Shown one piece after another: positions 1 to 64,000 of a DNA stretch of 64,000 nt (positions are counted from its first letter, which is position 1; each line of letters starts with the position of its first letter). The translations under genes were made by a program, and so were the position numbers. The DNA is from Olleya sp. YS (GTDB taxonomy: Bacteria; Bacteroidota; Bacteroidia; Flavobacteriales; Flavobacteriaceae), in contig NZ_CP121685.1 of assembly GCF_029760915.1 (NCBI RefSeq), positions 2,567,001-2,631,000 on the forward strand, in the 5' to 3' direction. A model generated the notes under the pieces. It searched no databases. It was not told the origin of the DNA and was given only the letters and a program-made list of their open reading frames with translations.

Positions 1-614
1 TAGTTTTCAAACGTAGGTGATGGTGACCCAACAGGAAATTGCTCTTTTAATTTAATACTTCCTAAAACATAACTTTTTAAACCATTTAAATTTGGTTCTA
101 CTTGTTTTATAGAATTAGCAATAATAGTAGAATCTACAGCTTTATTTTTATCATAAAATGCTAACATTTGTTTTTTAATGTCTTCTATTTTGCTCTCTAA
201 TCCAGTAGAATCTAAGCTTTTTAAAGCTTCAATATCTACTAGTTTATCTTCAAATTTATTTTTTTCGATTAAAAAGTTAGATTTTTCTGCACCTTTACCA
301 GAAAATGAAGCAGATTCTTTAAAATCTTTTGCATCAATTGTCATTTTAACATCCATATCATTTTCTAAAAAGATATAAGTTTGACTTTTCCCATCATACA
401 CGCCATATAATCCTGGATTAACTTTTAAGGTATCACTAAAAGTACCATCTTCATTAACTTTAATAGTTTTATTAAATGTTCTTCCTTGATAAACAACTAA
501 AGAATCACTGTTTTTATTTTCTATTTTACCAGAAAAGGTTGCATAATCTTTTGGTGCTTCTTTTTTGCAAGCAATTATAGATACTATTGCTAAACAAACT
601 AATAGTTTTTTCAT
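1..614 (-). CDS. TlpA-like thiol-disulfide lipoprotein (partial, C-terminus off the window)
   Basis: Reading leftward from an ATG at 614-612 the frame is open to the window edge, so only about the first 204 residues are present. The N-terminus is a lipoprotein signal (MKKLLVCLAIVSIIAC, lipobox ending at Cys16), followed by a DUF4369-like beta-rich region (about residues 24-110) and a helical stretch. The last visible residues (VGSPSPTFEN) match the segment that opens an AhpC/TSA or thioredoxin domain in this family. The CXXC active site would lie outside the window and cannot be checked. Family knowledge predicts a membrane-anchored periplasmic thiol-disulfide oxidoreductase. A -7-like element lies 22-29 bases upstream. 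Confidence in the gene is high, in its redox activity moderate. Confidence 0.8.
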   Translation of the reverse strand, partial: MKKLLVCLAIVSIIACKKEAPKDYATFSGKIENKNSDSLVVYQGRTFNKTIKVNEDGTFSDTLKVNPGLYGVYDGKSQTYIFLENDMDVKMTIDAKDFKESASFSGKGAEKSNFLIEKNKFEDKLVDIEALKSLDSTGLESKIEDIKKQMLAFYDKNKAVDSTIIANSIKQVEPNLNGLKSYVLGSIKLKEQFPVGSPSPTFEN

Positions 615-634
615 TGTTTTAGTTTTAATTTTTG

Positions 635-643
635 CCAAAAATA
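635..643 (-). promoter_or_regulatory. Putative -7 element (TATTTTTGG) of the TlpA-like gene
   Basis: On the minus strand TATTTTTGG matches the Bacteroidota -7 consensus TAnnTTTG. It sits about 21 bases upstream of the ATG at 614, leaving a short leader. No clear -33 TTG is visible. Confidence 0.4.
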
Positions 644-742
644 TAGAGAATAAAACTAGTTTTAAAGATTTTGTTTAATTATTAACAATTCCTTGCATAT
701 TATTAATGTAATGATGATTTTTGAAAAGAGATAAAAAACGAC

Positions 743-2254
743 ATGAATTCTGCACATATAATATCCACAAAGTCATTAGATTTGGAAGCTATCCAAACTA
801 TAATTTTAGAGCAAAAGCAATTAAAATTATCTGATGAATCTGTTGATAAAATTAAAAACTGTAGATTATATCTAGACAAAAAATTAAAAGCAGAAACAAG
901 ACCAATATATGGTATAAACACTGGCTTTGGGTCTTTATACAACGTTAAGATTTCTAAAGAAAACTTAACAAAACTTCAAGAAAATTTAATGATGTCTCAT
1001 GCTTGTGGTACTGGAGATTTAGTGCCAAATGAGATAGTTAAACTCATGTTGTTGTTAAAAATTCAGTCAATAAGTTATGGACATTCTGGAGTGCAATTAC
1101 AAACTGTACAAAGACTTATCGATTTTTACAATAATGATATCTTACCATTAGTTTACACACAAGGATCGCTTGGTGCATCTGGAGATTTAGCACCTTTAGC
1201 ACATTTGTCTTTACCCATAATTGGAAAAGGTAAAGTGTATTATAAAGATGCTGTTTTAGAAGCAGAAGATGTATTAAAGCATTTTGGTTGGCAACCAATT
1301 ACATTACAATCTAAAGAAGGATTAGCATTGTTAAATGGTACTCAGTTTATGAGTGCTTACGGTATTTTTTTGCTTATAAAATCTTATAAATTATCTTATT
1401 TAGCAGATCTTATTGGAAGTATATCTATTGATGCTTTTGATGGTAGAATAGAGCCATTCAATCAGTTAATTCATCTAGTTAGACCGCATAACGGACAATT
1501 AAAAACAGCAGCACGTGTAAGTGAGTTTTTGGAAGGAAGTGAAATTATAAACCAAGAAAAACAGCATGTACAAGATCCATATAGTTTTAGATGTATTCCG
1601 CAAGTTCATGGCGCAACTAAAGATACATTAGAATTTGTACGAAAGACTTTTGTTATAGAAATTAATTCGGTTACAGATAATCCAAATATTTTTGCAAATG
1701 AGGATGAAATTATTTCTGGAGGAAATTTTCATGGTCAACCTTTAGCTTTAGCATTAGACTATTTAAAAATAGCTATGGCAGAATTAGGTAACATTTCTGA
1801 ACGTCGAGTGTTTCAATTAGTATCAGGATTAAGAGGATTACCAGCATTTTTAGTAAATAATCCAGGATTAAATTCTGGGTTTATGATTCCGCAATACACA
1901 GCTGCAAGTATAGTTAGTGCCAATAAGCAATTAGCTACTCCAGCCTCTATAGATAGTATTGTGTCTAGTAACGGACAGGAAGATCACGTTAGTATGGGAG
2001 CCAACGCTGCAACTCAAGCTTATAAGTTAGTAAATAATGTAGAGCGCGTGTTAGCTATTGAATTGTTTAATGCTTCACAAGCATTAGATTTTAGACTACC
2101 ATTAAAATCTAGTCCTTTTATAGAACAATTTTTATCAAGCTATCGTCAAGTTGTACCGTTTATTAAAGAAGATGAAATATTACACGATGATATAGAAGCT
2201 TCAATAGACTTTATTACAACTATAATTATAGACTCAGATGAGTTGTTTAATTAA
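743..2254 (+). CDS. hutH: Histidine ammonia-lyase
   Basis: A 503-residue aromatic amino acid lyase of normal length for the family. The Ala-Ser-Gly triplet that cyclises into the MIO prosthetic group is at residues 145-147 (GSLGASGDLAPLAH). The tyrosine loop YGINTGFG is at 56-63, and the substrate-selectivity pair is Ser85-His86 (MMSHACGTG), as in histidine rather than phenylalanine or tyrosine lyases. QEDHVSMG lies near residue 413. It should deaminate L-histidine to urocanate in the cytoplasm. No other hut gene (hutU, hutI, hutG) is nearby, so it is not in a hut operon here. The ATG at 743 fits the family N-terminus. Its stop overlaps the facing gene by four bases. Confidence 0.93.
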   Translation: MNSAHIISTKSLDLEAIQTIILEQKQLKLSDESVDKIKNCRLYLDKKLKAETRPIYGINTGFGSLYNVKISKENLTKLQENLMMSHACGTGDLVPNEIVKLMLLLKIQSISYGHSGVQLQTVQRLIDFYNNDILPLVYTQGSLGASGDLAPLAHLSLPIIGKGKVYYKDAVLEAEDVLKHFGWQPITLQSKEGLALLNGTQFMSAYGIFLLIKSYKLSYLADLIGSISIDAFDGRIEPFNQLIHLVRPHNGQLKTAARVSEFLEGSEIINQEKQHVQDPYSFRCIPQVHGATKDTLEFVRKTFVIEINSVTDNPNIFANEDEIISGGNFHGQPLALALDYLKIAMAELGNISERRVFQLVSGLRGLPAFLVNNPGLNSGFMIPQYTAASIVSANKQLATPASIDSIVSSNGQEDHVSMGANAATQAYKLVNNVERVLAIELFNASQALDFRLPLKSSPFIEQFLSSYRQVVPFIKEDEILHDDIEASIDFITTIIIDSDELFN

Positions 2255-2260
2255 ACAACT
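2241..2260. terminator. 20-bp perfect palindrome spanning two convergent stop codons
   Basis: AGTTGTTTAATTAAACAACT is its own reverse complement and contains the overlapping stop codons of hutH and the facing gene. As RNA it folds to an 8-bp stem with a 4-base loop on either strand. There is no long U tract, so its action as a bidirectional terminator or mRNA 3' end is an inference. Confidence 0.4.
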
Positions 2261-2616
2261 TTGCTTAGAATATTGTTTGCCCAAATCTTTGCATCTTCAA
2301 GATTAGAGAAGGATTCAAATGGTTTATTTAAAAATAAACGTTCTACCTCTACATTTCTATTTGAAAACTCACCAATGACAGCTGCAAATCCAGAAAGATT
2401 ACATATCTGAGAAGATTCTATGTAAATAGTTGGATCAACAGAGTAAGAATTTATTCTATTTGATATATAAACAAAAGGTTTATCGTTAAAAACATCTAAA
2501 ATTTCACTGGATTGTAATCTACTTTCGACTTTACCAAATATGACACCTTCATTTATAGTGGATATAACATAATTATCAGAAAATAGAAGTGTACAAAACT
2601 TTAATTCTTTTATCAT
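2251..2616 (-). CDS. Small STAS/SpoIIAA-like conserved protein
   Basis: A 121-residue soluble protein without signal peptide or membrane segment. The pattern resembles the STAS/SpoIIAA-like fold seen in many short flavobacterial proteins: alternating short strands and helices, a central strand FVYISNRINSYSVDP, and a final amphipathic helix (NLEDAKIWANNILSKV). No phosphorylatable serine or catalytic motif can be pointed to, so no function is assigned. The gene is alone, faces hutH with a 4-base overlap of stop codons, and has its own promoter-like element and an upstream palindrome that could be an operator. The ATG at 2616 is the only sensible start. Confidence 0.75.
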   Translation of the reverse strand: MIKELKFCTLLFSDNYVISTINEGVIFGKVESRLQSSEILDVFNDKPFVYISNRINSYSVDPTIYIESSQICNLSGFAAVIGEFSNRNVEVERLFLNKPFESFSNLEDAKIWANNILSKVV

Positions 2617-2637
2617 AATAGCGATTATTAATTCTTT

Positions 2638-2646
2638 ACAAAATTA
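2638..2646 (-). promoter_or_regulatory. Putative -7 element (TAATTTTGT) of the STAS-like gene
   Basis: Minus-strand TAATTTTGT fits TAnnTTTGY exactly. It lies 22 bases before the ATG at 2616, giving a leader of roughly 15 bases. No good -33 TTG is seen, which would be compatible with an activator-dependent promoter. Confidence 0.45.
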
Positions 2647-2678
2647 ATTGTTGCCTCTCTATTTCTTCGATTTGCGTA

Positions 2679-2708
2679 TACCGTAGAACTAAATTTCGTC
2701 AAACGGTA
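2679..2708. promoter_or_regulatory. Inverted repeat TACCGT-N18-ACGGTA, candidate operator
   Basis: Two 6-bp arms (2679-2684 and 2703-2708) face each other across 18 bases, about 33-62 bases upstream of the putative -7 element of the STAS-like gene. The spacing suits a dimeric activator. No regulator can be named. Confidence 0.35.
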
Positions 2709-2780
2709 AAATTAATCGACAAAAAATACTAAAACGTTGATTTTAAAGCAGTTGAACTAACTATAAATAGAGTAGTAATT

Positions 2781-2811
2781 AAAAAAAGCTTCACTTAGAT
2801 TAGTGAAGCTT
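2781..2811 (-). terminator. Rho-independent terminator of clpC
   Basis: On the minus strand a 10-bp stem (AAGCTTCACT at 2786-2795 with AGTGAAGCTT at 2802-2811, 6-base loop) is followed by a run of T about 27 bases after the clpC stop. The same 10-bp arms recur in the terminator behind the tRNA cluster. Confidence 0.8.
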
Positions 2812-2837
2812 CTTGAAAATTATAAATAATAGGATTT

Positions 2838-5393
2838 CTAAGATTCTGCAGGCTTTTCAGATTTTTCAATTTTTATAGTTATTTCATTATTTTTTTTATC
2901 TAAATCCATAACAATTTTATCACCATCTTGTAATTTAGAGGTAATAATTTCTTCAGCTAAAGCATCTTCTATATATTTTTGAATCGCGCGTTTTAAAGGT
3001 CGCGCACCATATTGTTTATCAAATCCTTTTTCAGCAATAAAATTCTTAGCAGCCTTAGTTAATTTAAGCTTGTAGCCTAAGCCATCAATTCTATTTAACA
3101 ATTTGTCTAATTCAATATCTATAATTTTATTGATATCTTCTTTTTCTAGCGCGTTAAATACTATCACATCATCAATTCTATTTAAAAACTCTGGTGCAAA
3201 CGATTTTTTAAGTGCATTTTCAATAACACTTCTTGCATTGGCGTCTTCTTGCGATTTTTGAGATGCAGTCCCAAACCCAATTCCAGTACCAAAATCTTTA
3301 AGTTTTCTAGCTCCAATATTAGATGTCATTATAATAATGGTATTTCTAAAATCAATTTTACGACCTAAACTGTCTGTTAAAAAGCCATCATCTAAAACTT
3401 GTAATAACATATTAAACACATCAGGATGTGCTTTTTCTATTTCGTCAAGTAAGATAACTGCGTATGGTTTACGTCGTACTTTTTCTGTTAATTGACCACC
3501 TTCTTCATAGCCTACGTATCCTGGAGGTGCACCAACTAATCTAGAAATTGCAAACTTCTCCATATATTCACTCATGTCTATACGCACAAGTGAATCTTCG
3601 CTATCAAATAATTGTTTTGATAACACTTTGGCTAATTGTGTTTTACCAACTCCTGTTTGTCCTAAAAATATAAATGAACCAATTGGCTTATTAGGATCTT
3701 TGAGTCCAGCACGATTACGCTGTATAGCTTTTACCACTTTAGCAACAGCTTCGTCTTGTCCAATGACTTTACCTTTAATAAGCTCTGGTAATTGTGCTAA
3801 TTTATTGCTTTCAGTTTGTGCAATTCTGTTAACAGGGACACCTGTCATCATGCTTACTACATCTGCAACATTATCTTCAGTTACTGTTTCTTTATGCTGT
3901 TTAGTGTCTTCTTCCCACTTTTCTTGAGCAATAGCTAATTCTTTTTCTAAACGTTTTTCATCATCGCGTAAACGCGCTGCTTCTTCATACTTTTGCTTTT
4001 TAACAACAGAGTTTTTAGTTTCTCTGACGTCTTCCAGCTTTTTTTCTAATTCTATAATTTGTTTAGGGACATCAATATTAGTAATGTGCACACGTGATCC
4101 TGCTTCATCTAAAGCATCAATTGCTTTGTCTGGAAGAAAACGCTCTGTCATGTAACGATTAGTTAACTTGACACAAGCTTCAATAGCTTCGTCTGTATAC
4201 TCTACATTATGATGATCTTCGTATTTTGCTTTAATATTGTTTAATATCTCAATTGTTTCCTCCACAGTAGTAGGTTCAACTATAACTTTCTGGAAACGAC
4301 GCTCTAATGCACCATCTTTTTCTATGTATTGTCTGTATTCATCTAAAGTGGTAGCACCAATACATTGTATTTCGCCTCTTGCTAGAGCAGGTTTAAACAT
4401 ATTGGATGCATCTAAACTACCAGTTGCTCCACCAGCACCAACAATAGTATGAATTTCGTCAATAAATAAAATAACGTCGTCATTTTTTTCTAGCTCGTTC
4501 ATAACCGCTTTCATACGCTCTTCAAACTGGCCTCTATATTTTGTACCAGCTACTAAACTTGCTAAATCTAAAGTCACCACCCGTTTATTAAATAAAATAC
4601 GTGATACTTTTTTACTAACAATACGATTAGCTAAACCTTCTGCAATTGCAGATTTACCAACACCAGGCTCTCCAATAAGTAATGGATTGTTTTTCTTACG
4701 ACGAGATAAGACTTGTGAGACACGCTCAATTTCTTTTTCGCGTCCTACAACTGGATCTAATTTACCTTCTTCAGCCATAGCAGTTAAGTCGCGACCAAAA
4801 TTATCTAAAACTGGTGTTTTAGATTTTTTGTTGCCTTTAGCTCCAGGTGTATTAAATATATCTTTAGAGCTAGAATCTTCAGCAGAAGGGTCATCTTGAA
4901 ATGATTCTGCTTTTGGTGCTCCAGTAATATCTTCAAAATTATCGTCGTTTGTTATCATAGACTTGAATTGTTCTTTAACATTATCGTAATCTACTTTAAG
5001 CTTATTTAAAAGCTTAGTCGTAGGGTCGTTTTCGTTTCTTAAAATACATAATAATAAATGTGCTGTATTTATTGAAGTACTTTGAAACAGTTTAGCTTCT
5101 AAAAAAGTCGTTTTTAAAGCACGTTCTGCTTGTCGCGTTAAGTGCAAGTTTTTCTTTTCGTTAGAAGTTATAGTTGTGTTAGGATTAGCAGGACTTAATA
5201 TCTCTACTTTACGTCTTAAATGATTTAAATCAATATCCAACGCATTTAAAATATTTATTGCTTTTCCGTTTCCGTCTCTTAATAAACCAAGCATCAAGTG
5301 TTCTGTACCTATAAAGTCGTGTCCTAAACGTAACGCTTCCTCTTTGCTATAAGCTATAACATCTTTTACTCTTGGTGAAAAATTATCATCCAT
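2838..5393 (-). CDS. clpC: ATP-dependent Clp protease ATP-binding subunit ClpC
   Basis: An 851-residue AAA+ unfoldase that feeds substrates to ClpP. It has an N-terminal double Clp-N repeat (residues 1 to about 145), AAA-1 with Walker A GEPGVGKS near residue 242 and Walker [10 protein letters not shown], a middle domain with a UVR-type stretch ([19 protein letters not shown]), and AAA-2 with GQTGVGKT. The ClpP-docking loop holds IGF (GTGIGFGT). The frame could be extended to a TTG at 5444. I chose the ATG at 5393 because MDDNFSPRV is the family N-terminus, an AAAGGAA lies just upstream, and the TTG sits inside a promoter-like TAGTTTTTGCC. It is monocistronic, with a strong terminator, and divergent from gyrA. 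Confidence 0.95.
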
Positions 5394-5653
5394 AAATTTA
5401 TTCCTTTCAGCTTTAAAAATAGTAAACATTATTAGTATTGGCAAAAACTATACCTTAAATAATATGTTAATTATTTACGGTTTGAATGTAATGATAAAAT
5501 CAAAATAATTTGCAAGAGAGTTATTAACTAAAAAAGGGTGTTAAATTGTTAATAAAAAACATCAAAAAATAGACTTAAAAGGCTTACCGTTACTAATGAA
5601 AGTTTTATATTAGCGTGTTTTGAAATAATGAATAAAATTAATTAAATTTATAT

Positions 5654-8212
5654 ATGGCAGAAGGAGAAAAACTCATTCCAATTAACATTGAAGATGAAAT
5701 GAAATCAGCTTACATAGATTATTCTATGTCAGTCATTGTGTCACGTGCTTTACCAGATGTAAGAGATGGCTTAAAACCAGTACATAGACGCGTACTTTAT
5801 GGTATGCATGAACTGGGTGTAAGAGCTAACTCGGCACACAAAAAATCAGCAAGAATAGTTGGGGAAGTTTTAGGTAAGTATCACCCACATGGTGATACCT
5901 CAGTTTATGATACAATGGTTCGTATGGCTCAAGAATGGAGTTTACGTTACATGTTGGTAGATGGTCAAGGTAACTTCGGATCTGTAGATGGTGATAGCCC
6001 TGCAGCAATGCGTTATACAGAAGCGCGTATGCGTAAAATATCTGAAGACATGTTGGCAGATATCGATAAAGAGACCGTAGATCACAAATTAAATTTTGAT
6101 GATACTTTAGAAGAACCTACAGTATTACCAACTCGTATTCCTGGATTGCTAATCAATGGTGCATCTGGTATTGCAGTAGGTATGGCAACTAATATGCCAC
6201 CACATAACTTATCAGAAGTTGTTGATGGTACCATTGCATACATTGATAATCCAGATATTGAAATTGACGAAATTATTACACATATTAAAGCACCAGATTT
6301 TCCAACTGGAGGAACTATTTATGGTTATGATGGCGTAAAAGAAGCTTTTCATACAGGAAGAGGTCGTATTGTGATGCGTGCCAAAGCCAATATTGAAGAA
6401 GTTCAAGGACGTGAGTGTATTATAGTTGATGAAATACCATATCAAGTTAATAAAGCAGATATGATTAAAAAAACTGCTGACTTAATTAATGATAAAAAAT
6501 TAGAAGGGATTTCAACTATTCGTGATGAATCTGACCGTAATGGTATGCGAATTGTATATGTTTTAAAACGTGATGCCATTCCAAACATCGTACTTAATAA
6601 GTTGTTCAAGTATACCGCATTACAATCCTCTTTTAGTGTTAACAATATAGCATTAGTAAATGGTCGTCCAGAATTATTAAATGTCAAACAATTAATACAC
6701 TATTTTGTTGAACATAGACATGATGTTGTTGTTAGGCGTACGACTTATGAACTAAGAAAAGCTGAAGAGCGAGCGCATATCTTAGAAGGATTAATTATTG
6801 CTTCGGATAATATTGATGAAGTAATTAAGATTATTAGAGCCTCTTCCAATGCAGATGAAGCTCGTGCAAATTTAATAGAGCGATTTAAATTAAGCGAGAT
6901 TCAAGCTAAGGCAATCGTAGAGATGCGATTAAGACAACTTACAGGATTAGAGCAAGATAAGCTAAGAAGTGAGTATGAAGACATCATGAAAACTATTGAA
7001 GATCTTAAAGATATCCTAGACAAGAAGGAGCGCAGAATGCAAATCATTAAGGACGAATTACAAGTAGTAAAAGACAAATATGGTGATGCGCGTCGTTCTC
7101 AAATAGAATATGCTGGAGGAGATTTAAGTATAGAAGATATGATTCCGGATGAACAAGTAGTCATTACTATTTCTCATGCTGGTTACATTAAACGTACCTC
7201 TTTAACAGAATACAAAACACAAAATAGAGGAGGAGTTGGTCAAAAAGCATCAACCACTAGAAATGAAGATTTCTTAGAACATTTATTTGTTGGTACAAAT
7301 CACCAATACATGTTATTCTTTACCCAAAAAGGAAAATGTTTCTGGATGCGTGTTTACGAAATTCCAGAAGGTAGTAAAACTTCAAAAGGAAGAGCAATTC
7401 AAAACCTTATAAATATAGAGCAGGATGATAAAGTGATGGCGTTTATATGTACTCAAGATTTAAAAGATGAAGATTACATTAACAGTCACTATGTCATTAT
7501 GGCAACTAAAAAAGGACAAGTTAAAAAGACGTCTTTAGAGCAATATTCTAGACCAAGGACTAATGGTATTAATGCCATAACAATTAAAGATGGTGATGAA
7601 TTATTAGAAGCTAAATTAACTACAGGAAATAGTCAAGTGATGTTAGCGCTTAAATCTGGTAAAGCCATTAGATTTGAAGAAGCTAAAACTAGACCAATGG
7701 GTAGAAATGCATCAGGTGTAAGAGGTATTACTCTTGCTAGCGCTAAAGATGAAGTGATTGGTATGGTTACTATTGAAAGCCCACAAGAAGAAACTGTTCT
7801 TGTTGTTTCAGAGAATGGTTACGGAAAACGAACTTATATTGATGATCCAGAAGATGGTGAAGCAGTTTATAGAATAACCAATAGAGGAGGTAAAGGTGTA
7901 AAAACTATTTCAATATCAGAAAAAACAGGTAATTTAGTATCTATAAAATCTGTAACTGATACAGATGATTTAATGATTATCAATAAATCTGGAATTGCTA
8001 TACGTATGGCAGTAGAAAGTTTACGTACCATGGGAAGAGCTACACAGGGTGTAAAATTAATTAATCTAAAAGGAGACGATTCTATAGCTGCAGTTGCTAA
8101 AGTGATGAAAGATGATGATGAAGACGATTTAGAAAATATTGTTGCAGACCTTGAAAACACTAACAATTCTGAAGCTGGCACAACTATTGATAATACAGAT
8201 GAAGAAGAATAA
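5654..8212 (+). CDS. gyrA: DNA gyrase subunit A
   Basis: An 852-residue type IIA topoisomerase subunit that cuts and rejoins DNA to introduce negative supercoils together with GyrB. The N-terminal breakage-reunion domain carries the catalytic Tyr121 ([10 protein letters not shown]). The quinolone region reads [11 protein letters not shown], with Thr82 and Asp86 at the places of E. coli Ser83 and Asp87. A coiled-coil with YxxxL-type repeats follows, then a six-bladed C-terminal domain. The GyrA box is NRGGKG near residues 743-748, which separates it from ParC. The tail is strongly acidic. The ATG at 5654 gives the usual N-terminus. A TPR protein gene follows after 24 bases and probably shares the transcript. 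Confidence 0.95.
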
Positions 8213-8236
8213 CATTAACTTAAAAAAAAACTTATA

Positions 8237-9460
8237 ATGAAAAAACAATTAATACTTGCGATAGCATTACTTGTAACAGTATTTTCTTTTGCACAAAAAA
8301 AAGAAATTAAAGCATTAGAAAAAGCAGTAAAAAACAATAATTATGCTGAAGCTAAAGCTTTGGTAGGCCAACTTGAATCTATGGTAGGAACTATGGATGG
8401 CAAACTAAAAGACAAATATTACTTAGGTGCTGCAAATGCATATTTTGCAAACGGTACAGGAAGTTACGCTGACATTACTAAAGCTGTAGAATCGCTTGGT
8501 AAAATTTCAGGAAATTCTGGTGAAGCTAGTCAATTGAAGCGTGCAATAGAAAGTGATTTATTAACTAAAGCCAATAACTTTTACACATCGAAAGATTTTG
8601 AAAAGGCTGCAGTAGGTTTTGAAAATCTATATAACGTAAATAAGTCTGACCCTTCATACTTATATTATGCAGCAGTAAGTTCTATTAACGCTCAAGATAT
8701 GGATGGTGCGTTAAAATATTACATAATGCTTGACGATTTAGATTATACAGGTGTAGAAAAAGAATATTATGCTACAAATGCTGCTGGTGAAGTAGAAGTT
8801 ATGGATAAAGCTACCAGAGATAATTATGTAAGATTAAAAACTCACACAAATCCTGGTGAAAGAATGACAGAATCTAGAGAAGCAGAAATCACCAAGAATA
8901 TTGTAATTATTTATGCTAATAAAGGAGAAACAGATAAAGCTCTTGCTTATATGAAAAAAGCAAGAGAAGCTAATCCTGAAGATTCTAATTTATTAGTAAC
9001 AGAAGCAAACCTTCAATACAAATTAGGAAACACAGCTAAGTATGAAGAGTTAATTAGCGAAGCATTATCAAAAGATCCTAACAATCCAGATTTGTTATAC
9101 AATTTAGCTGTATTAGCTGCTGAAGCTGGTAACGTTGTAAAAGCAAAAAAATATTATACTAAATCTTTAGATATTAATCCTAAGAACACCAATGCATTGA
9201 CTAATTTAGCAGCATTAGTGCTTGCAGATGAGCAAAAAATAATTGATCAAATGAATGCATTAGGGACTTCTGCAGCAGATAACAGAAAGTATGATGAACT
9301 TAAGAATAAAAGATTAGATATATATAATGAAGCTATTCCTTATTTAGAAAGAGTTTTAGAAATTAATCCTAATAAAGAAATTGGTATCACACTTGCAAAT
9401 ATTTATGGTGCTATTGGTGAAGATGCTAAAGCTAAAGCATTAAGAGAAAAGTTTAATTAA
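8237..9460 (+). CDS. Secreted tetratricopeptide-repeat protein
   Basis: A 407-residue protein with a Sec signal peptide (MKKQLILAIALLVTVFSFAQ, cleavage after the Ala before Gln20 or close by). Several TPR-like helix pairs follow, clearest around residues 110-150, 220-260 and 265-330 (for example KAKKYYTKSLDINPKNTNAL). It should act in the periplasm as a binding scaffold, but no partner can be named. It follows gyrA by 24 bases and is closed by a strong terminator, so it looks like the second gene of a gyrA transcript, an arrangement common in flavobacteria. No enzymatic motif is seen. Confidence 0.85.
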   Translation: MKKQLILAIALLVTVFSFAQKKEIKALEKAVKNNNYAEAKALVGQLESMVGTMDGKLKDKYYLGAANAYFANGTGSYADITKAVESLGKISGNSGEASQLKRAIESDLLTKANNFYTSKDFEKAAVGFENLYNVNKSDPSYLYYAAVSSINAQDMDGALKYYIMLDDLDYTGVEKEYYATNAAGEVEVMDKATRDNYVRLKTHTNPGERMTESREAEITKNIVIIYANKGETDKALAYMKKAREANPEDSNLLVTEANLQYKLGNTAKYEELISEALSKDPNNPDLLYNLAVLAAEAGNVVKAKKYYTKSLDINPKNTNALTNLAALVLADEQKIIDQMNALGTSAADNRKYDELKNKRLDIYNEAIPYLERVLEINPNKEIGITLANIYGAIGEDAKAKALREKFN

Positions 9461-9480
9461 ACTTTAAATTCTATTAAAAA

Positions 9481-9504
9481 AAAGCCTTCAAATTTGAAGG
9501 CTTT
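9481..9504. terminator. Bidirectional rho-independent terminator
   Basis: A perfect 12-bp inverted repeat (centre CTTCAAATTTGAAG), flanked by A residues on the left and T residues on the right, so it reads as a hairpin plus U tract on both strands. It separates the TPR gene from the facing NlpC/P60 gene. Confidence 0.85.
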
Positions 9505-9511
9505 TTTTATG

Positions 9512-10261
9512 CTAAATTATTTTTTTAATAACTCTAAGTTTATGGGTGTGTGTTCGCTTTTCGGCATTATAAATCCCTGTATGATCTAGTCTATCTATTC
9601 TTACTTTTCCGTGTGCATGAATAATATAGTTATCTTGCATGATAATACCTACGTGTATAATATTACCTTCATTATTATCAAAAAAAGCTAAATCACCTGG
9701 TTCACTTTCTTCTATAAAGCTCAGGGCTTCACCTTGAGTAGCTTGTTGCGAAGCATCTCTTAATAACTTATAACCACATAGTTTATAAACCATTTGTGTA
9801 AATCCACTACAATCTATACCTAAAGGTGTCTTACCTCCCCAAAGGTAGGGTGCATTTAAATATTTAAATGCTGTAGTAATGATTTCAGATTTTACATTTT
9901 TATAGTCAGACGATGCACCTTCAAAAGAGTGACCTAATACTCCCAAACTATTTAAGACTGAACCTAAAACAATAGTATGTAATTGATTATTTTTGTCTTG
10001 TACAAAATCTACTAGATCTGTTGATAGTTTTAAAGGTTGATTTTTTATTAACTTGTAGTGCTCTTCTGTAATTTCTAAGTATTGCTTGTTATCTATCCAA
10101 CCTTCATAGCTATCATAAGCCAATCTTATTTTACTCCATTGTTTACGTTGTTCAAGGACTTTAAATATATCGCCATATAGAACTTGTGAGACTAACTCAC
10201 TAGTATCAGAAGTCTCAAGCCTTAAAGGAACAATACTTAAATTACAAATTCCGAACTGCAT
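9512..10261 (-). CDS. C40 (NlpC/P60) family peptidase with SH3-like domain
   Basis: A 249-residue peptidase predicted to cut peptide stems of peptidoglycan. The first 65 or so residues form an SH3-like bacterial domain (PLRLETSDTSELVSQVLYGD, then WSKIRLAYDSYEGWID). The NlpC/P60 domain follows with catalytic Cys151 (GIDCSGF), His203 (IIHVGI) and a third polar residue, His215 (IIHAHG). No signal peptide is visible, so export is unclear. Homologs of this length in flavobacteria also lack one. It starts 9 bases after the thiolase stop and is probably cotranscribed with it. The ATG at 10261 gives a complete domain. Confidence 0.88.
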   Translation of the reverse strand: MQFGICNLSIVPLRLETSDTSELVSQVLYGDIFKVLEQRKQWSKIRLAYDSYEGWIDNKQYLEITEEHYKLIKNQPLKLSTDLVDFVQDKNNQLHTIVLGSVLNSLGVLGHSFEGASSDYKNVKSEIITTAFKYLNAPYLWGGKTPLGIDCSGFTQMVYKLCGYKLLRDASQQATQGEALSFIEESEPGDLAFFDNNEGNIIHVGIIMQDNYIIHAHGKVRIDRLDHTGIYNAEKRTHTHKLRVIKKII

Positions 10262-10270
10262 TAGCTGTTT

Positions 10271-11449
10271 TTAGTATCGTTCAATAACCACAGCAGATGC
10301 GCCACCACCACCATTACAGATAGCTGCTGCACCAATTTTTGCATTATTTTGTTCTAGTACGTTAAGCAAGGTAATTAAAATCCTTACTCCAGAACACCCT
10401 AAAGGGTGACCCAATGAAACTGCTCCACCATTGACATTAACATTAGAATCGTTTAGTCCAAGTATTTTCATGTTGGCTAACCCTACTACCGAGAAGGCTT
10501 CGTTAAACTCGAAAAAATCAACATCGTTAATATTAATTCCAGCTTTATTTAAAGCTAAAGGCAAAGCTTTAGCAGGAGCAGTTGTAAACCATTCTGGTTC
10601 TTGCGCTGCGTCTGCATAACTTTTAATAGAAGCTAATGGTTTTAATCCTAATTCGTTTGCTTTGTCTTCACTCATTAAAACCATTGCACCAGCACCATCA
10701 TTTATTGTTGATGCATTTGCAGCAGTTACCGTCCCTTCCTTTGTGAATGCAGGACGTAAATTTGGTATTTTATCAATTTTAACATTAGTAAACTCTTCAT
10801 CTTTACTAACTATTACAGGTTCACCACGTCTTTGCGGTACTTCAACAGGTACAACTTCATTATTGAATTTACCAGAATCCCAAGCAGTAGCAGACCTTTT
10901 GTAAGATTGTATTGCAAATGCATCTTGATCTTCTCTTGAAAATTGATATTCTGTTGCACAAGCATCTGCACATACACCCATTGCATTCTGGTCATAAGCA
11001 TCGACAAGTCCATCTTTTTGCATACCATCTACCAGAGTAGTTGGTCCAAATTTTGTACCAGTCCTGGCATATAAATAATGTGGAATCATACTCATATTTT
11101 CCATACCACCAGCAACAATAATATCTGTGTCACCTAATGCAATGCTTTGGGCTGCTTGCATAACAGTTTTCATACCAGATGCACAAACTTTGTTAATTGT
11201 AGTACAAGGTACTGTGTTTGGTATTCCTGCATATATAGCTGCTTGCCTTGCAGGAGCTTGTCCTGTTCCAGCTTGCACAACATTACCCATTAATACCTCC
11301 TGTACTTGCTCAGGTTTTAAATTTATTTTATCTAATGCTCCTTTAATAGCAATAGCACCAAGTTTTGGAGCAGGAACAGTACTTAACGCTCCTAAAAAGC
11401 TTCCAATTGGTGTCCTAGCTGCTGATACAATAACAACTTTTTTGCTCAT
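10271..11449 (-). CDS. Acetyl-CoA C-acyltransferase (thiolase)
   Basis: A 392-residue thiolase of normal length. The nucleophilic Cys89 lies in NKVCASGMKT. The second active-site set is His348 (GHPLGCSG) and Cys378 (CNGGGG). The N-terminal signature is VVIVSAARTPIGSF. It either condenses two acetyl-CoA to acetoacetyl-CoA or cleaves 3-ketoacyl-CoA. Residues alone do not decide between AtoB-like and FadA-like roles, and no fadB lies nearby, which slightly favours the acetoacetyl-CoA type. It is upstream of and very close to the NlpC/P60 gene. The ATG at 11449 fits the family start (MSKKVVIVSAAR). Confidence 0.92.
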   Translation of the reverse strand: MSKKVVIVSAARTPIGSFLGALSTVPAPKLGAIAIKGALDKINLKPEQVQEVLMGNVVQAGTGQAPARQAAIYAGIPNTVPCTTINKVCASGMKTVMQAAQSIALGDTDIIVAGGMENMSMIPHYLYARTGTKFGPTTLVDGMQKDGLVDAYDQNAMGVCADACATEYQFSREDQDAFAIQSYKRSATAWDSGKFNNEVVPVEVPQRRGEPVIVSKDEEFTNVKIDKIPNLRPAFTKEGTVTAANASTINDGAGAMVLMSEDKANELGLKPLASIKSYADAAQEPEWFTTAPAKALPLALNKAGININDVDFFEFNEAFSVVGLANMKILGLNDSNVNVNGGAVSLGHPLGCSGVRILITLLNVLEQNNAKIGAAAICNGGGGASAVVIERY

Positions 11450-11547
11450 AATAATAAGTCATTTAATTAAAGCACGAAATTACTAATTTTTTACCAAAAT
11501 TTAGACTAAACTTAGTATTATAAGTAAATAGAAGTATTATAATTTAT

Positions 11548-11555
11548 TACATTTG
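11548..11555 (+). promoter_or_regulatory. Putative -7 element (TACATTTG) of the PgpH-like gene
   Basis: TACATTTG fits TAnnTTTG and ends 19 bases before the ATG at 11575, leaving a leader of about 12 bases. No convincing -33 element is seen. Confidence 0.4.
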
Positions 11556-11574
11556 AAAAACACTAGTTTTAAGC

Positions 11575-13620
11575 ATGAAAGACTTCATAAATTCTATATA
11601 TAAAAATCACTCGCAATTTTATAAAATTCTGTTGTTTTTAGCGACAACGTTTCTAATAGTTTTTATCTTCCCAAAAAGTGGTCGTTTTAAATATAAAAAT
11701 TTCGAAAAAGGAAAGCTTTGGCAATCCGAGAATTTATATGCCCCTTTTAATTTTGCTATAAAAAAATCGAATACTGAGCTTGACAAAGAAATAGCATTAA
11801 TAGAATCTCAAACCACTCATTTTTTTAATAAAAATGAAAATATAGAAACAAAAGTAAAATTTGATTACGAGCAATCCTTCAGTTCAGTATTTAATGACAC
11901 AATAAAAAACTACAATAAGTTAAAATTAAAGGGATCTAGTATTTTAAATGAATTATATCAATATGGTATTTTAAACGAAGATTTAAACTTAAATGAAGAT
12001 AATAAAGTTGTAATTTTAGTTAATAATATCGAGAAAAAAGTAACTAAATTTTCTAATTTACAAAAGCTTGGAACCATAAAAAGCAAAATAGAAAAAGAGC
12101 TGCAAAGCACCTACTTAGAGCGCTATTCTAATAACCTAACTACGCTTTTTTTCGATATTATTAAGTCCGACTTGACATACAACAAACAGTTGTCTGATAA
12201 TGTCCTTAAAGAATCTTTAGAAAAAATTTCTCAAAATAGGGGTGTCATAGATAAAGGAACTTTAATCATATCAAAAGGAGAAGTAGTTAATGATGAAAAA
12301 CATCAAATTCTTACATCATTATCTAAAGAATATGAATCACAGGTTTGGAGTAAATCTAATTATAATTGGATTGTTTTAGCTTATACCTTGTTAGTAGCTT
12401 TAGCACTTTTGATGCTATTGTTATTTATTCGAAAATACAGGCTAGATGTTTATAAAAACAATACTAAAGTCACCTTTATATTTTTTAATATTCTTGTAAT
12501 TGTTATGTTGACATCATTGGTAGTAAATTACAATTCAGAATATGTGTATCTGGTACCAATAGCTATTTTACCTCTAGTTTTAAAAGCCTTTTTTGATGCA
12601 CGTTTAGGGTTATTTACTCATGTAATTACAGTTTTGTTGTTGGGATCTATAGTACCTAATAGTTATGAGTATATGTTTCTACAAATTATAGCAGGAATAG
12701 TTACAATTTTAACAGTATCAGAACTATATAAACGCGCAAATTTATTTATTTCAGTAGGGCAAATTACATTAGTCTACATTATAGCTTACTTTGCATTTTT
12801 TGTAATTCATGAAGCTAGTATAGATAACTTAAAATGGGAAACGTTTGGCTTGTTTATTTTATGTGGTTTAGCAACATTATTTGTGCAACCACTAATTTAC
12901 ATTTATGAAAAACTCTTTGGTTTAGTTTCTGATGTATCTCTTTTAGAACTTTCAGATACTAATTCTAAATTATTAAAAGAACTTTCAAATAAAGCACCAG
13001 GTACGTTTCACCATTCTTTAAACGTTGCTAATTTAGCAGAAGCATCCGCTAATGAAATTAATGCAAATGCAATGCTTGTTAGAGTAGGAGCATTGTACCA
13101 TGACATTGGTAAAATGAAATCGCCAACTTACTTTACAGAAAACCAATCTTCGGGACTTAATAGCCATGATGAATTATCTCCTAAAGAAAGCGCTAAAATT
13201 ATAATTAATCATGTCATAGATGGAATTGAAATAGCTAAGAAGAATAATTTACCAGATCGAGTTATAGATTTTATAAGGACACATCATGGAACAAGTCAGG
13301 TATATTATTTCTATATGAAAGAAAAAGCAAATAATAATGACGTAGACATCAATGACTTTACATACCCAGGACCTAAGCCCTTTAGTAAAGAAACTGCAAT
13401 ACTAATGATGTGTGACAGTGTTGAAGCAGCTTCTAAAAGTTTGAAAGAACCAACATCTAGTAAAATTGATAATTTTGTAGAAAATATCATAAATAAACAA
13501 AAGGATGACGGTCAATTCTTAAATGCAAATATTACATTTAAAGAAATTGAATCTATAAAAAAAGTGCTAAAGCGCAAGCTTGCAAATATTTACCACTTAA
13601 GAATAGAATATCCTGAATAA
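11575..13620 (+). CDS. 7TM-HD family phosphodiesterase (PgpH-like, c-di-AMP)
   Basis: A 681-residue membrane protein. It starts with a TM helix (about residues 17-33), then an extracytoplasmic 7TMR-HDED domain to about 260, a bundle of about seven TM helices to about 445, and a cytoplasmic HD domain. The HD motif residues are His480 in FHHSLNV and His509-Asp510 in LYHDIGK, with a second histidine pair in RTHHGT. This architecture matches PgpH, which hydrolyses cyclic di-AMP to pApA. That role is inferred from family, and no c-di-AMP cyclase gene is in the window. The gene is monocistronic, followed by the tRNA cluster. Confidence 0.88.
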   Translation: MKDFINSIYKNHSQFYKILLFLATTFLIVFIFPKSGRFKYKNFEKGKLWQSENLYAPFNFAIKKSNTELDKEIALIESQTTHFFNKNENIETKVKFDYEQSFSSVFNDTIKNYNKLKLKGSSILNELYQYGILNEDLNLNEDNKVVILVNNIEKKVTKFSNLQKLGTIKSKIEKELQSTYLERYSNNLTTLFFDIIKSDLTYNKQLSDNVLKESLEKISQNRGVIDKGTLIISKGEVVNDEKHQILTSLSKEYESQVWSKSNYNWIVLAYTLLVALALLMLLLFIRKYRLDVYKNNTKVTFIFFNILVIVMLTSLVVNYNSEYVYLVPIAILPLVLKAFFDARLGLFTHVITVLLLGSIVPNSYEYMFLQIIAGIVTILTVSELYKRANLFISVGQITLVYIIAYFAFFVIHEASIDNLKWETFGLFILCGLATLFVQPLIYIYEKLFGLVSDVSLLELSDTNSKLLKELSNKAPGTFHHSLNVANLAEASANEINANAMLVRVGALYHDIGKMKSPTYFTENQSSGLNSHDELSPKESAKIIINHVIDGIEIAKKNNLPDRVIDFIRTHHGTSQVYYFYMKEKANNNDVDINDFTYPGPKPFSKETAILMMCDSVEAASKSLKEPTSSKIDNFVENIINKQKDDGQFLNANITFKEIESIKKVLKRKLANIYHLRIEYPE

Positions 13621-13645
13621 AAAATTAAAAAAGTAAATAAATTTG

Positions 13646-13677
13646 TTGTGTTATTTAGGATGATATGTTACATTTGC
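13646..13677 (+). promoter_or_regulatory. Promoter of the tRNA cluster
   Basis: A -33 TTG (13646-13648), a 20-base spacer and a -7 element TACATTTGC (13669-13677) match the Bacteroidota housekeeping sigma consensus well. The expected start would be about 25 bases before tRNA-Ser. Confidence 0.6.
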
Positions 13678-13708
13678 ATCCGCAATTATTGCAATGTTCA
13701 TTTTAATT

Positions 13709-13797
13709 GGAGAGGTGCCTGAGTGGCCGAAAGGAGCGGTTTGCTAAATCGTCGTAGGTGGAAACACTTACCCAGGGTTCGAATCCCTGTCTCTCCG
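13709..13797 (+). tRNA. tRNA-Ser (anticodon GCU)
   Basis: A class II tRNA with a long variable arm. The acceptor GGAGAGG pairs with TCTCTCC, the anticodon loop is TTGCTAA, and the T arm holds GGTTCGAATCC. The 3' CCA is not encoded (G73 is followed by CAA). It is the first gene of a three-tRNA transcript. Confidence 0.95.
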
Positions 13798-13829
13798 CAA
13801 TTCTTTTATCTATAATTGATAACCTTTTT

Positions 13830-13904
13830 CGGGGTGTAGCGTAGCCCGGTTATCGCGCCGCGTTTGGGACGCGGAGGTCGCAGGTTCGAATCCTGCCACC
13901 CCGA
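13830..13904 (+). tRNA. tRNA-Pro (anticodon UGG)
   Basis: The acceptor CGGGGTG pairs with CACCCCG. The anticodon stem CCGCG/CGCGG closes the loop TTTGGGA, giving anticodon TGG in DNA. The T loop TTCGAAT is present. The 3' CCA is not encoded. Confidence 0.95.
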
Positions 13905-13918
13905 CTTTTCAGAGTTAA

Positions 13919-13992
13919 GGGCTCTTAGCTCAGCTGGATAGAGCACCTCCCTTCTAAGGAGGCGGTCGAAGGTTCGAATCCTTCAGGGCTCA
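13919..13992 (+). tRNA. tRNA-Arg (anticodon UCU)
   Basis: The acceptor GGGCTCT pairs with AGGGCTC (two G-T wobbles). The anticodon stem CCTCC/GGAGG closes the loop CTTCTAA, giving TCT in DNA, and TTCGAAT marks the T loop. It is the last tRNA before the terminator. Confidence 0.95.
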
Positions 13993-13996
13993 CTTA

Positions 13997-14025
13997 AAGC
14001 TTCACTTTTTTAGTGAAGCTTTTTT
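13997..14025 (+). terminator. Rho-independent terminator of the tRNA cluster
   Basis: A 10-bp stem (AAGCTTCACT at 13997-14006 with AGTGAAGCTT at 14012-14021, 5-base T loop) is followed by further T residues, starting five bases after tRNA-Arg. The arms are identical to those of the clpC terminator. Confidence 0.85.
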
Positions 14026-14141
14026 GTTTTATGGAAAATAAATAATAATCTGATAATCAGTTATTTGATTAGAATGATTCCAATTAACTATGCATTTCAT
14101 CGAAAAAATTAACTTTTAATAGATAATTATAATTTAAATAT

Positions 14142-14150
14142 TATTTTTGC
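14142..14150 (+). promoter_or_regulatory. Putative -7 element (TATTTTTGC) of the lipoprotein gene
   Basis: TATTTTTGC fits TAnnTTTGY. It is 43 bases before the ATG at 14194. A short inverted repeat CTTGAC-TT-GTCAAG (14163-14176) follows in the leader. Confidence 0.45.
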
Positions 14151-14193
14151 AGTCCCAAACAGCTTGACTTGTCAAGTTTTAAATTTTAAGACA

Positions 14194-14616
14194 ATGAATA
14201 ACCTACTTAAATTCTCGGCATTTTTATGCCTAATTTTTATTGCTTCTAGTTGTACTACAGAATCATTAGATGATTCTTTAAACGAAAGTATTGTAAGTCC
14301 TGAAGCTGCTCAAGCGAATCAGACTTGTAGTAATCAAAATCCCCAATCTAAGTTAGTTAACAATGGATCGGTAAACTTTACTTTTGTTATTGTAGATTCT
14401 AATGCAAATACCATTCAAGAACAAAATATAGTTCCAGGGGGAAGTTCTTCTTGGTTAACGTTTAATGATGGTGAAACAACCTTTAGTATACAAAGTTCTA
14501 CATCTGGAATATCTGATAGTAAAGTGATTTTAGACATGGATACTTGTACTGAAGTAGAAATAATTATTAACTCTTCAAATTCTGTAGAGGTTCCAATTAT
14601 TCAGACTTTAAATTAA
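14194..14616 (+). CDS. Small lipoprotein, function unknown
   Basis: A 140-residue protein with a lipoprotein signal (MNNLLKFSAFLCLIFIASSC, lipobox Cys20) and a beta-rich body rich in Ser, Thr and Asn, with two further cysteines (QTCSNQN and DTCTEV). I do not recognise a family. It is probably anchored in the outer or inner membrane facing the periplasm. The frame could begin 30 bases earlier at 14164. I chose the ATG at 14194 because it places the signal peptide at the very N-terminus and the earlier start lies in the leader inverted repeat. Its stop overlaps the facing gene by the four bases TTAA. Confidence 0.75.
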   Translation: MNNLLKFSAFLCLIFIASSCTTESLDDSLNESIVSPEAAQANQTCSNQNPQSKLVNNGSVNFTFVIVDSNANTIQEQNIVPGGSSSWLTFNDGETTFSIQSSTSGISDSKVILDMDTCTEVEIIINSSNSVEVPIIQTLN

Positions 14617-15803
14617 ATTTTAGTACAAAATATTATAATTTTTAAATTATCAAGATTGGTGGTAAAAAACAAATAGTTTTTACCACCTTCTTTTATTTTA
14701 AGTTTATTTCTAATTTGTGCAACTGTTTCTGGAAAATGTCTAGTGGTTACATTTGCTTGATTTAAGCCAATAATTTTGTGATAAGATTTTTTATTGTAAG
14801 GTAGAACAGTTTCAATTTTAAACCGTCTACCAGGAAATTTAACCAACTCTCTACTTGTATATAAATGTGAGTGTTTATGTATTTTTAATACATCTAACTG
14901 TTTTGATAATGTATTAAATGCACCTGATTTTAAAATAGCGCTATTAGGCTCATACAAATAAGTTAAGGGTAAACTATAGTCTACTTCAGTAGCTTTTTCT
15001 TTCTCATATATAAAATTAAATTCCTTGTATTCATCATTTTTAATATCTACTGTGTTGATACTAATTTGACCTTTATAATTAGCTTCTAATATCCAAAGTA
15101 ATTCTTTTACCTCATTGTTTACTGCAATACATTGGATAGTCTTGACATTACTTAATTCATTTATACCAGAAGATATATCTAACAAAGGAGATGTTTTAAT
15201 CATTATATTTTTTGAATAATTAAGTAACAAATCTATATGATTTGGTACATTTGGTAAACAGTCTTTTAAGAGAAAAACCTTTCCTTTAGAATCATTTCGT
15301 CTAGATGGGTCTATATAAATCCAATCGAAGGTTTGGTTTAATTTTTTTAAAACCTCTAACCCGTTTTCAGAATAAAAGGTCAGATTCTGTGTGTTTAAAA
15401 CCAATGCATTATGCCTTACAATTTTTGATAAGTCTTGGTTTAATTCGCAATGAATAACTTGTTTAAAATGTTTAGAAAAATAATAAGTATCAACACCAAA
15501 TCCACCAGTTAAGTCAATTAAAGATTGTCCAAAAATTAGATTAGATTTATATTCTGCTGTAGTTTCAGAAGAGGTTTGCTCGATATTAAGTTTTGGAGGA
15601 TAGTATATGTTTTTAGTGCTGAACCATGTTGGTAGTTTTTTTCTTGATCTACTCTTAGATTCAATTTGATGTAAAATATCTTGTTGTATGTCTTTAGGAA
15701 ATGGTATGCCTTTTAATACTAATTCTGAAATATTAGTATTTAAATTTTCGTCTATAAAGCGTTGTATATCTTTATGTAATATAGTTTTATTAAAACTAAT
15801 CAT
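14613..15803 (-). CDS. THUMP-like domain class I SAM-dependent methyltransferase
   Basis: A 396-residue protein. A Rossmann methyltransferase core sits at about residues 80-200, with motif I DLTGGFGVDT (SAM binding), the acidic end of strand 2 (HCELNQD) and IYIDPSRRN in the motif IV position. The C-terminal third matches the THUMP-like domain found in Bacteroidota proteins of this type (FPGRRFKIETVLPYNKK). The family is thought to modify RNA, but the target is unknown. It overlaps the AI-2E gene by 8 bases, so the two are cotranscribed. It faces the lipoprotein gene with a 4-base overlap. Confidence 0.85.
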   Translation of the reverse strand: MISFNKTILHKDIQRFIDENLNTNISELVLKGIPFPKDIQQDILHQIESKSRSRKKLPTWFSTKNIYYPPKLNIEQTSSETTAEYKSNLIFGQSLIDLTGGFGVDTYYFSKHFKQVIHCELNQDLSKIVRHNALVLNTQNLTFYSENGLEVLKKLNQTFDWIYIDPSRRNDSKGKVFLLKDCLPNVPNHIDLLLNYSKNIMIKTSPLLDISSGINELSNVKTIQCIAVNNEVKELLWILEANYKGQISINTVDIKNDEYKEFNFIYEKEKATEVDYSLPLTYLYEPNSAILKSGAFNTLSKQLDVLKIHKHSHLYTSRELVKFPGRRFKIETVLPYNKKSYHKIIGLNQANVTTRHFPETVAQIRNKLKIKEGGKNYLFFTTNLDNLKIIIFCTKI

Positions 15804-16890
15804 CTAACCCTTCAGTCAATTTATTTACAACTCTATATTCAGATAAAAACTCTTTAGCAATAACTTTTAAAGCAGTGTAAGCAGGAATTGCTACAATCAT
15901 ACCTACAATTCCGAAAAGTAAACCAGCAATGATTATAATTAAAAAGATTTCTAAAGGGTTAGATTTTACACTTTTTGAAAATATTAATGGCTGACTGAAA
16001 AAGTTGTCTACTAATTGCGCAATAACAAAACCAAACATAACATAAAGCGTTTTAGGTAGTATTACATCACTAAAACTTTGTCCTAAATTACTAGACATAC
16101 TTAATAATACCAGTACAAATGCACTAATTATTGGTCCTACGTATGGAATAATATTTAATAAGGCACATAGTGTAGCTATTATTACTGCATTTTCAATACC
16201 GAAAATTAATAATATTACTGTGTATATTACAAATAGGATAGTAAGTTGCAATAGTAAACCTCCAAAATATCTAGTTAATAAATCACGAATGGTAACAAAA
16301 GATTTACGTAGTCTTTTATCATGTTTTTTGGGTAGTATAGTCAATAAACCAGAGCTCATGATTTTGCTATCTTTTAAGAAGAAAAAAGAAATAAATAACA
16401 CAGAAAACAACCCTATACTAAAGCTTCCAAATCCAGAAATTATTGCATTGACAAAATCTGGTATGATTCCAAAATTTATTTTAGACATATATTTAGAATC
16501 TTTTATGGATTGTTCAACCTCGTTAGTGTTTAATCCAAAGTGGCTAATACCTTCCTTGTATAAGTTTTCAATATTGGCTTGTAAAGTATCAATATCTAAT
16601 AATGATAAATTCTGACCTTGCTCTATAATTAAAGGAATAAATAAACTAATAATTCCGAAAATAATTATTAAAAACACAAGCATTGTTGTCACTACAGCAA
16701 GTGTATCTGGGAATTTGAATCTACTTTTTAAAAACACAACTATTGGTCTACCTAATAGCGATATTATTCCTGCAATTACTAAATAAACTATAACAGATTG
16801 AATTTTATACAGAAACCACAGTAATATAACAATACCAACTATTATTGATACTGCGCGAAGAATTCCGTTAGTTATAGTTTTTGATGTCAT
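15796..16890 (-). CDS. AI-2E family transporter (putative permease)
   Basis: A 364-residue inner membrane protein with about eight TM helices. The family signature lies in the C-terminal half (LLNIIPYVGPIISAFV), with a following LPKTLYVMFGFVIAQLVDN helix and an ILFGIVGMIVAIP-like end. The family includes TqsA and Na/H antiporter-like members, so the substrate cannot be deduced. The ATG at 16890 gives a normal first TM helix. The downstream methyltransferase overlaps by 8 bases and the upstream SpoU gene lies 25 bases away, all within a leftward gene run. Confidence 0.87.
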   Translation of the reverse strand: MTSKTITNGILRAVSIIVGIVILLWFLYKIQSVIVYLVIAGIISLLGRPIVVFLKSRFKFPDTLAVVTTMLVFLIIIFGIISLFIPLIIEQGQNLSLLDIDTLQANIENLYKEGISHFGLNTNEVEQSIKDSKYMSKINFGIIPDFVNAIISGFGSFSIGLFSVLFISFFFLKDSKIMSSGLLTILPKKHDKRLRKSFVTIRDLLTRYFGGLLLQLTILFVIYTVILLIFGIENAVIIATLCALLNIIPYVGPIISAFVLVLLSMSSNLGQSFSDVILPKTLYVMFGFVIAQLVDNFFSQPLIFSKSVKSNPLEIFLIIIIAGLLFGIVGMIVAIPAYTALKVIAKEFLSEYRVVNKLTEGLDD

Positions 16891-16915
16891 GATGTAAATA
16901 TAAAATTTTTGATTT

Positions 16916-17422
16916 TTAATTTATCAATAACTGCTTAGTAATTTCATAAAGTGCAATACTGGTTGCTTGTACGACATTCATACTGCTATTATTGCCAAAC
17001 ATATCTATATGTAGAATGTCATGGCTTATATTTAAGATGTCTTCTGTGACTCCGAAATTTTCATCGCCAATAATTAAAGCTATGGGTTGTTGATTTTTAA
17101 TTTTGAAATTGTGTAAAGCTTTACTAGTAGTTGTAATTTCTAATGAAATAATTGTATAACCTTCTGACTTCAGCGTTTTGATTAACTCTAATGATGATTC
17201 TCTTACTTCATAGTTTACAACCTTTTCTGTAGCACGAGAGGTTTTGGTCATTTTTCTACCTAGAGGAATATCGTTTCCACAAAATACTAATTTTTCTACT
17301 CCAAATGCATCACAAGTTCTAAATAAACTACCAATATTAGGAGCATTAGTAACATGTTCTGCAATAACAGTAATAGGAAACTGTTGTTGTTTGAAGTTGG
17401 TTGTATAATGGGTTAATTGCAA
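16916..17422 (-). CDS. TrmH/SpoU-family RNA 2'-O-methyltransferase
   Basis: A 168-residue single-domain SPOUT enzyme. The three family motifs are visible: an N-terminal motif 1 (HVTNAPNIGSLFRTCDAFGVE), motif 2 LIIGDENFGV and motif 3 SSMNVVQATSIALYEI, which form the trefoil-knot SAM site. It should 2'-O-methylate a tRNA or rRNA ribose, but the short length (like TrmL) does not fix the target. The start is TTG at 17422, and no ATG precedes the motif 1 region. It lies within a leftward cluster that also holds rsmE and tsaD, a grouping of RNA-modification genes. Confidence 0.87.
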   Translation of the reverse strand: MQLTHYTTNFKQQQFPITVIAEHVTNAPNIGSLFRTCDAFGVEKLVFCGNDIPLGRKMTKTSRATEKVVNYEVRESSLELIKTLKSEGYTIISLEITTTSKALHNFKIKNQQPIALIIGDENFGVTEDILNISHDILHIDMFGNNSSMNVVQATSIALYEITKQLLIN

Positions 17423-17446
17423 TATAGTATCAAATTTAAGTTCTTC

Positions 17447-18091
17447 TTAATTTTCAAAAGCATATTTTACAATATTAGCACCCATTTTTAAAGCTTTTAG
17501 GCGAACATCCTCTGGATCGTTGTGTACTTCTTGGTCTTCCCAACCATCTCCTAAATCAGACTCAAAAGTAAATAAAACTACTAATCGCTCTTTATGATAT
17601 AACCCAAATGCTTGTGGACGTTTACCATCATGTTCATGAATTTTTGGCAAGCCATCTTTAAAGTCAAAAGCACTACTAAATATAGGATGTGTATTTGCTA
17701 GTTCTTGCAACTCTTGATTTGGAAATATTTTTTTCAGCTCTTTTGTAATGTAGGGTTGCATACCATAGTTATCGTCTATGTGCAAAAACCCACCAGATTC
17801 TAAGTAGTTTCTTAGATTTACCACCTCATCTTCATCAAAAACAACATTCCCATGACCAGTCATATGTAATAATGGAAATCTAAATATATCCACACTTCCC
17901 GCTTCAACCGTTTCTGGTTTTTTGTTCATTTGTGTATCTATATTGTCATTACAAAACTGTATTAAATTTGGTAAAGCTGTAGGATTACTGTACCAATCTC
18001 CACCACCATTATACTTTAAAATAGCCAGATCTTGTCCAATTAAAGAGACAGCGTAAAAGAGAAAAGTAACAAGTAAAACAGTTTTTTTCAT
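17447..18091 (-). CDS. DUF4159 domain secreted protein
   Basis: A 214-residue protein with a signal peptide (MKKTVLLVTFLFYAVSLIGQ). The DUF4159 domain fills the rest: GGDWYSNPTALPNLIQFC, FRFPLLHMTGHG, then LRNYLESGGFLHIDDNYG. The domain resembles a glutamine-amidotransferase-like flavodoxin fold but carries no obvious catalytic triad. Its role is unknown; it should be periplasmic. It sits 3 bases from rsmE and 24 bases from the SpoU gene, in the usual flavobacterial order, which suggests a shared transcript rather than a shared function. Confidence 0.85.
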   Translation of the reverse strand: MKKTVLLVTFLFYAVSLIGQDLAILKYNGGGDWYSNPTALPNLIQFCNDNIDTQMNKKPETVEAGSVDIFRFPLLHMTGHGNVVFDEDEVVNLRNYLESGGFLHIDDNYGMQPYITKELKKIFPNQELQELANTHPIFSSAFDFKDGLPKIHEHDGKRPQAFGLYHKERLVVLFTFESDLGDGWEDQEVHNDPEDVRLKALKMGANIVKYAFEN

Positions 18092-18094
18092 TAT

Positions 18095-18799
18095 TTATTC
18101 ATTTACAAAAGCAACACTATGACAGGCTACAATTGCAGCAGTTTCGGTGCGTAGTCGTGTGTCACTCAAAGTTACAGGAATAAATTTATTTTGGATAGCT
18201 TTTTCTATTTCTTTAACAGAAAAATCGCCTTCTGGTCCAATTAAAATAGTGACTTCGTTATTGGTTGACAATTGAGATTTAAGTGATTTTTTATCTGTTT
18301 CTTCGCAATGTGCAATAAATAATTGACCTGAAAACACTTTAGTTATATAGTCTTTAAAAGCAATTGGTTGATTTAAAGTAGGGTAGTAGCAACTTAAAGA
18401 TTGCTTCATTGCAGATTGTATGATTTTTTCAAAACGCTCTATCTTAACAGTTTTTCGCTCTGAATGGTCGCAAAAAATAGGTGTAATACTTGTCACACCA
18501 ATTTCTGTTGCTTTTTCCAAAAACCATTCATATCGATCATTCATTTTTGTTGGTGCAACAGCAAGATGTAATTTGTAATTACTAGGTTTTTGTAAGGTAG
18601 CTTCAATTATATTAACCATACAGTTTTTTTGCTCTGCTACTGCTATTTCTGCTTTAAGCAGATAACCTTTACCATTAGTAATATGTAATATATCTCCAAG
18701 TTGCTTTCTTAGCACTTTTACAATGTGTCTACTGTCCTCTTTTGGAAATGCAAATTGCTTGGTAGTATTATCAATATTTGGATTGTAAAATAGCTGCAT
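18095..18799 (-). CDS. rsmE: 16S rRNA (uracil(1498)-N(3))-methyltransferase
   Basis: A 234-residue SPOUT methyltransferase that methylates N3 of U1498 in 16S rRNA. An N-terminal PUA-like domain (about residues 1-70, FPKEDSRHIVKVLRKQLGD) precedes the knot domain, with the motif LIGPEGDFSVKEI near residue 190 and LRTETAAIVA near the end (SDTRLRTETA). The length is typical. The ATG at 18799 overlaps the last base of the upstream isomerase stop, so the two are translationally coupled. It acts on assembled 30S subunits in the cytoplasm. Confidence 0.93.
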   Translation of the reverse strand: MQLFYNPNIDNTTKQFAFPKEDSRHIVKVLRKQLGDILHITNGKGYLLKAEIAVAEQKNCMVNIIEATLQKPSNYKLHLAVAPTKMNDRYEWFLEKATEIGVTSITPIFCDHSERKTVKIERFEKIIQSAMKQSLSCYYPTLNQPIAFKDYITKVFSGQLFIAHCEETDKKSLKSQLSTNNEVTILIGPEGDFSVKEIEKAIQNKFIPVTLSDTRLRTETAAIVACHSVAFVNE

Positions 18800-19431
18800 T
18801 ACTTTTTATCAATAACTTTTAAAACTTTAATTTCTTTAATCTTTTTAATTCTTTCAGTTTTTAAAATAATATAAAAGCTATTGGTTTCAGGTACTCTGAC
18901 TGTATAAATAGTGTTTAATTTATTATCTAAATTAAAGGCTTGCTCTTCAACTTCAACTGGCATCGAACCTTCTTTTAACCACCCAGAGTCACCACCACGT
19001 TTGGCATTTCTGTCCATAGAATACCGCTTAGCTAAATCGTCAAAACGAATTCCGTCTTCATAAGATTTTAAAATATCATTTTTGTAATCTACAATTTTTG
19101 AGGCTTCTAGTGTATTACCATCAAAGTATATATAGCTGATACGATAATGTCTTTCATCGGATTTTGAAATAACTTTGTAATGTGTAGTATTAAATTCTGT
19201 TTTAACCGTTTCTGTACTACCAACGCTTGTATTTAAAAGAGCTGTAGCTAATTTAGTTTTATGTTTCTCTTCGTTAAACACTAAAATTTTATTTTTTCTA
19301 GATTTTTTAGTTTCTAAAAATTTTTCGGCTTGTTCAACTGTTGTAATGGTATCTAATTCTTTTTTGACAGAGGTTTGGGCAATAGTAGATACAGTTAATA
19401 AGCAAATAGCGAGTTTAAGTAGGTTTTTCAT
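18799..19431 (-). CDS. Periplasmic PpiC-type peptidylprolyl isomerase
   Basis: A 210-residue protein with a signal peptide (MKNLLKLAICLLTVSTIAQ). A linker with basic residues follows, and the C-terminal parvulin domain (about residues 110-200) carries the family pattern FDDLAKRYSMDRNAKRGGDSGW and EEQAFNLDNKLN. It should assist folding of exported proteins in the periplasm. Parvulin domains with this short form are common beside rsmE in flavobacteria. The ATG at 19431 gives the signal peptide. It overlaps rsmE by one base. Confidence 0.85.
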   Translation of the reverse strand: MKNLLKLAICLLTVSTIAQTSVKKELDTITTVEQAEKFLETKKSRKNKILVFNEEKHKTKLATALLNTSVGSTETVKTEFNTTHYKVISKSDERHYRISYIYFDGNTLEASKIVDYKNDILKSYEDGIRFDDLAKRYSMDRNAKRGGDSGWLKEGSMPVEVEEQAFNLDNKLNTIYTVRVPETNSFYIILKTERIKKIKEIKVLKVIDKK

Positions 19432-19523
19432 TGTTTTAAATTAATTTGTTTCAGCAAAAAAACAAAAAAATACTATTTAAATAAATATAATTAATAAGGT
19501 TATTAACAAGGGTTTTAACAATG

Positions 19524-19973
19524 TTAAGATTTCTTGATTTTTAAGGAGCTCAACAGCGCTTTTGTAATTAAAATTAATAAGAAAATTATGTTAGCAATAA
19601 TAAATATTAAACCTACAACAATTAAAGAATTATTTTGAAATAACAAATCATCAAATAACGAAAAATTCTTTTTTTCAGTGTTCCAAAAAGATATTATATA
19701 AATAAGTAGTACGCTAGATAGCAACTGAAATAAACCATGAAAATTTATTTGTTTTAATAAACTTATTTTCAGTAATGAATTAAAGACAATATAAAGGAAG
19801 ACTATAAATGAACTTATTAAAAGTAGTGTTTCATAAACATGTTTATCAGCAACCACATAATAAGTATCATAAATATTAATAACTATTTCAGTATTTTTAT
19901 TTGATATAAGATATGCCAATAACAATAGTATAATTGTTGAAAACCAAAACTTATATGATTTTAAAAATTTCAT
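19524..19973 (-). CDS. Small four-helix membrane protein with a heme-oxidase-like DTYYVVA motif
   Basis: A 149-residue protein with four predicted TM helices (about residues 8-24, 46-68, 80-97 and 117-140). Between helices 1 and 2 it carries INIYDTYYVVADKHV. This resembles the DTYYVVAHFHY segment of cytochrome oxidase subunit I, where the two histidines bind heme a3 and heme a. Here the first is Asp and the second His is kept. The protein is far too short for an oxidase. I infer a distant relative or local mimicry and assign no function. It lies 6 bases after the tsaD stop and ahead of the isomerase, probably in the same transcript. Confidence 0.7.
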   Translation of the reverse strand: MKFLKSYKFWFSTIILLLLAYLISNKNTEIVINIYDTYYVVADKHVYETLLLISSFIVFLYIVFNSLLKISLLKQINFHGLFQLLSSVLLIYIISFWNTEKKNFSLFDDLLFQNNSLIVVGLIFIIANIIFLLILITKALLSSLKIKKS

Positions 19974-19979
19974 ATAAAA

Positions 19980-21002
19980 TTAAATCTTCAACCTAGAATT
20001 TGCCATTACATTTTGCTCTACAAAATCACCTTCTAAAAATTTTAAATATCCAACAATTGCAATCATAGCTGCATTGTCTGTAGTAAATTCAAATTTAGGA
20101 ACATAGGTGGTCCAACCATGCTTAGCTTCTCCATCTTTTAAAGCTTGTCTAATTCCAGAATTTGCAGATACACCACCACCAATTGCAATATGTGTAATGC
20201 CTGTTTGTTTAGAGGCTTGTTTAAGCTTGTCGGTTAAAATCCCAATAATTGTATATTGAATTGAGGCACAAATATCGTTTAGATGTTCTTCTATAAAATT
20301 TGGATTTTCTTTGACTTGGTTTTGAATAAAATATAACACTGCAGTTTTAAACCCAGAAAAACTAAAATTTAAACCATCCACTTTAGGTTTAGTAAATGTA
20401 AAGGCTTTAGGATTGCCCAACTTTGCAAGTTTATCAATTTGCGGACCAGCAGGATACCCTAAACCTAATAGTTTTCCGCTTTTATCATATGCTTCTCCGA
20501 CTGCATCATCAATAGTTTCGCCAATTACGTCCATATTAAAATAATGATTGACTTTTACTATTTGCGTATGTCCACCAGAAATAGTCATAGCCAAAAACGG
20601 AAAAGGTGGTTTATCAAAACCATCTTCATCTATAAAATGTGCTAAAATATGGGCTTGCATGTGATTAACATCAATCAAAGGGATATTTAATCCAAATGCT
20701 AAAGATTTTGCAAAAGACGTACCAACCAATAAACTTCCCATAAGTCCTGGACCTTTGGTAAAAGCTACTGCACTTAGTTGAGACTTTGTAATGCCTGCTT
20801 TTTTTAAAGCTTGATCTACCACTGGAACAATATTTTGTTGATGTGCTCTAGAGGCTAATTCCGGTACCACACCACCATAAGCTTCATGTATTTTTTGATT
20901 AGCTATAATGTTACTAAGTATTTTTCCGTTATGTATTACAGAAGCTGCTGTATCGTCACAAGAGCTTTCAATTCCTAAGATGTAAATATTTTGTGTTGAC
21001 AT
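19980..21002 (-). CDS. tsaD: tRNA N6-adenosine threonylcarbamoyltransferase
   Basis: A 340-residue ASKHA-fold enzyme that transfers threonylcarbamoyl to A37 of ANN-decoding tRNAs together with TsaB and TsaE. The opening ILGIESSCDDTAAS, the iron-binding His114 and His118 (NHMQAH), TISGGHTQIV and a C-terminal nucleotide-binding IGGGVSANSGIR are all present, as is the late TDNAAMIA segment. Length is normal. The ATG at 21002 gives the usual N-terminus. It is divergent from tamB, a common flavobacterial pairing, and leads the leftward run of genes down to 14613. Confidence 0.95.
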   Translation of the reverse strand: MSTQNIYILGIESSCDDTAASVIHNGKILSNIIANQKIHEAYGGVVPELASRAHQQNIVPVVDQALKKAGITKSQLSAVAFTKGPGLMGSLLVGTSFAKSLAFGLNIPLIDVNHMQAHILAHFIDEDGFDKPPFPFLAMTISGGHTQIVKVNHYFNMDVIGETIDDAVGEAYDKSGKLLGLGYPAGPQIDKLAKLGNPKAFTFTKPKVDGLNFSFSGFKTAVLYFIQNQVKENPNFIEEHLNDICASIQYTIIGILTDKLKQASKQTGITHIAIGGGVSANSGIRQALKDGEAKHGWTTYVPKFEFTTDNAAMIAIVGYLKFLEGDFVEQNVMANSRLKI

Positions 21003-21028
21003 TAGTTAATTTTGGGCATAATAATTGT

Positions 21029-21036
21029 TAATTTTG
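21029..21036 (+). promoter_or_regulatory. Putative -7 element (TAATTTTG) for tamB
   Basis: TAATTTTG fits TAnnTTTG in the divergent region. A second copy of the same octamer lies at 21007-21014, overlapping the upstream edge of the tsaD start. Which, if either, is used cannot be told. Confidence 0.3.
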
Positions 21037-21078
21037 ATGTGTAAATTAACAACTAAATTACATTTGTTAACGTATTTA

Positions 21079-21086
21079 CAAAAGTA
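21079..21086 (-). promoter_or_regulatory. Putative -7 element (TACTTTTG) for tsaD
   Basis: Minus-strand TACTTTTG fits TAnnTTTG, giving a leader of about 70 bases before the tsaD ATG at 21002. No clear -33 element. Confidence 0.35.
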
Positions 21087-21167
21087 AGGTATTCTTAATA
21101 ATTTTTTAAGCCATTAAATAGTATCAAAAAGTTTTTTAAAATAATAGCCAAATTAATAGCAATACTA

Positions 21168-24100
21168 TTGTTGCTATTTATCATTTTGGTATTGGTACTA
21201 TCTATTCCTGCAGTACAAACTAGTCTTGGTAAGTATGCTACTAAAAGATTAAATGAAGAATTTAAGACTAATATAAACATTGAAAAGGTAGGACTACAAT
21301 TTAATGGTGATGTCGAATTAAAAGGTGTTTTAATAAAAGATTTTAAAAAAGACACACTTATAAGTGCTTCAGAATTAAACACATCAATTATTAGTTTTAA
21401 AAATTTATATGATGGTAAACTTAACTTAGGAGATATTAATCTTGATGATTTGGTATTTAATGTAGTTAAATATCAAGGTGAGACAGATACCAATCTTGAT
21501 GTATTTGTTGCTAGGTTTAATGATGATAATCCTAGAAAAGATAAAAGCGAATTTTTATTATCCTCAAGCGATGTAACTATTAATAACGGAACCTTTAGAT
21601 TAATAGATGAAAATAAGCAAACTCCTCAAATACTTAGATTTGATAAGATAAACCTTAACGGAACCAATTTTGTAATTGATGGAAGCGATGTTACATCTAG
21701 AATAAATACGTTGCAATTTGTTGATAGTCGTGGATTGAAATTAGAAAACCTTACTTCAGACTTTTCGTATACATTAACACAAATGCGATTTGATAATTTA
21801 AGCCTGAAAACTCCAGAATCATTTATAAAAGGTAACTTGGTTTTTGATTATACTAGAGAGGATTTTAAAGCATTCGAAGATAAAGTAAAAGTCTCTGCCA
21901 ATTTTAATGAGGGTAGTGTTTTATTGGATGAATTAAACGTTTTTTATAATGAATTTGGTGTTAATCAGCGTGCTAACTTTAGCACAAAAATATCAGGGAC
22001 ATTAAATGACTTAACAACTCGTGATTTAGATCTTCAAACAAACAGAAACACGACCATTAAAGGGACAATAAATTTTAAAAACTTATTTAATAGCGAGGAA
22101 AATAATTTTGCTATGGTTGGTGACTTTAGAAATTTATCTTCTAATTACAAAGACTTAAAAGCATTGTTGCCAAATGTTTTGGGAGAGTCTATTCCATCTA
22201 TTTTTGACAAACTAGGTAGTTTTAGTGCATCTGGTACATCAAACATTACTCCTAACAAAATTAAAGCAGATTTAGAAATAAATACTAAGTTGGGCTATAT
22301 CGATTCTAATCTTGAAATGTCCAATATAGATAATATAGATTTTGCATCTTACAAGGGTAATCTTATACTAGACGAGTTTAATTTAGGCTTAATGCTTGAC
22401 GATCCCAAATTAGGTGTAGCGTCTTTAAATGTAGACGTGGATGGTGTTGGTTTTAAAAAGGAAAATCTATCAACACAGTTAAAAGGTGATATTTACAACA
22501 TAAAGTATAATAACTATAACTACCAAAACATAGTTGTTAATGGTCAATATAAACAAAGCAAGTTTAACGGAAAATTAGTATCAAACGATAAAAATCTTAA
22601 ACTTGAGTTTAATGGTTTAGCAGATTTATCAAAGGACATTAGCACTTTTGACTTTGTAGCTAATGTTAATTATGCTAATCTTAAAGCACTTAATTTTTAT
22701 AAAAGGGATGAGCAGTCAGAATTTACAGGTATAGTAGACATGAAAATGAAAGCTACTAACATTGACGACGCTGTTGGTAGTATTAATTTTAAAAATACAG
22801 TTTATAAAAACGAGAACGACACCTATATATTTAAAGACTTTGCAATCAGTTCAGAATTTTCAAAGAATGAGCGTTTTATCAAAATAAATTCTCCAGACAT
22901 CATAGAGGGACAATTAAATGGTAACTTTAAGTTTAATGATTTAGATGTTCTTTTTGAAAACTCATTAAAAAGTATTTATGCTAATTACGTTCCTAATCAA
23001 ATTATAGGTAATCAGTACATTGACTTTAATTTTAAAATTTACAATAAGATAGTCGAAGTCTTTTTACCAGAAGTTGAAGTTGGAGCCAATACCTTTATAA
23101 AAGGACGAGTAGAGAGCAATGAGAAAGCGTTTAAACTAACTTTTAAATCACCAAAAATTAAGCTATTAGATTATTTTGCTGAAACTATAGAAGTACAAGT
23201 AGACAATAACAATCCGTTATTTAATACTTACGTAGAAGTGGATAGCGTTTTTACCAAGCATTATAGTGTCTCTAAGTTTAATTTAATAAATGTAACACTT
23301 AATGATACATTATTTATGCGTTCTGAGTTTAAAGGAGGAAAGCGTAATGACGATAATTATAATTTAAGTTTTTACCATACCATCAATAAAGATAATTTAT
23401 CTGTAGTTGGGTTTAAAAAGAGTGATGTTACTTTTAAAAACAATAAATGGTTTGTTAATGAGGATAAAAATAAATTCAACAAAATAATATTTGACAGAGA
23501 TTTTAAAAACTTTAAAATTGAAGAGTTAGTAATGAATCATGAGAATGAAGAAATTAAACTTGCAGGAACAATAAGAGATTCTACTTACAAAGATTTAAAA
23601 CTCAACTTTAAAGATGTAGATCTAAATAAAATAATTCCAGATGTCGAAAAATTAACAATTGCAGGAAATATTAATGGAAAATTAGATATTCTGCAGCAAA
23701 ACGGAAACTACCTCCCAAATTCATCTATTACTATAGATAACTTAGAAGTTAACGAGACGTTTCTTGGGTCATTTGATGCAAAAATTACAGGTAATGCAAC
23801 ATTATCTAATTATATAGTTGATGCTAAAATTAAGGATGACAACACTAATTCTTTCACCGCAAAAGGTAATATTAATACAAATAATGGTGATGCAATTATT
23901 GATGTTAACTTAGCATTTAATAAATTTAGCTTGCAGATTTTAAATCCGTTTTTAGAGGGAGTTTTAAGTGACATTAGAGGTGATGTATACGGAACTGCTA
24001 AAGTGTTAGGTAATCTTAATAAGCCTAGTTTTAATGGACAATTAAATATAGATAATGGTGGCTTGGGTGTGCCTTATCTAAGCGTAGATTATGCTTTCCA

Positions 24101-25568
24101 AGACAATGCATCTGTATCACTTAAAAACCAATCATTTATTTTTAATACAATAAATATAACAGATACTAAAGAAAACTCTAAAGGTTTATTAGATGGTAGT
24201 ATTAGCCATACTAATTTTTCTAAATGGAAATTAGATCTTAATTTAGAAACTCCACGATTATTAGTACTAGATACTCAAGAAACAGAAGAGTCTTTATATT
24301 ACGGAACAGGATTTATTGGTGGATCAGCATCAATTTATGGACCGTCAGAAAATTTAAGCATCAATGTAATAGGAGAAACTAAAACAGGAACTGTCTTTAA
24401 AATTCCTTTAAATGATAATGAATCGTTTGGAGATAATTCAATCATTCACTTTTTAAGCCCAGAAGAAAAACAAGCTAAACAAGAAGGTGTAGAAATTGAG
24501 ACTGAAGTTAATTCGGGATTAGATTTAAATTTTGAATTAGATGTAACCGAAGATGCAGAAATTGAAATATTAATAGACAAAACTTCAGGAAGTACAATTA
24601 AAGGTCGAGGAGTAGGTGGTTTATTAATAGAAATAAATACTAATAATAAATTTGATATGTATGGTGATTTCGTGGTGTACGAAGGTGTTTATAACTTTTT
24701 ATATGGCGGAGTTATTCAAAAACAATTTATAGTTGAACCCTACGTAAGTAATCTTGCGTGGAATGGACCACCTTTAGATGCCATTATAGATATAAAAGCA
24801 AAGTACGTTACGCGTGCTAACCCTTCACCATTATTAGACAATTCTATAAATAGAAGTATTCCTGTAGAATTAACACTAGAATTATCAGACCGATTAGAAA
24901 GACCTGAAATTAATTACGAGTTTAACTTCCCAAATACTAGCTCAACCATTAGATCAGAAATAGATTATCGTTTAGATTCTAAAGAGGAAAAAGAAAGTCA
25001 AGCTCTATTTTTAATTGCAACTGGAGCGTTTAGTAGTGGACTTAACAATATTAACTTTACTGGTACTTTAACAGAGCGTTTAAATGGTTTAGTAAACAAT
25101 CTATTATCCAGTGGTGATGGTAAATTTAACATAGGTGTCAATTTTGAAGCAGGTCAAAATCGTCCAGATTTTCAAACAGACAATCGTGTTGGTTTAACAC
25201 TGCAAACAAAAATCTCAGATCGTGTATTAATTAATGGTAAACTAGGTGTGCCAGTTGGTGGACTAGGTGACTCTGTAATTGCAGGAGATGTTCAGGTTGA
25301 CTTTTTATTAAATGAAGAAGGAACACTAACAGCAAAAGTATTTAATAGAGAAAATAGTATTAGAAACTTTGGAGAAGAGATAGGCTATACACAAGGTGTA
25401 GGTTTATCTTATAGCGTATCATTTGATACTTTTGGCGAATTATTACGAAAAATCTTTAGTCCAAAAAAGGAACAAGAAAATCAAGAGCTTCAAGAAGACA
25501 ACAATCCAGATACGAGTACAGAAAACAACTCGCCATTTCCAGAGGATATGACTTTTAAAAAAGAGTAA
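21168..25568 (+). CDS. tamB: Translocation and assembly module protein TamB
   Basis: A very long AsmA/TamB-type protein (1466 residues from the TTG at 21168). An N-terminal hydrophobic anchor precedes a long beta-rich repeat region with many FNG, LKG and ING turns, which in this family forms a groove bridging inner and outer membranes for lipid transport or barrel assembly. The conserved C-terminal DUF490 domain occupies roughly the last 400 residues, ending in an acidic tail. 21168 is the first conventional start, but the same frame continues upstream to 21123 with KKFFKIIAKLIAI, exactly the basic flank a signal anchor needs. True translation may begin there at a non-standard codon (see findings). 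Divergent from tsaD. Confidence 0.88.
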   Translation: MLLFIILVLVLSIPAVQTSLGKYATKRLNEEFKTNINIEKVGLQFNGDVELKGVLIKDFKKDTLISASELNTSIISFKNLYDGKLNLGDINLDDLVFNVVKYQGETDTNLDVFVARFNDDNPRKDKSEFLLSSSDVTINNGTFRLIDENKQTPQILRFDKINLNGTNFVIDGSDVTSRINTLQFVDSRGLKLENLTSDFSYTLTQMRFDNLSLKTPESFIKGNLVFDYTREDFKAFEDKVKVSANFNEGSVLLDELNVFYNEFGVNQRANFSTKISGTLNDLTTRDLDLQTNRNTTIKGTINFKNLFNSEENNFAMVGDFRNLSSNYKDLKALLPNVLGESIPSIFDKLGSFSASGTSNITPNKIKADLEINTKLGYIDSNLEMSNIDNIDFASYKGNLILDEFNLGLMLDDPKLGVASLNVDVDGVGFKKENLSTQLKGDIYNIKYNNYNYQNIVVNGQYKQSKFNGKLVSNDKNLKLEFNGLADLSKDISTFDFVANVNYANLKALNFYKRDEQSEFTGIVDMKMKATNIDDAVGSINFKNTVYKNENDTYIFKDFAISSEFSKNERFIKINSPDIIEGQLNGNFKFNDLDVLFENSLKSIYANYVPNQIIGNQYIDFNFKIYNKIVEVFLPEVEVGANTFIKGRVESNEKAFKLTFKSPKIKLLDYFAETIEVQVDNNNPLFNTYVEVDSVFTKHYSVSKFNLINVTLNDTLFMRSEFKGGKRNDDNYNLSFYHTINKDNLSVVGFKKSDVTFKNNKWFVNEDKNKFNKIIFDRDFKNFKIEELVMNHENEEIKLAGTIRDSTYKDLKLNFKDVDLNKIIPDVEKLTIAGNINGKLDILQQNGNYLPNSSITIDNLEVNETFLGSFDAKITGNATLSNYIVDAKIKDDNTNSFTAKGNINTNNGDAIIDVNLAFNKFSLQILNPFLEGVLSDIRGDVYGTAKVLGNLNKPSFNGQLNIDNGGLGVPYLSVDYAFQDNASVSLKNQSFIFNTINITDTKENSKGLLDGSISHTNFSKWKLDLNLETPRLLVLDTQETEESLYYGTGFIGGSASIYGPSENLSINVIGETKTGTVFKIPLNDNESFGDNSIIHFLSPEEKQAKQEGVEIETEVNSGLDLNFELDVTEDAEIEILIDKTSGSTIKGRGVGGLLIEINTNNKFDMYGDFVVYEGVYNFLYGGVIQKQFIVEPYVSNLAWNGPPLDAIIDIKAKYVTRANPSPLLDNSINRSIPVELTLELSDRLERPEINYEFNFPNTSSTIRSEIDYRLDSKEEKESQALFLIATGAFSSGLNNINFTGTLTERLNGLVNNLLSSGDGKFNIGVNFEAGQNRPDFQTDNRVGLTLQTKISDRVLINGKLGVPVGGLGDSVIAGDVQVDFLLNEEGTLTAKVFNRENSIRNFGEEIGYTQGVGLSYSVSFDTFGELLRKIFSPKKEQENQELQEDNNPDTSTENNSPFPEDMTFKKE

Positions 25569-25729
25569 AAACCTACAAGCTTATTTTACACTTTCACCCT
25601 TTTAACACCCTGTTTTTTATTAAGTTATTAACGAAAACGTTATAGTTTTTTACTTGTCGTTAAATTTTAGCAAAAGCCATGTTAAATCTAATTTTTCTTT
25701 AGTAGTTTTACTTTATTAAGTAAAAATAC

Positions 25730-26716
25730 ATGTCAAAAAACATAAAAAAAATTGCAGTTATGACTTCTGGAGGAGATGCTCCAGGAATGAATGCTGCTAT
25801 TCGTTCTGTTGCCAGAACTTGTGCATACTACAATATAGAATGTGCTGGGATATATCGTGGATACGAAGGTATGATTGAAGGTGATTTTAAAGAGTTAACA
25901 GCACGTAACGTAAAAGGCATTATTAATAAAGGAGGAACAGTTTTAAAATCTGCTAGATCCAAAGAATTTCGTACTAAAGAAGGTCGCCAAAAAGCTTACG
26001 ATGCACTTAAAGCAGCAGATATTGATGCTTTAGTTACTGTTGGTGGAGATGGAACGTTTACAGGTGCTCTAATTTTTAATCAAGAATTTAACTTTCCAGT
26101 AATGGGTATTCCTGGAACTATTGATAATGATATTTTTGGTACCTCACACACCTTAGGTTATGATACTGCATTAAATACAGTAGTTGAAGCTATAGATAAA
26201 ATTAGAGATACAGCTAGTTCTCATAATCGTTTATTTTTTGTTGAAGTTATGGGACGTGATGTTGGTCATATCGCATTAAACGTTGGTGTTGGAGCAGGAG
26301 CTGAAGAAATTTTAATACCTGAAGAAGATTTAGGTTTAGATAGATTATTAGAGTCTTTAAGGCGTAGTAAATTATCTGGTAAATCCTCAAGTATTGTAGT
26401 AGTAGCTGAAGGTGATAAAATAGGTAAAAATGTCTTTGAACTAAAAGATTATGTTGAAGAAAACATGACCGAGTACGAAGTGCGAGTGTCTGTACTTGGT
26501 CACATGCAACGTGGTGGCTCACCATCTTGTTTTGATCGTGTACTAGCCAGTAGAATGGGTGTTAAAGCTGTAGAAAGTTTACTAGAAGGTAAATCTAACT
26601 ATATGGTTGGTTTACTAAATGATAAAATAGAATTAACTCCATTAGAACAAGCAGTTAAAGGAAAATCAAAAATAAACGAAGAATTAATCCGTGTGTCAGA
26701 TATCATGACCACATAA
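25730..26716 (+). CDS. pfkA: ATP-dependent 6-phosphofructokinase
   Basis: A 328-residue group A phosphofructokinase catalysing fructose-6-phosphate to fructose-1,6-bisphosphate, the committed step of glycolysis. The ATP site shows TSGGDAPGMNAA (13-23) and GGDGTFTGA, with Gly108 after Asp107 marking ATP rather than pyrophosphate as donor. The catalytic Asp132 lies in GTIDNDI. MGRDVGHIAL and GHMQRGGSP, which bind sugar phosphate and effectors, are present. Length is that of the bacterial homotetramer. gap follows after 28 bases, so the two glycolytic genes likely form one transcript ended by a strong terminator. Confidence 0.96.
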   Translation: MSKNIKKIAVMTSGGDAPGMNAAIRSVARTCAYYNIECAGIYRGYEGMIEGDFKELTARNVKGIINKGGTVLKSARSKEFRTKEGRQKAYDALKAADIDALVTVGGDGTFTGALIFNQEFNFPVMGIPGTIDNDIFGTSHTLGYDTALNTVVEAIDKIRDTASSHNRLFFVEVMGRDVGHIALNVGVGAGAEEILIPEEDLGLDRLLESLRRSKLSGKSSSIVVVAEGDKIGKNVFELKDYVEENMTEYEVRVSVLGHMQRGGSPSCFDRVLASRMGVKAVESLLEGKSNYMVGLLNDKIELTPLEQAVKGKSKINEELIRVSDIMTT

Positions 26717-26735
26717 TATAAATCGAATAAACTAA

Positions 26736-27746
<1,011 letters not shown>

Positions 27747-27770
27747 GCTATATTTTATATTATAACAGTA

Positions 27771-27818
27771 AGCACAGTAAAATGGATATTTTAATTCATT
27801 TTACTGTGCTTTTTTTTA
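27771..27818 (+). terminator. Rho-independent terminator of pfkA-gap
   Basis: A perfect 14-bp stem (AGCACAGTAAAATG at 27771-27784 with CATTTTACTGTGCT at 27797-27810), a 12-base loop, then eight T residues. Confidence 0.9.
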
Positions 27819-27840
27819 TCTTTCCATAAATTTTTATAAA

Positions 27841-28704
27841 ATGATTTTAGTTGTTGATAGTGGTTCTACAAAATGCGATTGGATTGCAGTAGATAAAAAT
27901 GGTAACCAATTACTTGAAAAAATCCGTACCAAAGGTTTAAATCCTGCAATAATATCTGAAAAGAAAATTAAAAAGGTTTTAAAAAAAAGTAAGCCTTTAA
28001 AAGAAAATAAAGATAAAGTAACCCATGTTTTTTTCTATGGAGCAGGTTGTGGTACAGAAAACCCACGATTAATGCTTAAAGTTATTTTACAAGAGTTTTT
28101 TCCAAATGCAGATATACTGGTAGCAGAAGACACTATGGCTGCAGTCTATGCAACTATTAATACTCCAGATGAAGCTGCTGTAGTCTGCATTATGGGTACT
28201 GGATCAAATTGCAGTTATTATGATGGTAAACAATTGCACCAACGTGTTAAGTCTTTAGGATATACTATTATGGATGACGCTTCAGGTAATTATTATGGTA
28301 AAGAATTATTGCGTGATTATTATTTTAACCATATGCCAGAAGAAATTAAAATAGCTTTTGCCGATAAGTATAACCTCGAAGCAGACTATATAAAATATAA
28401 CCTCTATAAGCAACCCAATCCTAATGCCTATTTAGCTCAGTTTGCTGAGTTCATGATTTTAAATAAAGATTCAGAATATATAGTTGAATTAATAAAATCT
28501 GGAATTAGACGCTTTGCAAAAAATATGATATTGCAATTTAAAGAAGAATTAAAAACCGTTCCAGTACATTTTGCAGGATCAATAGCTTTTTTCTGTCAAG
28601 ATGAAATCAAAGTAGTAGCCAAAGAATTAGGATTTAAAGTTGGCAATTTTGAAAGACGACCAATTGAAGGATTAGTTGCGTTTCATACTAAAACTATAGA
28701 CTAA
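27841..28704 (+). CDS. BadF/BadG-type ATPase, N-acetylglucosamine kinase-like
   Basis: A 287-residue ASKHA-fold protein. The phosphate-1 loop LVVDSGSTKCDW opens the protein, EDTMAAVYA and IMGTGSNCSYY (phosphate-2 region) follow, and FAGSIAFF fits the adenosine motif. This pattern fits the Bacteroidota proteins annotated as N-acetylglucosamine kinase; sugar specificity is inferred and untested. In the cytoplasm it could phosphorylate amino sugars recovered from cell wall, which would fit the NagZ-like enzyme coded at 39.4 kb. mgsA follows after 3 bases, so they share a transcript. The ATG at 27841 is at the first residue of the phosphate loop strand. Confidence 0.82.
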   Translation: MILVVDSGSTKCDWIAVDKNGNQLLEKIRTKGLNPAIISEKKIKKVLKKSKPLKENKDKVTHVFFYGAGCGTENPRLMLKVILQEFFPNADILVAEDTMAAVYATINTPDEAAVVCIMGTGSNCSYYDGKQLHQRVKSLGYTIMDDASGNYYGKELLRDYYFNHMPEEIKIAFADKYNLEADYIKYNLYKQPNPNAYLAQFAEFMILNKDSEYIVELIKSGIRRFAKNMILQFKEELKTVPVHFAGSIAFFCQDEIKVVAKELGFKVGNFERRPIEGLVAFHTKTID

Positions 28705-28707
28705 TTA

Positions 28708-29070
28708 ATGGAAATAGCAATAATTGCACATGATGGTAAAAAAGCTGAAATGGTTCAGTTTTTAAATGAGCACAAGTCTACTTTACTTCAAAAAAACATT
28801 TCATTAATATCAACAGGTACAACAGGTAAAAAAGTAAAAAAAGCAGGATTTGAAGTCTTGAGAATGTTATCTGGACCTTTAGGTGGAGACGCACAAATTG
28901 CTGCACGCGTTGCAGAAGGAAAATGTAATATGGTTATCTTTTTTAGAGACCCTCTAGAAAAACATCCTCACGAACCAGACGTTTTGATGCTTATGCGTTT
29001 ATGTGATGTACATGATGTGCCATTAGCAACAAATTTAGCAACTGCTGAACTATTAATAAAAGCTATTTAA
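28708..29070 (+). CDS. mgsA: Methylglyoxal synthase
   Basis: A 120-residue enzyme that converts dihydroxyacetone phosphate to methylglyoxal and phosphate, relieving phosphate limitation in glycolysis. Family motifs are present: IAHDGKK, STGTTG (phosphate binding), LSGPLGGDAQIAARV with the catalytic aspartate, and FFRDPLEKHPHEPD. It is shorter than the 152-residue E. coli protein because it lacks N-terminal residues and a C-terminal tail, but the core is complete and this length is seen in other Bacteroidota. It follows the kinase-like gene by 3 bases and overlaps the facing ridA by 8 bases. Confidence 0.93.
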   Translation: MEIAIIAHDGKKAEMVQFLNEHKSTLLQKNISLISTGTTGKKVKKAGFEVLRMLSGPLGGDAQIAARVAEGKCNMVIFFRDPLEKHPHEPDVLMLMRLCDVHDVPLATNLATAELLIKAI

Positions 29071-29443
29071 CAGCTATCATACTTATTTCAACATTGACAA
29101 ATTTTGGCAAGTTAGCGACCTCTACAGTTTCTCTTGCTGGAGCAGTATCGTCATTAAAATATTGACTATACACTTCATTTATTAGACCAAAATTATTCAT
29201 ATCGCTAATAAATATAGATGTTTTAATTACATGCTCAAAAGTCATGCTTGCAGCTTCTAAAACTGCTTTCATATTTTCCATGACTTGCTTGGTTTCTATT
29301 TTAATATCATCTAAAACGAGTTCTCCTGTTTCAGGATGTAACGCAATTTGACCAGACGTATAAAGTGTATTACCACTTAATACTGCTTGATTATAAGGTC
29401 CAATTGGAGCTGGAGCTTTTGTAGTACTAATAATTTTTTTCAT
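29063..29443 (-). CDS. ridA: RidA family 2-iminobutanoate/2-iminopropanoate deaminase
   Basis: A 126-residue protein of the YjgF/YER057c/UK114 family, which hydrolyses reactive enamines and imines released by pyridoxal-phosphate enzymes. Family features are IGPYNQAV, LYTSGQIAL, and a C-terminal ARETVEVANLP carrying the substrate-binding Arg. It forms a trimer in the cytoplasm. It lies 16 bases after the lptD stop and probably shares that transcript. Its 3' end overlaps mgsA on the other strand by 8 bases. Length is typical. Confidence 0.93.
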   Translation of the reverse strand: MKKIISTTKAPAPIGPYNQAVLSGNTLYTSGQIALHPETGELVLDDIKIETKQVMENMKAVLEAASMTFEHVIKTSIFISDMNNFGLINEVYSQYFNDDTAPARETVEVANLPKFVNVEISMIAVK

Positions 29444-29459
29444 TATATAAAGGTAATTA

Positions 29460-32174
29460 TTATAATCGTTCGTCAGGTCTTCGACGTTGTTCGTATTTTA
29501 AATCTTTTAATATGTTAGATTTTATTCCTATGAAAAAATTCCATCGATTATACGTACCAAAAGGAACCCAACTAAAATTCATCCTCCAGCTTAATAAATC
29601 ACGCTGAAAACGTAATTGTGTTAATCCAAATCCTTTGTTTTTAAAATCATAACTCGAAGATCCACCTATAGACCATTTTGGAGAAATTTCTATATCTCCA
29701 GAAAACATTAGTGAGTGTGAGGATATTTCATTTTGACGTCTACTATTAGAATAATTTAATGCGTAAGCTATCCTAAAATTCCATGGTATTTTATAATTAT
29801 ACAGTTCTCCAGGTTCTTCTTCCTCTTCATCTTTATCCTTGTCCAAGAAACTAGAATCAGCAAAATCTTCTGACACACCAAATAAATCGTCATCACGACC
29901 TCCACTTAACAATCTCTCTTTTTTAGCATTTTCGTTTTCATCTTTTGCTCCAAGACCTTTACTATCAAAGCTATAACCTAATGTAAAATTAGCACTTGTC
30001 ATCCTAAATAAACTACCACCATTATTGATGTTAAGCGTGTTTATTTTATTGTTATTTGTGTCTAAAGCATATGGATCTAAGGTTGCTCCAAAATTAATAT
30101 TCATTTTATTATTAAATAGTTGTGTTCCACCTGTGACTCTTAAAGGACTCCAGTTTAACGAGTCTCCTGCAACATTGTAAGAGGTTGAAAAATTTAAATT
30201 ATTTAATAATATTATTTTTTTTGGTTCTACTTTAGTCGAGTCCTTATCTCTAACTTTAGCTTCAAAATTATTAGAAACGCCAATACCTATAGAGCTAGAA
30301 AATGTATTGTTTGGTGTTCCAAATAGGTTGTTTTCAAAACGAGTATATTCAGATAGTGTTGTTCCATCTGCATCTATGACTTCTACTGTGTCATAATAAT
30401 TATCAAAAGCAGGATTGATGTTATAACTTATGGTTGGTCTAATGACATGTCTAATAGCCTGAATTTTTTTATTTTCTTTGTTTTTATCCAAATTAAACAT
30501 ACCATAAATAGTAGTACCAATGCTGGTTGAAAAATTATAAGTCCTAAACGCATCAAATCCAGTCACGTTTTCAGAAACAATGGTTTCTGTTTCAGGATCA
30601 AAAAATTTATTTACTGTATTAAGTGTCCAAACTTCATTAAAATTAGCACTTGCACTCATACTAAAATGCTTAAACACTTTAAAATTAGTAGTTAAAGGGA
30701 TAGTATGCTGTGCTCCAATTTTTGCGTCGTCAAACATTTCACTTTTAAAAAAAAACTCTTCTGTAGTAGCTATTCTGTTTTCTGCTCTAAGGTTATACTG
30801 AAAATTAATATTTTGAATAATTCCTTTTTTAGAACCACCTTCTGGAGCAAAAGGAAATATACGACTAACACTACCCTGAAGTGTTGGTAAAGTCATATTT
30901 ACAGTACCTGTTTGTGTATTTTGAGAATGAGAGGCAGTTAGGTTAACATTAACTTGTGGTTCCCCTTGAAACGATTTTGCATAAGAGATGGAAGACGCCA
31001 AGGTGTTATTTTGTGTGCTAGGTAAATTTATTTGATTAATAGACTGTTGGTAATAATTACTACTTCCTAAGTTAACTGATGCAGAAAAACGAGACGTTGG
31101 ATTTGCTTTTCCATCTTGAGCATGCGACCACCTGATGTTATAAATAGTGGTTTTTGCATAATCAGGAAAACCACGCTCGCTAGTGATTAAATTTTCATAT
31201 CTAAAGCCAACATTACCATTAAATTTATATCGTGTCGCGTATTTACTTTCTAGTCGTAATCCATAACTACCATTAGTGTAGTAATCTCCAAGTACTGCTA
31301 AATCAACATAGTCACTAATAGGAAAATAATAACCTCCATTTTGTAAAAAATAGCCTCTAGTACCATCCTCACCAAAACTAGGAAAAATAACACCTGAAGT
31401 ACGTTTTTTTGTTAATGGAAAAAAAGCAAAAGGCAGTCCAATTGGTGTTGGTACATCATAGATAAATAGATTAGTTAATCCTGTTATAACTTTGCTTCCT
31501 GGAACTAGTTTACCAGTTCTAATTAAGAAGTAATATTCAGGATCGTCTAAATCTTCAGCAGTAGTAGCTTTGGCATTTTTGAGATAGTATACAGAATCAT
31601 TTACCTTTTTTGTTACCTCAGATTTAATATTCATTCCGCTTTGTTCTGTCACAGAATTATAAATTAAACCTTGTTTAGTTTGGGTATTAAATACAATAGA
31701 ATCTGGTTCTACAACATTTTCACCTTGTTTAAAAACAGGACGTTGCGTGTACACTCCTGAAGTATCAACTATACCTTTAGCATACACCAAATCTTGGTTA
31801 AAATCTATAATGATGTGACCAGCAGTAATATCCATATCTTCATAAAGCACCTGTGCTTCATTATAGAGATACATTTTAGATTCTTTTTTCTTATAAGCCA
31901 TATAATCTGCAGCTTTATAAGATACTGTGCTATTTAATAAAGGTTTAGGTTTTATAGAGTCTGTTTTGACGCTATCTATTTCTTTTTTAGTGTCAACCAA
32001 TTCATTAATGCTTACTGTAGTAGAGTCTACCTCTTGGGTGACAGGTTCCTCTTTAACATCAACAGCTGGTAATTTTGTGCCCTCTTTGGGAATATCGCCT
32101 TGCGCAAAGCTAAAAGTGTTAATAAACACTGTAAAACTCAAGGTAAAAAGTATGTTAAGACTAGGTGTACGCAA
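29460..32174 (-). CDS. lptD: LPS-assembly protein LptD
   Basis: A large outer membrane protein that inserts lipopolysaccharide into the outer leaflet together with LptE. The N-terminal OstA-like jellyroll (about residues 85-200, with MYLYNEAQVLYEDMDITAG) precedes the LptD barrel, whose signature GLPFAFFPLTKKRTSGVIFP is clear. The C-terminal 550 residues are beta strands. The frame opens at a TTG at 32225, but that codon is part of a TAGTTTTGT promoter-like element. The next TTG at 32174 puts the signal peptide (RTPSLNILFTLSFTVFINTFSFAQ) at the N-terminus, so I used it; 904 residues. ridA follows. Start certainty is moderate, identity high. Confidence 0.9.
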   Translation of the reverse strand: MRTPSLNILFTLSFTVFINTFSFAQGDIPKEGTKLPAVDVKEEPVTQEVDSTTVSINELVDTKKEIDSVKTDSIKPKPLLNSTVSYKAADYMAYKKKESKMYLYNEAQVLYEDMDITAGHIIIDFNQDLVYAKGIVDTSGVYTQRPVFKQGENVVEPDSIVFNTQTKQGLIYNSVTEQSGMNIKSEVTKKVNDSVYYLKNAKATTAEDLDDPEYYFLIRTGKLVPGSKVITGLTNLFIYDVPTPIGLPFAFFPLTKKRTSGVIFPSFGEDGTRGYFLQNGGYYFPISDYVDLAVLGDYYTNGSYGLRLESKYATRYKFNGNVGFRYENLITSERGFPDYAKTTIYNIRWSHAQDGKANPTSRFSASVNLGSSNYYQQSINQINLPSTQNNTLASSISYAKSFQGEPQVNVNLTASHSQNTQTGTVNMTLPTLQGSVSRIFPFAPEGGSKKGIIQNINFQYNLRAENRIATTEEFFFKSEMFDDAKIGAQHTIPLTTNFKVFKHFSMSASANFNEVWTLNTVNKFFDPETETIVSENVTGFDAFRTYNFSTSIGTTIYGMFNLDKNKENKKIQAIRHVIRPTISYNINPAFDNYYDTVEVIDADGTTLSEYTRFENNLFGTPNNTFSSSIGIGVSNNFEAKVRDKDSTKVEPKKIILLNNLNFSTSYNVAGDSLNWSPLRVTGGTQLFNNKMNINFGATLDPYALDTNNNKINTLNINNGGSLFRMTSANFTLGYSFDSKGLGAKDENENAKKERLLSGGRDDDLFGVSEDFADSSFLDKDKDEEEEEPGELYNYKIPWNFRIAYALNYSNSRRQNEISSHSLMFSGDIEISPKWSIGGSSSYDFKNKGFGLTQLRFQRDLLSWRMNFSWVPFGTYNRWNFFIGIKSNILKDLKYEQRRRPDERL

Positions 32175-32221
32175 TGCTTTTAAATGTATTTTTGTAAAAG
32201 TATGGCTTGGTTTTTGAATTG

Positions 32222-32230
32222 ACAAAACTA
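32222..32230 (-). promoter_or_regulatory. Putative -7 element (TAGTTTTGT) of lptD
   Basis: Minus-strand TAGTTTTGT fits TAnnTTTGY exactly. It contains the TTG that would be the longest possible lptD start, which argues for translation from 32174. Confidence 0.45.
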
Positions 32231-32312
32231 CATATATTATTTTATGAATGTTTTAATATTCGTTAAAATTTATATATCATACTAAACGCAATTAAAATTG
32301 GTTATTATATCT

Positions 32313-33419
32313 ATGCAAACGCACGTATTTAAACTTTTCGTATCCATTATAATAGTATTAACATTTAGCCTGACTAAAGTAGTAAATGCACAATCAAATG
32401 ATGATAAATTTGTGGTTGTTTTAGATGCAGGACATGGTGGTAAGGATCCTGGTAATTTAGGAAGTGGATACAAAGAAAAACAGATAGCTTTAAATATTGT
32501 TTTAAAAGTGGGAAAGGCTTTAGAGAAAAATTCTGGCATCAAAGTCATTTATACACGTAAAACAGACGTGTTTGTTGAGTTAAGAGAAAGAGCAGCTATT
32601 GCTAATAGAGCTGATGCAGATTTATTTGTCTCTGTGCATTGTGATTCTCATAACTCTAGTGCACATGGAGCTGGTACTTTTGTTATGAGTTTAGCAAAAT
32701 CGTCTCAAAATTTAAATACTGCTAAAAAAGAAAACGAGGTTATTTTTCTAGAGGATAATTACGAAGAAAACTATAATGGGTTTGATCCAAATAAACCAGA
32801 ATCATTAATTGGTATATCAATTCTCCAAGAAGAGTATTTGGAGCAAAGTATTCAACTAGCCAATCTTATTCAGGATAATATGGTTAAACTGAAACGCAAG
32901 GACAGAAAAGTAAAACAGGATATTTTTTGGGTTTTGCACAATACTTATATGCCAAGTGTTTTAGTAGAAACTGGCTTTTTAACTTACAAGAAAGAAGGTG
33001 CTTATTTAAATTCTGCTAAGGGTCAAAAAGAAATGGCTAAATCTATTTCTGATGCGATTTTAACATTTAAAGACAAATTAGATGGAAATGTTGGTAAACA
33101 GATTATTAATGAAAACATCAAAGACACCATTCCAAACGAAGAAAAACCAATAAAAAATACCGTTTTTAAAATTCAGATTGCAGCTAGCTCAAAAGCACTG
33201 GAGCCTAAAGCTTATAATTTTAAAGGACTTAAAAATATATCTAGAATAAAAGCTGGTACTTTGTATAAGTACTATTTTGGATATACCTCAGATTATAATA
33301 AAGCACAAAAACTACAAATAGAAGCCAAAAATAAAGGTTATAAAGATGCATTTATTGTAGCTTATAAAGACGGAAAACTAATTAAACTATCAGAAGCTTT
33401 AAAAAGCGAAGTTAATTAG
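32313..33419 (+). CDS. N-acetylmuramoyl-L-alanine amidase (Amidase_3) with SPOR-like tail
   Basis: A 368-residue secreted enzyme. The signal peptide (MQTHVFKLFVSIIIVLTFS...NAQ) supports the ATG at 32313 over the upstream TTG at 32298. The zinc amidase domain spans about residues 33-245, with zinc ligands in LDAGHGG (His near 41) and FVSVHCDSH (His near 104) and the catalytic Glu in VLVETGFL. The last 85 residues (FKIQIAASSKALEPKAY to the end) look like a divergent SPOR peptidoglycan-binding domain. It should cut the MurNAc-L-Ala bond during septum splitting. Divergent from lptD; an MCE gene follows. Confidence 0.9.
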   Translation: MQTHVFKLFVSIIIVLTFSLTKVVNAQSNDDKFVVVLDAGHGGKDPGNLGSGYKEKQIALNIVLKVGKALEKNSGIKVIYTRKTDVFVELRERAAIANRADADLFVSVHCDSHNSSAHGAGTFVMSLAKSSQNLNTAKKENEVIFLEDNYEENYNGFDPNKPESLIGISILQEEYLEQSIQLANLIQDNMVKLKRKDRKVKQDIFWVLHNTYMPSVLVETGFLTYKKEGAYLNSAKGQKEMAKSISDAILTFKDKLDGNVGKQIINENIKDTIPNEEKPIKNTVFKIQIAASSKALEPKAYNFKGLKNISRIKAGTLYKYYFGYTSDYNKAQKLQIEAKNKGYKDAFIVAYKDGKLIKLSEALKSEVN

Positions 33420-33443
33420 ACTGATTCTTTTATAATTTATTTC

Positions 33444-33452
33444 TAATTTTGT
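33444..33452 (+). promoter_or_regulatory. Putative -7 element (TAATTTTGT) before the MCE gene
   Basis: TAATTTTGT fits TAnnTTTGY and lies 22 bases before the TTG start at 33475, so the MCE operon may have its own promoter within the short amidase-MCE gap. Confidence 0.45.
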
Positions 33453-33474
33453 TACGCAACCTAAATTTAGCATT

Positions 33475-34425
33475 TTGAAACTATCACTAGAAGTTAAAAC
33501 AGCCATACTTGTCATACTTGGAATCATATTTTTCATTTTTGGATTTAGTTATTTAAAAGGAAATAACATTTTTGATTCCAACAATACATATTATACAGAG
33601 TTTGATTATAATGCATTATCTATTTCTGCTCCTGTTTCCATTAAAGGAAACACTGTAGGAAAAGTTAAGGAGATTAAATACGATTTTGAATCTGGAAAAA
33701 CTAGAGTGGCTTTTTCTGTAGATAATAAATTAGAATTTTCAAAAAACAGTACCATTAGATTATTCCAAACAGGATTAATGGGTGGTAATGCTTTGGCTAT
33801 CATTCCTGCAAACGATAACCAAATCGCTCAAGATGGCGATTTTATTCAATCTGAAATAAAACAAGGCTTGGTTAATAGTCTTACCAACGACTTTTCTCAA
33901 TTAAGCACTAATTTAGATGGTACATTAAAAACTGTAGATACCTTAATGGGTAACTTAAATACATTAGTAGCCGATCAATCTGAAACGGGTTTAAAAAATA
34001 CGTTAGCAGAGCTTAATTCCACCTTAAAATCGTATAAAGGTCTAGCATATTCAATCAATGATTTAGTGAAGAAAAATGATGATAACATTACCACTATGGT
34101 TGATAATTTTAACCAGACTAGTTCTAATTTAAATTCCATGACCGAAAAGTTAGATAAAGTTGATATTTACAAAACGGTAGCAAATTTGGAAGCCACATTA
34201 AATAATGTTAATAGTCTGCTTGCCAATGTTAAAAATGGCGAAGGCTCTTTAGGGAAGTTAATGACTGATGATCAGTTGTATTCCAATTTAGAAGGTGCAG
34301 CATTACAGATGGAGCAACTGTTAGAGGATATGAAGTTAAACCCAAAACGCTATGTACATTTTTCATTATTCGGAAAAAAAGCAAAGCGTTACGATGCTGA
34401 CGGTAACGAAGTTAAAGAAGATTAA
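33475..34425 (+). CDS. MlaD/MCE family lipid-transport protein
   Basis: A 316-residue protein with one N-terminal TM anchor (about residues 9-26, AILVILGIIFFIFGFSYL). A single MCE domain follows at about 35-115, with the conserved ISAPVSIKGNTVGKVKEI and GLMGGNALAIIP segments. A helical coiled-coil region, rich in Asn and Leu, runs to about 285. It should form a hexameric periplasmic channel for phospholipids between the membranes. The partner MlaE/MlaF permease and ATPase are not in the window. Translation starts at TTG (33475), as no ATG precedes the anchor. It heads a rightward gene run. Confidence 0.88.
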   Translation: MKLSLEVKTAILVILGIIFFIFGFSYLKGNNIFDSNNTYYTEFDYNALSISAPVSIKGNTVGKVKEIKYDFESGKTRVAFSVDNKLEFSKNSTIRLFQTGLMGGNALAIIPANDNQIAQDGDFIQSEIKQGLVNSLTNDFSQLSTNLDGTLKTVDTLMGNLNTLVADQSETGLKNTLAELNSTLKSYKGLAYSINDLVKKNDDNITTMVDNFNQTSSNLNSMTEKLDKVDIYKTVANLEATLNNVNSLLANVKNGEGSLGKLMTDDQLYSNLEGAALQMEQLLEDMKLNPKRYVHFSLFGKKAKRYDADGNEVKED

Positions 34426-34445
34426 GACCAAAATACAACCACCAA

Positions 34446-35759
34446 ATGGAATACTTACCAAATATACTGTTCGCCATTGCTCTTGCATTAGGGATTGGCT
34501 ATTTTGCAAATAATGTTAGAAAACTAATTAGAAACATAAAACTGGGTAAATCAGTTGATGTGTCAGACAACAAACCACAACGTTGGAAAAACATGGCTTA
34601 CATCGCTTTAGGTCAAAGCAAAATGGTTAAACGTCCTATAGCAGGAATTTTACATGTCATAGTCTATGTTGGTTTTGTAATAATAAATATCGAGGTTTTA
34701 GAAATAATTATAGATGGTCTTTTTGGGACTCACAGAATTGGTCATAAATTTTTACCAGAATCTGTCTACGGATTTTTAATAGGTAGTTTTGAGATTTTAG
34801 CAGTTTTGGTGTTGGTAGCTGTTATTATTTTTTGGTTAAGACGAAACGTAATTAAATTAAAACGTTTCATGAAAGATGAGATGAAGGGTTGGCCAAAATC
34901 TGATGGTAATATTATTTTATATTTTGAGGTTGTTTTGATGTGCTTGTTTTTAGTAATGAATGCAACAGACACTGTTTTTCAAGGCTATAATTCAGGTAAT
35001 GTTATAAGTCAATTTATAGCGCCTTGGTTTGACGGATTTTCGGAAGCAACACTACACACTATAGAGCGTACTGCATGGTGGCTACATATATTAGGGATTT
35101 TAGTATTTTTAAATTATCTATACTTTTCTAAGCATTTACATATTTTATTAGCTTTCCCTAACACATATTATGGAAAACTAACTCCTCAAGGACAGTTTAC
35201 TAATAATGATGCAGTAACAAAAGAGGTAAAACTTATGATGGATCCTAATGTCGATCCATTTGCAGCTCCTCCCGAAGGTGCAGAAGCTGCAATGCCAGAA
35301 AAGTTTGGTGCTAGTGATGTCCAAGATTTATCTTGGGTCAATTTACTAAACGCTTACACTTGTACGGAATGTGGACGTTGTACTAGCGAGTGTCCAGCAA
35401 ACCAAACAGGTAAAAAATTATCACCTCGTAAAATTATGATGGATACTAGAGATCGTCTCGAAGAGGTTGGTAAAAACATAGATGCCAATAAAGGAACCTT
35501 TGTTGACGATGGAAAGCAATTATTAGGCGACTATATTACCAATGAAGAGCTTTGGGCTTGTACTAGTTGTAATGCTTGTGTAGAGGCTTGTCCAGTCAGT
35601 ATCGATCCATTAAATATTATTATGGAAATGCGTCGTTACTTAGTTATGGAACAAAGTGCAGCGCCAACAGAATTAAATAATATGATGACCAATATAGAAA
35701 ATAACGGTGCACCTTGGCCTTACAACCAAATGGACCGACTAAATTGGAAAAATGAATAG
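34446..35759 (+). CDS. Membrane (Fe-S) oxidoreductase subunit, HdrE/HdrD-N-like
   Basis: A 437-residue protein. The N-terminal half has about five TM helices (residues 4-20, 68-90, 110-133, 155-172, 212-232) with several histidines suited to heme binding. Then come two ferredoxin-type 4Fe-4S motifs, CTECGRCTSECP near residue 306 and CTSCNACVEACP near residue 376. It looks like a fusion of a cytochrome-b-like subunit and the first half of an HdrD/GlpC-type subunit, whose CCG half is the separate gene at 36100. Together they would pass electrons between a cytosolic donor and menaquinone. The physiological donor is not known. Spacing to the MCE gene is 20 bases. Confidence 0.87.
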   Translation: MEYLPNILFAIALALGIGYFANNVRKLIRNIKLGKSVDVSDNKPQRWKNMAYIALGQSKMVKRPIAGILHVIVYVGFVIINIEVLEIIIDGLFGTHRIGHKFLPESVYGFLIGSFEILAVLVLVAVIIFWLRRNVIKLKRFMKDEMKGWPKSDGNIILYFEVVLMCLFLVMNATDTVFQGYNSGNVISQFIAPWFDGFSEATLHTIERTAWWLHILGILVFLNYLYFSKHLHILLAFPNTYYGKLTPQGQFTNNDAVTKEVKLMMDPNVDPFAAPPEGAEAAMPEKFGASDVQDLSWVNLLNAYTCTECGRCTSECPANQTGKKLSPRKIMMDTRDRLEEVGKNIDANKGTFVDDGKQLLGDYITNEELWACTSCNACVEACPVSIDPLNIIMEMRRYLVMEQSAAPTELNNMMTNIENNGAPWPYNQMDRLNWKNE

Positions 35760-35767
35760 TTAAACAA

Positions 35768-36088
35768 TTGAAATACTGTGTCTTAATATCGATAATGTCA
35801 ATTTTTAGTTTTAATACACTAAAGGCGCAAGATTATAAAAAAGACTCATTACAATTTAAGATAATTACACAAATAAAATATAAGTCTAGTCAAGTAGAAA
35901 GCATCAGTCTTAAAAAAGTATTTTGTGATTATTGTACAGAAAAGCAAACGGAACAGTTAGGCTTACAAGCGCTAAAACTAGCAGCTTTAGAGCAAGAAAA
36001 TCCTAAAAACATAAAAAACAACGGAATCAAATTATTATCCATTTATATTAGGCTTTCAAAAAAAGATTTTAAAGCTATAAATGATTAA
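35768..36088 (+). CDS. Small secreted protein, unknown
   Basis: A 106-residue frame starting at TTG (35768), with a predicted signal peptide (MKYCVLISIMSIFSFNTLKAQ) and a mature part of about 85 residues rich in Lys, with one cysteine pair in FCDYC. I do not recognise a family. It lies 8 bases after the membrane Fe-S gene and 11 bases before its CCG partner, an unexpected place for a secreted protein gene between two oxidoreductase halves. Codon use and base composition resemble the neighbours. The tight spacing supports it being real; function unknown. Confidence 0.6.
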   Translation: MKYCVLISIMSIFSFNTLKAQDYKKDSLQFKIITQIKYKSSQVESISLKKVFCDYCTEKQTEQLGLQALKLAALEQENPKNIKNNGIKLLSIYIRLSKKDFKAIND

Positions 36089-36099
36089 ACTCTAAATAT

Positions 36100-36891
36100 A
36101 TGAGCGAACAACTTACAGTGCCAACTATGGCAGAATTTATGGCTCAAGGCAAACAACCAGAAGTGTTATTTTGGGTTGGTTGCGCTGGAAGCTTTGATGA
36201 TAGAGCAAAAAAAATAACTAAAGCATTTGTACGTATTCTTAACAAAGCAAATATTGATTTTGCAGTGTTAGGTGCAGAAGAAAGTTGTACTGGCGATCCT
36301 GCAAAACGATCTGGTAACGAGTTTTTATTCCAAATGCAAGCAGTAACTAATATAGAGGTTTTAAATGCTTACGAAGTTAAAAAAATAGTCACCGCTTGTC
36401 CACATTGTTTTAATACCTTAAAAAATGAATATCCAGGATTAGGTGGAAATTATGATGTAGTACATCACACACAGTTTTTAAAAGGCTTATTGGATGATGG
36501 TCGTATGACTATTGAAGGTGGACAATTTAAAGGTAAACGTATTACTTTTCATGATCCATGTTACCTAGGTCGTGCTAATAATGTCTACGAAGCGCCAAGA
36601 GATTTAATCAAGAAATTAGATGCTGAATTAGTGGAAATGAAATCCTGCAAATCTCGTGGTTTATGTTGTGGAGCAGGAGGAGCACAAATGTTTAAAGAAC
36701 CTGAAAATGGTAATAAAGACATTAATATAGAACGTACTGAACAAGCTTTAGACACAAAACCTCAAATTATAGCTGCTGGTTGTCCATTTTGCAATACAAT
36801 GATGACAGATGGTATTAAAGGAAAGGAAAAAGAAGGAGAGGTAGAAGTTATGGATATCGCAGAATTAATCGCTAATGCACAAGATTTATAA
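36100..36891 (+). CDS. CCG-domain (Fe-S) oxidoreductase subunit (HdrB/HdrD-C-like)
   Basis: A 263-residue cytoplasmic protein with two CCG domains. The first has GCAGSFDDRAKK and a CPHCFN end; the second has HDPCYLGR, then the full CCG signature KSRGLCCGAGG and a final GCPFCN. In heterodisulfide reductase such domains bind the noncubane 4Fe-4S cluster where a thiol or disulfide is handled. In other relatives they serve flavin or quinone electron transfer. It should pair with the membrane Fe-S protein at 34446. The gene in between is a small secreted protein. Length matches GlpC or LutA-like C-terminal halves. Confidence 0.88.
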   Translation: MSEQLTVPTMAEFMAQGKQPEVLFWVGCAGSFDDRAKKITKAFVRILNKANIDFAVLGAEESCTGDPAKRSGNEFLFQMQAVTNIEVLNAYEVKKIVTACPHCFNTLKNEYPGLGGNYDVVHHTQFLKGLLDDGRMTIEGGQFKGKRITFHDPCYLGRANNVYEAPRDLIKKLDAELVEMKSCKSRGLCCGAGGAQMFKEPENGNKDINIERTEQALDTKPQIIAAGCPFCNTMMTDGIKGKEKEGEVEVMDIAELIANAQDL

Positions 36892-36902
36892 ATTTAATTA
36901 AA

Positions 36903-37517
36903 ATGAATAAAACCCTAATTACACTAATCGCTACTATAGGCTTTGTTACTACATTAAGCGCACAATCTAAAGAAGAAGTTGTTGACAAAATAGCTCAAGA
37001 AACTTGTCAGTGTATTGACGCTAAAGGCATAGATATGACTATGGAAAACAAAACCAAAATAGAAATGGAATTTGGTTTATGTTTAATAGAATCTTACAAT
37101 AAAAATAAAAAAGAAGCAGATAAGTATTTTGAAGTTTCTTTGCTTGATGAAAGTTCTGTAGAAGGAATTGCAGAATTAGTTGGTATGCAAATGGTAAGCT
37201 ATTGTCCTAACGTGTTTTCAGTTTTTATTGAAGAAGAACTTGAAAATGACAACACGTATTCTGTTGAAGAAGTGTCTGGTAAGTTTGTTAGCATGACAAC
37301 CAACGAGTTTAATACTATAGTCATCAAAGATTCTGACAGTAATAGAGAAATAAAACTGATTTGGTTAACCTATTTTGATGGTTCAGATTTGTTAGACAAT
37401 CCTAAGAAATTAAAAGGTAAAAAAGTTAAAGTAGAATATGAAGAGCTAGAGCTTTATGATCCTAAAATAGAAGAATACAGAAATTTTAAAGTAATTTCAC
37501 GCTTACAAGAAATGTAA
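36903..37517 (+). CDS. Secreted cysteine-containing protein, unknown
   Basis: A 204-residue protein with a signal peptide (MNKTLITLIATIGFVTTLSAQ). The mature part opens with a helical region with cysteines (ETCQCIDAKGI, GLCLIES and SYCPNVF), suggesting two disulfides. It then has a beta-rich C-terminal part (about residues 115-200, GKFVSMTTNEFNTIVI, LKGKKVKVEYEE) that resembles an OB-like barrel. I cannot name the family; similar secreted proteins are widespread in flavobacteria. It is 11 bases after the CCG gene and 30 bases before serB, in the same rightward run. Confidence 0.75.
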   Translation: MNKTLITLIATIGFVTTLSAQSKEEVVDKIAQETCQCIDAKGIDMTMENKTKIEMEFGLCLIESYNKNKKEADKYFEVSLLDESSVEGIAELVGMQMVSYCPNVFSVFIEEELENDNTYSVEEVSGKFVSMTTNEFNTIVIKDSDSNREIKLIWLTYFDGSDLLDNPKKLKGKKVKVEYEELELYDPKIEEYRNFKVISRLQEM

Positions 37518-37547
37518 TTTTCATTTGTAACTGTATACCATTAAAAA

Positions 37548-38771
37548 ATGACCAACGAAATTTATCTTCTAAATATTTCTGGACCAGACAAGCCTGGATT
37601 AACGTCTACATTAACGGATGTTTTAGCTCACTATGGTGCCAAAGTATTAGACATTGGTCAGGCCAATATTCATGACACCTTATCTTTAGGTTTTTTATTT
37701 GAAATAGATTCTAGTAGTAGCTCTGCAGCAGTTCTAAAAGATTTATTATTTAAAGCTTACGAACTAGGCGTAAAAGCTAAATTCACACCCATTTCCTCAG
37801 AAGATTATGAGAAATGGGTAGGCTTACAAGGTAAAGATCGTTACATTGTTACTATTCTTGGCGAACGCTTAACTGCAGAACAAATTTCTAAAGTCACTAA
37901 AGTAATTTCAGATAAAAACTTAAATATTGACGCCATAAAACGTCTTACTGGGCGTACTTCACTAATAGAAAAAGAAGAATATCCTAGAGCATCCATACAA
38001 TTATCCATTAGAGGAAAAATTGATAATAAAGCTGAATTTACAGAAAAATTCATGCAAATATCTCATAATTTAGATGTAGACATTGCGTTTCAAGAAGATA
38101 ATATTTATAGAAGAAATAGACGTTTAGTCTGTTTTGATATGGACTCTACTTTAATACAAACGGAAGTTATTGACGAACTTGCAGAATTAGCTGGTGTTGG
38201 TAAAGAAGTAAAAGCTATTACAGAATCTGCAATGCAGGGAGAAATTGATTTTAATGAAAGTTTTAAAAGACGGATGAAGCTTTTAAAAGGCTTAAGTGAA
38301 GATGTGTTACATGAAGTGGCTATAAACTTACCAATTACTAAAGGTGCTAGACGATTAATAGATACCTTAAAAAGTTATGGCTTTAAAACTGCAATATTAT
38401 CAGGTGGTTTTACATATTTTGGAGATTATCTTAAAAAAGAATTGGGTATGGATTACGTTTATGCTAATCAATTAGAAATTAAAGATGGAGCACTTACAGG
38501 TGGATATGTTGGAGATATTGTTGATGGTAACAAAAAAGCAGAATACTTAAAAGAAATTGCAAGAAAAGAAGGTATCAATATTAGTCAAACAATTGCAGTA
38601 GGAGATGGTGCAAACGACTTACCAATGCTTAATCTAGCAGGATTAGGTATTGCATTTCATGCCAAACCTAAAGTTAAGGATAATGCACAAAGCTCTATCT
38701 CAAGTATTGGGTTAGATGGTGTGTTATATTTATTGGGTTATCACGATAGGCATATAGATTTATTAGAATAA
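37548..38771 (+). CDS. serB: Phosphoserine phosphatase with N-terminal ACT domains
   Basis: A 407-residue enzyme that completes L-serine synthesis by dephosphorylating phosphoserine. Two ACT-like domains occupy about residues 1-185 (ISGPDKPGLTSTLTDVL and a second starting IVTILGERLTAEQ), and should bind an amino acid as feedback regulator. The HAD core begins at VCFDMDSTLIQTEVIDE with the nucleophilic Asp near 194, has ILSGGFTYF as motif II and VGDGANDLPML as motif IV. Length matches the long two-ACT class. It is in a run of unrelated housekeeping genes; the next gene follows after 10 bases. Confidence 0.94.
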   Translation: MTNEIYLLNISGPDKPGLTSTLTDVLAHYGAKVLDIGQANIHDTLSLGFLFEIDSSSSSAAVLKDLLFKAYELGVKAKFTPISSEDYEKWVGLQGKDRYIVTILGERLTAEQISKVTKVISDKNLNIDAIKRLTGRTSLIEKEEYPRASIQLSIRGKIDNKAEFTEKFMQISHNLDVDIAFQEDNIYRRNRRLVCFDMDSTLIQTEVIDELAELAGVGKEVKAITESAMQGEIDFNESFKRRMKLLKGLSEDVLHEVAINLPITKGARRLIDTLKSYGFKTAILSGGFTYFGDYLKKELGMDYVYANQLEIKDGALTGGYVGDIVDGNKKAEYLKEIARKEGINISQTIAVGDGANDLPMLNLAGLGIAFHAKPKVKDNAQSSISSIGLDGVLYLLGYHDRHIDLLE

Positions 38772-38781
38772 AACAAACCAC

Positions 38782-39267
38782 ATGTTAGTAGATTTTAACA
38801 CTTTACCAGAAACTTCTAGAGTTTGGATATATCAAGCAAATCGCTCATTTTCTGATTCAGAATTAGAAGAGATTAAATCCAAGCTTGACAGCTTTATTGA
38901 AGGTTGGACAGCTCATGGAAGCGATTTAAAAGCAGGTTATGACATTAGATACAAACGCTTTATAATCATTGCATTAGACCAAGAACTTAATGTAGCAACT
39001 GGTTGTAGTATAGATGCTTCTGTAACATTTATTCAGCAATTAGAGAAAGATTATAATGTAGATTTATTAGATAAAATGAATGTGTCCTATAAGCAAGGCG
39101 AATTTGTAGCTCACAAAACCCTAACTGACTTCAGAAAAATGGCTAAAGACAAAGCGGTTTCTAAAAAAACCATTGTATTCAATAATTTAGTGACTAATAT
39201 TGGAGAGCTAAATGAAAGTTGGGAAGTACCAGCTAGCCAGAGTTGGCACAATCGATTTTTAAAGTAA
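38782..39267 (+). CDS. Conserved Bacteroidota protein often labelled ABC transporter ATPase
   Basis: A 161-residue soluble protein with no signal peptide. Homologs carry the database name ABC transporter ATPase, but I see no Walker A, Walker B or signature motif, so that label is not supported. Visible features are a strongly conserved-looking core (RVWIYQANRSFSD, GWTAHGSDLKAGYDIRYKRF, CSIDASVTFIQQLEKD) and a C-terminal SQSWHNRFL. It follows serB by 10 bases and probably shares its transcript. No function is assigned. A roughly 120-base gap without features follows. Confidence 0.75.
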   Translation: MLVDFNTLPETSRVWIYQANRSFSDSELEEIKSKLDSFIEGWTAHGSDLKAGYDIRYKRFIIIALDQELNVATGCSIDASVTFIQQLEKDYNVDLLDKMNVSYKQGEFVAHKTLTDFRKMAKDKAVSKKTIVFNNLVTNIGELNESWEVPASQSWHNRFLK

Positions 39268-39389
39268 AATTGTTTACAACATACTTTATAATTCTATCCT
39301 AAAGTCCTTTAATAATACTTATAAATGTACTAATTTGGCATAGTTTTTAGTTGTATAGATAAGTACACCATAAAAAGCCTGTTTAGTAT

Positions 39390-42350
39390 ATGCGAAATTT
39401 ATATTCCCTCATCTTACTTTTAATATCAGTTAGCTTTATTCAAGCACAAGATACTCCAAATCCTCTATTAGATAAAAATCCTGAAGCGCAAAAAAAATGG
39501 GTGGATAGCATATACAATGCTATGTCATTGGAAGAGAAGATAGGACAGTTGTATATGGTTCAAGTGTTTTCTAATCAAACACAAAAAGAGAAAAATGCAA
39601 TTGTCAAATTAATTATAGATAACAAAATTGGAGGTTTAATCTATTCTAAGGGTGGACCTGTAAGACAAGCCAAATTAAATAACGAGCTTCAAGCTGCTGC
39701 AAAAACACCATTATTAATTGGTATGGATGCAGAATGGGGTTTAAGCATGCGATTAGATTCTACGTACGCGTTTCCATGGAATATGACTCTCGGAGCCATT
39801 AAAAACAATCAATTGATAGAGCAAACTGGTCGTCAATTAGGTGAGCATTGTAAGCGTATTGGTGTACATTTTAATTTTGCACCAGTTGTAGATATCAATA
39901 CTAATCCAAATAACCCTATTATTGGGAATCGTTCTTTTGGAGAAGATAGGGATAATGTTACAGACAAAGCTTTAGCTTTTATGAAAGGGATGCAAAGTGC
40001 AGGTGTTTTAGCAAATGCAAAACATTTTCCAGGTCATGGTGATACAGATGCAGATTCTCATAAAACATTACCAACCGTCAATTTTGATGAAAAACGAATA
40101 GATTCAATAGAATTATATCCTTATAAAAAATTAATCAAAGAAGGTTTGTCTAGTGTAATGGTAGCCCATTTAAACATTCCTAGTTTAGCGTTAAGGGAAG
40201 GCTTTCCTTCGACATTATCTAAAAATATTGTAACAGATATCTTAAAAGAACGTTTGCAATTTAAAGGGTTGATTTTTACTGATGCACTTACCATGAAAGG
40301 CGCTGCAGATTTTGTAGAACCTAACTTAGATGGTAATAAGTCTAGCAATACAACTACTGGAGGAGACATAGATTTAGCAGCTTTTTTAGCTGGTAATGAT
40401 GTGATGTTAATGTCTGAAGATGTTCCAGCTGCAATAGCAAAAATGGAAGTAGCTTTTGAAAACGGAATAATTACAGAACAACGATTAGCACATTCGGTTA
40501 AAAAGATTTTAATGGCTAAATACAAAGTTGGTTTGCATAATTATAAACCTATAGGAACATATAATTTAATTTCAGATTTAAACAGAATTAAAGATGATGC
40601 CTTGTATGAAATGTTAATAGAAAATGCTATTACCATTGCTAGGGACACTACAAACCAATTACCGTTTAGAAATTTGGAAACAAAAAAAATAGCCTATGTT
40701 AAATTGGGTGATGATGATGGCTCTTACTTTGTAGAAGAATTGAAAAAATATACTAAAGTCCATGAGATTTCTGCCTCAACATTAGATCAATTGATTACTA
40801 AATTACAAGCTTATAATACAGTTGTTGTTGGATTCCATAAATCTAATGATAGTCCTTGGAAAGGTTATAAATTTTCAAACCAAGAGCTAGTTTGGCTTCA
40901 AGAAATTGCTAGAAATAATAATGTTATTTTAAATGTATTTGCTAAGCCATATGCGCTATTAGATTTAAAAACAGTAACTAATATTGAAAGTGTTGTTGTA
41001 AGCTATCAAAATAGTAAAATAGCTCAAGAAAAATCAGCTCAATTATTATTTGGAGCTATTCCAGCTCGTGGAACGTTACCTGTCTCTGCTGGCGAATTCT
41101 TTAAAGTTGGAGATGGTAAACAAGCTAATAGTTTAGAGCGTTTAGGCTATACTATTCCAGAACGAGTAGGCATGTCTAGTTATGCGTTACAAAAAGTAGA
41201 TTCTATTGCCAATCATGCTGTTAATGCTAAAATGACACCAGGTATTCAGCTAATAATTGCTAGAAAAGGAAAAGTAATTTATAATAAAAATTTTGGAAAA
41301 CATACCTACGAAGGAAACCAATATGTCAAAGACGATGATGTCTATGATGTGGCTTCATTAACCAAAATAGTTGCTACTTTACCGTTGCTTATGGAATTAG
41401 AAGAACAAGGAATAGTGTCATTAGATACAAAGCTTTCAGAAATTATTCCACAGTATAAAAAGTCTAATAAAAAGAATGTTACACTAAAAAAAATGTTGTC
41501 ACACTATGCGCAACTAAAACCTTGGATTCCTTTTTATTATAAGACTCTGGATACTACAACTAGCAGACCTTCAGCAAAATATTATAGAAAAAGTAAAACC
41601 AAAGGATTTTCTATCAAAGTCATGCCAGATTTATATTTAAGAGATGATTACAAGGACTCCATAAATACTATTATTAAAGATACAGATTTGCTATCAAGAT
41701 TAAGGTATAGATACAGCGACTTGCCATATTATATCTTAAAGCAATACATAGAATCACACTACAATAAACCTTTAGACGAGTTAACTGCAGATCATTTTTA
41801 TAAATCCTTAGGTGCTAATAATACGATGTATAATCCTGCAGAAAAAATTAGTAATACCAGAATAGTGCCTTCAGAGAACGATGACTATTATCGCTACCAA
41901 AAAGTACAAGGCTATGTCCACGATATGGGAGCAGCTATGCAAGGTGGTGTTGGTGGTCATGCAGGCGTATTTAGCAACGCAAATGATATAGCTAAAATTA
42001 TGCAACTGTATCTACAAAAGGGGTTTTATGGAGGTAAACGCTATTTTAAAAATGAAACTTTAGACAAATTTAACACATGTTATTATTGCGAAAGTGATAA
42101 CAGGAGAGGTATTGGTTTTGACAAACCACAATTGGGTGATGCAGGTCCAACCTGTGGCTGTGTTAGTATGACTAGCTTTGGACACTCAGGCTTTACAGGG
42201 ACGTATGCTTGGGCAGATCCAGAACAAGAAATTGTTTATGTGTTTATGGCTAATAGAACATATCCAACGTCTAAAGGTCCTAACACCTTGCTAAGACAAG
42301 ATATTAGGACTAATATCCAAGCTGCTATTTATGAAGCTATTATTGATTAA
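39390..42350 (+). CDS. Fusion of GH3 beta-N-acetylglucosaminidase-like and class C serine hydrolase
   Basis: A 986-residue secreted protein (signal peptide MRNLYSLILLLISVSFIQAQ). Residues about 30-380 are a glycoside hydrolase 3 domain of the NagZ type: KHFPGHGDTDADSH at 211-224 carries the acid/base histidine and FTDALTMKG the nucleophile Asp298. A GH3 C-terminal-like alpha/beta domain follows to about 580. The rest is a beta-lactamase/penicillin-binding domain with SLTK (Ser near 656), RYSD and HSGFTGT as its three motifs. It should act on peptidoglycan fragments in the periplasm, with the second domain perhaps trimming peptides or acting as esterase. The fusion is known in Bacteroidota. 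Confidence 0.88.
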   Translation: MRNLYSLILLLISVSFIQAQDTPNPLLDKNPEAQKKWVDSIYNAMSLEEKIGQLYMVQVFSNQTQKEKNAIVKLIIDNKIGGLIYSKGGPVRQAKLNNELQAAAKTPLLIGMDAEWGLSMRLDSTYAFPWNMTLGAIKNNQLIEQTGRQLGEHCKRIGVHFNFAPVVDINTNPNNPIIGNRSFGEDRDNVTDKALAFMKGMQSAGVLANAKHFPGHGDTDADSHKTLPTVNFDEKRIDSIELYPYKKLIKEGLSSVMVAHLNIPSLALREGFPSTLSKNIVTDILKERLQFKGLIFTDALTMKGAADFVEPNLDGNKSSNTTTGGDIDLAAFLAGNDVMLMSEDVPAAIAKMEVAFENGIITEQRLAHSVKKILMAKYKVGLHNYKPIGTYNLISDLNRIKDDALYEMLIENAITIARDTTNQLPFRNLETKKIAYVKLGDDDGSYFVEELKKYTKVHEISASTLDQLITKLQAYNTVVVGFHKSNDSPWKGYKFSNQELVWLQEIARNNNVILNVFAKPYALLDLKTVTNIESVVVSYQNSKIAQEKSAQLLFGAIPARGTLPVSAGEFFKVGDGKQANSLERLGYTIPERVGMSSYALQKVDSIANHAVNAKMTPGIQLIIARKGKVIYNKNFGKHTYEGNQYVKDDDVYDVASLTKIVATLPLLMELEEQGIVSLDTKLSEIIPQYKKSNKKNVTLKKMLSHYAQLKPWIPFYYKTLDTTTSRPSAKYYRKSKTKGFSIKVMPDLYLRDDYKDSINTIIKDTDLLSRLRYRYSDLPYYILKQYIESHYNKPLDELTADHFYKSLGANNTMYNPAEKISNTRIVPSENDDYYRYQKVQGYVHDMGAAMQGGVGGHAGVFSNANDIAKIMQLYLQKGFYGGKRYFKNETLDKFNTCYYCESDNRRGIGFDKPQLGDAGPTCGCVSMTSFGHSGFTGTYAWADPEQEIVYVFMANRTYPTSKGPNTLLRQDIRTNIQAAIYEAIID

Positions 42351-42446
42351 TTACTAGATTTGAAAAAATGTAATGAATCAAGGTTTTGGAAGACTATTAA
42401 ATTATAAATCATTAAGCTCTAAAATCTTAACTACTAAAAATTTAAA

Positions 42447-43586
42447 ATGAAAATAGGTATAGTTTGTTATCCAACTTTTGGAGGAAGTGGAGTAGTAGCT
42501 ACAGAATTAGGGCTGGAATTATCTAAACGTGGACACGAAATCCATTTTATAACCTACAATCAACCTGTCAGACTGGAACTATTAGGTAATAACGTGCATT
42601 TTCACGAGGTAAACGTACCAGAATACCCCTTATTCCATTATCAACCCTACGAGTTAGCTTTATCTAGTAAATTAGTTGATATGGTTAAACTTCATAATAT
42701 TGAGGTGTTGCATGTGCATTATGCTATTCCTCATGCTTACGCAGCTTACATGGCTCAAAAAATGCTTAGAGAAGAAAATATTTATGTGCCTATAGTAACC
42801 ACTTTACATGGTACAGACATTACTTTAGTTGGTAGTCACCCATTTTACAAACCAGCAGTTACCTTTAGTATTAATAAATCTGACGCTGTAACAGCTGTAT
42901 CACAAAGTTTAAAGGATGATACGTTGCGTTTATTTGATATTAAAAATGACATTAACGTGGTCACTAACTTTATAGACATCAATAAATTTAGTCACGATTT
43001 TACAGATTGTCAACGTGCCATGATGGCTACAGATGAAGAAAAAATCATCACACACATTAGTAACATGAGAGAAGTAAAGCGTATTCCTGATGTAATTAAC
43101 ATTTTTAATAATATTCAAAAAGAAATTCCTGCAAAACTTATGATGGTAGGTGAAGGTCCAGAACGTGAGCCAGCTGAACGATTATGTCAAAAATTAGGCA
43201 TTAGTGATAAGGTGGTGTTTTTTGGAAATAGTAACGAGATTGACCGTATTTTATGCTTTTCAGATTTATTTTTATTACCAAGTAAAACAGAAAGCTTTGG
43301 TTTATCTGCTTTAGAAGCTATGGCGTCTGGAGTACCAGTAATTTCAAGTAATACTGGCGGAATACCTGAAGTTAATAAAGAGGGCTTTTCAGGATTTTTA
43401 AGTAACGTTGGAGATGTTGAAGCAATGAGCAAAAATGCACTTCATATTTTAAAAAGTGAAACTGTTTTAAAACAATTTAAGGTAAATGCTAAACAGCAAG
43501 CTAAAAACTTTGATATTCATCAAATTGTACCTAAATACGAAGCGATTTATCAAGACACATTAAATAAATGTCAAGTATTAAATTAA
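42447..43586 (+). CDS. bshA: N-acetyl-alpha-D-glucosaminyl L-malate synthase
   Basis: A 379-residue GT4 glycosyltransferase that joins N-acetylglucosamine from UDP-GlcNAc to L-malate, the first step of bacillithiol synthesis. The N-terminal GIVCYPTFGGSGVVATELG loop, HVHYAIPHAYA, and a C-terminal nucleotide-sugar EX7E-like motif (ESFGLSALEAMASGVPVI) are diagnostic. Length is typical. It means this cell very probably uses bacillithiol as its main low-molecular thiol, which matters for judging the glutathione-synthetase-like gene at 49.7 kb. bshB and bshC are not in the window. A terminator follows at once. Confidence 0.94.
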   Translation: MKIGIVCYPTFGGSGVVATELGLELSKRGHEIHFITYNQPVRLELLGNNVHFHEVNVPEYPLFHYQPYELALSSKLVDMVKLHNIEVLHVHYAIPHAYAAYMAQKMLREENIYVPIVTTLHGTDITLVGSHPFYKPAVTFSINKSDAVTAVSQSLKDDTLRLFDIKNDINVVTNFIDINKFSHDFTDCQRAMMATDEEKIITHISNMREVKRIPDVINIFNNIQKEIPAKLMMVGEGPEREPAERLCQKLGISDKVVFFGNSNEIDRILCFSDLFLLPSKTESFGLSALEAMASGVPVISSNTGGIPEVNKEGFSGFLSNVGDVEAMSKNALHILKSETVLKQFKVNAKQQAKNFDIHQIVPKYEAIYQDTLNKCQVLN

Positions 43587-43592
43587 ACATAA

Positions 43593-43620
43593 AAAAAGCC
43601 ACCTAATTAGGTGGCTTTTT
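43593..43620. terminator. Bidirectional rho-independent terminator
   Basis: A perfect inverted repeat, AAAAAGCCACCTAA facing TTAGGTGGCTTTTT, with A residues on the left and T residues on the right. It serves bshA and the facing barrel gene. Confidence 0.88.
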
Positions 43621-43637
43621 CTTTATATAAATAATTA

Positions 43638-44114
43638 TTAAAATCTAAATCTTACTCCTAATGCTATATCAAAATCTAAGTCGTCCCTAAAATCTCCAAA
43701 TCCTAACTCAGGTCTAAAATCTAAAGACAACTGTAAAGGAATGTCAAAATTGTATTCAATACCAATGTCTCCAGCAGCAAATATAAATGTTTCATCATCA
43801 GCAAATTTGTTGTCAAAGCTATACGATCCAACTCCACCACCAACTCCAGCGTACCAATTAAAATCACCATCTAATACCCAAACCCACTGGTATAAACCTG
43901 TAAGTTTAAAACCATCGTAGCCTTTACCAGAACGCCAACCTAAATCCGCTTCTAATCTATTATTTGACCCTAAAGCACGTTGATAAGAAATTTCTGCTCC
44001 AAAACCATCACTATCTCCAAAACGCAATCCTATGGCGTTATCAGATATGTCTTGGGCATAAGTACATGTTGCAAATCCAAAAATTGCAATAGCAAACAAA
44101 AATAATTTTTTCAT
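43638..44114 (-). CDS. Outer membrane beta-barrel protein, unknown
   Basis: A 158-residue protein with a signal peptide (MKKLFLFAIAIFGFATCTYAQ). The mature part is a set of amphipathic strands with aromatic girdles (GAEISYQRAL, RLEADLGWRS, WYAGVGGGVGSY, LSLDFRPELGFG) and ends in Phe (ALGVRFRF), the usual barrel C-terminus. Its size suggests an eight-stranded barrel. No substrate can be named. It has its own promoter-like element and shares a terminator with bshA. The ATG at 44114 gives the signal peptide. Confidence 0.82.
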   Translation of the reverse strand: MKKLFLFAIAIFGFATCTYAQDISDNAIGLRFGDSDGFGAEISYQRALGSNNRLEADLGWRSGKGYDGFKLTGLYQWVWVLDGDFNWYAGVGGGVGSYSFDNKFADDETFIFAAGDIGIEYNFDIPLQLSLDFRPELGFGDFRDDLDFDIALGVRFRF

Positions 44115-44170
44115 AATTTGTTATTTTAAGTTTAGTAAAATTAATATACGAAATATAACGCTAAATAGAT

Positions 44171-44179
44171 GCAAAAATA
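44171..44179 (-). promoter_or_regulatory. Putative -7 element (TATTTTTGC) of the barrel gene
   Basis: Minus-strand TATTTTTGC fits TAnnTTTGY, about 57 bases upstream of the ATG at 44114. The identical 9-mer precedes the lipoprotein gene at 14194. Confidence 0.45.
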
Positions 44180-44192
44180 TATTTACTTATTA

Positions 44193-44200
44193 TAAATTTG
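44193..44200 (+). promoter_or_regulatory. Putative -7 element (TAAATTTG) of the FAD/Fe-S oxidase gene
   Basis: TAAATTTG fits TAnnTTTG and ends 16 bases before the ATG at 44217, so the leader would be only about 10 bases. Confidence 0.4.
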
Positions 44201-44216
44201 GTGGACTTAAGATTAT

Positions 44217-47126
44217 ATGAAAAGTATTTCTACATCATTACTTCAAAATTTAGAAACGTCACTGGATGGGACGTTACACTTTGATAATTTACTAAAAATC
44301 TTATATGCAACAGATGCTTCAGTTTACAGGATGTTACCACTTGCGGTTGCTTATCCCAAAAGTAAAGGCGATATAAAAAAGCTAATCACTTTTGCAAAAA
44401 CTAATAATACCTCCTTGATTCCACGTACTGCAGGTACATCATTAGCAGGACAATGTGTTGGAGCCGGAATTGTTGTTGATGTATCAAAGTATTTTACCAA
44501 AATAACCGATTTAGATTTAGAAAATAAAACAGTTGTTGTAGAACCAGGAGTAATTAGGGATCAATTAAACAATTATTTAAAACCTCATGGTTTATTTTTT
44601 GGGCCAAATACCTCTACTTCTAATCGCTGTATGATAGGTGGAATGGTTGGTAATAACTCTTCAGGAACTACATCTATCAAATATGGCGTCACCAGAGATA
44701 AAGTCATCCAATTGGAGACTATTTTGAGTGACGGAACTAAAACTGTGTTTAAATCGTTAAACTCTGTAGAGTTAGAAGAAAAGCTAAATCAAGATAATTT
44801 AGAAGGACAAATTTACAAACAGTTACATACGGATTTATCTTCTGAAGAGATTAAAAATGAAATTAAAGCCCAATTTCCAAAACCAGAAATCCATAGAAGA
44901 AATACAGGTTACGCAGTTGATGATCTTTTAAAAGATGATGGGTTTAATGTGTCTAAATTATTAGCAGGAAGCGAAGGAACCTTAGCCTTTACAACACAAA
45001 TCACCTTACAACTAGACGATTTACCTCCTGAAAATAGGGTAATGGTTGCAATGCATTTTAAATCTATTGAAGAGTGCTTAAAAGCAGTTATTCCTGCGAT
45101 GAAACACGATTTATTTACTTGTGAGATGATGGATAAAACTATCCTAGATTGCACAAAACATAATAAAACACAACAAGAAAACCGCTATTTTATTAAAGGT
45201 GATCCGCAAGCCATTTTAATGTGTGAGGTACGTTCAAACTCAATAATAGAAGCTAAAAACAAAGCCAATACATTAATTGAAGCAATTGAAAACACAAGAT
45301 TAAGCTACGCTAATCCAATTTTAATTGAAGAAGACATTGATAAAGCAAATAATCTTCGTAGTGCAGGACTAGGCTTGTTAGGTAATATTATTGGAGATAA
45401 AAAAGCGGTTGCTTGTATAGAAGATACTGCTGTGGCCTTACCAGATTTAGCAAACTATATTAACGAGTTTACTACTTTAATGACAAGCTATAACCAAAAC
45501 GCAGTGTATTATGCACACGCTGGAGCTGGAGAGATTCATTTGCGTCCAATATTAGATTTAAAAAAAGAAGACGATGTTGTTCTATTCAGAAAAATAACAA
45601 CAGATGTTGCACATTTAGTAAAGAAATATAAAGGATCATTTAGTGGCGAACATGGAGATGGAATTGTTAGAGCAGAGTTTATTCAATTTATGATTGGTGA
45701 ACAAAATTATAAACTATTACAACGTATCAAATCTACTTTTGATCCTGATAACATTTTCAATCCTGGAAAGATTGTAAATGCCTTTCCAATGGATGAAAAT
45801 CTACGCTATGAAACAAATAGAGTAGAACCAGAGATTAAAACACTACTAGATTTTTCTGCTTCTCAAGGTGTTTTACGCGAAGCCGAAAAATGTAATGGTT
45901 CAGGCGATTGTAGAAAGTTACCAGAATTTGGTGGTACCATGTGCCCAAGTTACAGAGCTACTAGAAACGAGAAAGACACTACTAGAGCACGTGCTAATGC
46001 GTTACGTGAATATTTAACACAATCTGATAAAGCTAATAAATTCAATCATAAAGAGCTTAAAGACGTTTTTGACTTGTGTTTAAGCTGTAAAGCGTGTGCA
46101 AGCGAGTGTCCAAGTAGTGTAGATGTTGCTAGTTTAAAAGCAGAATTTTTATACCAATATCAAAAAGAAAACGGAGTTTCGATACGCACAAAACTATTCG
46201 CTTACAACAATAAATTAAATGTCTTTGGAAGACGCTTTAAAGGCGTCACAAATTTTATGTTTTCTAATGGAGTAACATCTTCATTAATCAAAAAAAGTTT
46301 AAGTATAGCACCAAAAAGAAGCTTGCCTTTATTGTCAAGTAAAACTTTATATAAGTATTTTCAACTAAATAAAAATCAATTAGTTAATAAAAAAATTATT
46401 AAAACGATTTATTTGTTTAATGATGAATTTACTAATCAATTAGATTCGCAAATAGGTCAAGATGCTATTCAGTTATTAAACGCTTTAAATTATAGAGTAG
46501 AATTAATTAAAAGTGCAGAATCTGGACGCACATTTATTTCAAAAGGGCTGTTAGAACAAGCTAAAAAAGTAGCCAATCGTAATGTTGAAATTTATAAAGA
46601 TTTAGTTTCTACTGAAACACCTTTAATTGGTATTGAACCTTCAGCAATATTAACTTTTAAAGATGAATATCCAAGACTGTGCGACGACAAAGTTTCCGCG
46701 AAAGCGATAGCCAATCACACCTTTTTAATTGAAGAGTTTTTATCAAACGAAATTGCGATAGGTAATATTAAAGCTGAACAATTCACTTTAGAAACTAAAA
46801 CCATAAAATTTCATGGTCATTGTCATCAAAAGGCTCAGAGCAGCCAAATACATAGTTTTAATGTGTTGAACTTGCCAAAAAATTACAAAGTGACTTTAAT
46901 ACCAAGTGGTTGTTGTGGTATGGCTGGAAGTTTTGGTTATGAAAAAGAACACTACGACGTTAGTATGCAAGTCGGTGAACAAACACTGTTTCCTGCAGTT
47001 AGAAAAGCACCACCATCGACTGTAATTAGCGCAAACGGAACAAGTTGTAGGCATCAAATTAAAGATGGTACACAGCGTGAGGCTTTGCATCCTATTTCAA
47101 TTTTAAAGCACGCTTTAAAAAAATAA
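44217..47126 (+). CDS. YdiJ-like FAD-linked oxidase with 4Fe-4S and CCG domains
   Basis: A 969-residue cytoplasmic flavoprotein made of three parts. The FAD-binding domain (about 40-270) has PRTAGTSLAGQCVGAG at 69-84. An FAD-oxidase C-terminal domain follows with SGEHGDG near 475. The Fe-S part has a CNGSGDCRK motif and CLSCKACASECP near 620, and a CCG-type cysteine set ends in GCCGMAGSFGYE near 897. This architecture matches YdiJ, a D-2-hydroxyglutarate dehydrogenase; D-lactate or glycolate are alternatives. The frame is complete, so the GlcD and GlcF halves are fused. It contains a REP-like 14-mer in its coding sequence (46693-46706). Confidence 0.88.
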   Translation: MKSISTSLLQNLETSLDGTLHFDNLLKILYATDASVYRMLPLAVAYPKSKGDIKKLITFAKTNNTSLIPRTAGTSLAGQCVGAGIVVDVSKYFTKITDLDLENKTVVVEPGVIRDQLNNYLKPHGLFFGPNTSTSNRCMIGGMVGNNSSGTTSIKYGVTRDKVIQLETILSDGTKTVFKSLNSVELEEKLNQDNLEGQIYKQLHTDLSSEEIKNEIKAQFPKPEIHRRNTGYAVDDLLKDDGFNVSKLLAGSEGTLAFTTQITLQLDDLPPENRVMVAMHFKSIEECLKAVIPAMKHDLFTCEMMDKTILDCTKHNKTQQENRYFIKGDPQAILMCEVRSNSIIEAKNKANTLIEAIENTRLSYANPILIEEDIDKANNLRSAGLGLLGNIIGDKKAVACIEDTAVALPDLANYINEFTTLMTSYNQNAVYYAHAGAGEIHLRPILDLKKEDDVVLFRKITTDVAHLVKKYKGSFSGEHGDGIVRAEFIQFMIGEQNYKLLQRIKSTFDPDNIFNPGKIVNAFPMDENLRYETNRVEPEIKTLLDFSASQGVLREAEKCNGSGDCRKLPEFGGTMCPSYRATRNEKDTTRARANALREYLTQSDKANKFNHKELKDVFDLCLSCKACASECPSSVDVASLKAEFLYQYQKENGVSIRTKLFAYNNKLNVFGRRFKGVTNFMFSNGVTSSLIKKSLSIAPKRSLPLLSSKTLYKYFQLNKNQLVNKKIIKTIYLFNDEFTNQLDSQIGQDAIQLLNALNYRVELIKSAESGRTFISKGLLEQAKKVANRNVEIYKDLVSTETPLIGIEPSAILTFKDEYPRLCDDKVSAKAIANHTFLIEEFLSNEIAIGNIKAEQFTLETKTIKFHGHCHQKAQSSQIHSFNVLNLPKNYKVTLIPSGCCGMAGSFGYEKEHYDVSMQVGEQTLFPAVRKAPPSTVISANGTSCRHQIKDGTQREALHPISILKHALKK
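46693..46706 (+). repeat. REP-like 14-mer TTTCCGCGAAAGCG inside a coding sequence
   Basis: The exact reverse complement lies in the intergenic space at 48270-48283. The element is markedly G+C-richer than its surroundings. Here it encodes part of DKVSAKAIA in the oxidase. Confidence 0.55.
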
Positions 47127-47167
47127 TTACGGATTAGAATACTTCAGCTTTGATAGGCTTTATTTTA

Positions 47168-47187
47168 TGTTTACATTAGCGTAAACA
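47168..47187. promoter_or_regulatory. Inverted repeat TGTTTAC-N6-GTAAACA before aroC
   Basis: A perfect 7-bp inverted repeat ending 9 bases before the aroC ATG. It could be an operator, or an RNA hairpin next to the start codon. No U tract follows, so it is a poor terminator. Confidence 0.4.
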
Positions 47188-47196
47188 ATTTATTTT

Positions 47197-48258
47197 ATGG
47201 CTGGAAATAGCTACGGAAACTTATTTAAATTAACCACTTTTGGTGAATCACACGGAGTCGCAATTGGTGGAATTATTGATGGATGTCCTCCAGGAATTAT
47301 ATTGGATTTTGATGCGATTCAAAATGAAATGAATCGTCGTAAACCAGGACAATCCAAGATAGTAACCCAACGTAAAGAACCAGACGAAGTTAAGTTTTTG
47401 TCAGGTATTTTTGAAGGTAAAACAACAGGAACTCCGATTGGTTTTGTTATTGAAAACGCTAACCAAAAATCTAAAGATTATTCGCATATAAAAGACAGTT
47501 ATCGTCCAAGTCATGCCGATTTTGTCTATGATAAAAAATACGGTTTTAGAGATTATAGAGGAGGAGGACGCAGTTCTGCTCGTGAGACTGCAAGTCGTGT
47601 AGTTGCTGGTGCAATCGCAAAACAAGTTTTGAAAAATATTAAGATTAATGCATTTACCTCTTCGGTTGGCGATATTTTTATTGATAAACCGTATCAAGAT
47701 TTAGATTTTTCTAAAATTGAAAGCAATGACATTCGTTGTCCAGATGAAGCTATTGCTGAAAAAATGATTGCCAAGGTTAAAGAAATTCGAAAAGAAGGAG
47801 ATACCATTGGTGGTACTATTACTTGCGTGTTGCAGAACGTACCTGTTGGTTTAGGCGAACCTGTTTTTGATAAACTTCATGCCGAATTAGGTAAAGCCAT
47901 GTTATCTATTAACGCTGTAAAAGGTTTTGAATATGGTAGTGGATTTTGTGGCGCTAGAATGAAAGGTAGTGATCACAACGATCATTTTAATAGTGATGGA
48001 ACAACAAAAACGAATCTGTCTGGAGGTATTCAAGGCGGAATAAGTAACGGAATGGATATTTACTTTAGAGTCGCTTTTAAACCCGTTGCGACTCTTATTC
48101 AGAAATACGAAACCATAAATAAAGCAGGCGAAAAAGTAGAAATGCAAGGTAAAGGACGACATGATCCTTGCGTTGTACCAAGAGCTGTGCCAATTGTTGA
48201 AGCTATGGCTGCATTGGTTTTAGCCGATTTTTGGTTGTTGAATAAGATGTATAAATAA
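47197..48258 (+). CDS. aroC: Chorismate synthase
   Basis: A 353-residue FMN-dependent enzyme that makes chorismate from 5-enolpyruvylshikimate-3-phosphate, the last step of the shikimate pathway. The N-terminal signature [20 protein letters not shown], the central [13 protein letters not shown] and the C-terminal [19 protein letters not shown] are all present. Length is typical of the homotetramer. The start at 47197 ([20 protein letters not shown]) is that of the family. A 7-bp inverted repeat lies directly upstream. No other aro genes are nearby. The following gene is preceded by a REP-like element, so cotranscription is uncertain. Confidence 0.96.
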
Positions 48259-48268
48259 TTTAAAACTA

Positions 48269-48283
48269 CCGCTTTCGCGGAAA
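48269..48283 (-). repeat. REP-like hairpin CCGCTTTCGCGGAAA
   Basis: CCGC-TTTC-GCGG forms a 4-bp stem, and 14 of its bases are the reverse complement of 46693-46706. It lies between aroC and the symporter gene and is G+C-rich for this genome. Confidence 0.55.
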
Positions 48284-48299
48284 TTAAAAACTAAACTAA

Positions 48300-49616
48300 A
48301 TGAAACTAGCATTACACTGGAAGATAATTATCGGAATGGTTTTAGGAGTTGGCTTTGGCTTTATCATGAACTCTGTAGTAGGAGGAAAAGACATCGTAAC
48401 CGACTGGATCGCACCTTTTGGCACCATTTTCATCAACCTTTTAAAGATGATTGCAGTGCCTTTAATTTTAGCTTCGCTCATTAAAGGAATTTCAGATTTA
48501 AAAGACATTTCAAAAATCAAATCAATGGGTTTACGTACCATCAGTATTTATATTGGTACGACGTTAGTTGCTATTATTATTGGATTAAGCATCGTCAACA
48601 TTGTTAAGCCAGGTGAGGGAATGCCAACCGAAACCATTGAAAAAATTAAAACCACGTATCAAGGTAATGCAGATGTCATGATTGGTAAAGCAAAAGCCAC
48701 TCAAGATGCTGGACCATTACAAGCATTAGTTGACATTTTTCCGAGTAATGTGTTTAAAGCATTTGTAGAAGCGTCAATGCTTCAAGTAATTTTCTTTGCT
48801 TTATTTGTAGGGATTTGTTTGTTGCTAATACCTGAGAAAAAAGCCAAGCCTCTAGTAGATTTCTTTGACTCGTTAAACGAAGTTGTCATGAAAATGGTTG
48901 ATTTAATTATGCTTTTTGCACCTTATGCTGTGTTTGCATTAATGGCAAATGTTATTATTGCGTTTGATGACACGACTATCTTAATTAAGCTTTTAGGTTA
49001 TGCGTTTTGTGTACTTGGTGGTTTAATTTTAATGATAGGTTTCTATATGTTGCTTATTAAGTTTGTGGCTAAAAAATCGCCTTCATGGTTTTTAAACAAA
49101 CTAAGTCCAGCACAATTATTAGCATTTTCAACGTCTAGTAGTGCTGCAACGCTACCTGTTACTATGGAACGTGTAGAAGAGCACCTTGGTGTAGATAAAG
49201 AAGTGTCCGGATTTGTATTACCTGTAGGTGCAACTGTAAATATGGATGGTACAAGCTTGTATCAAGGTATTGCAGCAGTGTTTATCATGCAAGTCATTTG
49301 GCCAGAAGGTTTAACGTTTACAAATCAACTTGTGATTGTTGGAACTGCATTATTAGCGTCTATTGGTAGTGCTGCAGTGCCTAGTGCAGGTATGGTCATG
49401 TTGGTAATTGTATTAGAAGCAATAGGGTTTCCAGCAGAATTACTGCCAATTGGATTAGCACTAATTTTTGCTGTAGATAGACCATTAGATATGTGCAGAA
49501 CGGTTGTAAATGTTACTGGTGATGCTACAGTATCTATGCTTGTAGCCAAGTCATTAGGTAAACTACATGACCCTAAACCTAAAGAATGGGATGATCATTA
49601 TGATAAAGTGAAGTAA
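48300..49616 (+). CDS. Dicarboxylate/amino acid:cation symporter (DAACS family)
   Basis: A 438-residue inner membrane protein of the glutamate/aspartate and C4-dicarboxylate carrier family. About eight TM helices plus two re-entrant hairpins are predicted. The serine-rich hairpin SPAQLLAFSTSSSAATLPVTM and the cation/substrate motif LPVGATVNMDGTSLYQ are plain, as is SIGSAAVPSAGMVML for the second hairpin and DRPLDMCRTVVNVTGD for the substrate helix. The Arg in the last motif favours acidic substrates such as glutamate, aspartate or dicarboxylates. Length is typical. It is flanked by the REP-like element and a hairpin. Confidence 0.92.
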   Translation: MKLALHWKIIIGMVLGVGFGFIMNSVVGGKDIVTDWIAPFGTIFINLLKMIAVPLILASLIKGISDLKDISKIKSMGLRTISIYIGTTLVAIIIGLSIVNIVKPGEGMPTETIEKIKTTYQGNADVMIGKAKATQDAGPLQALVDIFPSNVFKAFVEASMLQVIFFALFVGICLLLIPEKKAKPLVDFFDSLNEVVMKMVDLIMLFAPYAVFALMANVIIAFDDTTILIKLLGYAFCVLGGLILMIGFYMLLIKFVAKKSPSWFLNKLSPAQLLAFSTSSSAATLPVTMERVEEHLGVDKEVSGFVLPVGATVNMDGTSLYQGIAAVFIMQVIWPEGLTFTNQLVIVGTALLASIGSAAVPSAGMVMLVIVLEAIGFPAELLPIGLALIFAVDRPLDMCRTVVNVTGDATVSMLVAKSLGKLHDPKPKEWDDHYDKVK

Positions 49617-49657
49617 GCATGGAACCTATTTTTTTATAAGAAAATAGTGAATCGCTT

Positions 49658-49678
49658 ATCCCAAATTTATTTTGGGAT
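49658..49678 (+). terminator. Hairpin downstream of the symporter gene
   Basis: An 8-bp stem (ATCCCAAA with TTTGGGAT, 5-base loop) about 40 bases after the stop. The U tract is poor (CTCATTTAATTTTT), so termination is plausible rather than certain. A weaker CTATTTT...AAAATAG hairpin precedes it. Confidence 0.5.
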
Positions 49679-49684
49679 CTCATT

Positions 49685-49719
49685 TAATTTTTGTCAAAAA
49701 TTAGCTAACTTTATTTTTA
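49685..49719 (+). promoter_or_regulatory. Candidate promoter and overlapping palindrome of the ATP-grasp operon
   Basis: An 8-bp inverted repeat (TAATTTTT-GTC-AAAAATTA, 49685-49703) contains a TTG (49691-49693) that could serve as -33. After 18 bases comes TATTTTTA (49712-49719), a near match to TAnnTTTG with the last base changed. The palindrome would then overlie the -33 and could be an operator. Confidence 0.35.
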
Positions 49720-49741
49720 TAACCACCAAAAACTAAAGATT

Positions 49742-50782
49742 ATGAATATTTGCTTCATCATGTATCCATGGGAAGATATAGATCCAGAAAACGATACTAG
49801 TTTAGCGCTTATTAAAGAATGTGTTAAACGTAATCATGGTGTGGCGACTTGCACACCAGCAAATTTAACAATACGCGATAGTGTGACTAATGCATTTTGT
49901 ACAGTTGTTAAACGTATGGATAAAACACCGTCTTCTTTAAAAGCATTTTATAAAAAAGCAGAATTAAGAGACGAGATGTTACCATTAGCAGGTTTTGATG
50001 CCATATTTTTTAGAGCGAATCCGCCTTTAGACCCAATTATGCTTAACTTTTTAGATTCGGTAAAGGATGATGTCTTTATAGTAAATTCACTACAAGGTAT
50101 GCGTGAAGCTAACAATAAGCTATACACAGCAGCTTTTGGTGATGCACATAGTAACATCATACCTAATACACATGTATCAAAAAATAAAAAGTATTTAATT
50201 GAGCAAATAAAAGACAGTAAAGCAGATAAAATGATTTTAAAACCTTTGAATGGTTTTGGAGGTTCTGGTGTTATTTTAATTGAAAAATCTGCAATGAGTA
50301 ATATTAACTCATTATTAGATTTCTACATCAATAGTTCTGGTGATGGAACCTCAAATTATGTCATTTTACAAGATTACATAGAAGGAGCAGATCAAGGTGA
50401 TGTTAGAATATTATTGCTTAACGGAGAGCCAGTTGGTGCTATGAAGCGTGTTCCAGGATCTGACGATCATCGTTCTAATGTGTCTGCTGGTGGGAGTGTA
50501 CAAAAACATTCCTTAACTAAAGAAGAAAAAGCGTTATGCAAACAAATTGGACCTAAATTAGTTAAAGACGGATTGTATTTTGTAGGTATTGATGTGATAG
50601 GTGGTAAACTTGTAGAAGTCAACGTGATGTCGCCTGGTGGCATAACTTACATTAATAAAGTCTATAAAAACAAATATAAAGTTGAGGAAAAAGTGATTGA
50701 CTTTTTAGAAAGTAAAGTATTGGACAATTTAGAAGCTTTTAATAGACGTTCTCGTTTACGAAAAACAGTAGAAGATGCGTAA
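49742..50782 (+). CDS. Glutathione-synthetase-like ATP-grasp ligase
   Basis: A 346-residue ATP-grasp enzyme. The N-terminal preATP-grasp domain (about 1-120) has FRANPPLDP, as in prokaryotic GshB. The ATP-grasp domain has MILKPLNGFGGSGV (ATP lysine and glycine loop), VILQDYI, then GDVRILLLNGEPVGAMKR and the GSDDHRSNVSAGG loop, ending with EVNVMSPGG for magnesium binding. GshB joins gamma-Glu-Cys and glycine. Here bshA indicates bacillithiol use and no gshA is seen, so the true substrate is probably another carboxylate and amine. It heads a five-gene run with two hydrolases. ATG at 49742. Confidence 0.88.
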   Translation: MNICFIMYPWEDIDPENDTSLALIKECVKRNHGVATCTPANLTIRDSVTNAFCTVVKRMDKTPSSLKAFYKKAELRDEMLPLAGFDAIFFRANPPLDPIMLNFLDSVKDDVFIVNSLQGMREANNKLYTAAFGDAHSNIIPNTHVSKNKKYLIEQIKDSKADKMILKPLNGFGGSGVILIEKSAMSNINSLLDFYINSSGDGTSNYVILQDYIEGADQGDVRILLLNGEPVGAMKRVPGSDDHRSNVSAGGSVQKHSLTKEEKALCKQIGPKLVKDGLYFVGIDVIGGKLVEVNVMSPGGITYINKVYKNKYKVEEKVIDFLESKVLDNLEAFNRRSRLRKTVEDA

Positions 50783-50805
50783 TTCAGTAGTTTTAATTAA
50801 TTAAA

Positions 50806-51969
50806 ATGTCAAAAGCAATTGAAGGTTTTGGAGATTTAGTTTCAGTTAATTGGCTGAAACATCATTTAAATGATGACAACCTTATAGTTTTGGATGCTAG
50901 TATTCCAAAAGTTACTGATAAAACTTCCAAGTTGTCAGAGTTACAAATTCCAAATGCTAGATTTTTCGACATAAAAAATAAGTTTAGCGATACTAAAGCA
51001 CGCTTTCCTAATACGATTCCTTCAGAAATTCAATTTGAAAAATCTGCTCAAGAGTTAGGTATAAATAATGATAGTATTATTGTTGTTTATGACCATTTAG
51101 GAATATACTCTAGTCCGCGTGCTTGGTGGTTATTTAAAACTTTTGGACATCAAAATATTGCAGTTTTAGATGGTGGTTTACCAGAATGGATAAATCATGG
51201 ATTTTCTACAGTAAAAAAAGAATCTAAAAGTTTTGATTTAGGATATTTTAAAGCAAAATATAACCCAAACAACGTGGTCTATTTTGAGTCTATAGATATG
51301 ATTGCTCAAGACCCAAATTTTAAAATTATTGATGCTCGCTCTAATGATAGATTTAAATGTTTAATACCAGAACCAAGAGAGGGTTTACGGTCAGGAACCA
51401 TATCTAACTCCATAAACTTACCTTTTGAAACTATCTTAAATGATATTAAGCTAAAATCTACTCAAGAGTTAAAAATAATATTTAATGCATTAGCCAAACC
51501 TAATCAACACTTAGTATTTAGTTGTGGTTCTGGTATTACTGCTTCTATATTAAGTTTAGCAGCTACTATCGTAGGATATAATAACAGTGTTTACGATGGA
51601 TCGTGGACAGAATACGGAATATTAACAACAGCAACTATGGACAAACCAAACACTTGGACTAAAGACGAATTATTAGCTTACATTTTGCTTTTTGTCGCAC
51701 ATTCAGATTTAGATGAAACTAGAAAAGAAAAAGACTATATTTTATCCAGAGTAGATAAAAAAGTATACCAACGTGTACATGAACAGTTTGATCAGGATAA
51801 TGACTATCAAAGTATTCAAAATATTATTGAAGGTGTAAAAACTCACGATTATTACCGTAATGATTTAGCCGATTTGTTTGCAGATATTAAATTGATGGCA
51901 TTTGCAGATGGCGAAATGGATATTATGGAAAATATGGCTTACAACTTATTAAAGAAGATCTTGAAATAG
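50806..51969 (+). CDS. Two-domain sulfurtransferase fused to a TerB-like domain
   Basis: A 387-residue protein. The first 275 residues are tandem rhodanese domains of the SseA/3-mercaptopyruvate sulfurtransferase type: LIVLDAS, SSPRAWWLFKTFGH and DGGLPEW in the inactive first domain, and the active loop SCGSGITAS with Cys240 in the second, followed by DGSWTEYG. A linker leads to a helical C-terminal domain (about 278-387) like the TerB-type proteins that occur alone in flavobacteria (WTKDELLAYILLFVAHSD, FADIKLMAFADGEMD). The fused part opens with its own Met278. It follows the ligase by 23 bases and abuts the RDD gene. Confidence 0.85.
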   Translation: MSKAIEGFGDLVSVNWLKHHLNDDNLIVLDASIPKVTDKTSKLSELQIPNARFFDIKNKFSDTKARFPNTIPSEIQFEKSAQELGINNDSIIVVYDHLGIYSSPRAWWLFKTFGHQNIAVLDGGLPEWINHGFSTVKKESKSFDLGYFKAKYNPNNVVYFESIDMIAQDPNFKIIDARSNDRFKCLIPEPREGLRSGTISNSINLPFETILNDIKLKSTQELKIIFNALAKPNQHLVFSCGSGITASILSLAATIVGYNNSVYDGSWTEYGILTTATMDKPNTWTKDELLAYILLFVAHSDLDETRKEKDYILSRVDKKVYQRVHEQFDQDNDYQSIQNIIEGVKTHDYYRNDLADLFADIKLMAFADGEMDIMENMAYNLLKKILK

Positions 51970-53010
51970 ATGAGCATATTTGAAAAAAACTCAAAATGGG
52001 TCGTTAAAAATATTGCTTGGATTGCTATATTAATTGGAGGTTTTAAAATATTAAGTAATATAATTTATATTTTCTTTAATAGTAAATTAGGGTATTATTT
52101 AGATTTTATTCCAATAGATCTAGCATTAGGTAATTGGTTTTTTATGTATTTAAATATTAATAATGAATTTAGAGGGTTTGATTTATTAACCTTGTTTTTA
52201 TCGTTTGCTTTAATTATTGGAGCAATTATTTATGAAAGAACAAATACAAGAGAAAATAAACTACTCAATTTTTCTTTTGCAGTTTTATTTATTGGCACAA
52301 TTTTTAAAATATGTCAACAACCAATAGAAATTGTTTTTATTAATCAATTTGACAAAATGAATGAATCAATTTTTTATATAGAACAAAACATGCACTTTTG
52401 GTTTAATCAAATTTATCAGTTGATACTTAATCTTATTTTATTTTTTATCAGTTATTATGTTTTAAAACAATGGAATAATAAGAAGCAATTATTACAAACA
52501 GAGACCAATATTAATCAGGAAAGTGATTATATTATTTCAAAAAAATGGAAACGTGTAGTACATTTAATAATTGATTTAACTATTTATTTCTTCATATCCT
52601 TCATGTTTTTCAATAAGTTAATTCAATTAATATCAACTAAATTGCATTTTCATGAATCGTTAGGAAGATATTTCGGGATAGCCCTTATGTTAGTTTTTAC
52701 TTTAGCTTATTATACTTTTTTTGAATATTTATTCAAAATAACTCCTGCTAAAATTATAACACACTCTAAAGTTATCAGTAAAACAAATGAAAATTTGAAT
52801 ATAAAGTCATTTTTAAAGAGGAGTTTAATAAGGCTTATTCCATTTAATCCGTTTTCTTATTTATTTATTGAAGGATGGCATGATGGTTTATCAAATACAA
52901 CAGTTGTTGATGTTAAAGAAGAATCAAGTTATAAGATTGTTTATTGGTTATTATTTATTTTACTTATAGCATCTATAGTTTTTAATATATTATTTAATCC
53001 TTTTGTCTAG
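51970..53010 (+). CDS. Membrane protein with C-terminal RDD domain
   Basis: A 346-residue protein with about seven or eight TM helices. The N-terminal four (about 15-35, 65-85, 98-115 and 145-165) are not recognised. The C-terminal part (about 188-325) has the features of an RDD domain: KRVVHLIIDLTIYFFISF, ITPAKIITHSKVI in place of the usual GKTPGK turn, SFLKRSLIRLIPFNP, and WHDGLSNTTVVD. RDD proteins have been linked to ion antiport, but this is not general. The ATG directly follows the preceding stop without a gap and the next gene begins 3 bases after its end, so it is firmly embedded in the operon. Confidence 0.75.
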   Translation: MSIFEKNSKWVVKNIAWIAILIGGFKILSNIIYIFFNSKLGYYLDFIPIDLALGNWFFMYLNINNEFRGFDLLTLFLSFALIIGAIIYERTNTRENKLLNFSFAVLFIGTIFKICQQPIEIVFINQFDKMNESIFYIEQNMHFWFNQIYQLILNLILFFISYYVLKQWNNKKQLLQTETNINQESDYIISKKWKRVVHLIIDLTIYFFISFMFFNKLIQLISTKLHFHESLGRYFGIALMLVFTLAYYTFFEYLFKITPAKIITHSKVISKTNENLNIKSFLKRSLIRLIPFNPFSYLFIEGWHDGLSNTTVVDVKEESSYKIVYWLLFILLIASIVFNILFNPFV

Positions 53011-53013
53011 TCA

Positions 53014-53841
53014 ATGCAAAAACTTAGTATTAATCAAATCATTTCTAAAATTGAAGCAGAAGAAGTGTTTCATGCAGTTTCAGAAGACTATTCATTCACT
53101 TTAAAGATTGACAGTTATGTGCATTATGTTTGTGGTGCAGTACATGATGGACATCAATTTAGAAAAGAGCTATGGGATAATTGTCTACATACTGAATATG
53201 AACGTTGGTACGAGGAAGATCCAGAAACCAAAAATATGGTGGCTTCACATCCTATTGTCATTGCTGGAATGGACTCACGTTTTGAATACGATTTAAATCG
53301 TGCTCCAGAGACTGCTATATATACTGATGCTTGGGGAAAACAACTTTGGAAAAACCCTTTACCTGAGAATCAAAAACAAAAGTCGCTAGATAAACACGCT
53401 AATTTTTATAAAGTCGTTAAAGCTTTAATACATAAAATTGAAACTAAGTTTGGATTATGTGTGGTTTACGATATGCATAGTTATAACTGGAAACGATGGG
53501 ATAGAGAAGTACCAACTTGGAATTTAGGAACCTCGAATGTTGATAATGAAAGATTTGGACATGATATTGAAACTTGGCGACAAAGTTTAAGCGAGCTACA
53601 ATTACCAAACGGAATACAAAGTACTTCAAAAATAAATGATACCTTTCAAGGTAATGGTTATTTTTTAAAATTTATTACCCAAAACTTTAAAAATACCTTA
53701 GTTTTGGCAACCGAAATTGCCAAAGTCTATTGTGATGAATATGACTACATTATGTATCCAGAAGTCGTCAAAGCAGTAGAGCAGCAATTAAGAGCAAGAC
53801 TAGTAGCACATGCCAATGGGTTTTATAAAGCGCATAGATAA
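53014..53841 (+). CDS. N-formylglutamate amidohydrolase-like zinc hydrolase
   Basis: A 275-residue member of the FGase family, which hydrolyses N-acyl glutamate or related amides with a metal-bound water and is distantly related to zinc carboxypeptidases. YDMHSYNW (His155) and VIAGMDSRFEYDLNRAPETA are the family segments visible, and ATEIAKVYCDEY near the C-terminus carries a conserved Glu. The usual hut context is absent, since hutH is 50 kb away. Here it lies between a membrane protein and a zincin gene in an ATP-grasp operon, so a role in trimming an acyl-glutamyl or peptide product is more likely than histidine breakdown. Its stop overlaps the next ATG (TAATG). Confidence 0.85.
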   Translation: MQKLSINQIISKIEAEEVFHAVSEDYSFTLKIDSYVHYVCGAVHDGHQFRKELWDNCLHTEYERWYEEDPETKNMVASHPIVIAGMDSRFEYDLNRAPETAIYTDAWGKQLWKNPLPENQKQKSLDKHANFYKVVKALIHKIETKFGLCVVYDMHSYNWKRWDREVPTWNLGTSNVDNERFGHDIETWRQSLSELQLPNGIQSTSKINDTFQGNGYFLKFITQNFKNTLVLATEIAKVYCDEYDYIMYPEVVKAVEQQLRARLVAHANGFYKAHR

Positions 53842-54998
53842 TGACTGAAACGTTAGAAGAAAAATACCAAAACCTATTTGACATAGATTCTAATCTTAAC
53901 CGCTTGGTTAAAAAGATAGAATTACTTAATTACATCAATCCATTAAACATTGAAAGCGAAAAGAAACAATTTTATGGCTCTAAATATAATTACGAGCCTA
54001 ATTTTAAGTATCCAAAACAGCGCTTTAATGGGTATAAGTTACATAGGTTGTTTTTCTCGCAACGTTTAGAACGTATTAAAAACGAAGACATTAGAGCTTT
54101 ATACAAAGATATTATATACGAATATTCTGGTTTAATTGAGTGTATAGAGACTATTGGTAAAGGACGCAAATTCTACTTTAACAGTTTAAAAAGTTTTGGT
54201 ACACCAACTGAAAAAGATATAGAAAACGCAAAATTTATTCTACGTTTTGATGATAGCGATTTTGAAGAAGCGATGCTTCCACTATACAATGTAGACGATG
54301 CAATTGCTTATTTTGAAGAGTACTCTAAACGCTACGATTTTAAGTATGCTATTAAAAAGTCAACTAATATTTCTGCAGCAGCAATGGTGCAAAACAACAC
54401 GCAAACTTTAGTATTACGTAAAAACCACAAGTTTAGTAAAAACCAATTAGCAGTATTGGCAAACCATGAGATAGGTGTGCATATGGTTACTACTTTTAAT
54501 GGATTAGCTCAGCCTTTAAAAGTGTTTTCCAATGGTTTTCCAAATAATGTAGAAACCCAAGAAGGATTGGCTGTATATTCAGAATATATGTCTGGTAGTT
54601 TGACCATTACACGTTTAAAAGAGTTGGCCTATCGTGTTATAGCTTCAGACAGTTTAGCTAAAGGATATTCGTTTTCTGCAACTTTCGACTTACTTCATAA
54701 TCAATATAAATTAAACCGAGACAAAGCATTTGTCATAACACTACGTGTGCATCGTGGTGGTGGTTTTACTAAAGATCATTTGTATTTAACTGGATTAAAA
54801 AAAGTGTATGATTATGCTAAATCTGGAGAAGATTTAAATGTCTTATTAACTGGTAAAGTCACCTTAGAGTATAAAGACACCATCTTAAAAATGCAAGAAT
54901 TAGGATTAGCAATACCGTCTAAGTATTATACAGACTCTTATTTAAACAATGATAATGCAGATAGCAATTTCGATTTTATTTTAAAAAGTTTAAAATAA
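53841..54998 (+). CDS. DUF1704 / QEGLA-motif zincin metallopeptidase (MATCAP relative)
   Basis: A 385-residue cytoplasmic protein of the family often called flavohemoglobin expression-modulating QEGLA protein. The metal site is the unusual HEXXXH: His209, Glu210 and His214 in ANHEIGVHMVT, with the third ligand Glu241 in TQEGLAVYSEYMSG. The animal relatives MATCAP1 and MATCAP2 use the same HEXXXH and remove the C-terminal tyrosine of tubulin, so a carboxypeptidase action is a fair inference. A C-terminal VHRGGGFTKDHLYL is conserved in the family. Translation is coupled to the FGase-like gene by a 1-base overlap. The natural substrate is unknown. A folded element follows the stop at once. Confidence 0.88.
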   Translation: MTETLEEKYQNLFDIDSNLNRLVKKIELLNYINPLNIESEKKQFYGSKYNYEPNFKYPKQRFNGYKLHRLFFSQRLERIKNEDIRALYKDIIYEYSGLIECIETIGKGRKFYFNSLKSFGTPTEKDIENAKFILRFDDSDFEEAMLPLYNVDDAIAYFEEYSKRYDFKYAIKKSTNISAAAMVQNNTQTLVLRKNHKFSKNQLAVLANHEIGVHMVTTFNGLAQPLKVFSNGFPNNVETQEGLAVYSEYMSGSLTITRLKELAYRVIASDSLAKGYSFSATFDLLHNQYKLNRDKAFVITLRVHRGGGFTKDHLYLTGLKKVYDYAKSGEDLNVLLTGKVTLEYKDTILKMQELGLAIPSKYYTDSYLNNDNADSNFDFILKSLK

Positions 54999-55000
54999 GA

Positions 55001-55136
55001 AAGCCTCAAAGTAATTATTTGGTCCATTAGCTAAATGCTACGTTAATATAAGGGTAGACAATGCCTTATAATAAAACTCAATCTGTTCCATGCTAACAGA
55101 AGCATGGCTTAAGCTAACCTAAATACTTTGAGGCTT
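55001..55136. ncRNA. Unexplained folded 136-nt element (structured RNA or MITE-like)
   Basis: A perfect 13-bp inverted repeat closes the element (AAGCCTCAAAGTA at 55001-55013 with its complement at 55124-55136). The closing helix extends inward with TTTGG/CC(T)AAA and TTAGC/GCTAA. Inside lie two perfect 7-bp hairpins: TATAAGG/CCTTATA (55047-55053, 55064-55070) and CCATGCT/AGCATGG (55088-55094, 55101-55107). An alternative CTGTT/AACAG pairing competes with the second. It begins two bases after the QEGLA stop and has no U tract, so it is not a simple terminator. Strand and origin (RNA gene, 3' UTR element or small transposable element) are undecided. I do not recognise a known RNA family. Confidence 0.5.
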
Positions 55137-55250
55137 ATATCAACCTCATATTTAAAGTTACATTGATAATTGTCTTATAAAAAATTGAATTGAGTAAAAG
55201 AGCTTTTTTGATTAGTTAAGTGTTATTTTGAGTGAGTGAATATAATCTGT

Positions 55251-55323
55251 TGTCATTCCAGCGAAAGCAGGAATCTACTTATTTTAAAGCTGTTTATGGA
55301 TTCCTGCTTTTGCAGGAATGACA
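55251..55323. repeat. REP-like inverted repeat (TTCCTGC...GCAGGAAT type)
   Basis: Two 25-base arms (55251-55275 and 55299-55323) are inverted copies differing at two positions, separated by 23 bases. Each arm is itself a hairpin, best seen in ATTCCTGC-TTTT-GCAGGAAT. This class of ATTCC-rich repeat is familiar from many bacterial genomes as a dispersed REP/MITE. The rest of the 54999-55345 gap holds the folded element and otherwise featureless A+T-rich sequence. Confidence 0.75.
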
Positions 55324-55345
55324 GAAATAAAAATAAAACCAATTA

Positions 55346-55765
55346 TTAATCTAGAAATTTGGCTTTTAAATCTGGAGTTGGAATCATACAAGCCTCTTGT
55401 TTTCCATACCATTTATATCTGTTTTTAGCAACAAAGTCGTACACCCAATCTCTTATAAACTTTGGTATGATTAAAAAGACCGCAATCACATTGCTAGGAA
55501 AACCTAAATGTTTTGCAATATGTAAAGCAGCTGTAGATTTAATTTTAAGACCTGTATCTTTAGAATACAATAAAATAGAATCCGTATTACTAGTATCTAA
55601 ATTATAGTGATTTATAATTTGTTGACCCACTTCACCTTGCAAAGGTGCAAACATAAATACGTTTTTTTTATCATGTTTAATAACGAATTGCACAGAACTG
55701 TTACAGAGGTTACAGACACCATCAAAAAGTATTAATTGTTTATGTTTTGGGAGTTCTTTTATCAC
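55346..55765 (-). CDS. DCC-family (DUF393) thiol-disulfide oxidoreductase-like protein
   Basis: A 139-residue thioredoxin-like protein named for its Asp-Cys-Cys region. The motif ILFDGVCNLCNSSVQF holds the CXXC pair at the end of strand 1, and FAPLQGEVGQQII, ALHIAKHLG, and a C-terminal YDFVAKNRYKWYGK are family features. The redox function is inferred from the fold and CXXC; the partner is unknown. The likely start is GTG at 55765, giving MIKELPKHKQLILFDG; no ATG precedes the motif. It stands alone between two repeat-bearing intergenic regions. Confidence 0.85.
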   Translation of the reverse strand: MIKELPKHKQLILFDGVCNLCNSSVQFVIKHDKKNVFMFAPLQGEVGQQIINHYNLDTSNTDSILLYSKDTGLKIKSTAALHIAKHLGFPSNVIAVFLIIPKFIRDWVYDFVAKNRYKWYGKQEACMIPTPDLKAKFLD

Positions 55766-56094
55766 GTTACAAAAATACGATTTTGATTGCTAAATTAAAG
55801 TTAAAACATAAAGAGTACGCCAAAAATTAAAATGGTTTATGTTCATTTTGTCTTGATACTAAACGAACCAAAAAATCAAATCAAAATATAGGAAATCGCT
55901 GAAGCACCATTCACTATCGGAATTTCGTGCTTGAAGCTACGCTTCGCATCTACATTCCTTCGTTCATTATTTCTGAATTTTGATGAATCCGATTGTATCG
56001 GAATTCCAAGAAGCATAATGTTTTAAGCTATGATTTTTATTTATAAGTACGAGTGACTGATTACTAGGATTGCAAACTGAATACTGAACACTGC
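55766..56094. other. 329-base gap with several short inverted repeats
   Basis: No gene is visible. It holds an 8-bp inverted repeat GTTCATTT...AAACGAAC (55841-55868, one mismatch), hairpins GAAGC-TAC-GCTTC and CCGAT-TGT-ATCGG further right, and near the mutS2 end degenerate short repeats (ACTGATTAC, ACTGAATAC, ACTGAACAC, ACTGCTTAC; about 56052-56100). The pieces look like remnants of dispersed repeats. The transcript of mutS2 ends into this region, so one of the hairpins may stabilise or terminate it. Confidence 0.5.
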
Positions 56095-58263
56095 TTACTT
56101 CTTTACTGCCTCAACCAATTCCAACAAATCCACATTTACATTAGTCGTAAACATGCCATAATTTACAATTGCTTTTCCTTTTTCAAATTTATCAATGCTG
56201 CCAACAGAGCGTCCATCGTGCATACGTACGCGATCACCAACTTTTAGGATAGGTTTAGGTTTTTCAACAGGTTTTGCTTTTTCTTTGGCTGCTTTTTTCT
56301 TTTTACGAATGACTTCTACCTTTTTTTCAGCTTCTTTTTTGATTTGTTGTTCTTTGTTTTTCTCTGCTCTGGCTTGCTTTGCAGAAATCTTTTTACGTTT
56401 AGAATTTTCTATTTGTACCAAACGGAAAAGTTCTGCCATCAGCTCACGCTTTTTCTTGTCGTTAAAGTACTTTTCTGCAATATCATTAACCTTTTGTCCT
56501 AAGTAAATTAAGCGTTGATTACTGTCATACAACTCTTGGTAGCTTTCTAATTTTTTCTGAATTTTTAAATTGATTTCCTCTAATTTGTCTGCTTCAGATT
56601 GTTTTTTCTTTTCGTTAACTTTTAGAGACTCGCTTGTTTTTTCCAGCTTAGCACGTTGCTTCTGAAGCTTAGCAATGGTAGCATCAAAACGGACTTTGCT
56701 ACGTTCAATCTTCTTTTTTGCTCTATTTATTAAGCTATATGGAATTCCGTTTTTTTGTGCGACTTCAAACGTAAAACTACTACCAGCTTGACCTAAAGCC
56801 AGTTTGTACATTGGTTCTAACGTACGCTCGTCAAACATCATGTTGGCATTAATCATATCATCCTTTTCATTAGCTAGCATTTTTAGGTTAGCATAATGCG
56901 TCGTAATAATACCGTAAGCATCTCGAGCATAAAATTCTTCTAAAAATGTTTCAGCTAAAGCACCACCTAATTCTGGATCAGAACCAGTACCAAATTCATC
57001 TATTAAAAATAGCGTGTTTTTATTACACTTCTTTAAAAAATAATTCATTTGCTTCAGTCGGTAACTATACGTACTCAAATGGTTTTCTATAGATTGGTTG
57101 TCTCCAATATCTGTTAATATTCGATCAAAAATACTGACTTCACTACGCTCATGCACAGGAATTAGCATCCCACTTTGCAGCATCAATTGTAGTAAGCCAA
57201 CCGTTTTTAGGGTAATACTTTTTCCTCCTGCATTGGGTCCAGAAATAACTATAATTCTACTTCCTTTGTGCAACTCGATAGTTTGCGGGAAGGTTTTTTC
57301 CTTCTTTTCTAAATTGGTTAAATAGAGAAGTGGATGATAGGCATCACGTAAAAACACACGTTTATCGTCACTGATTTTTGGTAAAATCCCATTCATAGAT
57401 TTGGCGTACTTCGCTTTTGCAGAAATCACATCTATTTCAGTTAAAAACAACTGATATTGCTCGATTAACGGTAGAAACTGTCGTAAAAAGTTAGTGACTT
57501 CTTTTAAAATACGCACGACTTCTTCACCTTCCTCGTATTGTAAATTATTAAGCTCGCGACTGTGTTGCAAAGTAGTTTCAGGCTCGATGTAAACGATACT
57601 TCCCGTTTTACTTCCACCCATAATGGCACCTTTAACCTTACGTCTGTACATGGCTTTGACAGCCAATACACGTTTGTTATCGACCACAGATTCTCTAATA
57701 TCATCCAAATACTCTAGATTGTGGTACATGTTTAATGCAGAGGTAAAGCTAGAGTTAATCTTACCTTTAAGCTTATTGATTTGTTGTCTAAGACTTTGCA
57801 ATAATGGAGAGGCATTATCTTTAACATCTCCAAAACGGTCCACTACTGCATCAATTTTTTCTATTATGGCAGTAGTGACTTCTACACGTTTAGAATACGA
57901 AGTCAGGTTTGGATAATACTCTTCAAACTTATTTAAAAACTTAACAATCTCGTTAGCAGTTAAGGATATGGATACAATTTTTTTAAGGCTGTGTGTGTCT
58001 AAATAAGTGTTTTCTATCTTTAGGAGTTGCAACTCTTTGGTAATGGTATCAAACCCATGATTTGGGATACGATTATCGTTATAAAACGAGGATACATACT
58101 CATTGGTTAATTGCAAAGCGTCTAGTAATTGGTCTTTATCGTTAAAGGGTGTAATCTCTTGTACTTTTAGATTACCCAAATGCGTAACACAATACTCGCT
58201 AACCTGCTGCAAAACTGTAGCAAACTCTAAATCTTGTAATGTTTTTTGATGGATGTTTATCAT
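56095..58263 (-). CDS. mutS2: MutS2 family ATPase lacking an Smr domain
   Basis: A 722-residue MutS-superfamily protein. A helical lever/clamp domain (about 1-300) precedes the ATPase, with Walker A GPNAGGKS near 341-348, Walker B TLFLIDEFGTGSDP and the composite-site TTHYANLK. A long charged coiled coil (about 500-650) follows, and then a KOW-like beta domain (LKVGDRVRMHDGRSVG). The C-terminal Smr nuclease domain of Bacillus and Helicobacter MutS2 is absent. Family proteins suppress recombination or rescue collided ribosomes. Without Smr, cutting would need another protein. A hairpin may mask the ribosome-binding region of the ATG at 58263. Confidence 0.92.
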   Translation of the reverse strand: MINIHQKTLQDLEFATVLQQVSEYCVTHLGNLKVQEITPFNDKDQLLDALQLTNEYVSSFYNDNRIPNHGFDTITKELQLLKIENTYLDTHSLKKIVSISLTANEIVKFLNKFEEYYPNLTSYSKRVEVTTAIIEKIDAVVDRFGDVKDNASPLLQSLRQQINKLKGKINSSFTSALNMYHNLEYLDDIRESVVDNKRVLAVKAMYRRKVKGAIMGGSKTGSIVYIEPETTLQHSRELNNLQYEEGEEVVRILKEVTNFLRQFLPLIEQYQLFLTEIDVISAKAKYAKSMNGILPKISDDKRVFLRDAYHPLLYLTNLEKKEKTFPQTIELHKGSRIIVISGPNAGGKSITLKTVGLLQLMLQSGMLIPVHERSEVSIFDRILTDIGDNQSIENHLSTYSYRLKQMNYFLKKCNKNTLFLIDEFGTGSDPELGGALAETFLEEFYARDAYGIITTHYANLKMLANEKDDMINANMMFDERTLEPMYKLALGQAGSSFTFEVAQKNGIPYSLINRAKKKIERSKVRFDATIAKLQKQRAKLEKTSESLKVNEKKKQSEADKLEEINLKIQKKLESYQELYDSNQRLIYLGQKVNDIAEKYFNDKKKRELMAELFRLVQIENSKRKKISAKQARAEKNKEQQIKKEAEKKVEVIRKKKKAAKEKAKPVEKPKPILKVGDRVRMHDGRSVGSIDKFEKGKAIVNYGMFTTNVNVDLLELVEAVKK

Positions 58264-58269
58264 AGCGAC

Positions 58270-58287
58270 TCCCTTAGAAAAAAGGGA
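58270..58287 (-). promoter_or_regulatory. Hairpin covering the mutS2 translation-initiation region
   Basis: On the minus strand TCCCTT and AAGGGA form a 6-bp stem with a 6-base loop, ending 6 bases before the mutS2 ATG. The right arm AAGGGAG is the only purine-rich Shine-Dalgarno-like stretch there, so the fold would hide it. Confidence 0.4.
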
Positions 58288-58442
58288 TCTAATTCTTGTT
58301 AACTTTTATTTTCTTTTCTTAGCAAAGCAAAGTTAATGAATAGTTGTGAGACTAGGAATTTTGGGAGGTTAGCTTAAGGGTTTTGTTTCTGATTTTGTTC
58401 CATGTATAAGCAACTAGTTTAGTAAACAAAAACGAATGCGAT

Positions 58443-58461
58443 AAAATTCCGAAGGAATTTT
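58443..58461 (-). terminator. Hairpin AAAATTCC-GAA-GGAATTTT
   Basis: A perfect 8-bp stem 25 bases beyond the stop of the MORN lipoprotein gene, with T residues next to it on both strands. It may end that transcript. It also belongs to the flank of the cassette-like unit described in the findings. Confidence 0.45.
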
Positions 58462-58481
58462 TCAAATAGGCAACGAACAAG

Positions 58482-58502
58482 GCAATTAATTATACAAGTT
58501 GT
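58482..58502 (-). repeat. Left end of a cassette-like unit
   Basis: Reads on the minus strand as ACAACTTGTATAATTAATTG (then C). It is an imperfect inverted copy of the sequence at 59271-59290. It covers the last codons and the stop of the lipoprotein gene. Confidence 0.45.
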
Positions 58503-59262
58503 TGTGGTTAGTTATTTTGTCCGAAACATAAACTTCCTTTTCAAAATATTTTTTGTGATTGCTTATAGTTCCGATTGCAGAATCATTTCCAATATTTTTG
58601 ATTTCGTATAATTCCTCCACAATTTGTCCTTTAATCTTTTGATTACCTTTTTTAAATCCATAAATTCCAAATCTATAATCATCATCTTCAATTCCAAAAG
58701 TGTCTAATTTTATTTCATTTTCTGTGTACTGATTTTCAATTACTACGTACATTAATTTTTTGTAAACTTCGATATTCGAGTTATAATCAAAACTAGCTAT
58801 GTTTTTTCCAACTTGAATTGTATCTGAAATCTTTATGTTGAAGAATGAACTATTTTTATGTTTAATCTTTCCATTTTGATCATAATATATTGATTGATTT
58901 TTGTAAGAACTATCTCTTAATATTAACCATTCCGATTTTTCAGTTAGTTTTCCTTTGTCATTGTAGTAAGTCCACCAACCAATCGGCAAACTATTTTTGA
59001 TCAACCCTTTTTCTTTTATTTTTCCATTATAATAGTAGCAAAACAGTGTGTCTGTAAGTATTCCATTTTTTATGTATGATAGAGATTTCAAATTCCCATT
59101 CGGATAATGTTCTCCACCATAACCGGTAAATGTTGAATCTATTTTTGAATCATCAAATTCCACTTTTACTAATTGTCCATTGTATTCCTGAAAAATTTCC
59201 TTTTTTTCGGACTTGCAATTAAAAAGTAGTATTGAAATTAGTATGTAGATCAGTTTTTTCAT
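58486..59262 (-). CDS. MORN-repeat (YwqK-like) lipoprotein
   Basis: A 258-residue lipoprotein (MKKLIYILISILLFNCKSEK, lipobox Cys16). The body has several MORN_2/YwqK-type repeats, roughly one per 23 residues between about 45 and 130 (HYPNGNLKSLSYIKNG, YYNGKIKEKGLIKNSLPIGWW, YNDKGKLTEKSEW, YDQNGKIKHK). The second half is beta-rich with no named domain. The ATG at 59262 was chosen over an upstream TTG because it starts the lipoprotein signal. The YwqK label antitoxin is a database name and no toxin is visible. It sits between inverted terminal sequences and looks like accessory cargo. Confidence 0.72.
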   Translation of the reverse strand: MKKLIYILISILLFNCKSEKKEIFQEYNGQLVKVEFDDSKIDSTFTGYGGEHYPNGNLKSLSYIKNGILTDTLFCYYYNGKIKEKGLIKNSLPIGWWTYYNDKGKLTEKSEWLILRDSSYKNQSIYYDQNGKIKHKNSSFFNIKISDTIQVGKNIASFDYNSNIEVYKKLMYVVIENQYTENEIKLDTFGIEDDDYRFGIYGFKKGNQKIKGQIVEELYEIKNIGNDSAIGTISNHKKYFEKEVYVSDKITNHNNLYN

Positions 59263-59270
59263 AATTAACA

Positions 59271-59290
59271 ACAACGTATAGTTATAGCGA
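59271..59290 (+). repeat. Right end of a cassette-like unit
   Basis: ACAACGTATAGTTATAGCGA lies 8 bases upstream of the lipoprotein ATG and is an imperfect inverted partner of 58482-58502: ACAAC, GTATA and a TTA core are shared. Confidence 0.45.
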
Positions 59291-59391
59291 GTTTTCAGTT
59301 ATCTATAATCGAATGTTAAGCTAAGTTAATTTTTTTACATTTTATAGTCAAAGTACTGGATACAGATATTAAATATAGTTTTTAACATTTA

Positions 59392-60882
59392 TTAATAACT
59401 AGACACAGTCATCACCACCAAAGTAAACACAATTAGAATAATAAATAATGGCATGACAAACTTTAACCACTTATTAAATCCAACTTTAACCACTGCTAAA
59501 GACGCTAAAATCAAGCCTGTTGGATTGATAAAGTAAAATAATCCCATACCATATTGGTAAGCATTAACCACAATCTCACGACCAACACCAACGCTATCTG
59601 CTAAAGGTGACATAATAGGCATGGTTAAAACAGCCATACCTGAACTACTAGGTATAAAAAAGGAGAGTCCAGCATAAAGCGTGGTCATAACCGTTGCAAA
59701 TAGTCCTTTATTCATCCCTTCGGTTACAGAACTTGCGTAATAGAGTAGTGTGTCGCTAATTAATCCGTCTGCCATAATTACGGTCACACCTCGTGCAATT
59801 CCAATAATTAAAGCAACACCTAATAAGTCTCCTGCACCTTTAACAAAGGTGTCAATAAAATCGGTTTCTTTAATGTTTGCTATTATACCTATAAGAATGG
59901 CTCCAACCAAAAAGGTTGCAGTCATTTCTACAAACCACCATTCTAAAGACACTACACCATAAATCATAATTACAAAACATAGTGCAAATACAAATAGTGA
60001 CAAGCGTAAACGCGTCGTGAATCTTACAATTTTAGTTGTGGATTGCGTGAATAAAGCAGCTATTTGCTGTTGCTGGTCATAAATTACAGATTTGGTTGGA
60101 TCGTTTTGAACGCGTTTACCATATCTAATAATATATATAATAGCTATTGTTGTACAAGCTAACAACATAAACACACGTCCCCAAACACCAGTAGTCCAAC
60201 TAATACCTGCAGCATCACTAGCAATTATAGTACTAAACGGATTAATCGTGGAGCACATCGTACCAATTGAACTGCCCAAAAAGATACACGCTATACCAAC
60301 CATAGCATCATATTTTGCTGCTAAAAACACAGGAATTAGAATAGGGAAGAAGGCAATGGTTTCTTCTGCAAAACCAAAAGTAGTTCCACCTGCTGCGACT
60401 AAAGTGGTGACTAATATAATTAAGATGAATTCGCGACCTTTTAATACATCTGCTAACCAACCGATTCCAGCATCAAAAGCACCTGTACTGTTGATGATTC
60501 CTATTAATCCACCTATAATTAATACTAGGAAAATGATATCTGCTGCTTCAATAATTCCTTTTACTGGCGATTTTACAAAATCGAAAAACCCTTGTGGTTT
60601 AGCGTCCAGTTTTTGGTAAGTATTTGGAATATTTATAGGTTTATAAATATCTCCATTAGTAAATTTTTCTAACGGAATTTTAATAGCTAATGCCTCTAAC
60701 GATTCTTGAGTTGCAGGAAGTGTTTCAGTGTTATTAATTCCAACTCTAGTAAATGCATTACTGTCTTTATCGTAGCCCAAGGTATCGTATTTACCAGCTG
60801 GTACTAACCAAGTTAGCAGCGTGACTAATCCAGCAATGATGAGTAGAATGGTTTGAGCTGAAGGGAATTTTAGGTTTTTCAT
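59392..60882 (-). CDS. YfcC/DcuC family permease
   Basis: A 496-residue inner membrane protein with 11-13 TM helices and one large extracytoplasmic loop after the first helix (about residues 30-105). Family features include FPSAQTILLIIAGLVTLLTWLVPAG at the N-terminus, GGTTFGFAEETIAFFPILIPV, GSSIGTMCSTINPFST and FFIPSSSGMAVLTMPIMSPL. The family moves C4-dicarboxylates, short-chain acids or amino-acid-like compounds; specificity cannot be read from the sequence. Monocistronic. ATG at 60882. The ung gene diverges from it with 69 bases between the two starts. Confidence 0.88.
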   Translation of the reverse strand: MKNLKFPSAQTILLIIAGLVTLLTWLVPAGKYDTLGYDKDSNAFTRVGINNTETLPATQESLEALAIKIPLEKFTNGDIYKPINIPNTYQKLDAKPQGFFDFVKSPVKGIIEAADIIFLVLIIGGLIGIINSTGAFDAGIGWLADVLKGREFILIILVTTLVAAGGTTFGFAEETIAFFPILIPVFLAAKYDAMVGIACIFLGSSIGTMCSTINPFSTIIASDAAGISWTTGVWGRVFMLLACTTIAIIYIIRYGKRVQNDPTKSVIYDQQQQIAALFTQSTTKIVRFTTRLRLSLFVFALCFVIMIYGVVSLEWWFVEMTATFLVGAILIGIIANIKETDFIDTFVKGAGDLLGVALIIGIARGVTVIMADGLISDTLLYYASSVTEGMNKGLFATVMTTLYAGLSFFIPSSSGMAVLTMPIMSPLADSVGVGREIVVNAYQYGMGLFYFINPTGLILASLAVVKVGFNKWLKFVMPLFIILIVFTLVVMTVSSY

Positions 60883-60951
60883 TATTTAATTTTAACAGAA
60901 CTAAAGATAGTATTATTTTAGACTGAAATTATTCACCTTTTGCCAAAAGAT

Positions 60952-61617
60952 ATGAACGTAGATATTCACGACAGCTGGAAAACACATTTAAATGAAGAGT
61001 TTGACAAACCTTATTTTGAAGCATTGGCTGAGTTTGTAAAATCTGAATACAAACAACACCAATGTTTTCCTCCAGGACAATTGATATTTAATGCGTTTGA
61101 AGCTTGTCCTTTAGACGATTTAAAAGTGGTTATAATTGGTCAAGATCCTTACCATAATTACAACCAAGCGAATGGATTATGTTTTAGTGTGAATGATAAC
61201 GTTGCACATCCACCTTCATTAATTAATATTTTTAAAGAAATTGAAAGTGATGCAGGTAAACCTTATCCATCAAGCGGAAACCTAGAACGATGGGCAACAC
61301 AAGGTGTATTTTTATTAAATGCAACACTAACAGTTAGAGCACATGAAGCAGGAAGTCATCAAGGGAAAGGTTGGGAAATATTTACAGATGCTGTAATTAA
61401 AACCATCAGCGATAAAAAAGAAAACGTCGTGTTTTTACTTTGGGGAGGATTTGCCAAAAAAAAAGCGAAACTAATTGATGGTTCAAAACATCATATTTTG
61501 CAATCTGGACATCCTTCGCCTTTAAGTGCTAATCGTGGGTATTGGTTTGGGAATGGGCATTTCAGCCAAACTAATAAATTATTGGAGGCAAATGGTTTAA
61601 AAGGGATTGATTGGTAG
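60952..61617 (+). CDS. ung: Uracil-DNA glycosylase, family 1
   Basis: A 221-residue base-excision repair enzyme that removes uracil from DNA. The water-activating motif GQDPYHN has Asp64, the Pro-rich and leucine loops are visible, and HPSPLSANRGYWF near residue 187 is the minor-groove intercalation motif. AGSHQGKGWEIFTD and LNATLTVRAHEAG are also typical. I chose the ATG at 60952 over the TTG at 60940, which lies in a CACCTTTTGCC sequence close to the -7 consensus. Its stop abuts the stop of the facing gene at 61618, with no bases between. Confidence 0.96.
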   Translation: MNVDIHDSWKTHLNEEFDKPYFEALAEFVKSEYKQHQCFPPGQLIFNAFEACPLDDLKVVIIGQDPYHNYNQANGLCFSVNDNVAHPPSLINIFKEIESDAGKPYPSSGNLERWATQGVFLLNATLTVRAHEAGSHQGKGWEIFTDAVIKTISDKKENVVFLLWGGFAKKKAKLIDGSKHHILQSGHPSPLSANRGYWFGNGHFSQTNKLLEANGLKGIDW

Positions 61618-62472
61618 TTATAACTCTTCAACCAAATCTTTATAGTCCCATTTTTCTGGTATAATATTAAGTGCAAATAACTCGTCTTGTACTTTTTTTA
61701 TGGTTTGTTTAGAGATATTGTCTTGTGACCATTCTGTTAAACTTAACCATTCTTGTACATCTTCTAGTTCTTGCTCATAACGATTTGCAATCATACGATC
61801 TATACTTGGGATGTCTTTAAACTCGGAAGTAGTACTATTTACTATATCTAGTATGGTTTTAACATCGTCTTTATTAGTTTTTAAAAACTCTTCTCTAACA
61901 GCAATCACAAAGCAAGGCCAAGCGGAAGGACAATTACCAACGCGTCTAAACGTGCCATTATCCACCAGTGGTTTGGTTGTAAATTTTTCCCACATGAAGT
62001 AATCTGCTTTACCTTCGGTTAAGCCTTCTACAGCACCTTCTAAATTTTTAATGACTTCAAAATTTAAATCTTTTTCTAGATCCCAACCATTATTTTCAGC
62101 ATTGATATAGGCCATTAAATGTGATCCAGATCCATATCTACTAATAGCTGCTTTAGTTCCTTTTAATTCATTTATCGTGTTATAACTAGAATTTGCTGCA
62201 ACATGGATTCCCCAAATCAAAGGGGTTTTAACAAAGATTTGAACAATTTTTGATTTATTTCCTGCAATAATATCTTTAACAATACCTTCTGTTAAAATAA
62301 CAGCCATATCGATATCACCATCACGTAAGCCTTTACACATCGCACCTGTACCACCAAAATAATCTTTCCAACGCAAGTTGATACCTTCTGCTTTGTATTC
62401 ACCATTTTTTAAACCTAAATACCAAGCTAAATTGAAATGTTCTGGTACACCACCAATATTAATTTGCTTCAT
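61618..62472 (-). CDS. Cytosolic solute-binding-fold protein (Ca3427/NMT1-like)
   Basis: A 284-residue protein with the two-lobed fold of periplasmic substrate-binding proteins (IGGVPEHFNLAWYLGLKNGEYKAEGI, then DIDMAVILTEGIVKDII, ISRYGSGSHLMAYI) but without signal peptide or lipobox. It resembles the NMT1/THI5-like group and its fungal Ca3427 relative. No ABC permease or ATPase genes are close. It may bind or sense a small pyrimidine-like or cofactor-related ligand in the cytoplasm, a guess supported only by fold and by the adjacent nucleoside phosphorylase. I chose the ATG at 62472, one base beyond the phosphorylase stop. It abuts ung. Confidence 0.78.
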   Translation of the reverse strand: MKQINIGGVPEHFNLAWYLGLKNGEYKAEGINLRWKDYFGGTGAMCKGLRDGDIDMAVILTEGIVKDIIAGNKSKIVQIFVKTPLIWGIHVAANSSYNTINELKGTKAAISRYGSGSHLMAYINAENNGWDLEKDLNFEVIKNLEGAVEGLTEGKADYFMWEKFTTKPLVDNGTFRRVGNCPSAWPCFVIAVREEFLKTNKDDVKTILDIVNSTTSEFKDIPSIDRMIANRYEQELEDVQEWLSLTEWSQDNISKQTIKKVQDELFALNIIPEKWDYKDLVEEL

Positions 62473-62473
62473 G

Positions 62474-63343
62474 CTATTCAATTATTTTATTTAAGGTGTA
62501 TTTAATTAAATCGTCAACAATTTGCTTTGGGTTACTACTAAATTCGCCTGTTGCTCTGTTTGCAATTATAGCATTCATAGATACTGCACGATGTCCTAAC
62601 AATTTTGACAACCCATAAATACCAGCAGTTTCCATTTCTAGATTAGTAATAGGTTGACCAGAATGGTTAAATGAAGCTAGTTTATCATTTAATCCGTTAT
62701 CTTGGATTGGCAATCGTAAAATACGACCCTGAGGTCCATAAAACCCTACATTTGTTGCAGTAAATCCAGAAACCGTTTTATCAGATTGCATCTTTTCAAC
62801 TAAATATTTATCTGCTTTGACTACATATGGTTTTGATTTGGATTGAGACCAATTAGTATGTTGTACTAAAGCATTTGATGTTTCCTGATCTTGTATAGAT
62901 TCGCTATTATAAAAATGAAGTAGACTATCAAATCCCACAGCTTTTTCACTAATTAAAAAAGAATCAATAGGTATGTGTCTTTGAATAGATCCTGAAGTAC
63001 CAATTCTAATTATATCTAAGGATTTTAAAGTTTTGTTTACAGTTCTAGTGCTTAAATCTATATTAACTAATGCATCTAATTCATTAAACACAATATCGAT
63101 ATTATCAGTTCCGATTCCGGTTGAAATAACTGTGATTTTTTTGCCTTTATATGTTCCTGTTTGGGTATGAAATTCTCTTTTATGCGTTTTAAAATCTACT
63201 GAATCAAAATACTGAGTGATGTTAGATACACGATCTGGATCACCAACAGTAATAATGGTTTCAGCTATATGTTCTGGTTTTAAATTAAGATGATAGACAC
63301 TACCGTCTGGATTTAATATAAGTTCTGATTCTTTTATAGCCAT
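62474..63343 (-). CDS. Nucleoside phosphorylase (uridine phosphorylase-like)
   Basis: A 289-residue member of the PNP/UDP family. The phosphate-binding VGDPDRV near 33-39, the RIGTSGSI loop and the ribose/base site NLEMETAGIYGLSKLLGH are visible. The length and GDPDRV motif favour the uridine-phosphorylase subgroup, which cleaves uridine to uracil and ribose-1-phosphate. It is preceded by the DUF1835 gene with no gap and followed by the solute-binding-like gene after one base, so the three are surely cotranscribed. The base preference cannot be settled by sight. Confidence 0.86.
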   Translation of the reverse strand: MAIKESELILNPDGSVYHLNLKPEHIAETIITVGDPDRVSNITQYFDSVDFKTHKREFHTQTGTYKGKKITVISTGIGTDNIDIVFNELDALVNIDLSTRTVNKTLKSLDIIRIGTSGSIQRHIPIDSFLISEKAVGFDSLLHFYNSESIQDQETSNALVQHTNWSQSKSKPYVVKADKYLVEKMQSDKTVSGFTATNVGFYGPQGRILRLPIQDNGLNDKLASFNHSGQPITNLEMETAGIYGLSKLLGHRAVSMNAIIANRATGEFSSNPKQIVDDLIKYTLNKIIE

Positions 63344-64000
63344 TTAAATGGTTTCTATTAATTTATTTTCTTTTTTATCGTACTGAAAATCTACTTTATT
63401 AACACCTCCAAATTGAAAGTTTGTATCGATTTGTTTAAAGAAGTTTTTTTGATGTTCTAGAGCTAAATGACCGTTTCTGTTTAGGGTCAAGGCATCTTTT
63501 GTTTCCTCATAAAACAACTCCAACCTATCAATCATACGCTGTAATTGCAAGTCACCAAAACCATAGTAGCCTTGATAGTGTAAGCAATAACCTAATAAAT
63601 GATGTCGTGATTTTACATCATGCTCCTTTATTAATTTGAGCGTATTGTATTCTAAAGTATTTAAACCACTCCTCGTATCAGGAAAACGTCTTAAATGTGC
63701 TTTAAGACAGTTACTTAAATATTTAAAACTAGATGGTCTAGTGATTAATTCTTTAAATAAGTTATGGTCTGTTTCACAATAAATTCGCCAAGCTTTTTGG
63801 GCTGTTGCAATATCATCAATATTAAGTTTGACTTTATCTTTGTAATGTTGTTTTAGCTGTTTTTCAGTTAATTGTGGTAACCCTTTTAATTCTTTTTCAC
63901 CTTCCACGCGTCCACTACAGACTAAGTATAAAGGAAGAGTAATCCCTTTTTGTTTAATTAAACTGATTGCTGCGACTAAATTTATATGACAAAACAAATC
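63344..64000 (-). CDS. DUF1835 domain protein (partial, N-terminus off the window)
   Basis: The frame is open to the right edge (its last visible codon is GAT at 64000-63998), so the N-terminus is missing and at least 218 residues are present. The visible start DLFCHINL is the middle of a DUF1835 domain, preceding LVCSGRVEGEKELKGLPQLTEKQL. The C-terminal part (about the last 120 residues) matches the helical DUF3658-like region common behind DUF1835 (HLRRFPDTRSGLNTLE, YYGFGDLQLQRMID). Function unknown. It lies immediately upstream of the nucleoside phosphorylase. Confidence 0.75.
   Translation of the reverse strand, partial: DLFCHINLVAAISLIKQKGITLPLYLVCSGRVEGEKELKGLPQLTEKQLKQHYKDKVKLNIDDIATAQKAWRIYCETDHNLFKELITRPSSFKYLSNCLKAHLRRFPDTRSGLNTLEYNTLKLIKEHDVKSRHHLLGYCLHYQGYYGFGDLQLQRMIDRLELFYEETKDALTLNRNGHLALEHQKNFFKQIDTNFQFGGVNKVDFQYDKKENKLIETI

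What the first reader, a model, noticed from the sequence alone, without database searches (positions are those of the whole stretch)
49742..54998. Five-gene module pairing an ATP-grasp ligase with an FGase-like hydrolase and a MATCAP-like zincin
Seen: five same-strand genes with gaps of 23, 0 and 3 bases and a 1-base overlap, in the order ATP-grasp ligase, sulfurtransferase-TerB fusion, RDD membrane protein, FGase-like hydrolase, DUF1704 zincin. Known: ATP-grasp ligases of this class form amide bonds; DUF1704 relatives in animals (MATCAP) detyrosinate tubulin, while the tubulin tyrosine ligase that reverses this is also an ATP-grasp enzyme. Inference: the module makes an amide-linked peptide, free or on a protein C-terminus, and trims it. 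It would be a bacterial counterpart of the tyrosination/detyrosination cycle or a gamma-glutamyl-type metabolite pathway. bshA at 42447 makes ordinary glutathione synthesis less likely.
Basis: partly seen in the sequence, partly recalled or inferred. Interest (0 to 1): 0.8.

Follow-up and report, generated by a model that had tools for sequence, protein, structure and literature searches.

The report
Bacterial ligase, carboxypeptidase and amidohydrolase trio
Many bacteria carry a conserved, apparently undescribed set of three enzymes, one that joins building blocks and two that cut them apart, and one of the cutters is a relative of the human enzyme that trims tubulin tails; its target is unknown but can now be tested.

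Summary
They lie in that order in 70 of 80 named loci; the rhodanese gene is clade-restricted and the RDD gene nearly unique. In 395 class genomes the zincin is in 19 and this ligase type in 18, all among the 19. In 249 family genomes the numbers are 127 and 119, and the ligase was never found without the zincin. Rhizobial plasmids carry the same trio; Photobacterium carries the ligase beside an amidohydrolase-zincin fusion. A second clade has a degenerate FGase domain fused to the zincin, and in one branch of it an AstE/AspA-type hydrolase stands in the FGase's place. Ordinary glutathione synthesis is unlikely here: no gshA-type gene was found, and bshA and bshC point to bacillithiol. Best reading: a make-and-break cycle for an amide-linked amino-acid conjugate. 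Whether the substrate is a small metabolite or a protein tail stays open. The paper searches found no description of the trio.

The parts
49742..50782 (+). GshB-like ATP-grasp ligase (PRK12458 type), core
   Evidence: NF009110 460.3 bits, cut-off 408; 1gsa, E 3e-36; K126, K167, E292, N294 in 79 of 79 rows
50806..51969 (+). Rhodanese-type sulfurtransferase with an extra C-terminal domain of about 117 aa; accessory, clade-restricted
51970..53010 (+). RDD-family membrane protein; accessory, found in 1 of 80 related loci
53014..53841 (+). FGase-like M14-fold zinc amidohydrolase, core
53841..54998 (+). MATCAP/DUF1704 (QEGLA) zinc carboxypeptidase-type protein, core

Best explanation
The core is a three-enzyme make-and-break cycle for an amide bond. 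Shown by sequence: a GshB-like ATP-grasp ligase, a MATCAP-family zincin and an M14-fold zinc amidohydrolase (FGase type, or AstE/AspA type in one branch) are inherited together and keep their active-site residues. Inferred: the ligase activates a free carboxylate of an amino-acid conjugate (a dipeptide or N-acyl amino acid, by analogy with gamma-Glu-Cys in GshB) and joins an amino acid to it. The zincin takes the C-terminal residue off again. The FGase or AstE enzyme cuts the remaining amide and frees an acidic amino acid. The product would be a small peptide-like metabolite, not glutathione, that is built and broken down on demand, perhaps with salinity. The coupling of the genes is close to certain; the small-metabolite substrate is the uncertain step, and the confidence below is for the whole statement.
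Against: Zincin without ligase: G460 in the class sample, 8 genomes in the family sample (one at a contig end), 4 of 80 named loci; so the zincin can do something alone. Vibrio HDW18 has a fusion with no neighbouring ligase, and its FGase domain has Tyr for H155. Two clade-B loci (L163, L164) have neither FGase nor AstE beside them. Ligase and hydrolases rise together in one condition, which is odd for a simple on/off cycle. The human relative TMCP1 did not cut a three-residue peptide (PMC12612596), which speaks against very small substrates. Direct profile comparison of FGase with AstE gave only 1.7% probability.
Confidence: 0.45

Rival explanations
1. Protein-tail write/erase system: the ligase adds residues such as Glu or Tyr to the C-terminus of one or more proteins, and the zincin and the M14-fold enzyme remove them, as TTL/TTLL, MATCAP and CCP enzymes do on tubulin.
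Against: The ligase is GshB-like, not TTL- or RimK-like. FGase and AstE relatives of known function act on free N-acyl amino acids (recalled). No candidate target gene recurs in the clusters.
Confidence: 0.2
2. Gamma-glutamyl thiol or glutathione-like synthesis: the ligase is a glutathione synthase fed by another first enzyme, and the hydrolases recycle the product.
For: Ligase passes the PRK05246 glutathione synthase cut-off (279.9 against 272). One locus (L065) has a gamma-glutamyl cyclotransferase-type gene between ligase and FGase, and L011 a weak GCS2 match nearby (14.5 bits, cut-off 21).
Against: It fails the TIGR01380 cut-off (235.8 against 299). No PF04107 or PF04262 in the genome; bacillithiol genes present. 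The loop after the metal-binding Asn is PGG in 53 of 56 trio rows, but PTC, PTG or ATG in the three GshB rows.
Confidence: 0.12
3. Ribosomal-peptide or other natural-product cluster: the enzymes mature a precursor peptide.
For: ATP-grasp ligases and peptidases occur in such clusters (recalled).
Against: No recurrent precursor or exporter in the 50 loci surveyed, although ORFs under 80 aa were not called. In Flavobacteriaceae the trio sits between aroC and mutS2 in most loci.
Confidence: 0.05

Closest known systems
Human MATCAP/TMCP1 and TMCP2 (KIAA0895L, KIAA0895)
   Different: About 21% identity over the fold; bacterial protein sits beside a ligase and an amidohydrolase; no substrate known
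E. coli glutathione synthetase GshB (1gsa)
   Same: Domain architecture and ATP-grasp residues
   Different: PGG loop instead of PTC; no gshA-type gene in the genome
N-formylglutamate amidohydrolases (2q7s, 2odf; HutG)
   Different: About 15% identity; far below the HutG model (17.2 bits against 278.75); no hut context
AstE/AspA amidohydrolases
   Same: Stand in the FGase's place in 23 of 35 clade-B loci; M14-like fold
   Different: Own family; not in the window's cluster
Mammalian NAA/NAAG cycle (RIMKL ligases, carboxypeptidase, aspartoacylase; recalled)
   Same: Logic only: ATP-grasp ligase, C-terminal exopeptidase, AspA-type deacylase
   Different: Other ligase and peptidase families; not tested here

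Membership tests
MATCAP/DUF1704 (PF08014) | Profile match above cut-off | tested here: met
   324 bits, cut-off 27
MATCAP/DUF1704 (PF08014) | HExxxH and downstream Glu ligand | tested here: met
   H209, E210, H214, E241 in 93 of 93 rows and 35 of 35 clade-B rows
MATCAP/DUF1704 (PF08014) | MATCAP fold | tested here: met
MATCAP/DUF1704 (PF08014) | Carboxypeptidase activity on Tyr/Glu tails | not testable with these tools
   Needs assay
TIGR02421 QEGLA | Score above cut-off | tested here: not met
   Window protein 303.7 against 338.65; the Photobacterium and Vibrio fusions pass, 459.9 and 470.3
Glutathione synthase (TIGR01380) | Score above cut-off | tested here: not met
   235.8 against 299.05; passes NF003573 279.9 against 272
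Glutathione pathway | gshA-type partner in genome | tested here: not met
   No PF04107 or PF04262 match
PRK12458 (NF009110) | Score above cut-off | tested here: met
   460.3 against 408
Tubulin tyrosine ligase (TTL/TTLL) | TTL family match | tested here: not met
   No TTL family at E 0.01 in Pfam; solved relatives are GshB and RimK types
FGase (PF05013) | Profile match and fold | tested here: met
N-formylglutamate deformylase HutG (TIGR02017) | Score above cut-off | tested here: not met
   17.2 against 278.75

The most novel reading that the evidence does not exclude
The trio is a bacterial write/erase code on protein C-termini, and eukaryotic MATCAP enzymes descend from such a system: the ATP-grasp ligase adds residues to protein tails, and the MATCAP zincin with an M14-fold partner removes them, with salinity as one cue.
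Probability: 0.15. Interest if true: 0.9.

Novelty: new variant of a known kind. Interest (0 to 1): 0.6.

Why it matters
Animal MATCAP enzymes were only recently shown to trim tubulin, and the paper searches made here found no stated role for the bacterial family. That the bacterial zincin nearly always travels with one ligase type and one of two M14-fold amidohydrolases turns 'what is this family for' into an operon of three assayable enzymes. It also corrects annotation: the ligase is named glutathione synthase in public records, yet this genome shows no gshA-type gene and makes bacillithiol by gene content.

Tried and rejected
Rejected: a five-gene unit; the TerB label; ordinary glutathione synthesis. 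Phage link: 1 of 50,697 phage records matches, a 176 aa stretch in an UNVERIFIED record; not pursued. FGase against AstE by hhalign gave 1.7% probability; their kinship here rests on fold hit 2bco and motifs. phmmer of the FGase against solved structures found nothing up to E 1. The GCS2-like CBS protein near L011 scored under the cut-off. My ORF caller missed genes in high-GC rhizobial loci, so undercounts FGase there: L095 and L167 FGases were checked by Pfam, L101 rests on annotation, L099 was not re-checked; the ligase of L095 was also missed (annotated). The FGase family table was cut off, so no family-wide FGase adjacency is given. The ligase tree does not settle whether the two trio clades are one group apart from GshB (86/24, 85/65; two GshB rows). 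Fisher values ignore kinship, and class and family samples share genomes.

Papers: searches. Seen: PMC10499314 (passages, section 16), PMC10308900 (passages, part 1 of 2 of section 19), PMC3091676 and PMC12612596 (passages); the rest as listings. Recalled, from no call: what FGase, AstE/AspA, RimK, CCP and the mammalian NAAG cycle do.

Full report
Observation. The five same-strand ORFs, the gaps of 23, 0 and 3 and the 1-base overlap are as described. Families: GshB-like ATP-grasp, rhodanese, RDD, FGase, MATCAP. The genome is one 3.0 Mb contig; the closest named locus is Olleya aquimaris, 96% over the zincin.

What is conserved. Of these, 70 hold ligase, FGase and zincin in that order on one strand; 5 run off a contig end, 4 (Joostella and Galbibacter) keep the zincin alone, and Bizionia algoritergicola has a deletion. 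FGase and zincin alignments lie 0-19 bases apart in 49 of 70. The rhodanese part is in 26, its C-terminal domain in 20 and RDD in 1 of 80. Since the zincin was the bait, this set cannot show co-occurrence by itself.

Co-occurrence. I searched genome samples for each family alone. Class sample, 395 genomes: zincin in 19, trio-type ligase in 18, all 18 with the zincin; G460 has the zincin only (Fisher 3.3e-30). Trio-type ligases score at least 394 bits there and the other four hits, in genomes without the zincin, at most 215; the line was drawn after seeing the scores. A first draw of 198 genomes gave the same seven genomes for both; these seven are also in the 395. Family sample, 249 genomes: zincin 127, ligase 119 (E up to 1e-40), both 119, ligase-only 0, zincin-only 8, of which G263 lies at a contig end. 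Among the 119, G212 counts by a 201-bit piece at a contig end and G388 by two pieces. Of 137 ligase hits 135 have a zincin within 6 kb on the same strand; of 142 zincin hits 131 have a ligase so placed. The class positives lie in seven families. Fisher values ignore kinship.

Two clades. The zincin tree (51 rows) separates clade A (window type plus four FGase-zincin fusions: L010, L012, L094, L098; fusions by Pfam) from clade B (100/100). Clade B proteins carry about 230-275 extra N-terminal residues that match the FGase profile (hhalign 95.8%, E 6.8e-9; controls AstE 0.4%, ligase 0.1%) but show no Pfam FGase hit in the members tried. In 35 rows the FGase residue H44 is never His, N95 and R96 fall in a gap in 34, and H155 is His in 1: a degenerate FGase domain. 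In these 35 loci my ORF calls find the ligase in 34, an AstE_AspA gene in 23 and an FGase in 7, never both; the missing ligase and further FGases of rhizobial loci are annotated or confirmed elsewhere. In L011 the AstE gene lies 3.1 kb from the ligase. The 23 AstE rows form one group (92/92, below the tree program's star). So the M14-fold partner looks exchanged once, not acquired at random. L145, L160 and L161 hold two ligases around FGase and zincin.

Beyond Bacteroidota. Of 72,556 plasmid records 127 match the zincin. I opened eight hits or loci there with annotation or ORFs: Shinella, Aminobacter, Pararhizobium, S. meliloti and a record named Roseateles show FGase, QEGLA and 'glutathione synthase' as adjacent genes. 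Photobacterium sp. DA100 has the ligase overlapping an FGase-zincin fusion. Vibrio sp. HDW18 has the fusion without a neighbouring ligase, and its FGase domain has Tyr at the H155 position. S. meliloti SM11 (L099) was read by ORFs only.

Ligase. It branches with two GshB rows away from three RimK rows (100/100), but whether the two trio ligase clades exclude GshB is open. The loop after the metal-binding Asn reads PGG in 53 of 56 trio rows against PTC, PTG and ATG in three GshB rows, a hint of another substrate. PF04107 and PF04262 are absent from the genome; BshA (567.6 bits) and BshC (463.2 bits) are present.

Regulation. In Photobacterium damselae, RS17020 (named glutathione synthase GshB, +38.42) and RS17025 (QEGLA, +27.51) rise at 1% against 3% NaCl, as does RimK (+52.24) (PMC10308900). 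I did not read that genome; that these are the trio rests on names, consecutive tags and the Photobacterium record above. V. vulnificus tags VV2_1203 (COG3930) and VV2_1204 (glutathione synthetase) are neighbours in a table (PMC3091676).

Interpretation. Shown: a conserved ligase-zincin pair with an M14-fold amidohydrolase whose family can be exchanged. Inferred: opposite reactions on one substrate pool. I favour a small conjugate because the ligase is GshB-like and known FGase and AstE relatives act on free N-acyl amino acids (recalled). TMCP1's failure on a three-residue peptide and the RimK-AstE neighbours in 3 of 11 RimK-type loci keep the protein-tail reading open.

Novelty. Searches for DUF1704, QEGLA, family accessions and combinations listed no paper that describes the trio (one search listed 25 of 29 papers). 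The library lacks most subscription journals, so this is absence from these searches only.

Noticed in passing
L145, L160, L161: Two ligases (one of each clade) flank FGase and a long zincin in one gene row, as if two successive ligations were matched by two hydrolases.
   Followed up: partly
L162:7310-9463: Tandem duplicate of the clade-B ligase beside zincin and AstE.
   Followed up: no
L076, L083, L084 near 7965-8001; L149-L158: Where the zincin stands without ligase and FGase, it directly follows an SDF-type dicarboxylate/amino-acid symporter gene, overlapping it in L076, L083 and L084.
   Followed up: partly
window 48300-49616 and the same place in L014-L092: The SDF symporter before the trio is kept in place but its identity to the window's copy ranges from about 46 to 90%, as if paralogues replaced each other there.
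   Followed up: no
L093:7634-8396: Bizionia algoritergicola keeps only the start of the ligase and the end of the zincin: the module was lost by a deletion.
   Followed up: no
L065:5878-7074: A gene with a gamma-glutamyl cyclotransferase-type (GGACT/AIG2) domain sits between ligase and FGase.
   Followed up: no
L111, L115, L116: RimK-type ATP-grasp genes have an AstE-like gene beside them in 3 of 11 loci, a second ligase-AstE pairing (flanks only about 1.5 kb).
   Followed up: partly
L100:5001-5561: A 176 aa MATCAP-like stretch in the UNVERIFIED record Pseudomonas phage Y1, the only one of 50,697 phage records.
   Followed up: no
L095 and L097: The Roseateles sp. XES5 plasmid locus has the same gene row as the Shinella plasmid locus, so its organism name may be wrong.
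   Followed up: no
genome G366: A genome of the window's own genus has no MATCAP match, so the module is absent or lost within the genus.
   Followed up: no
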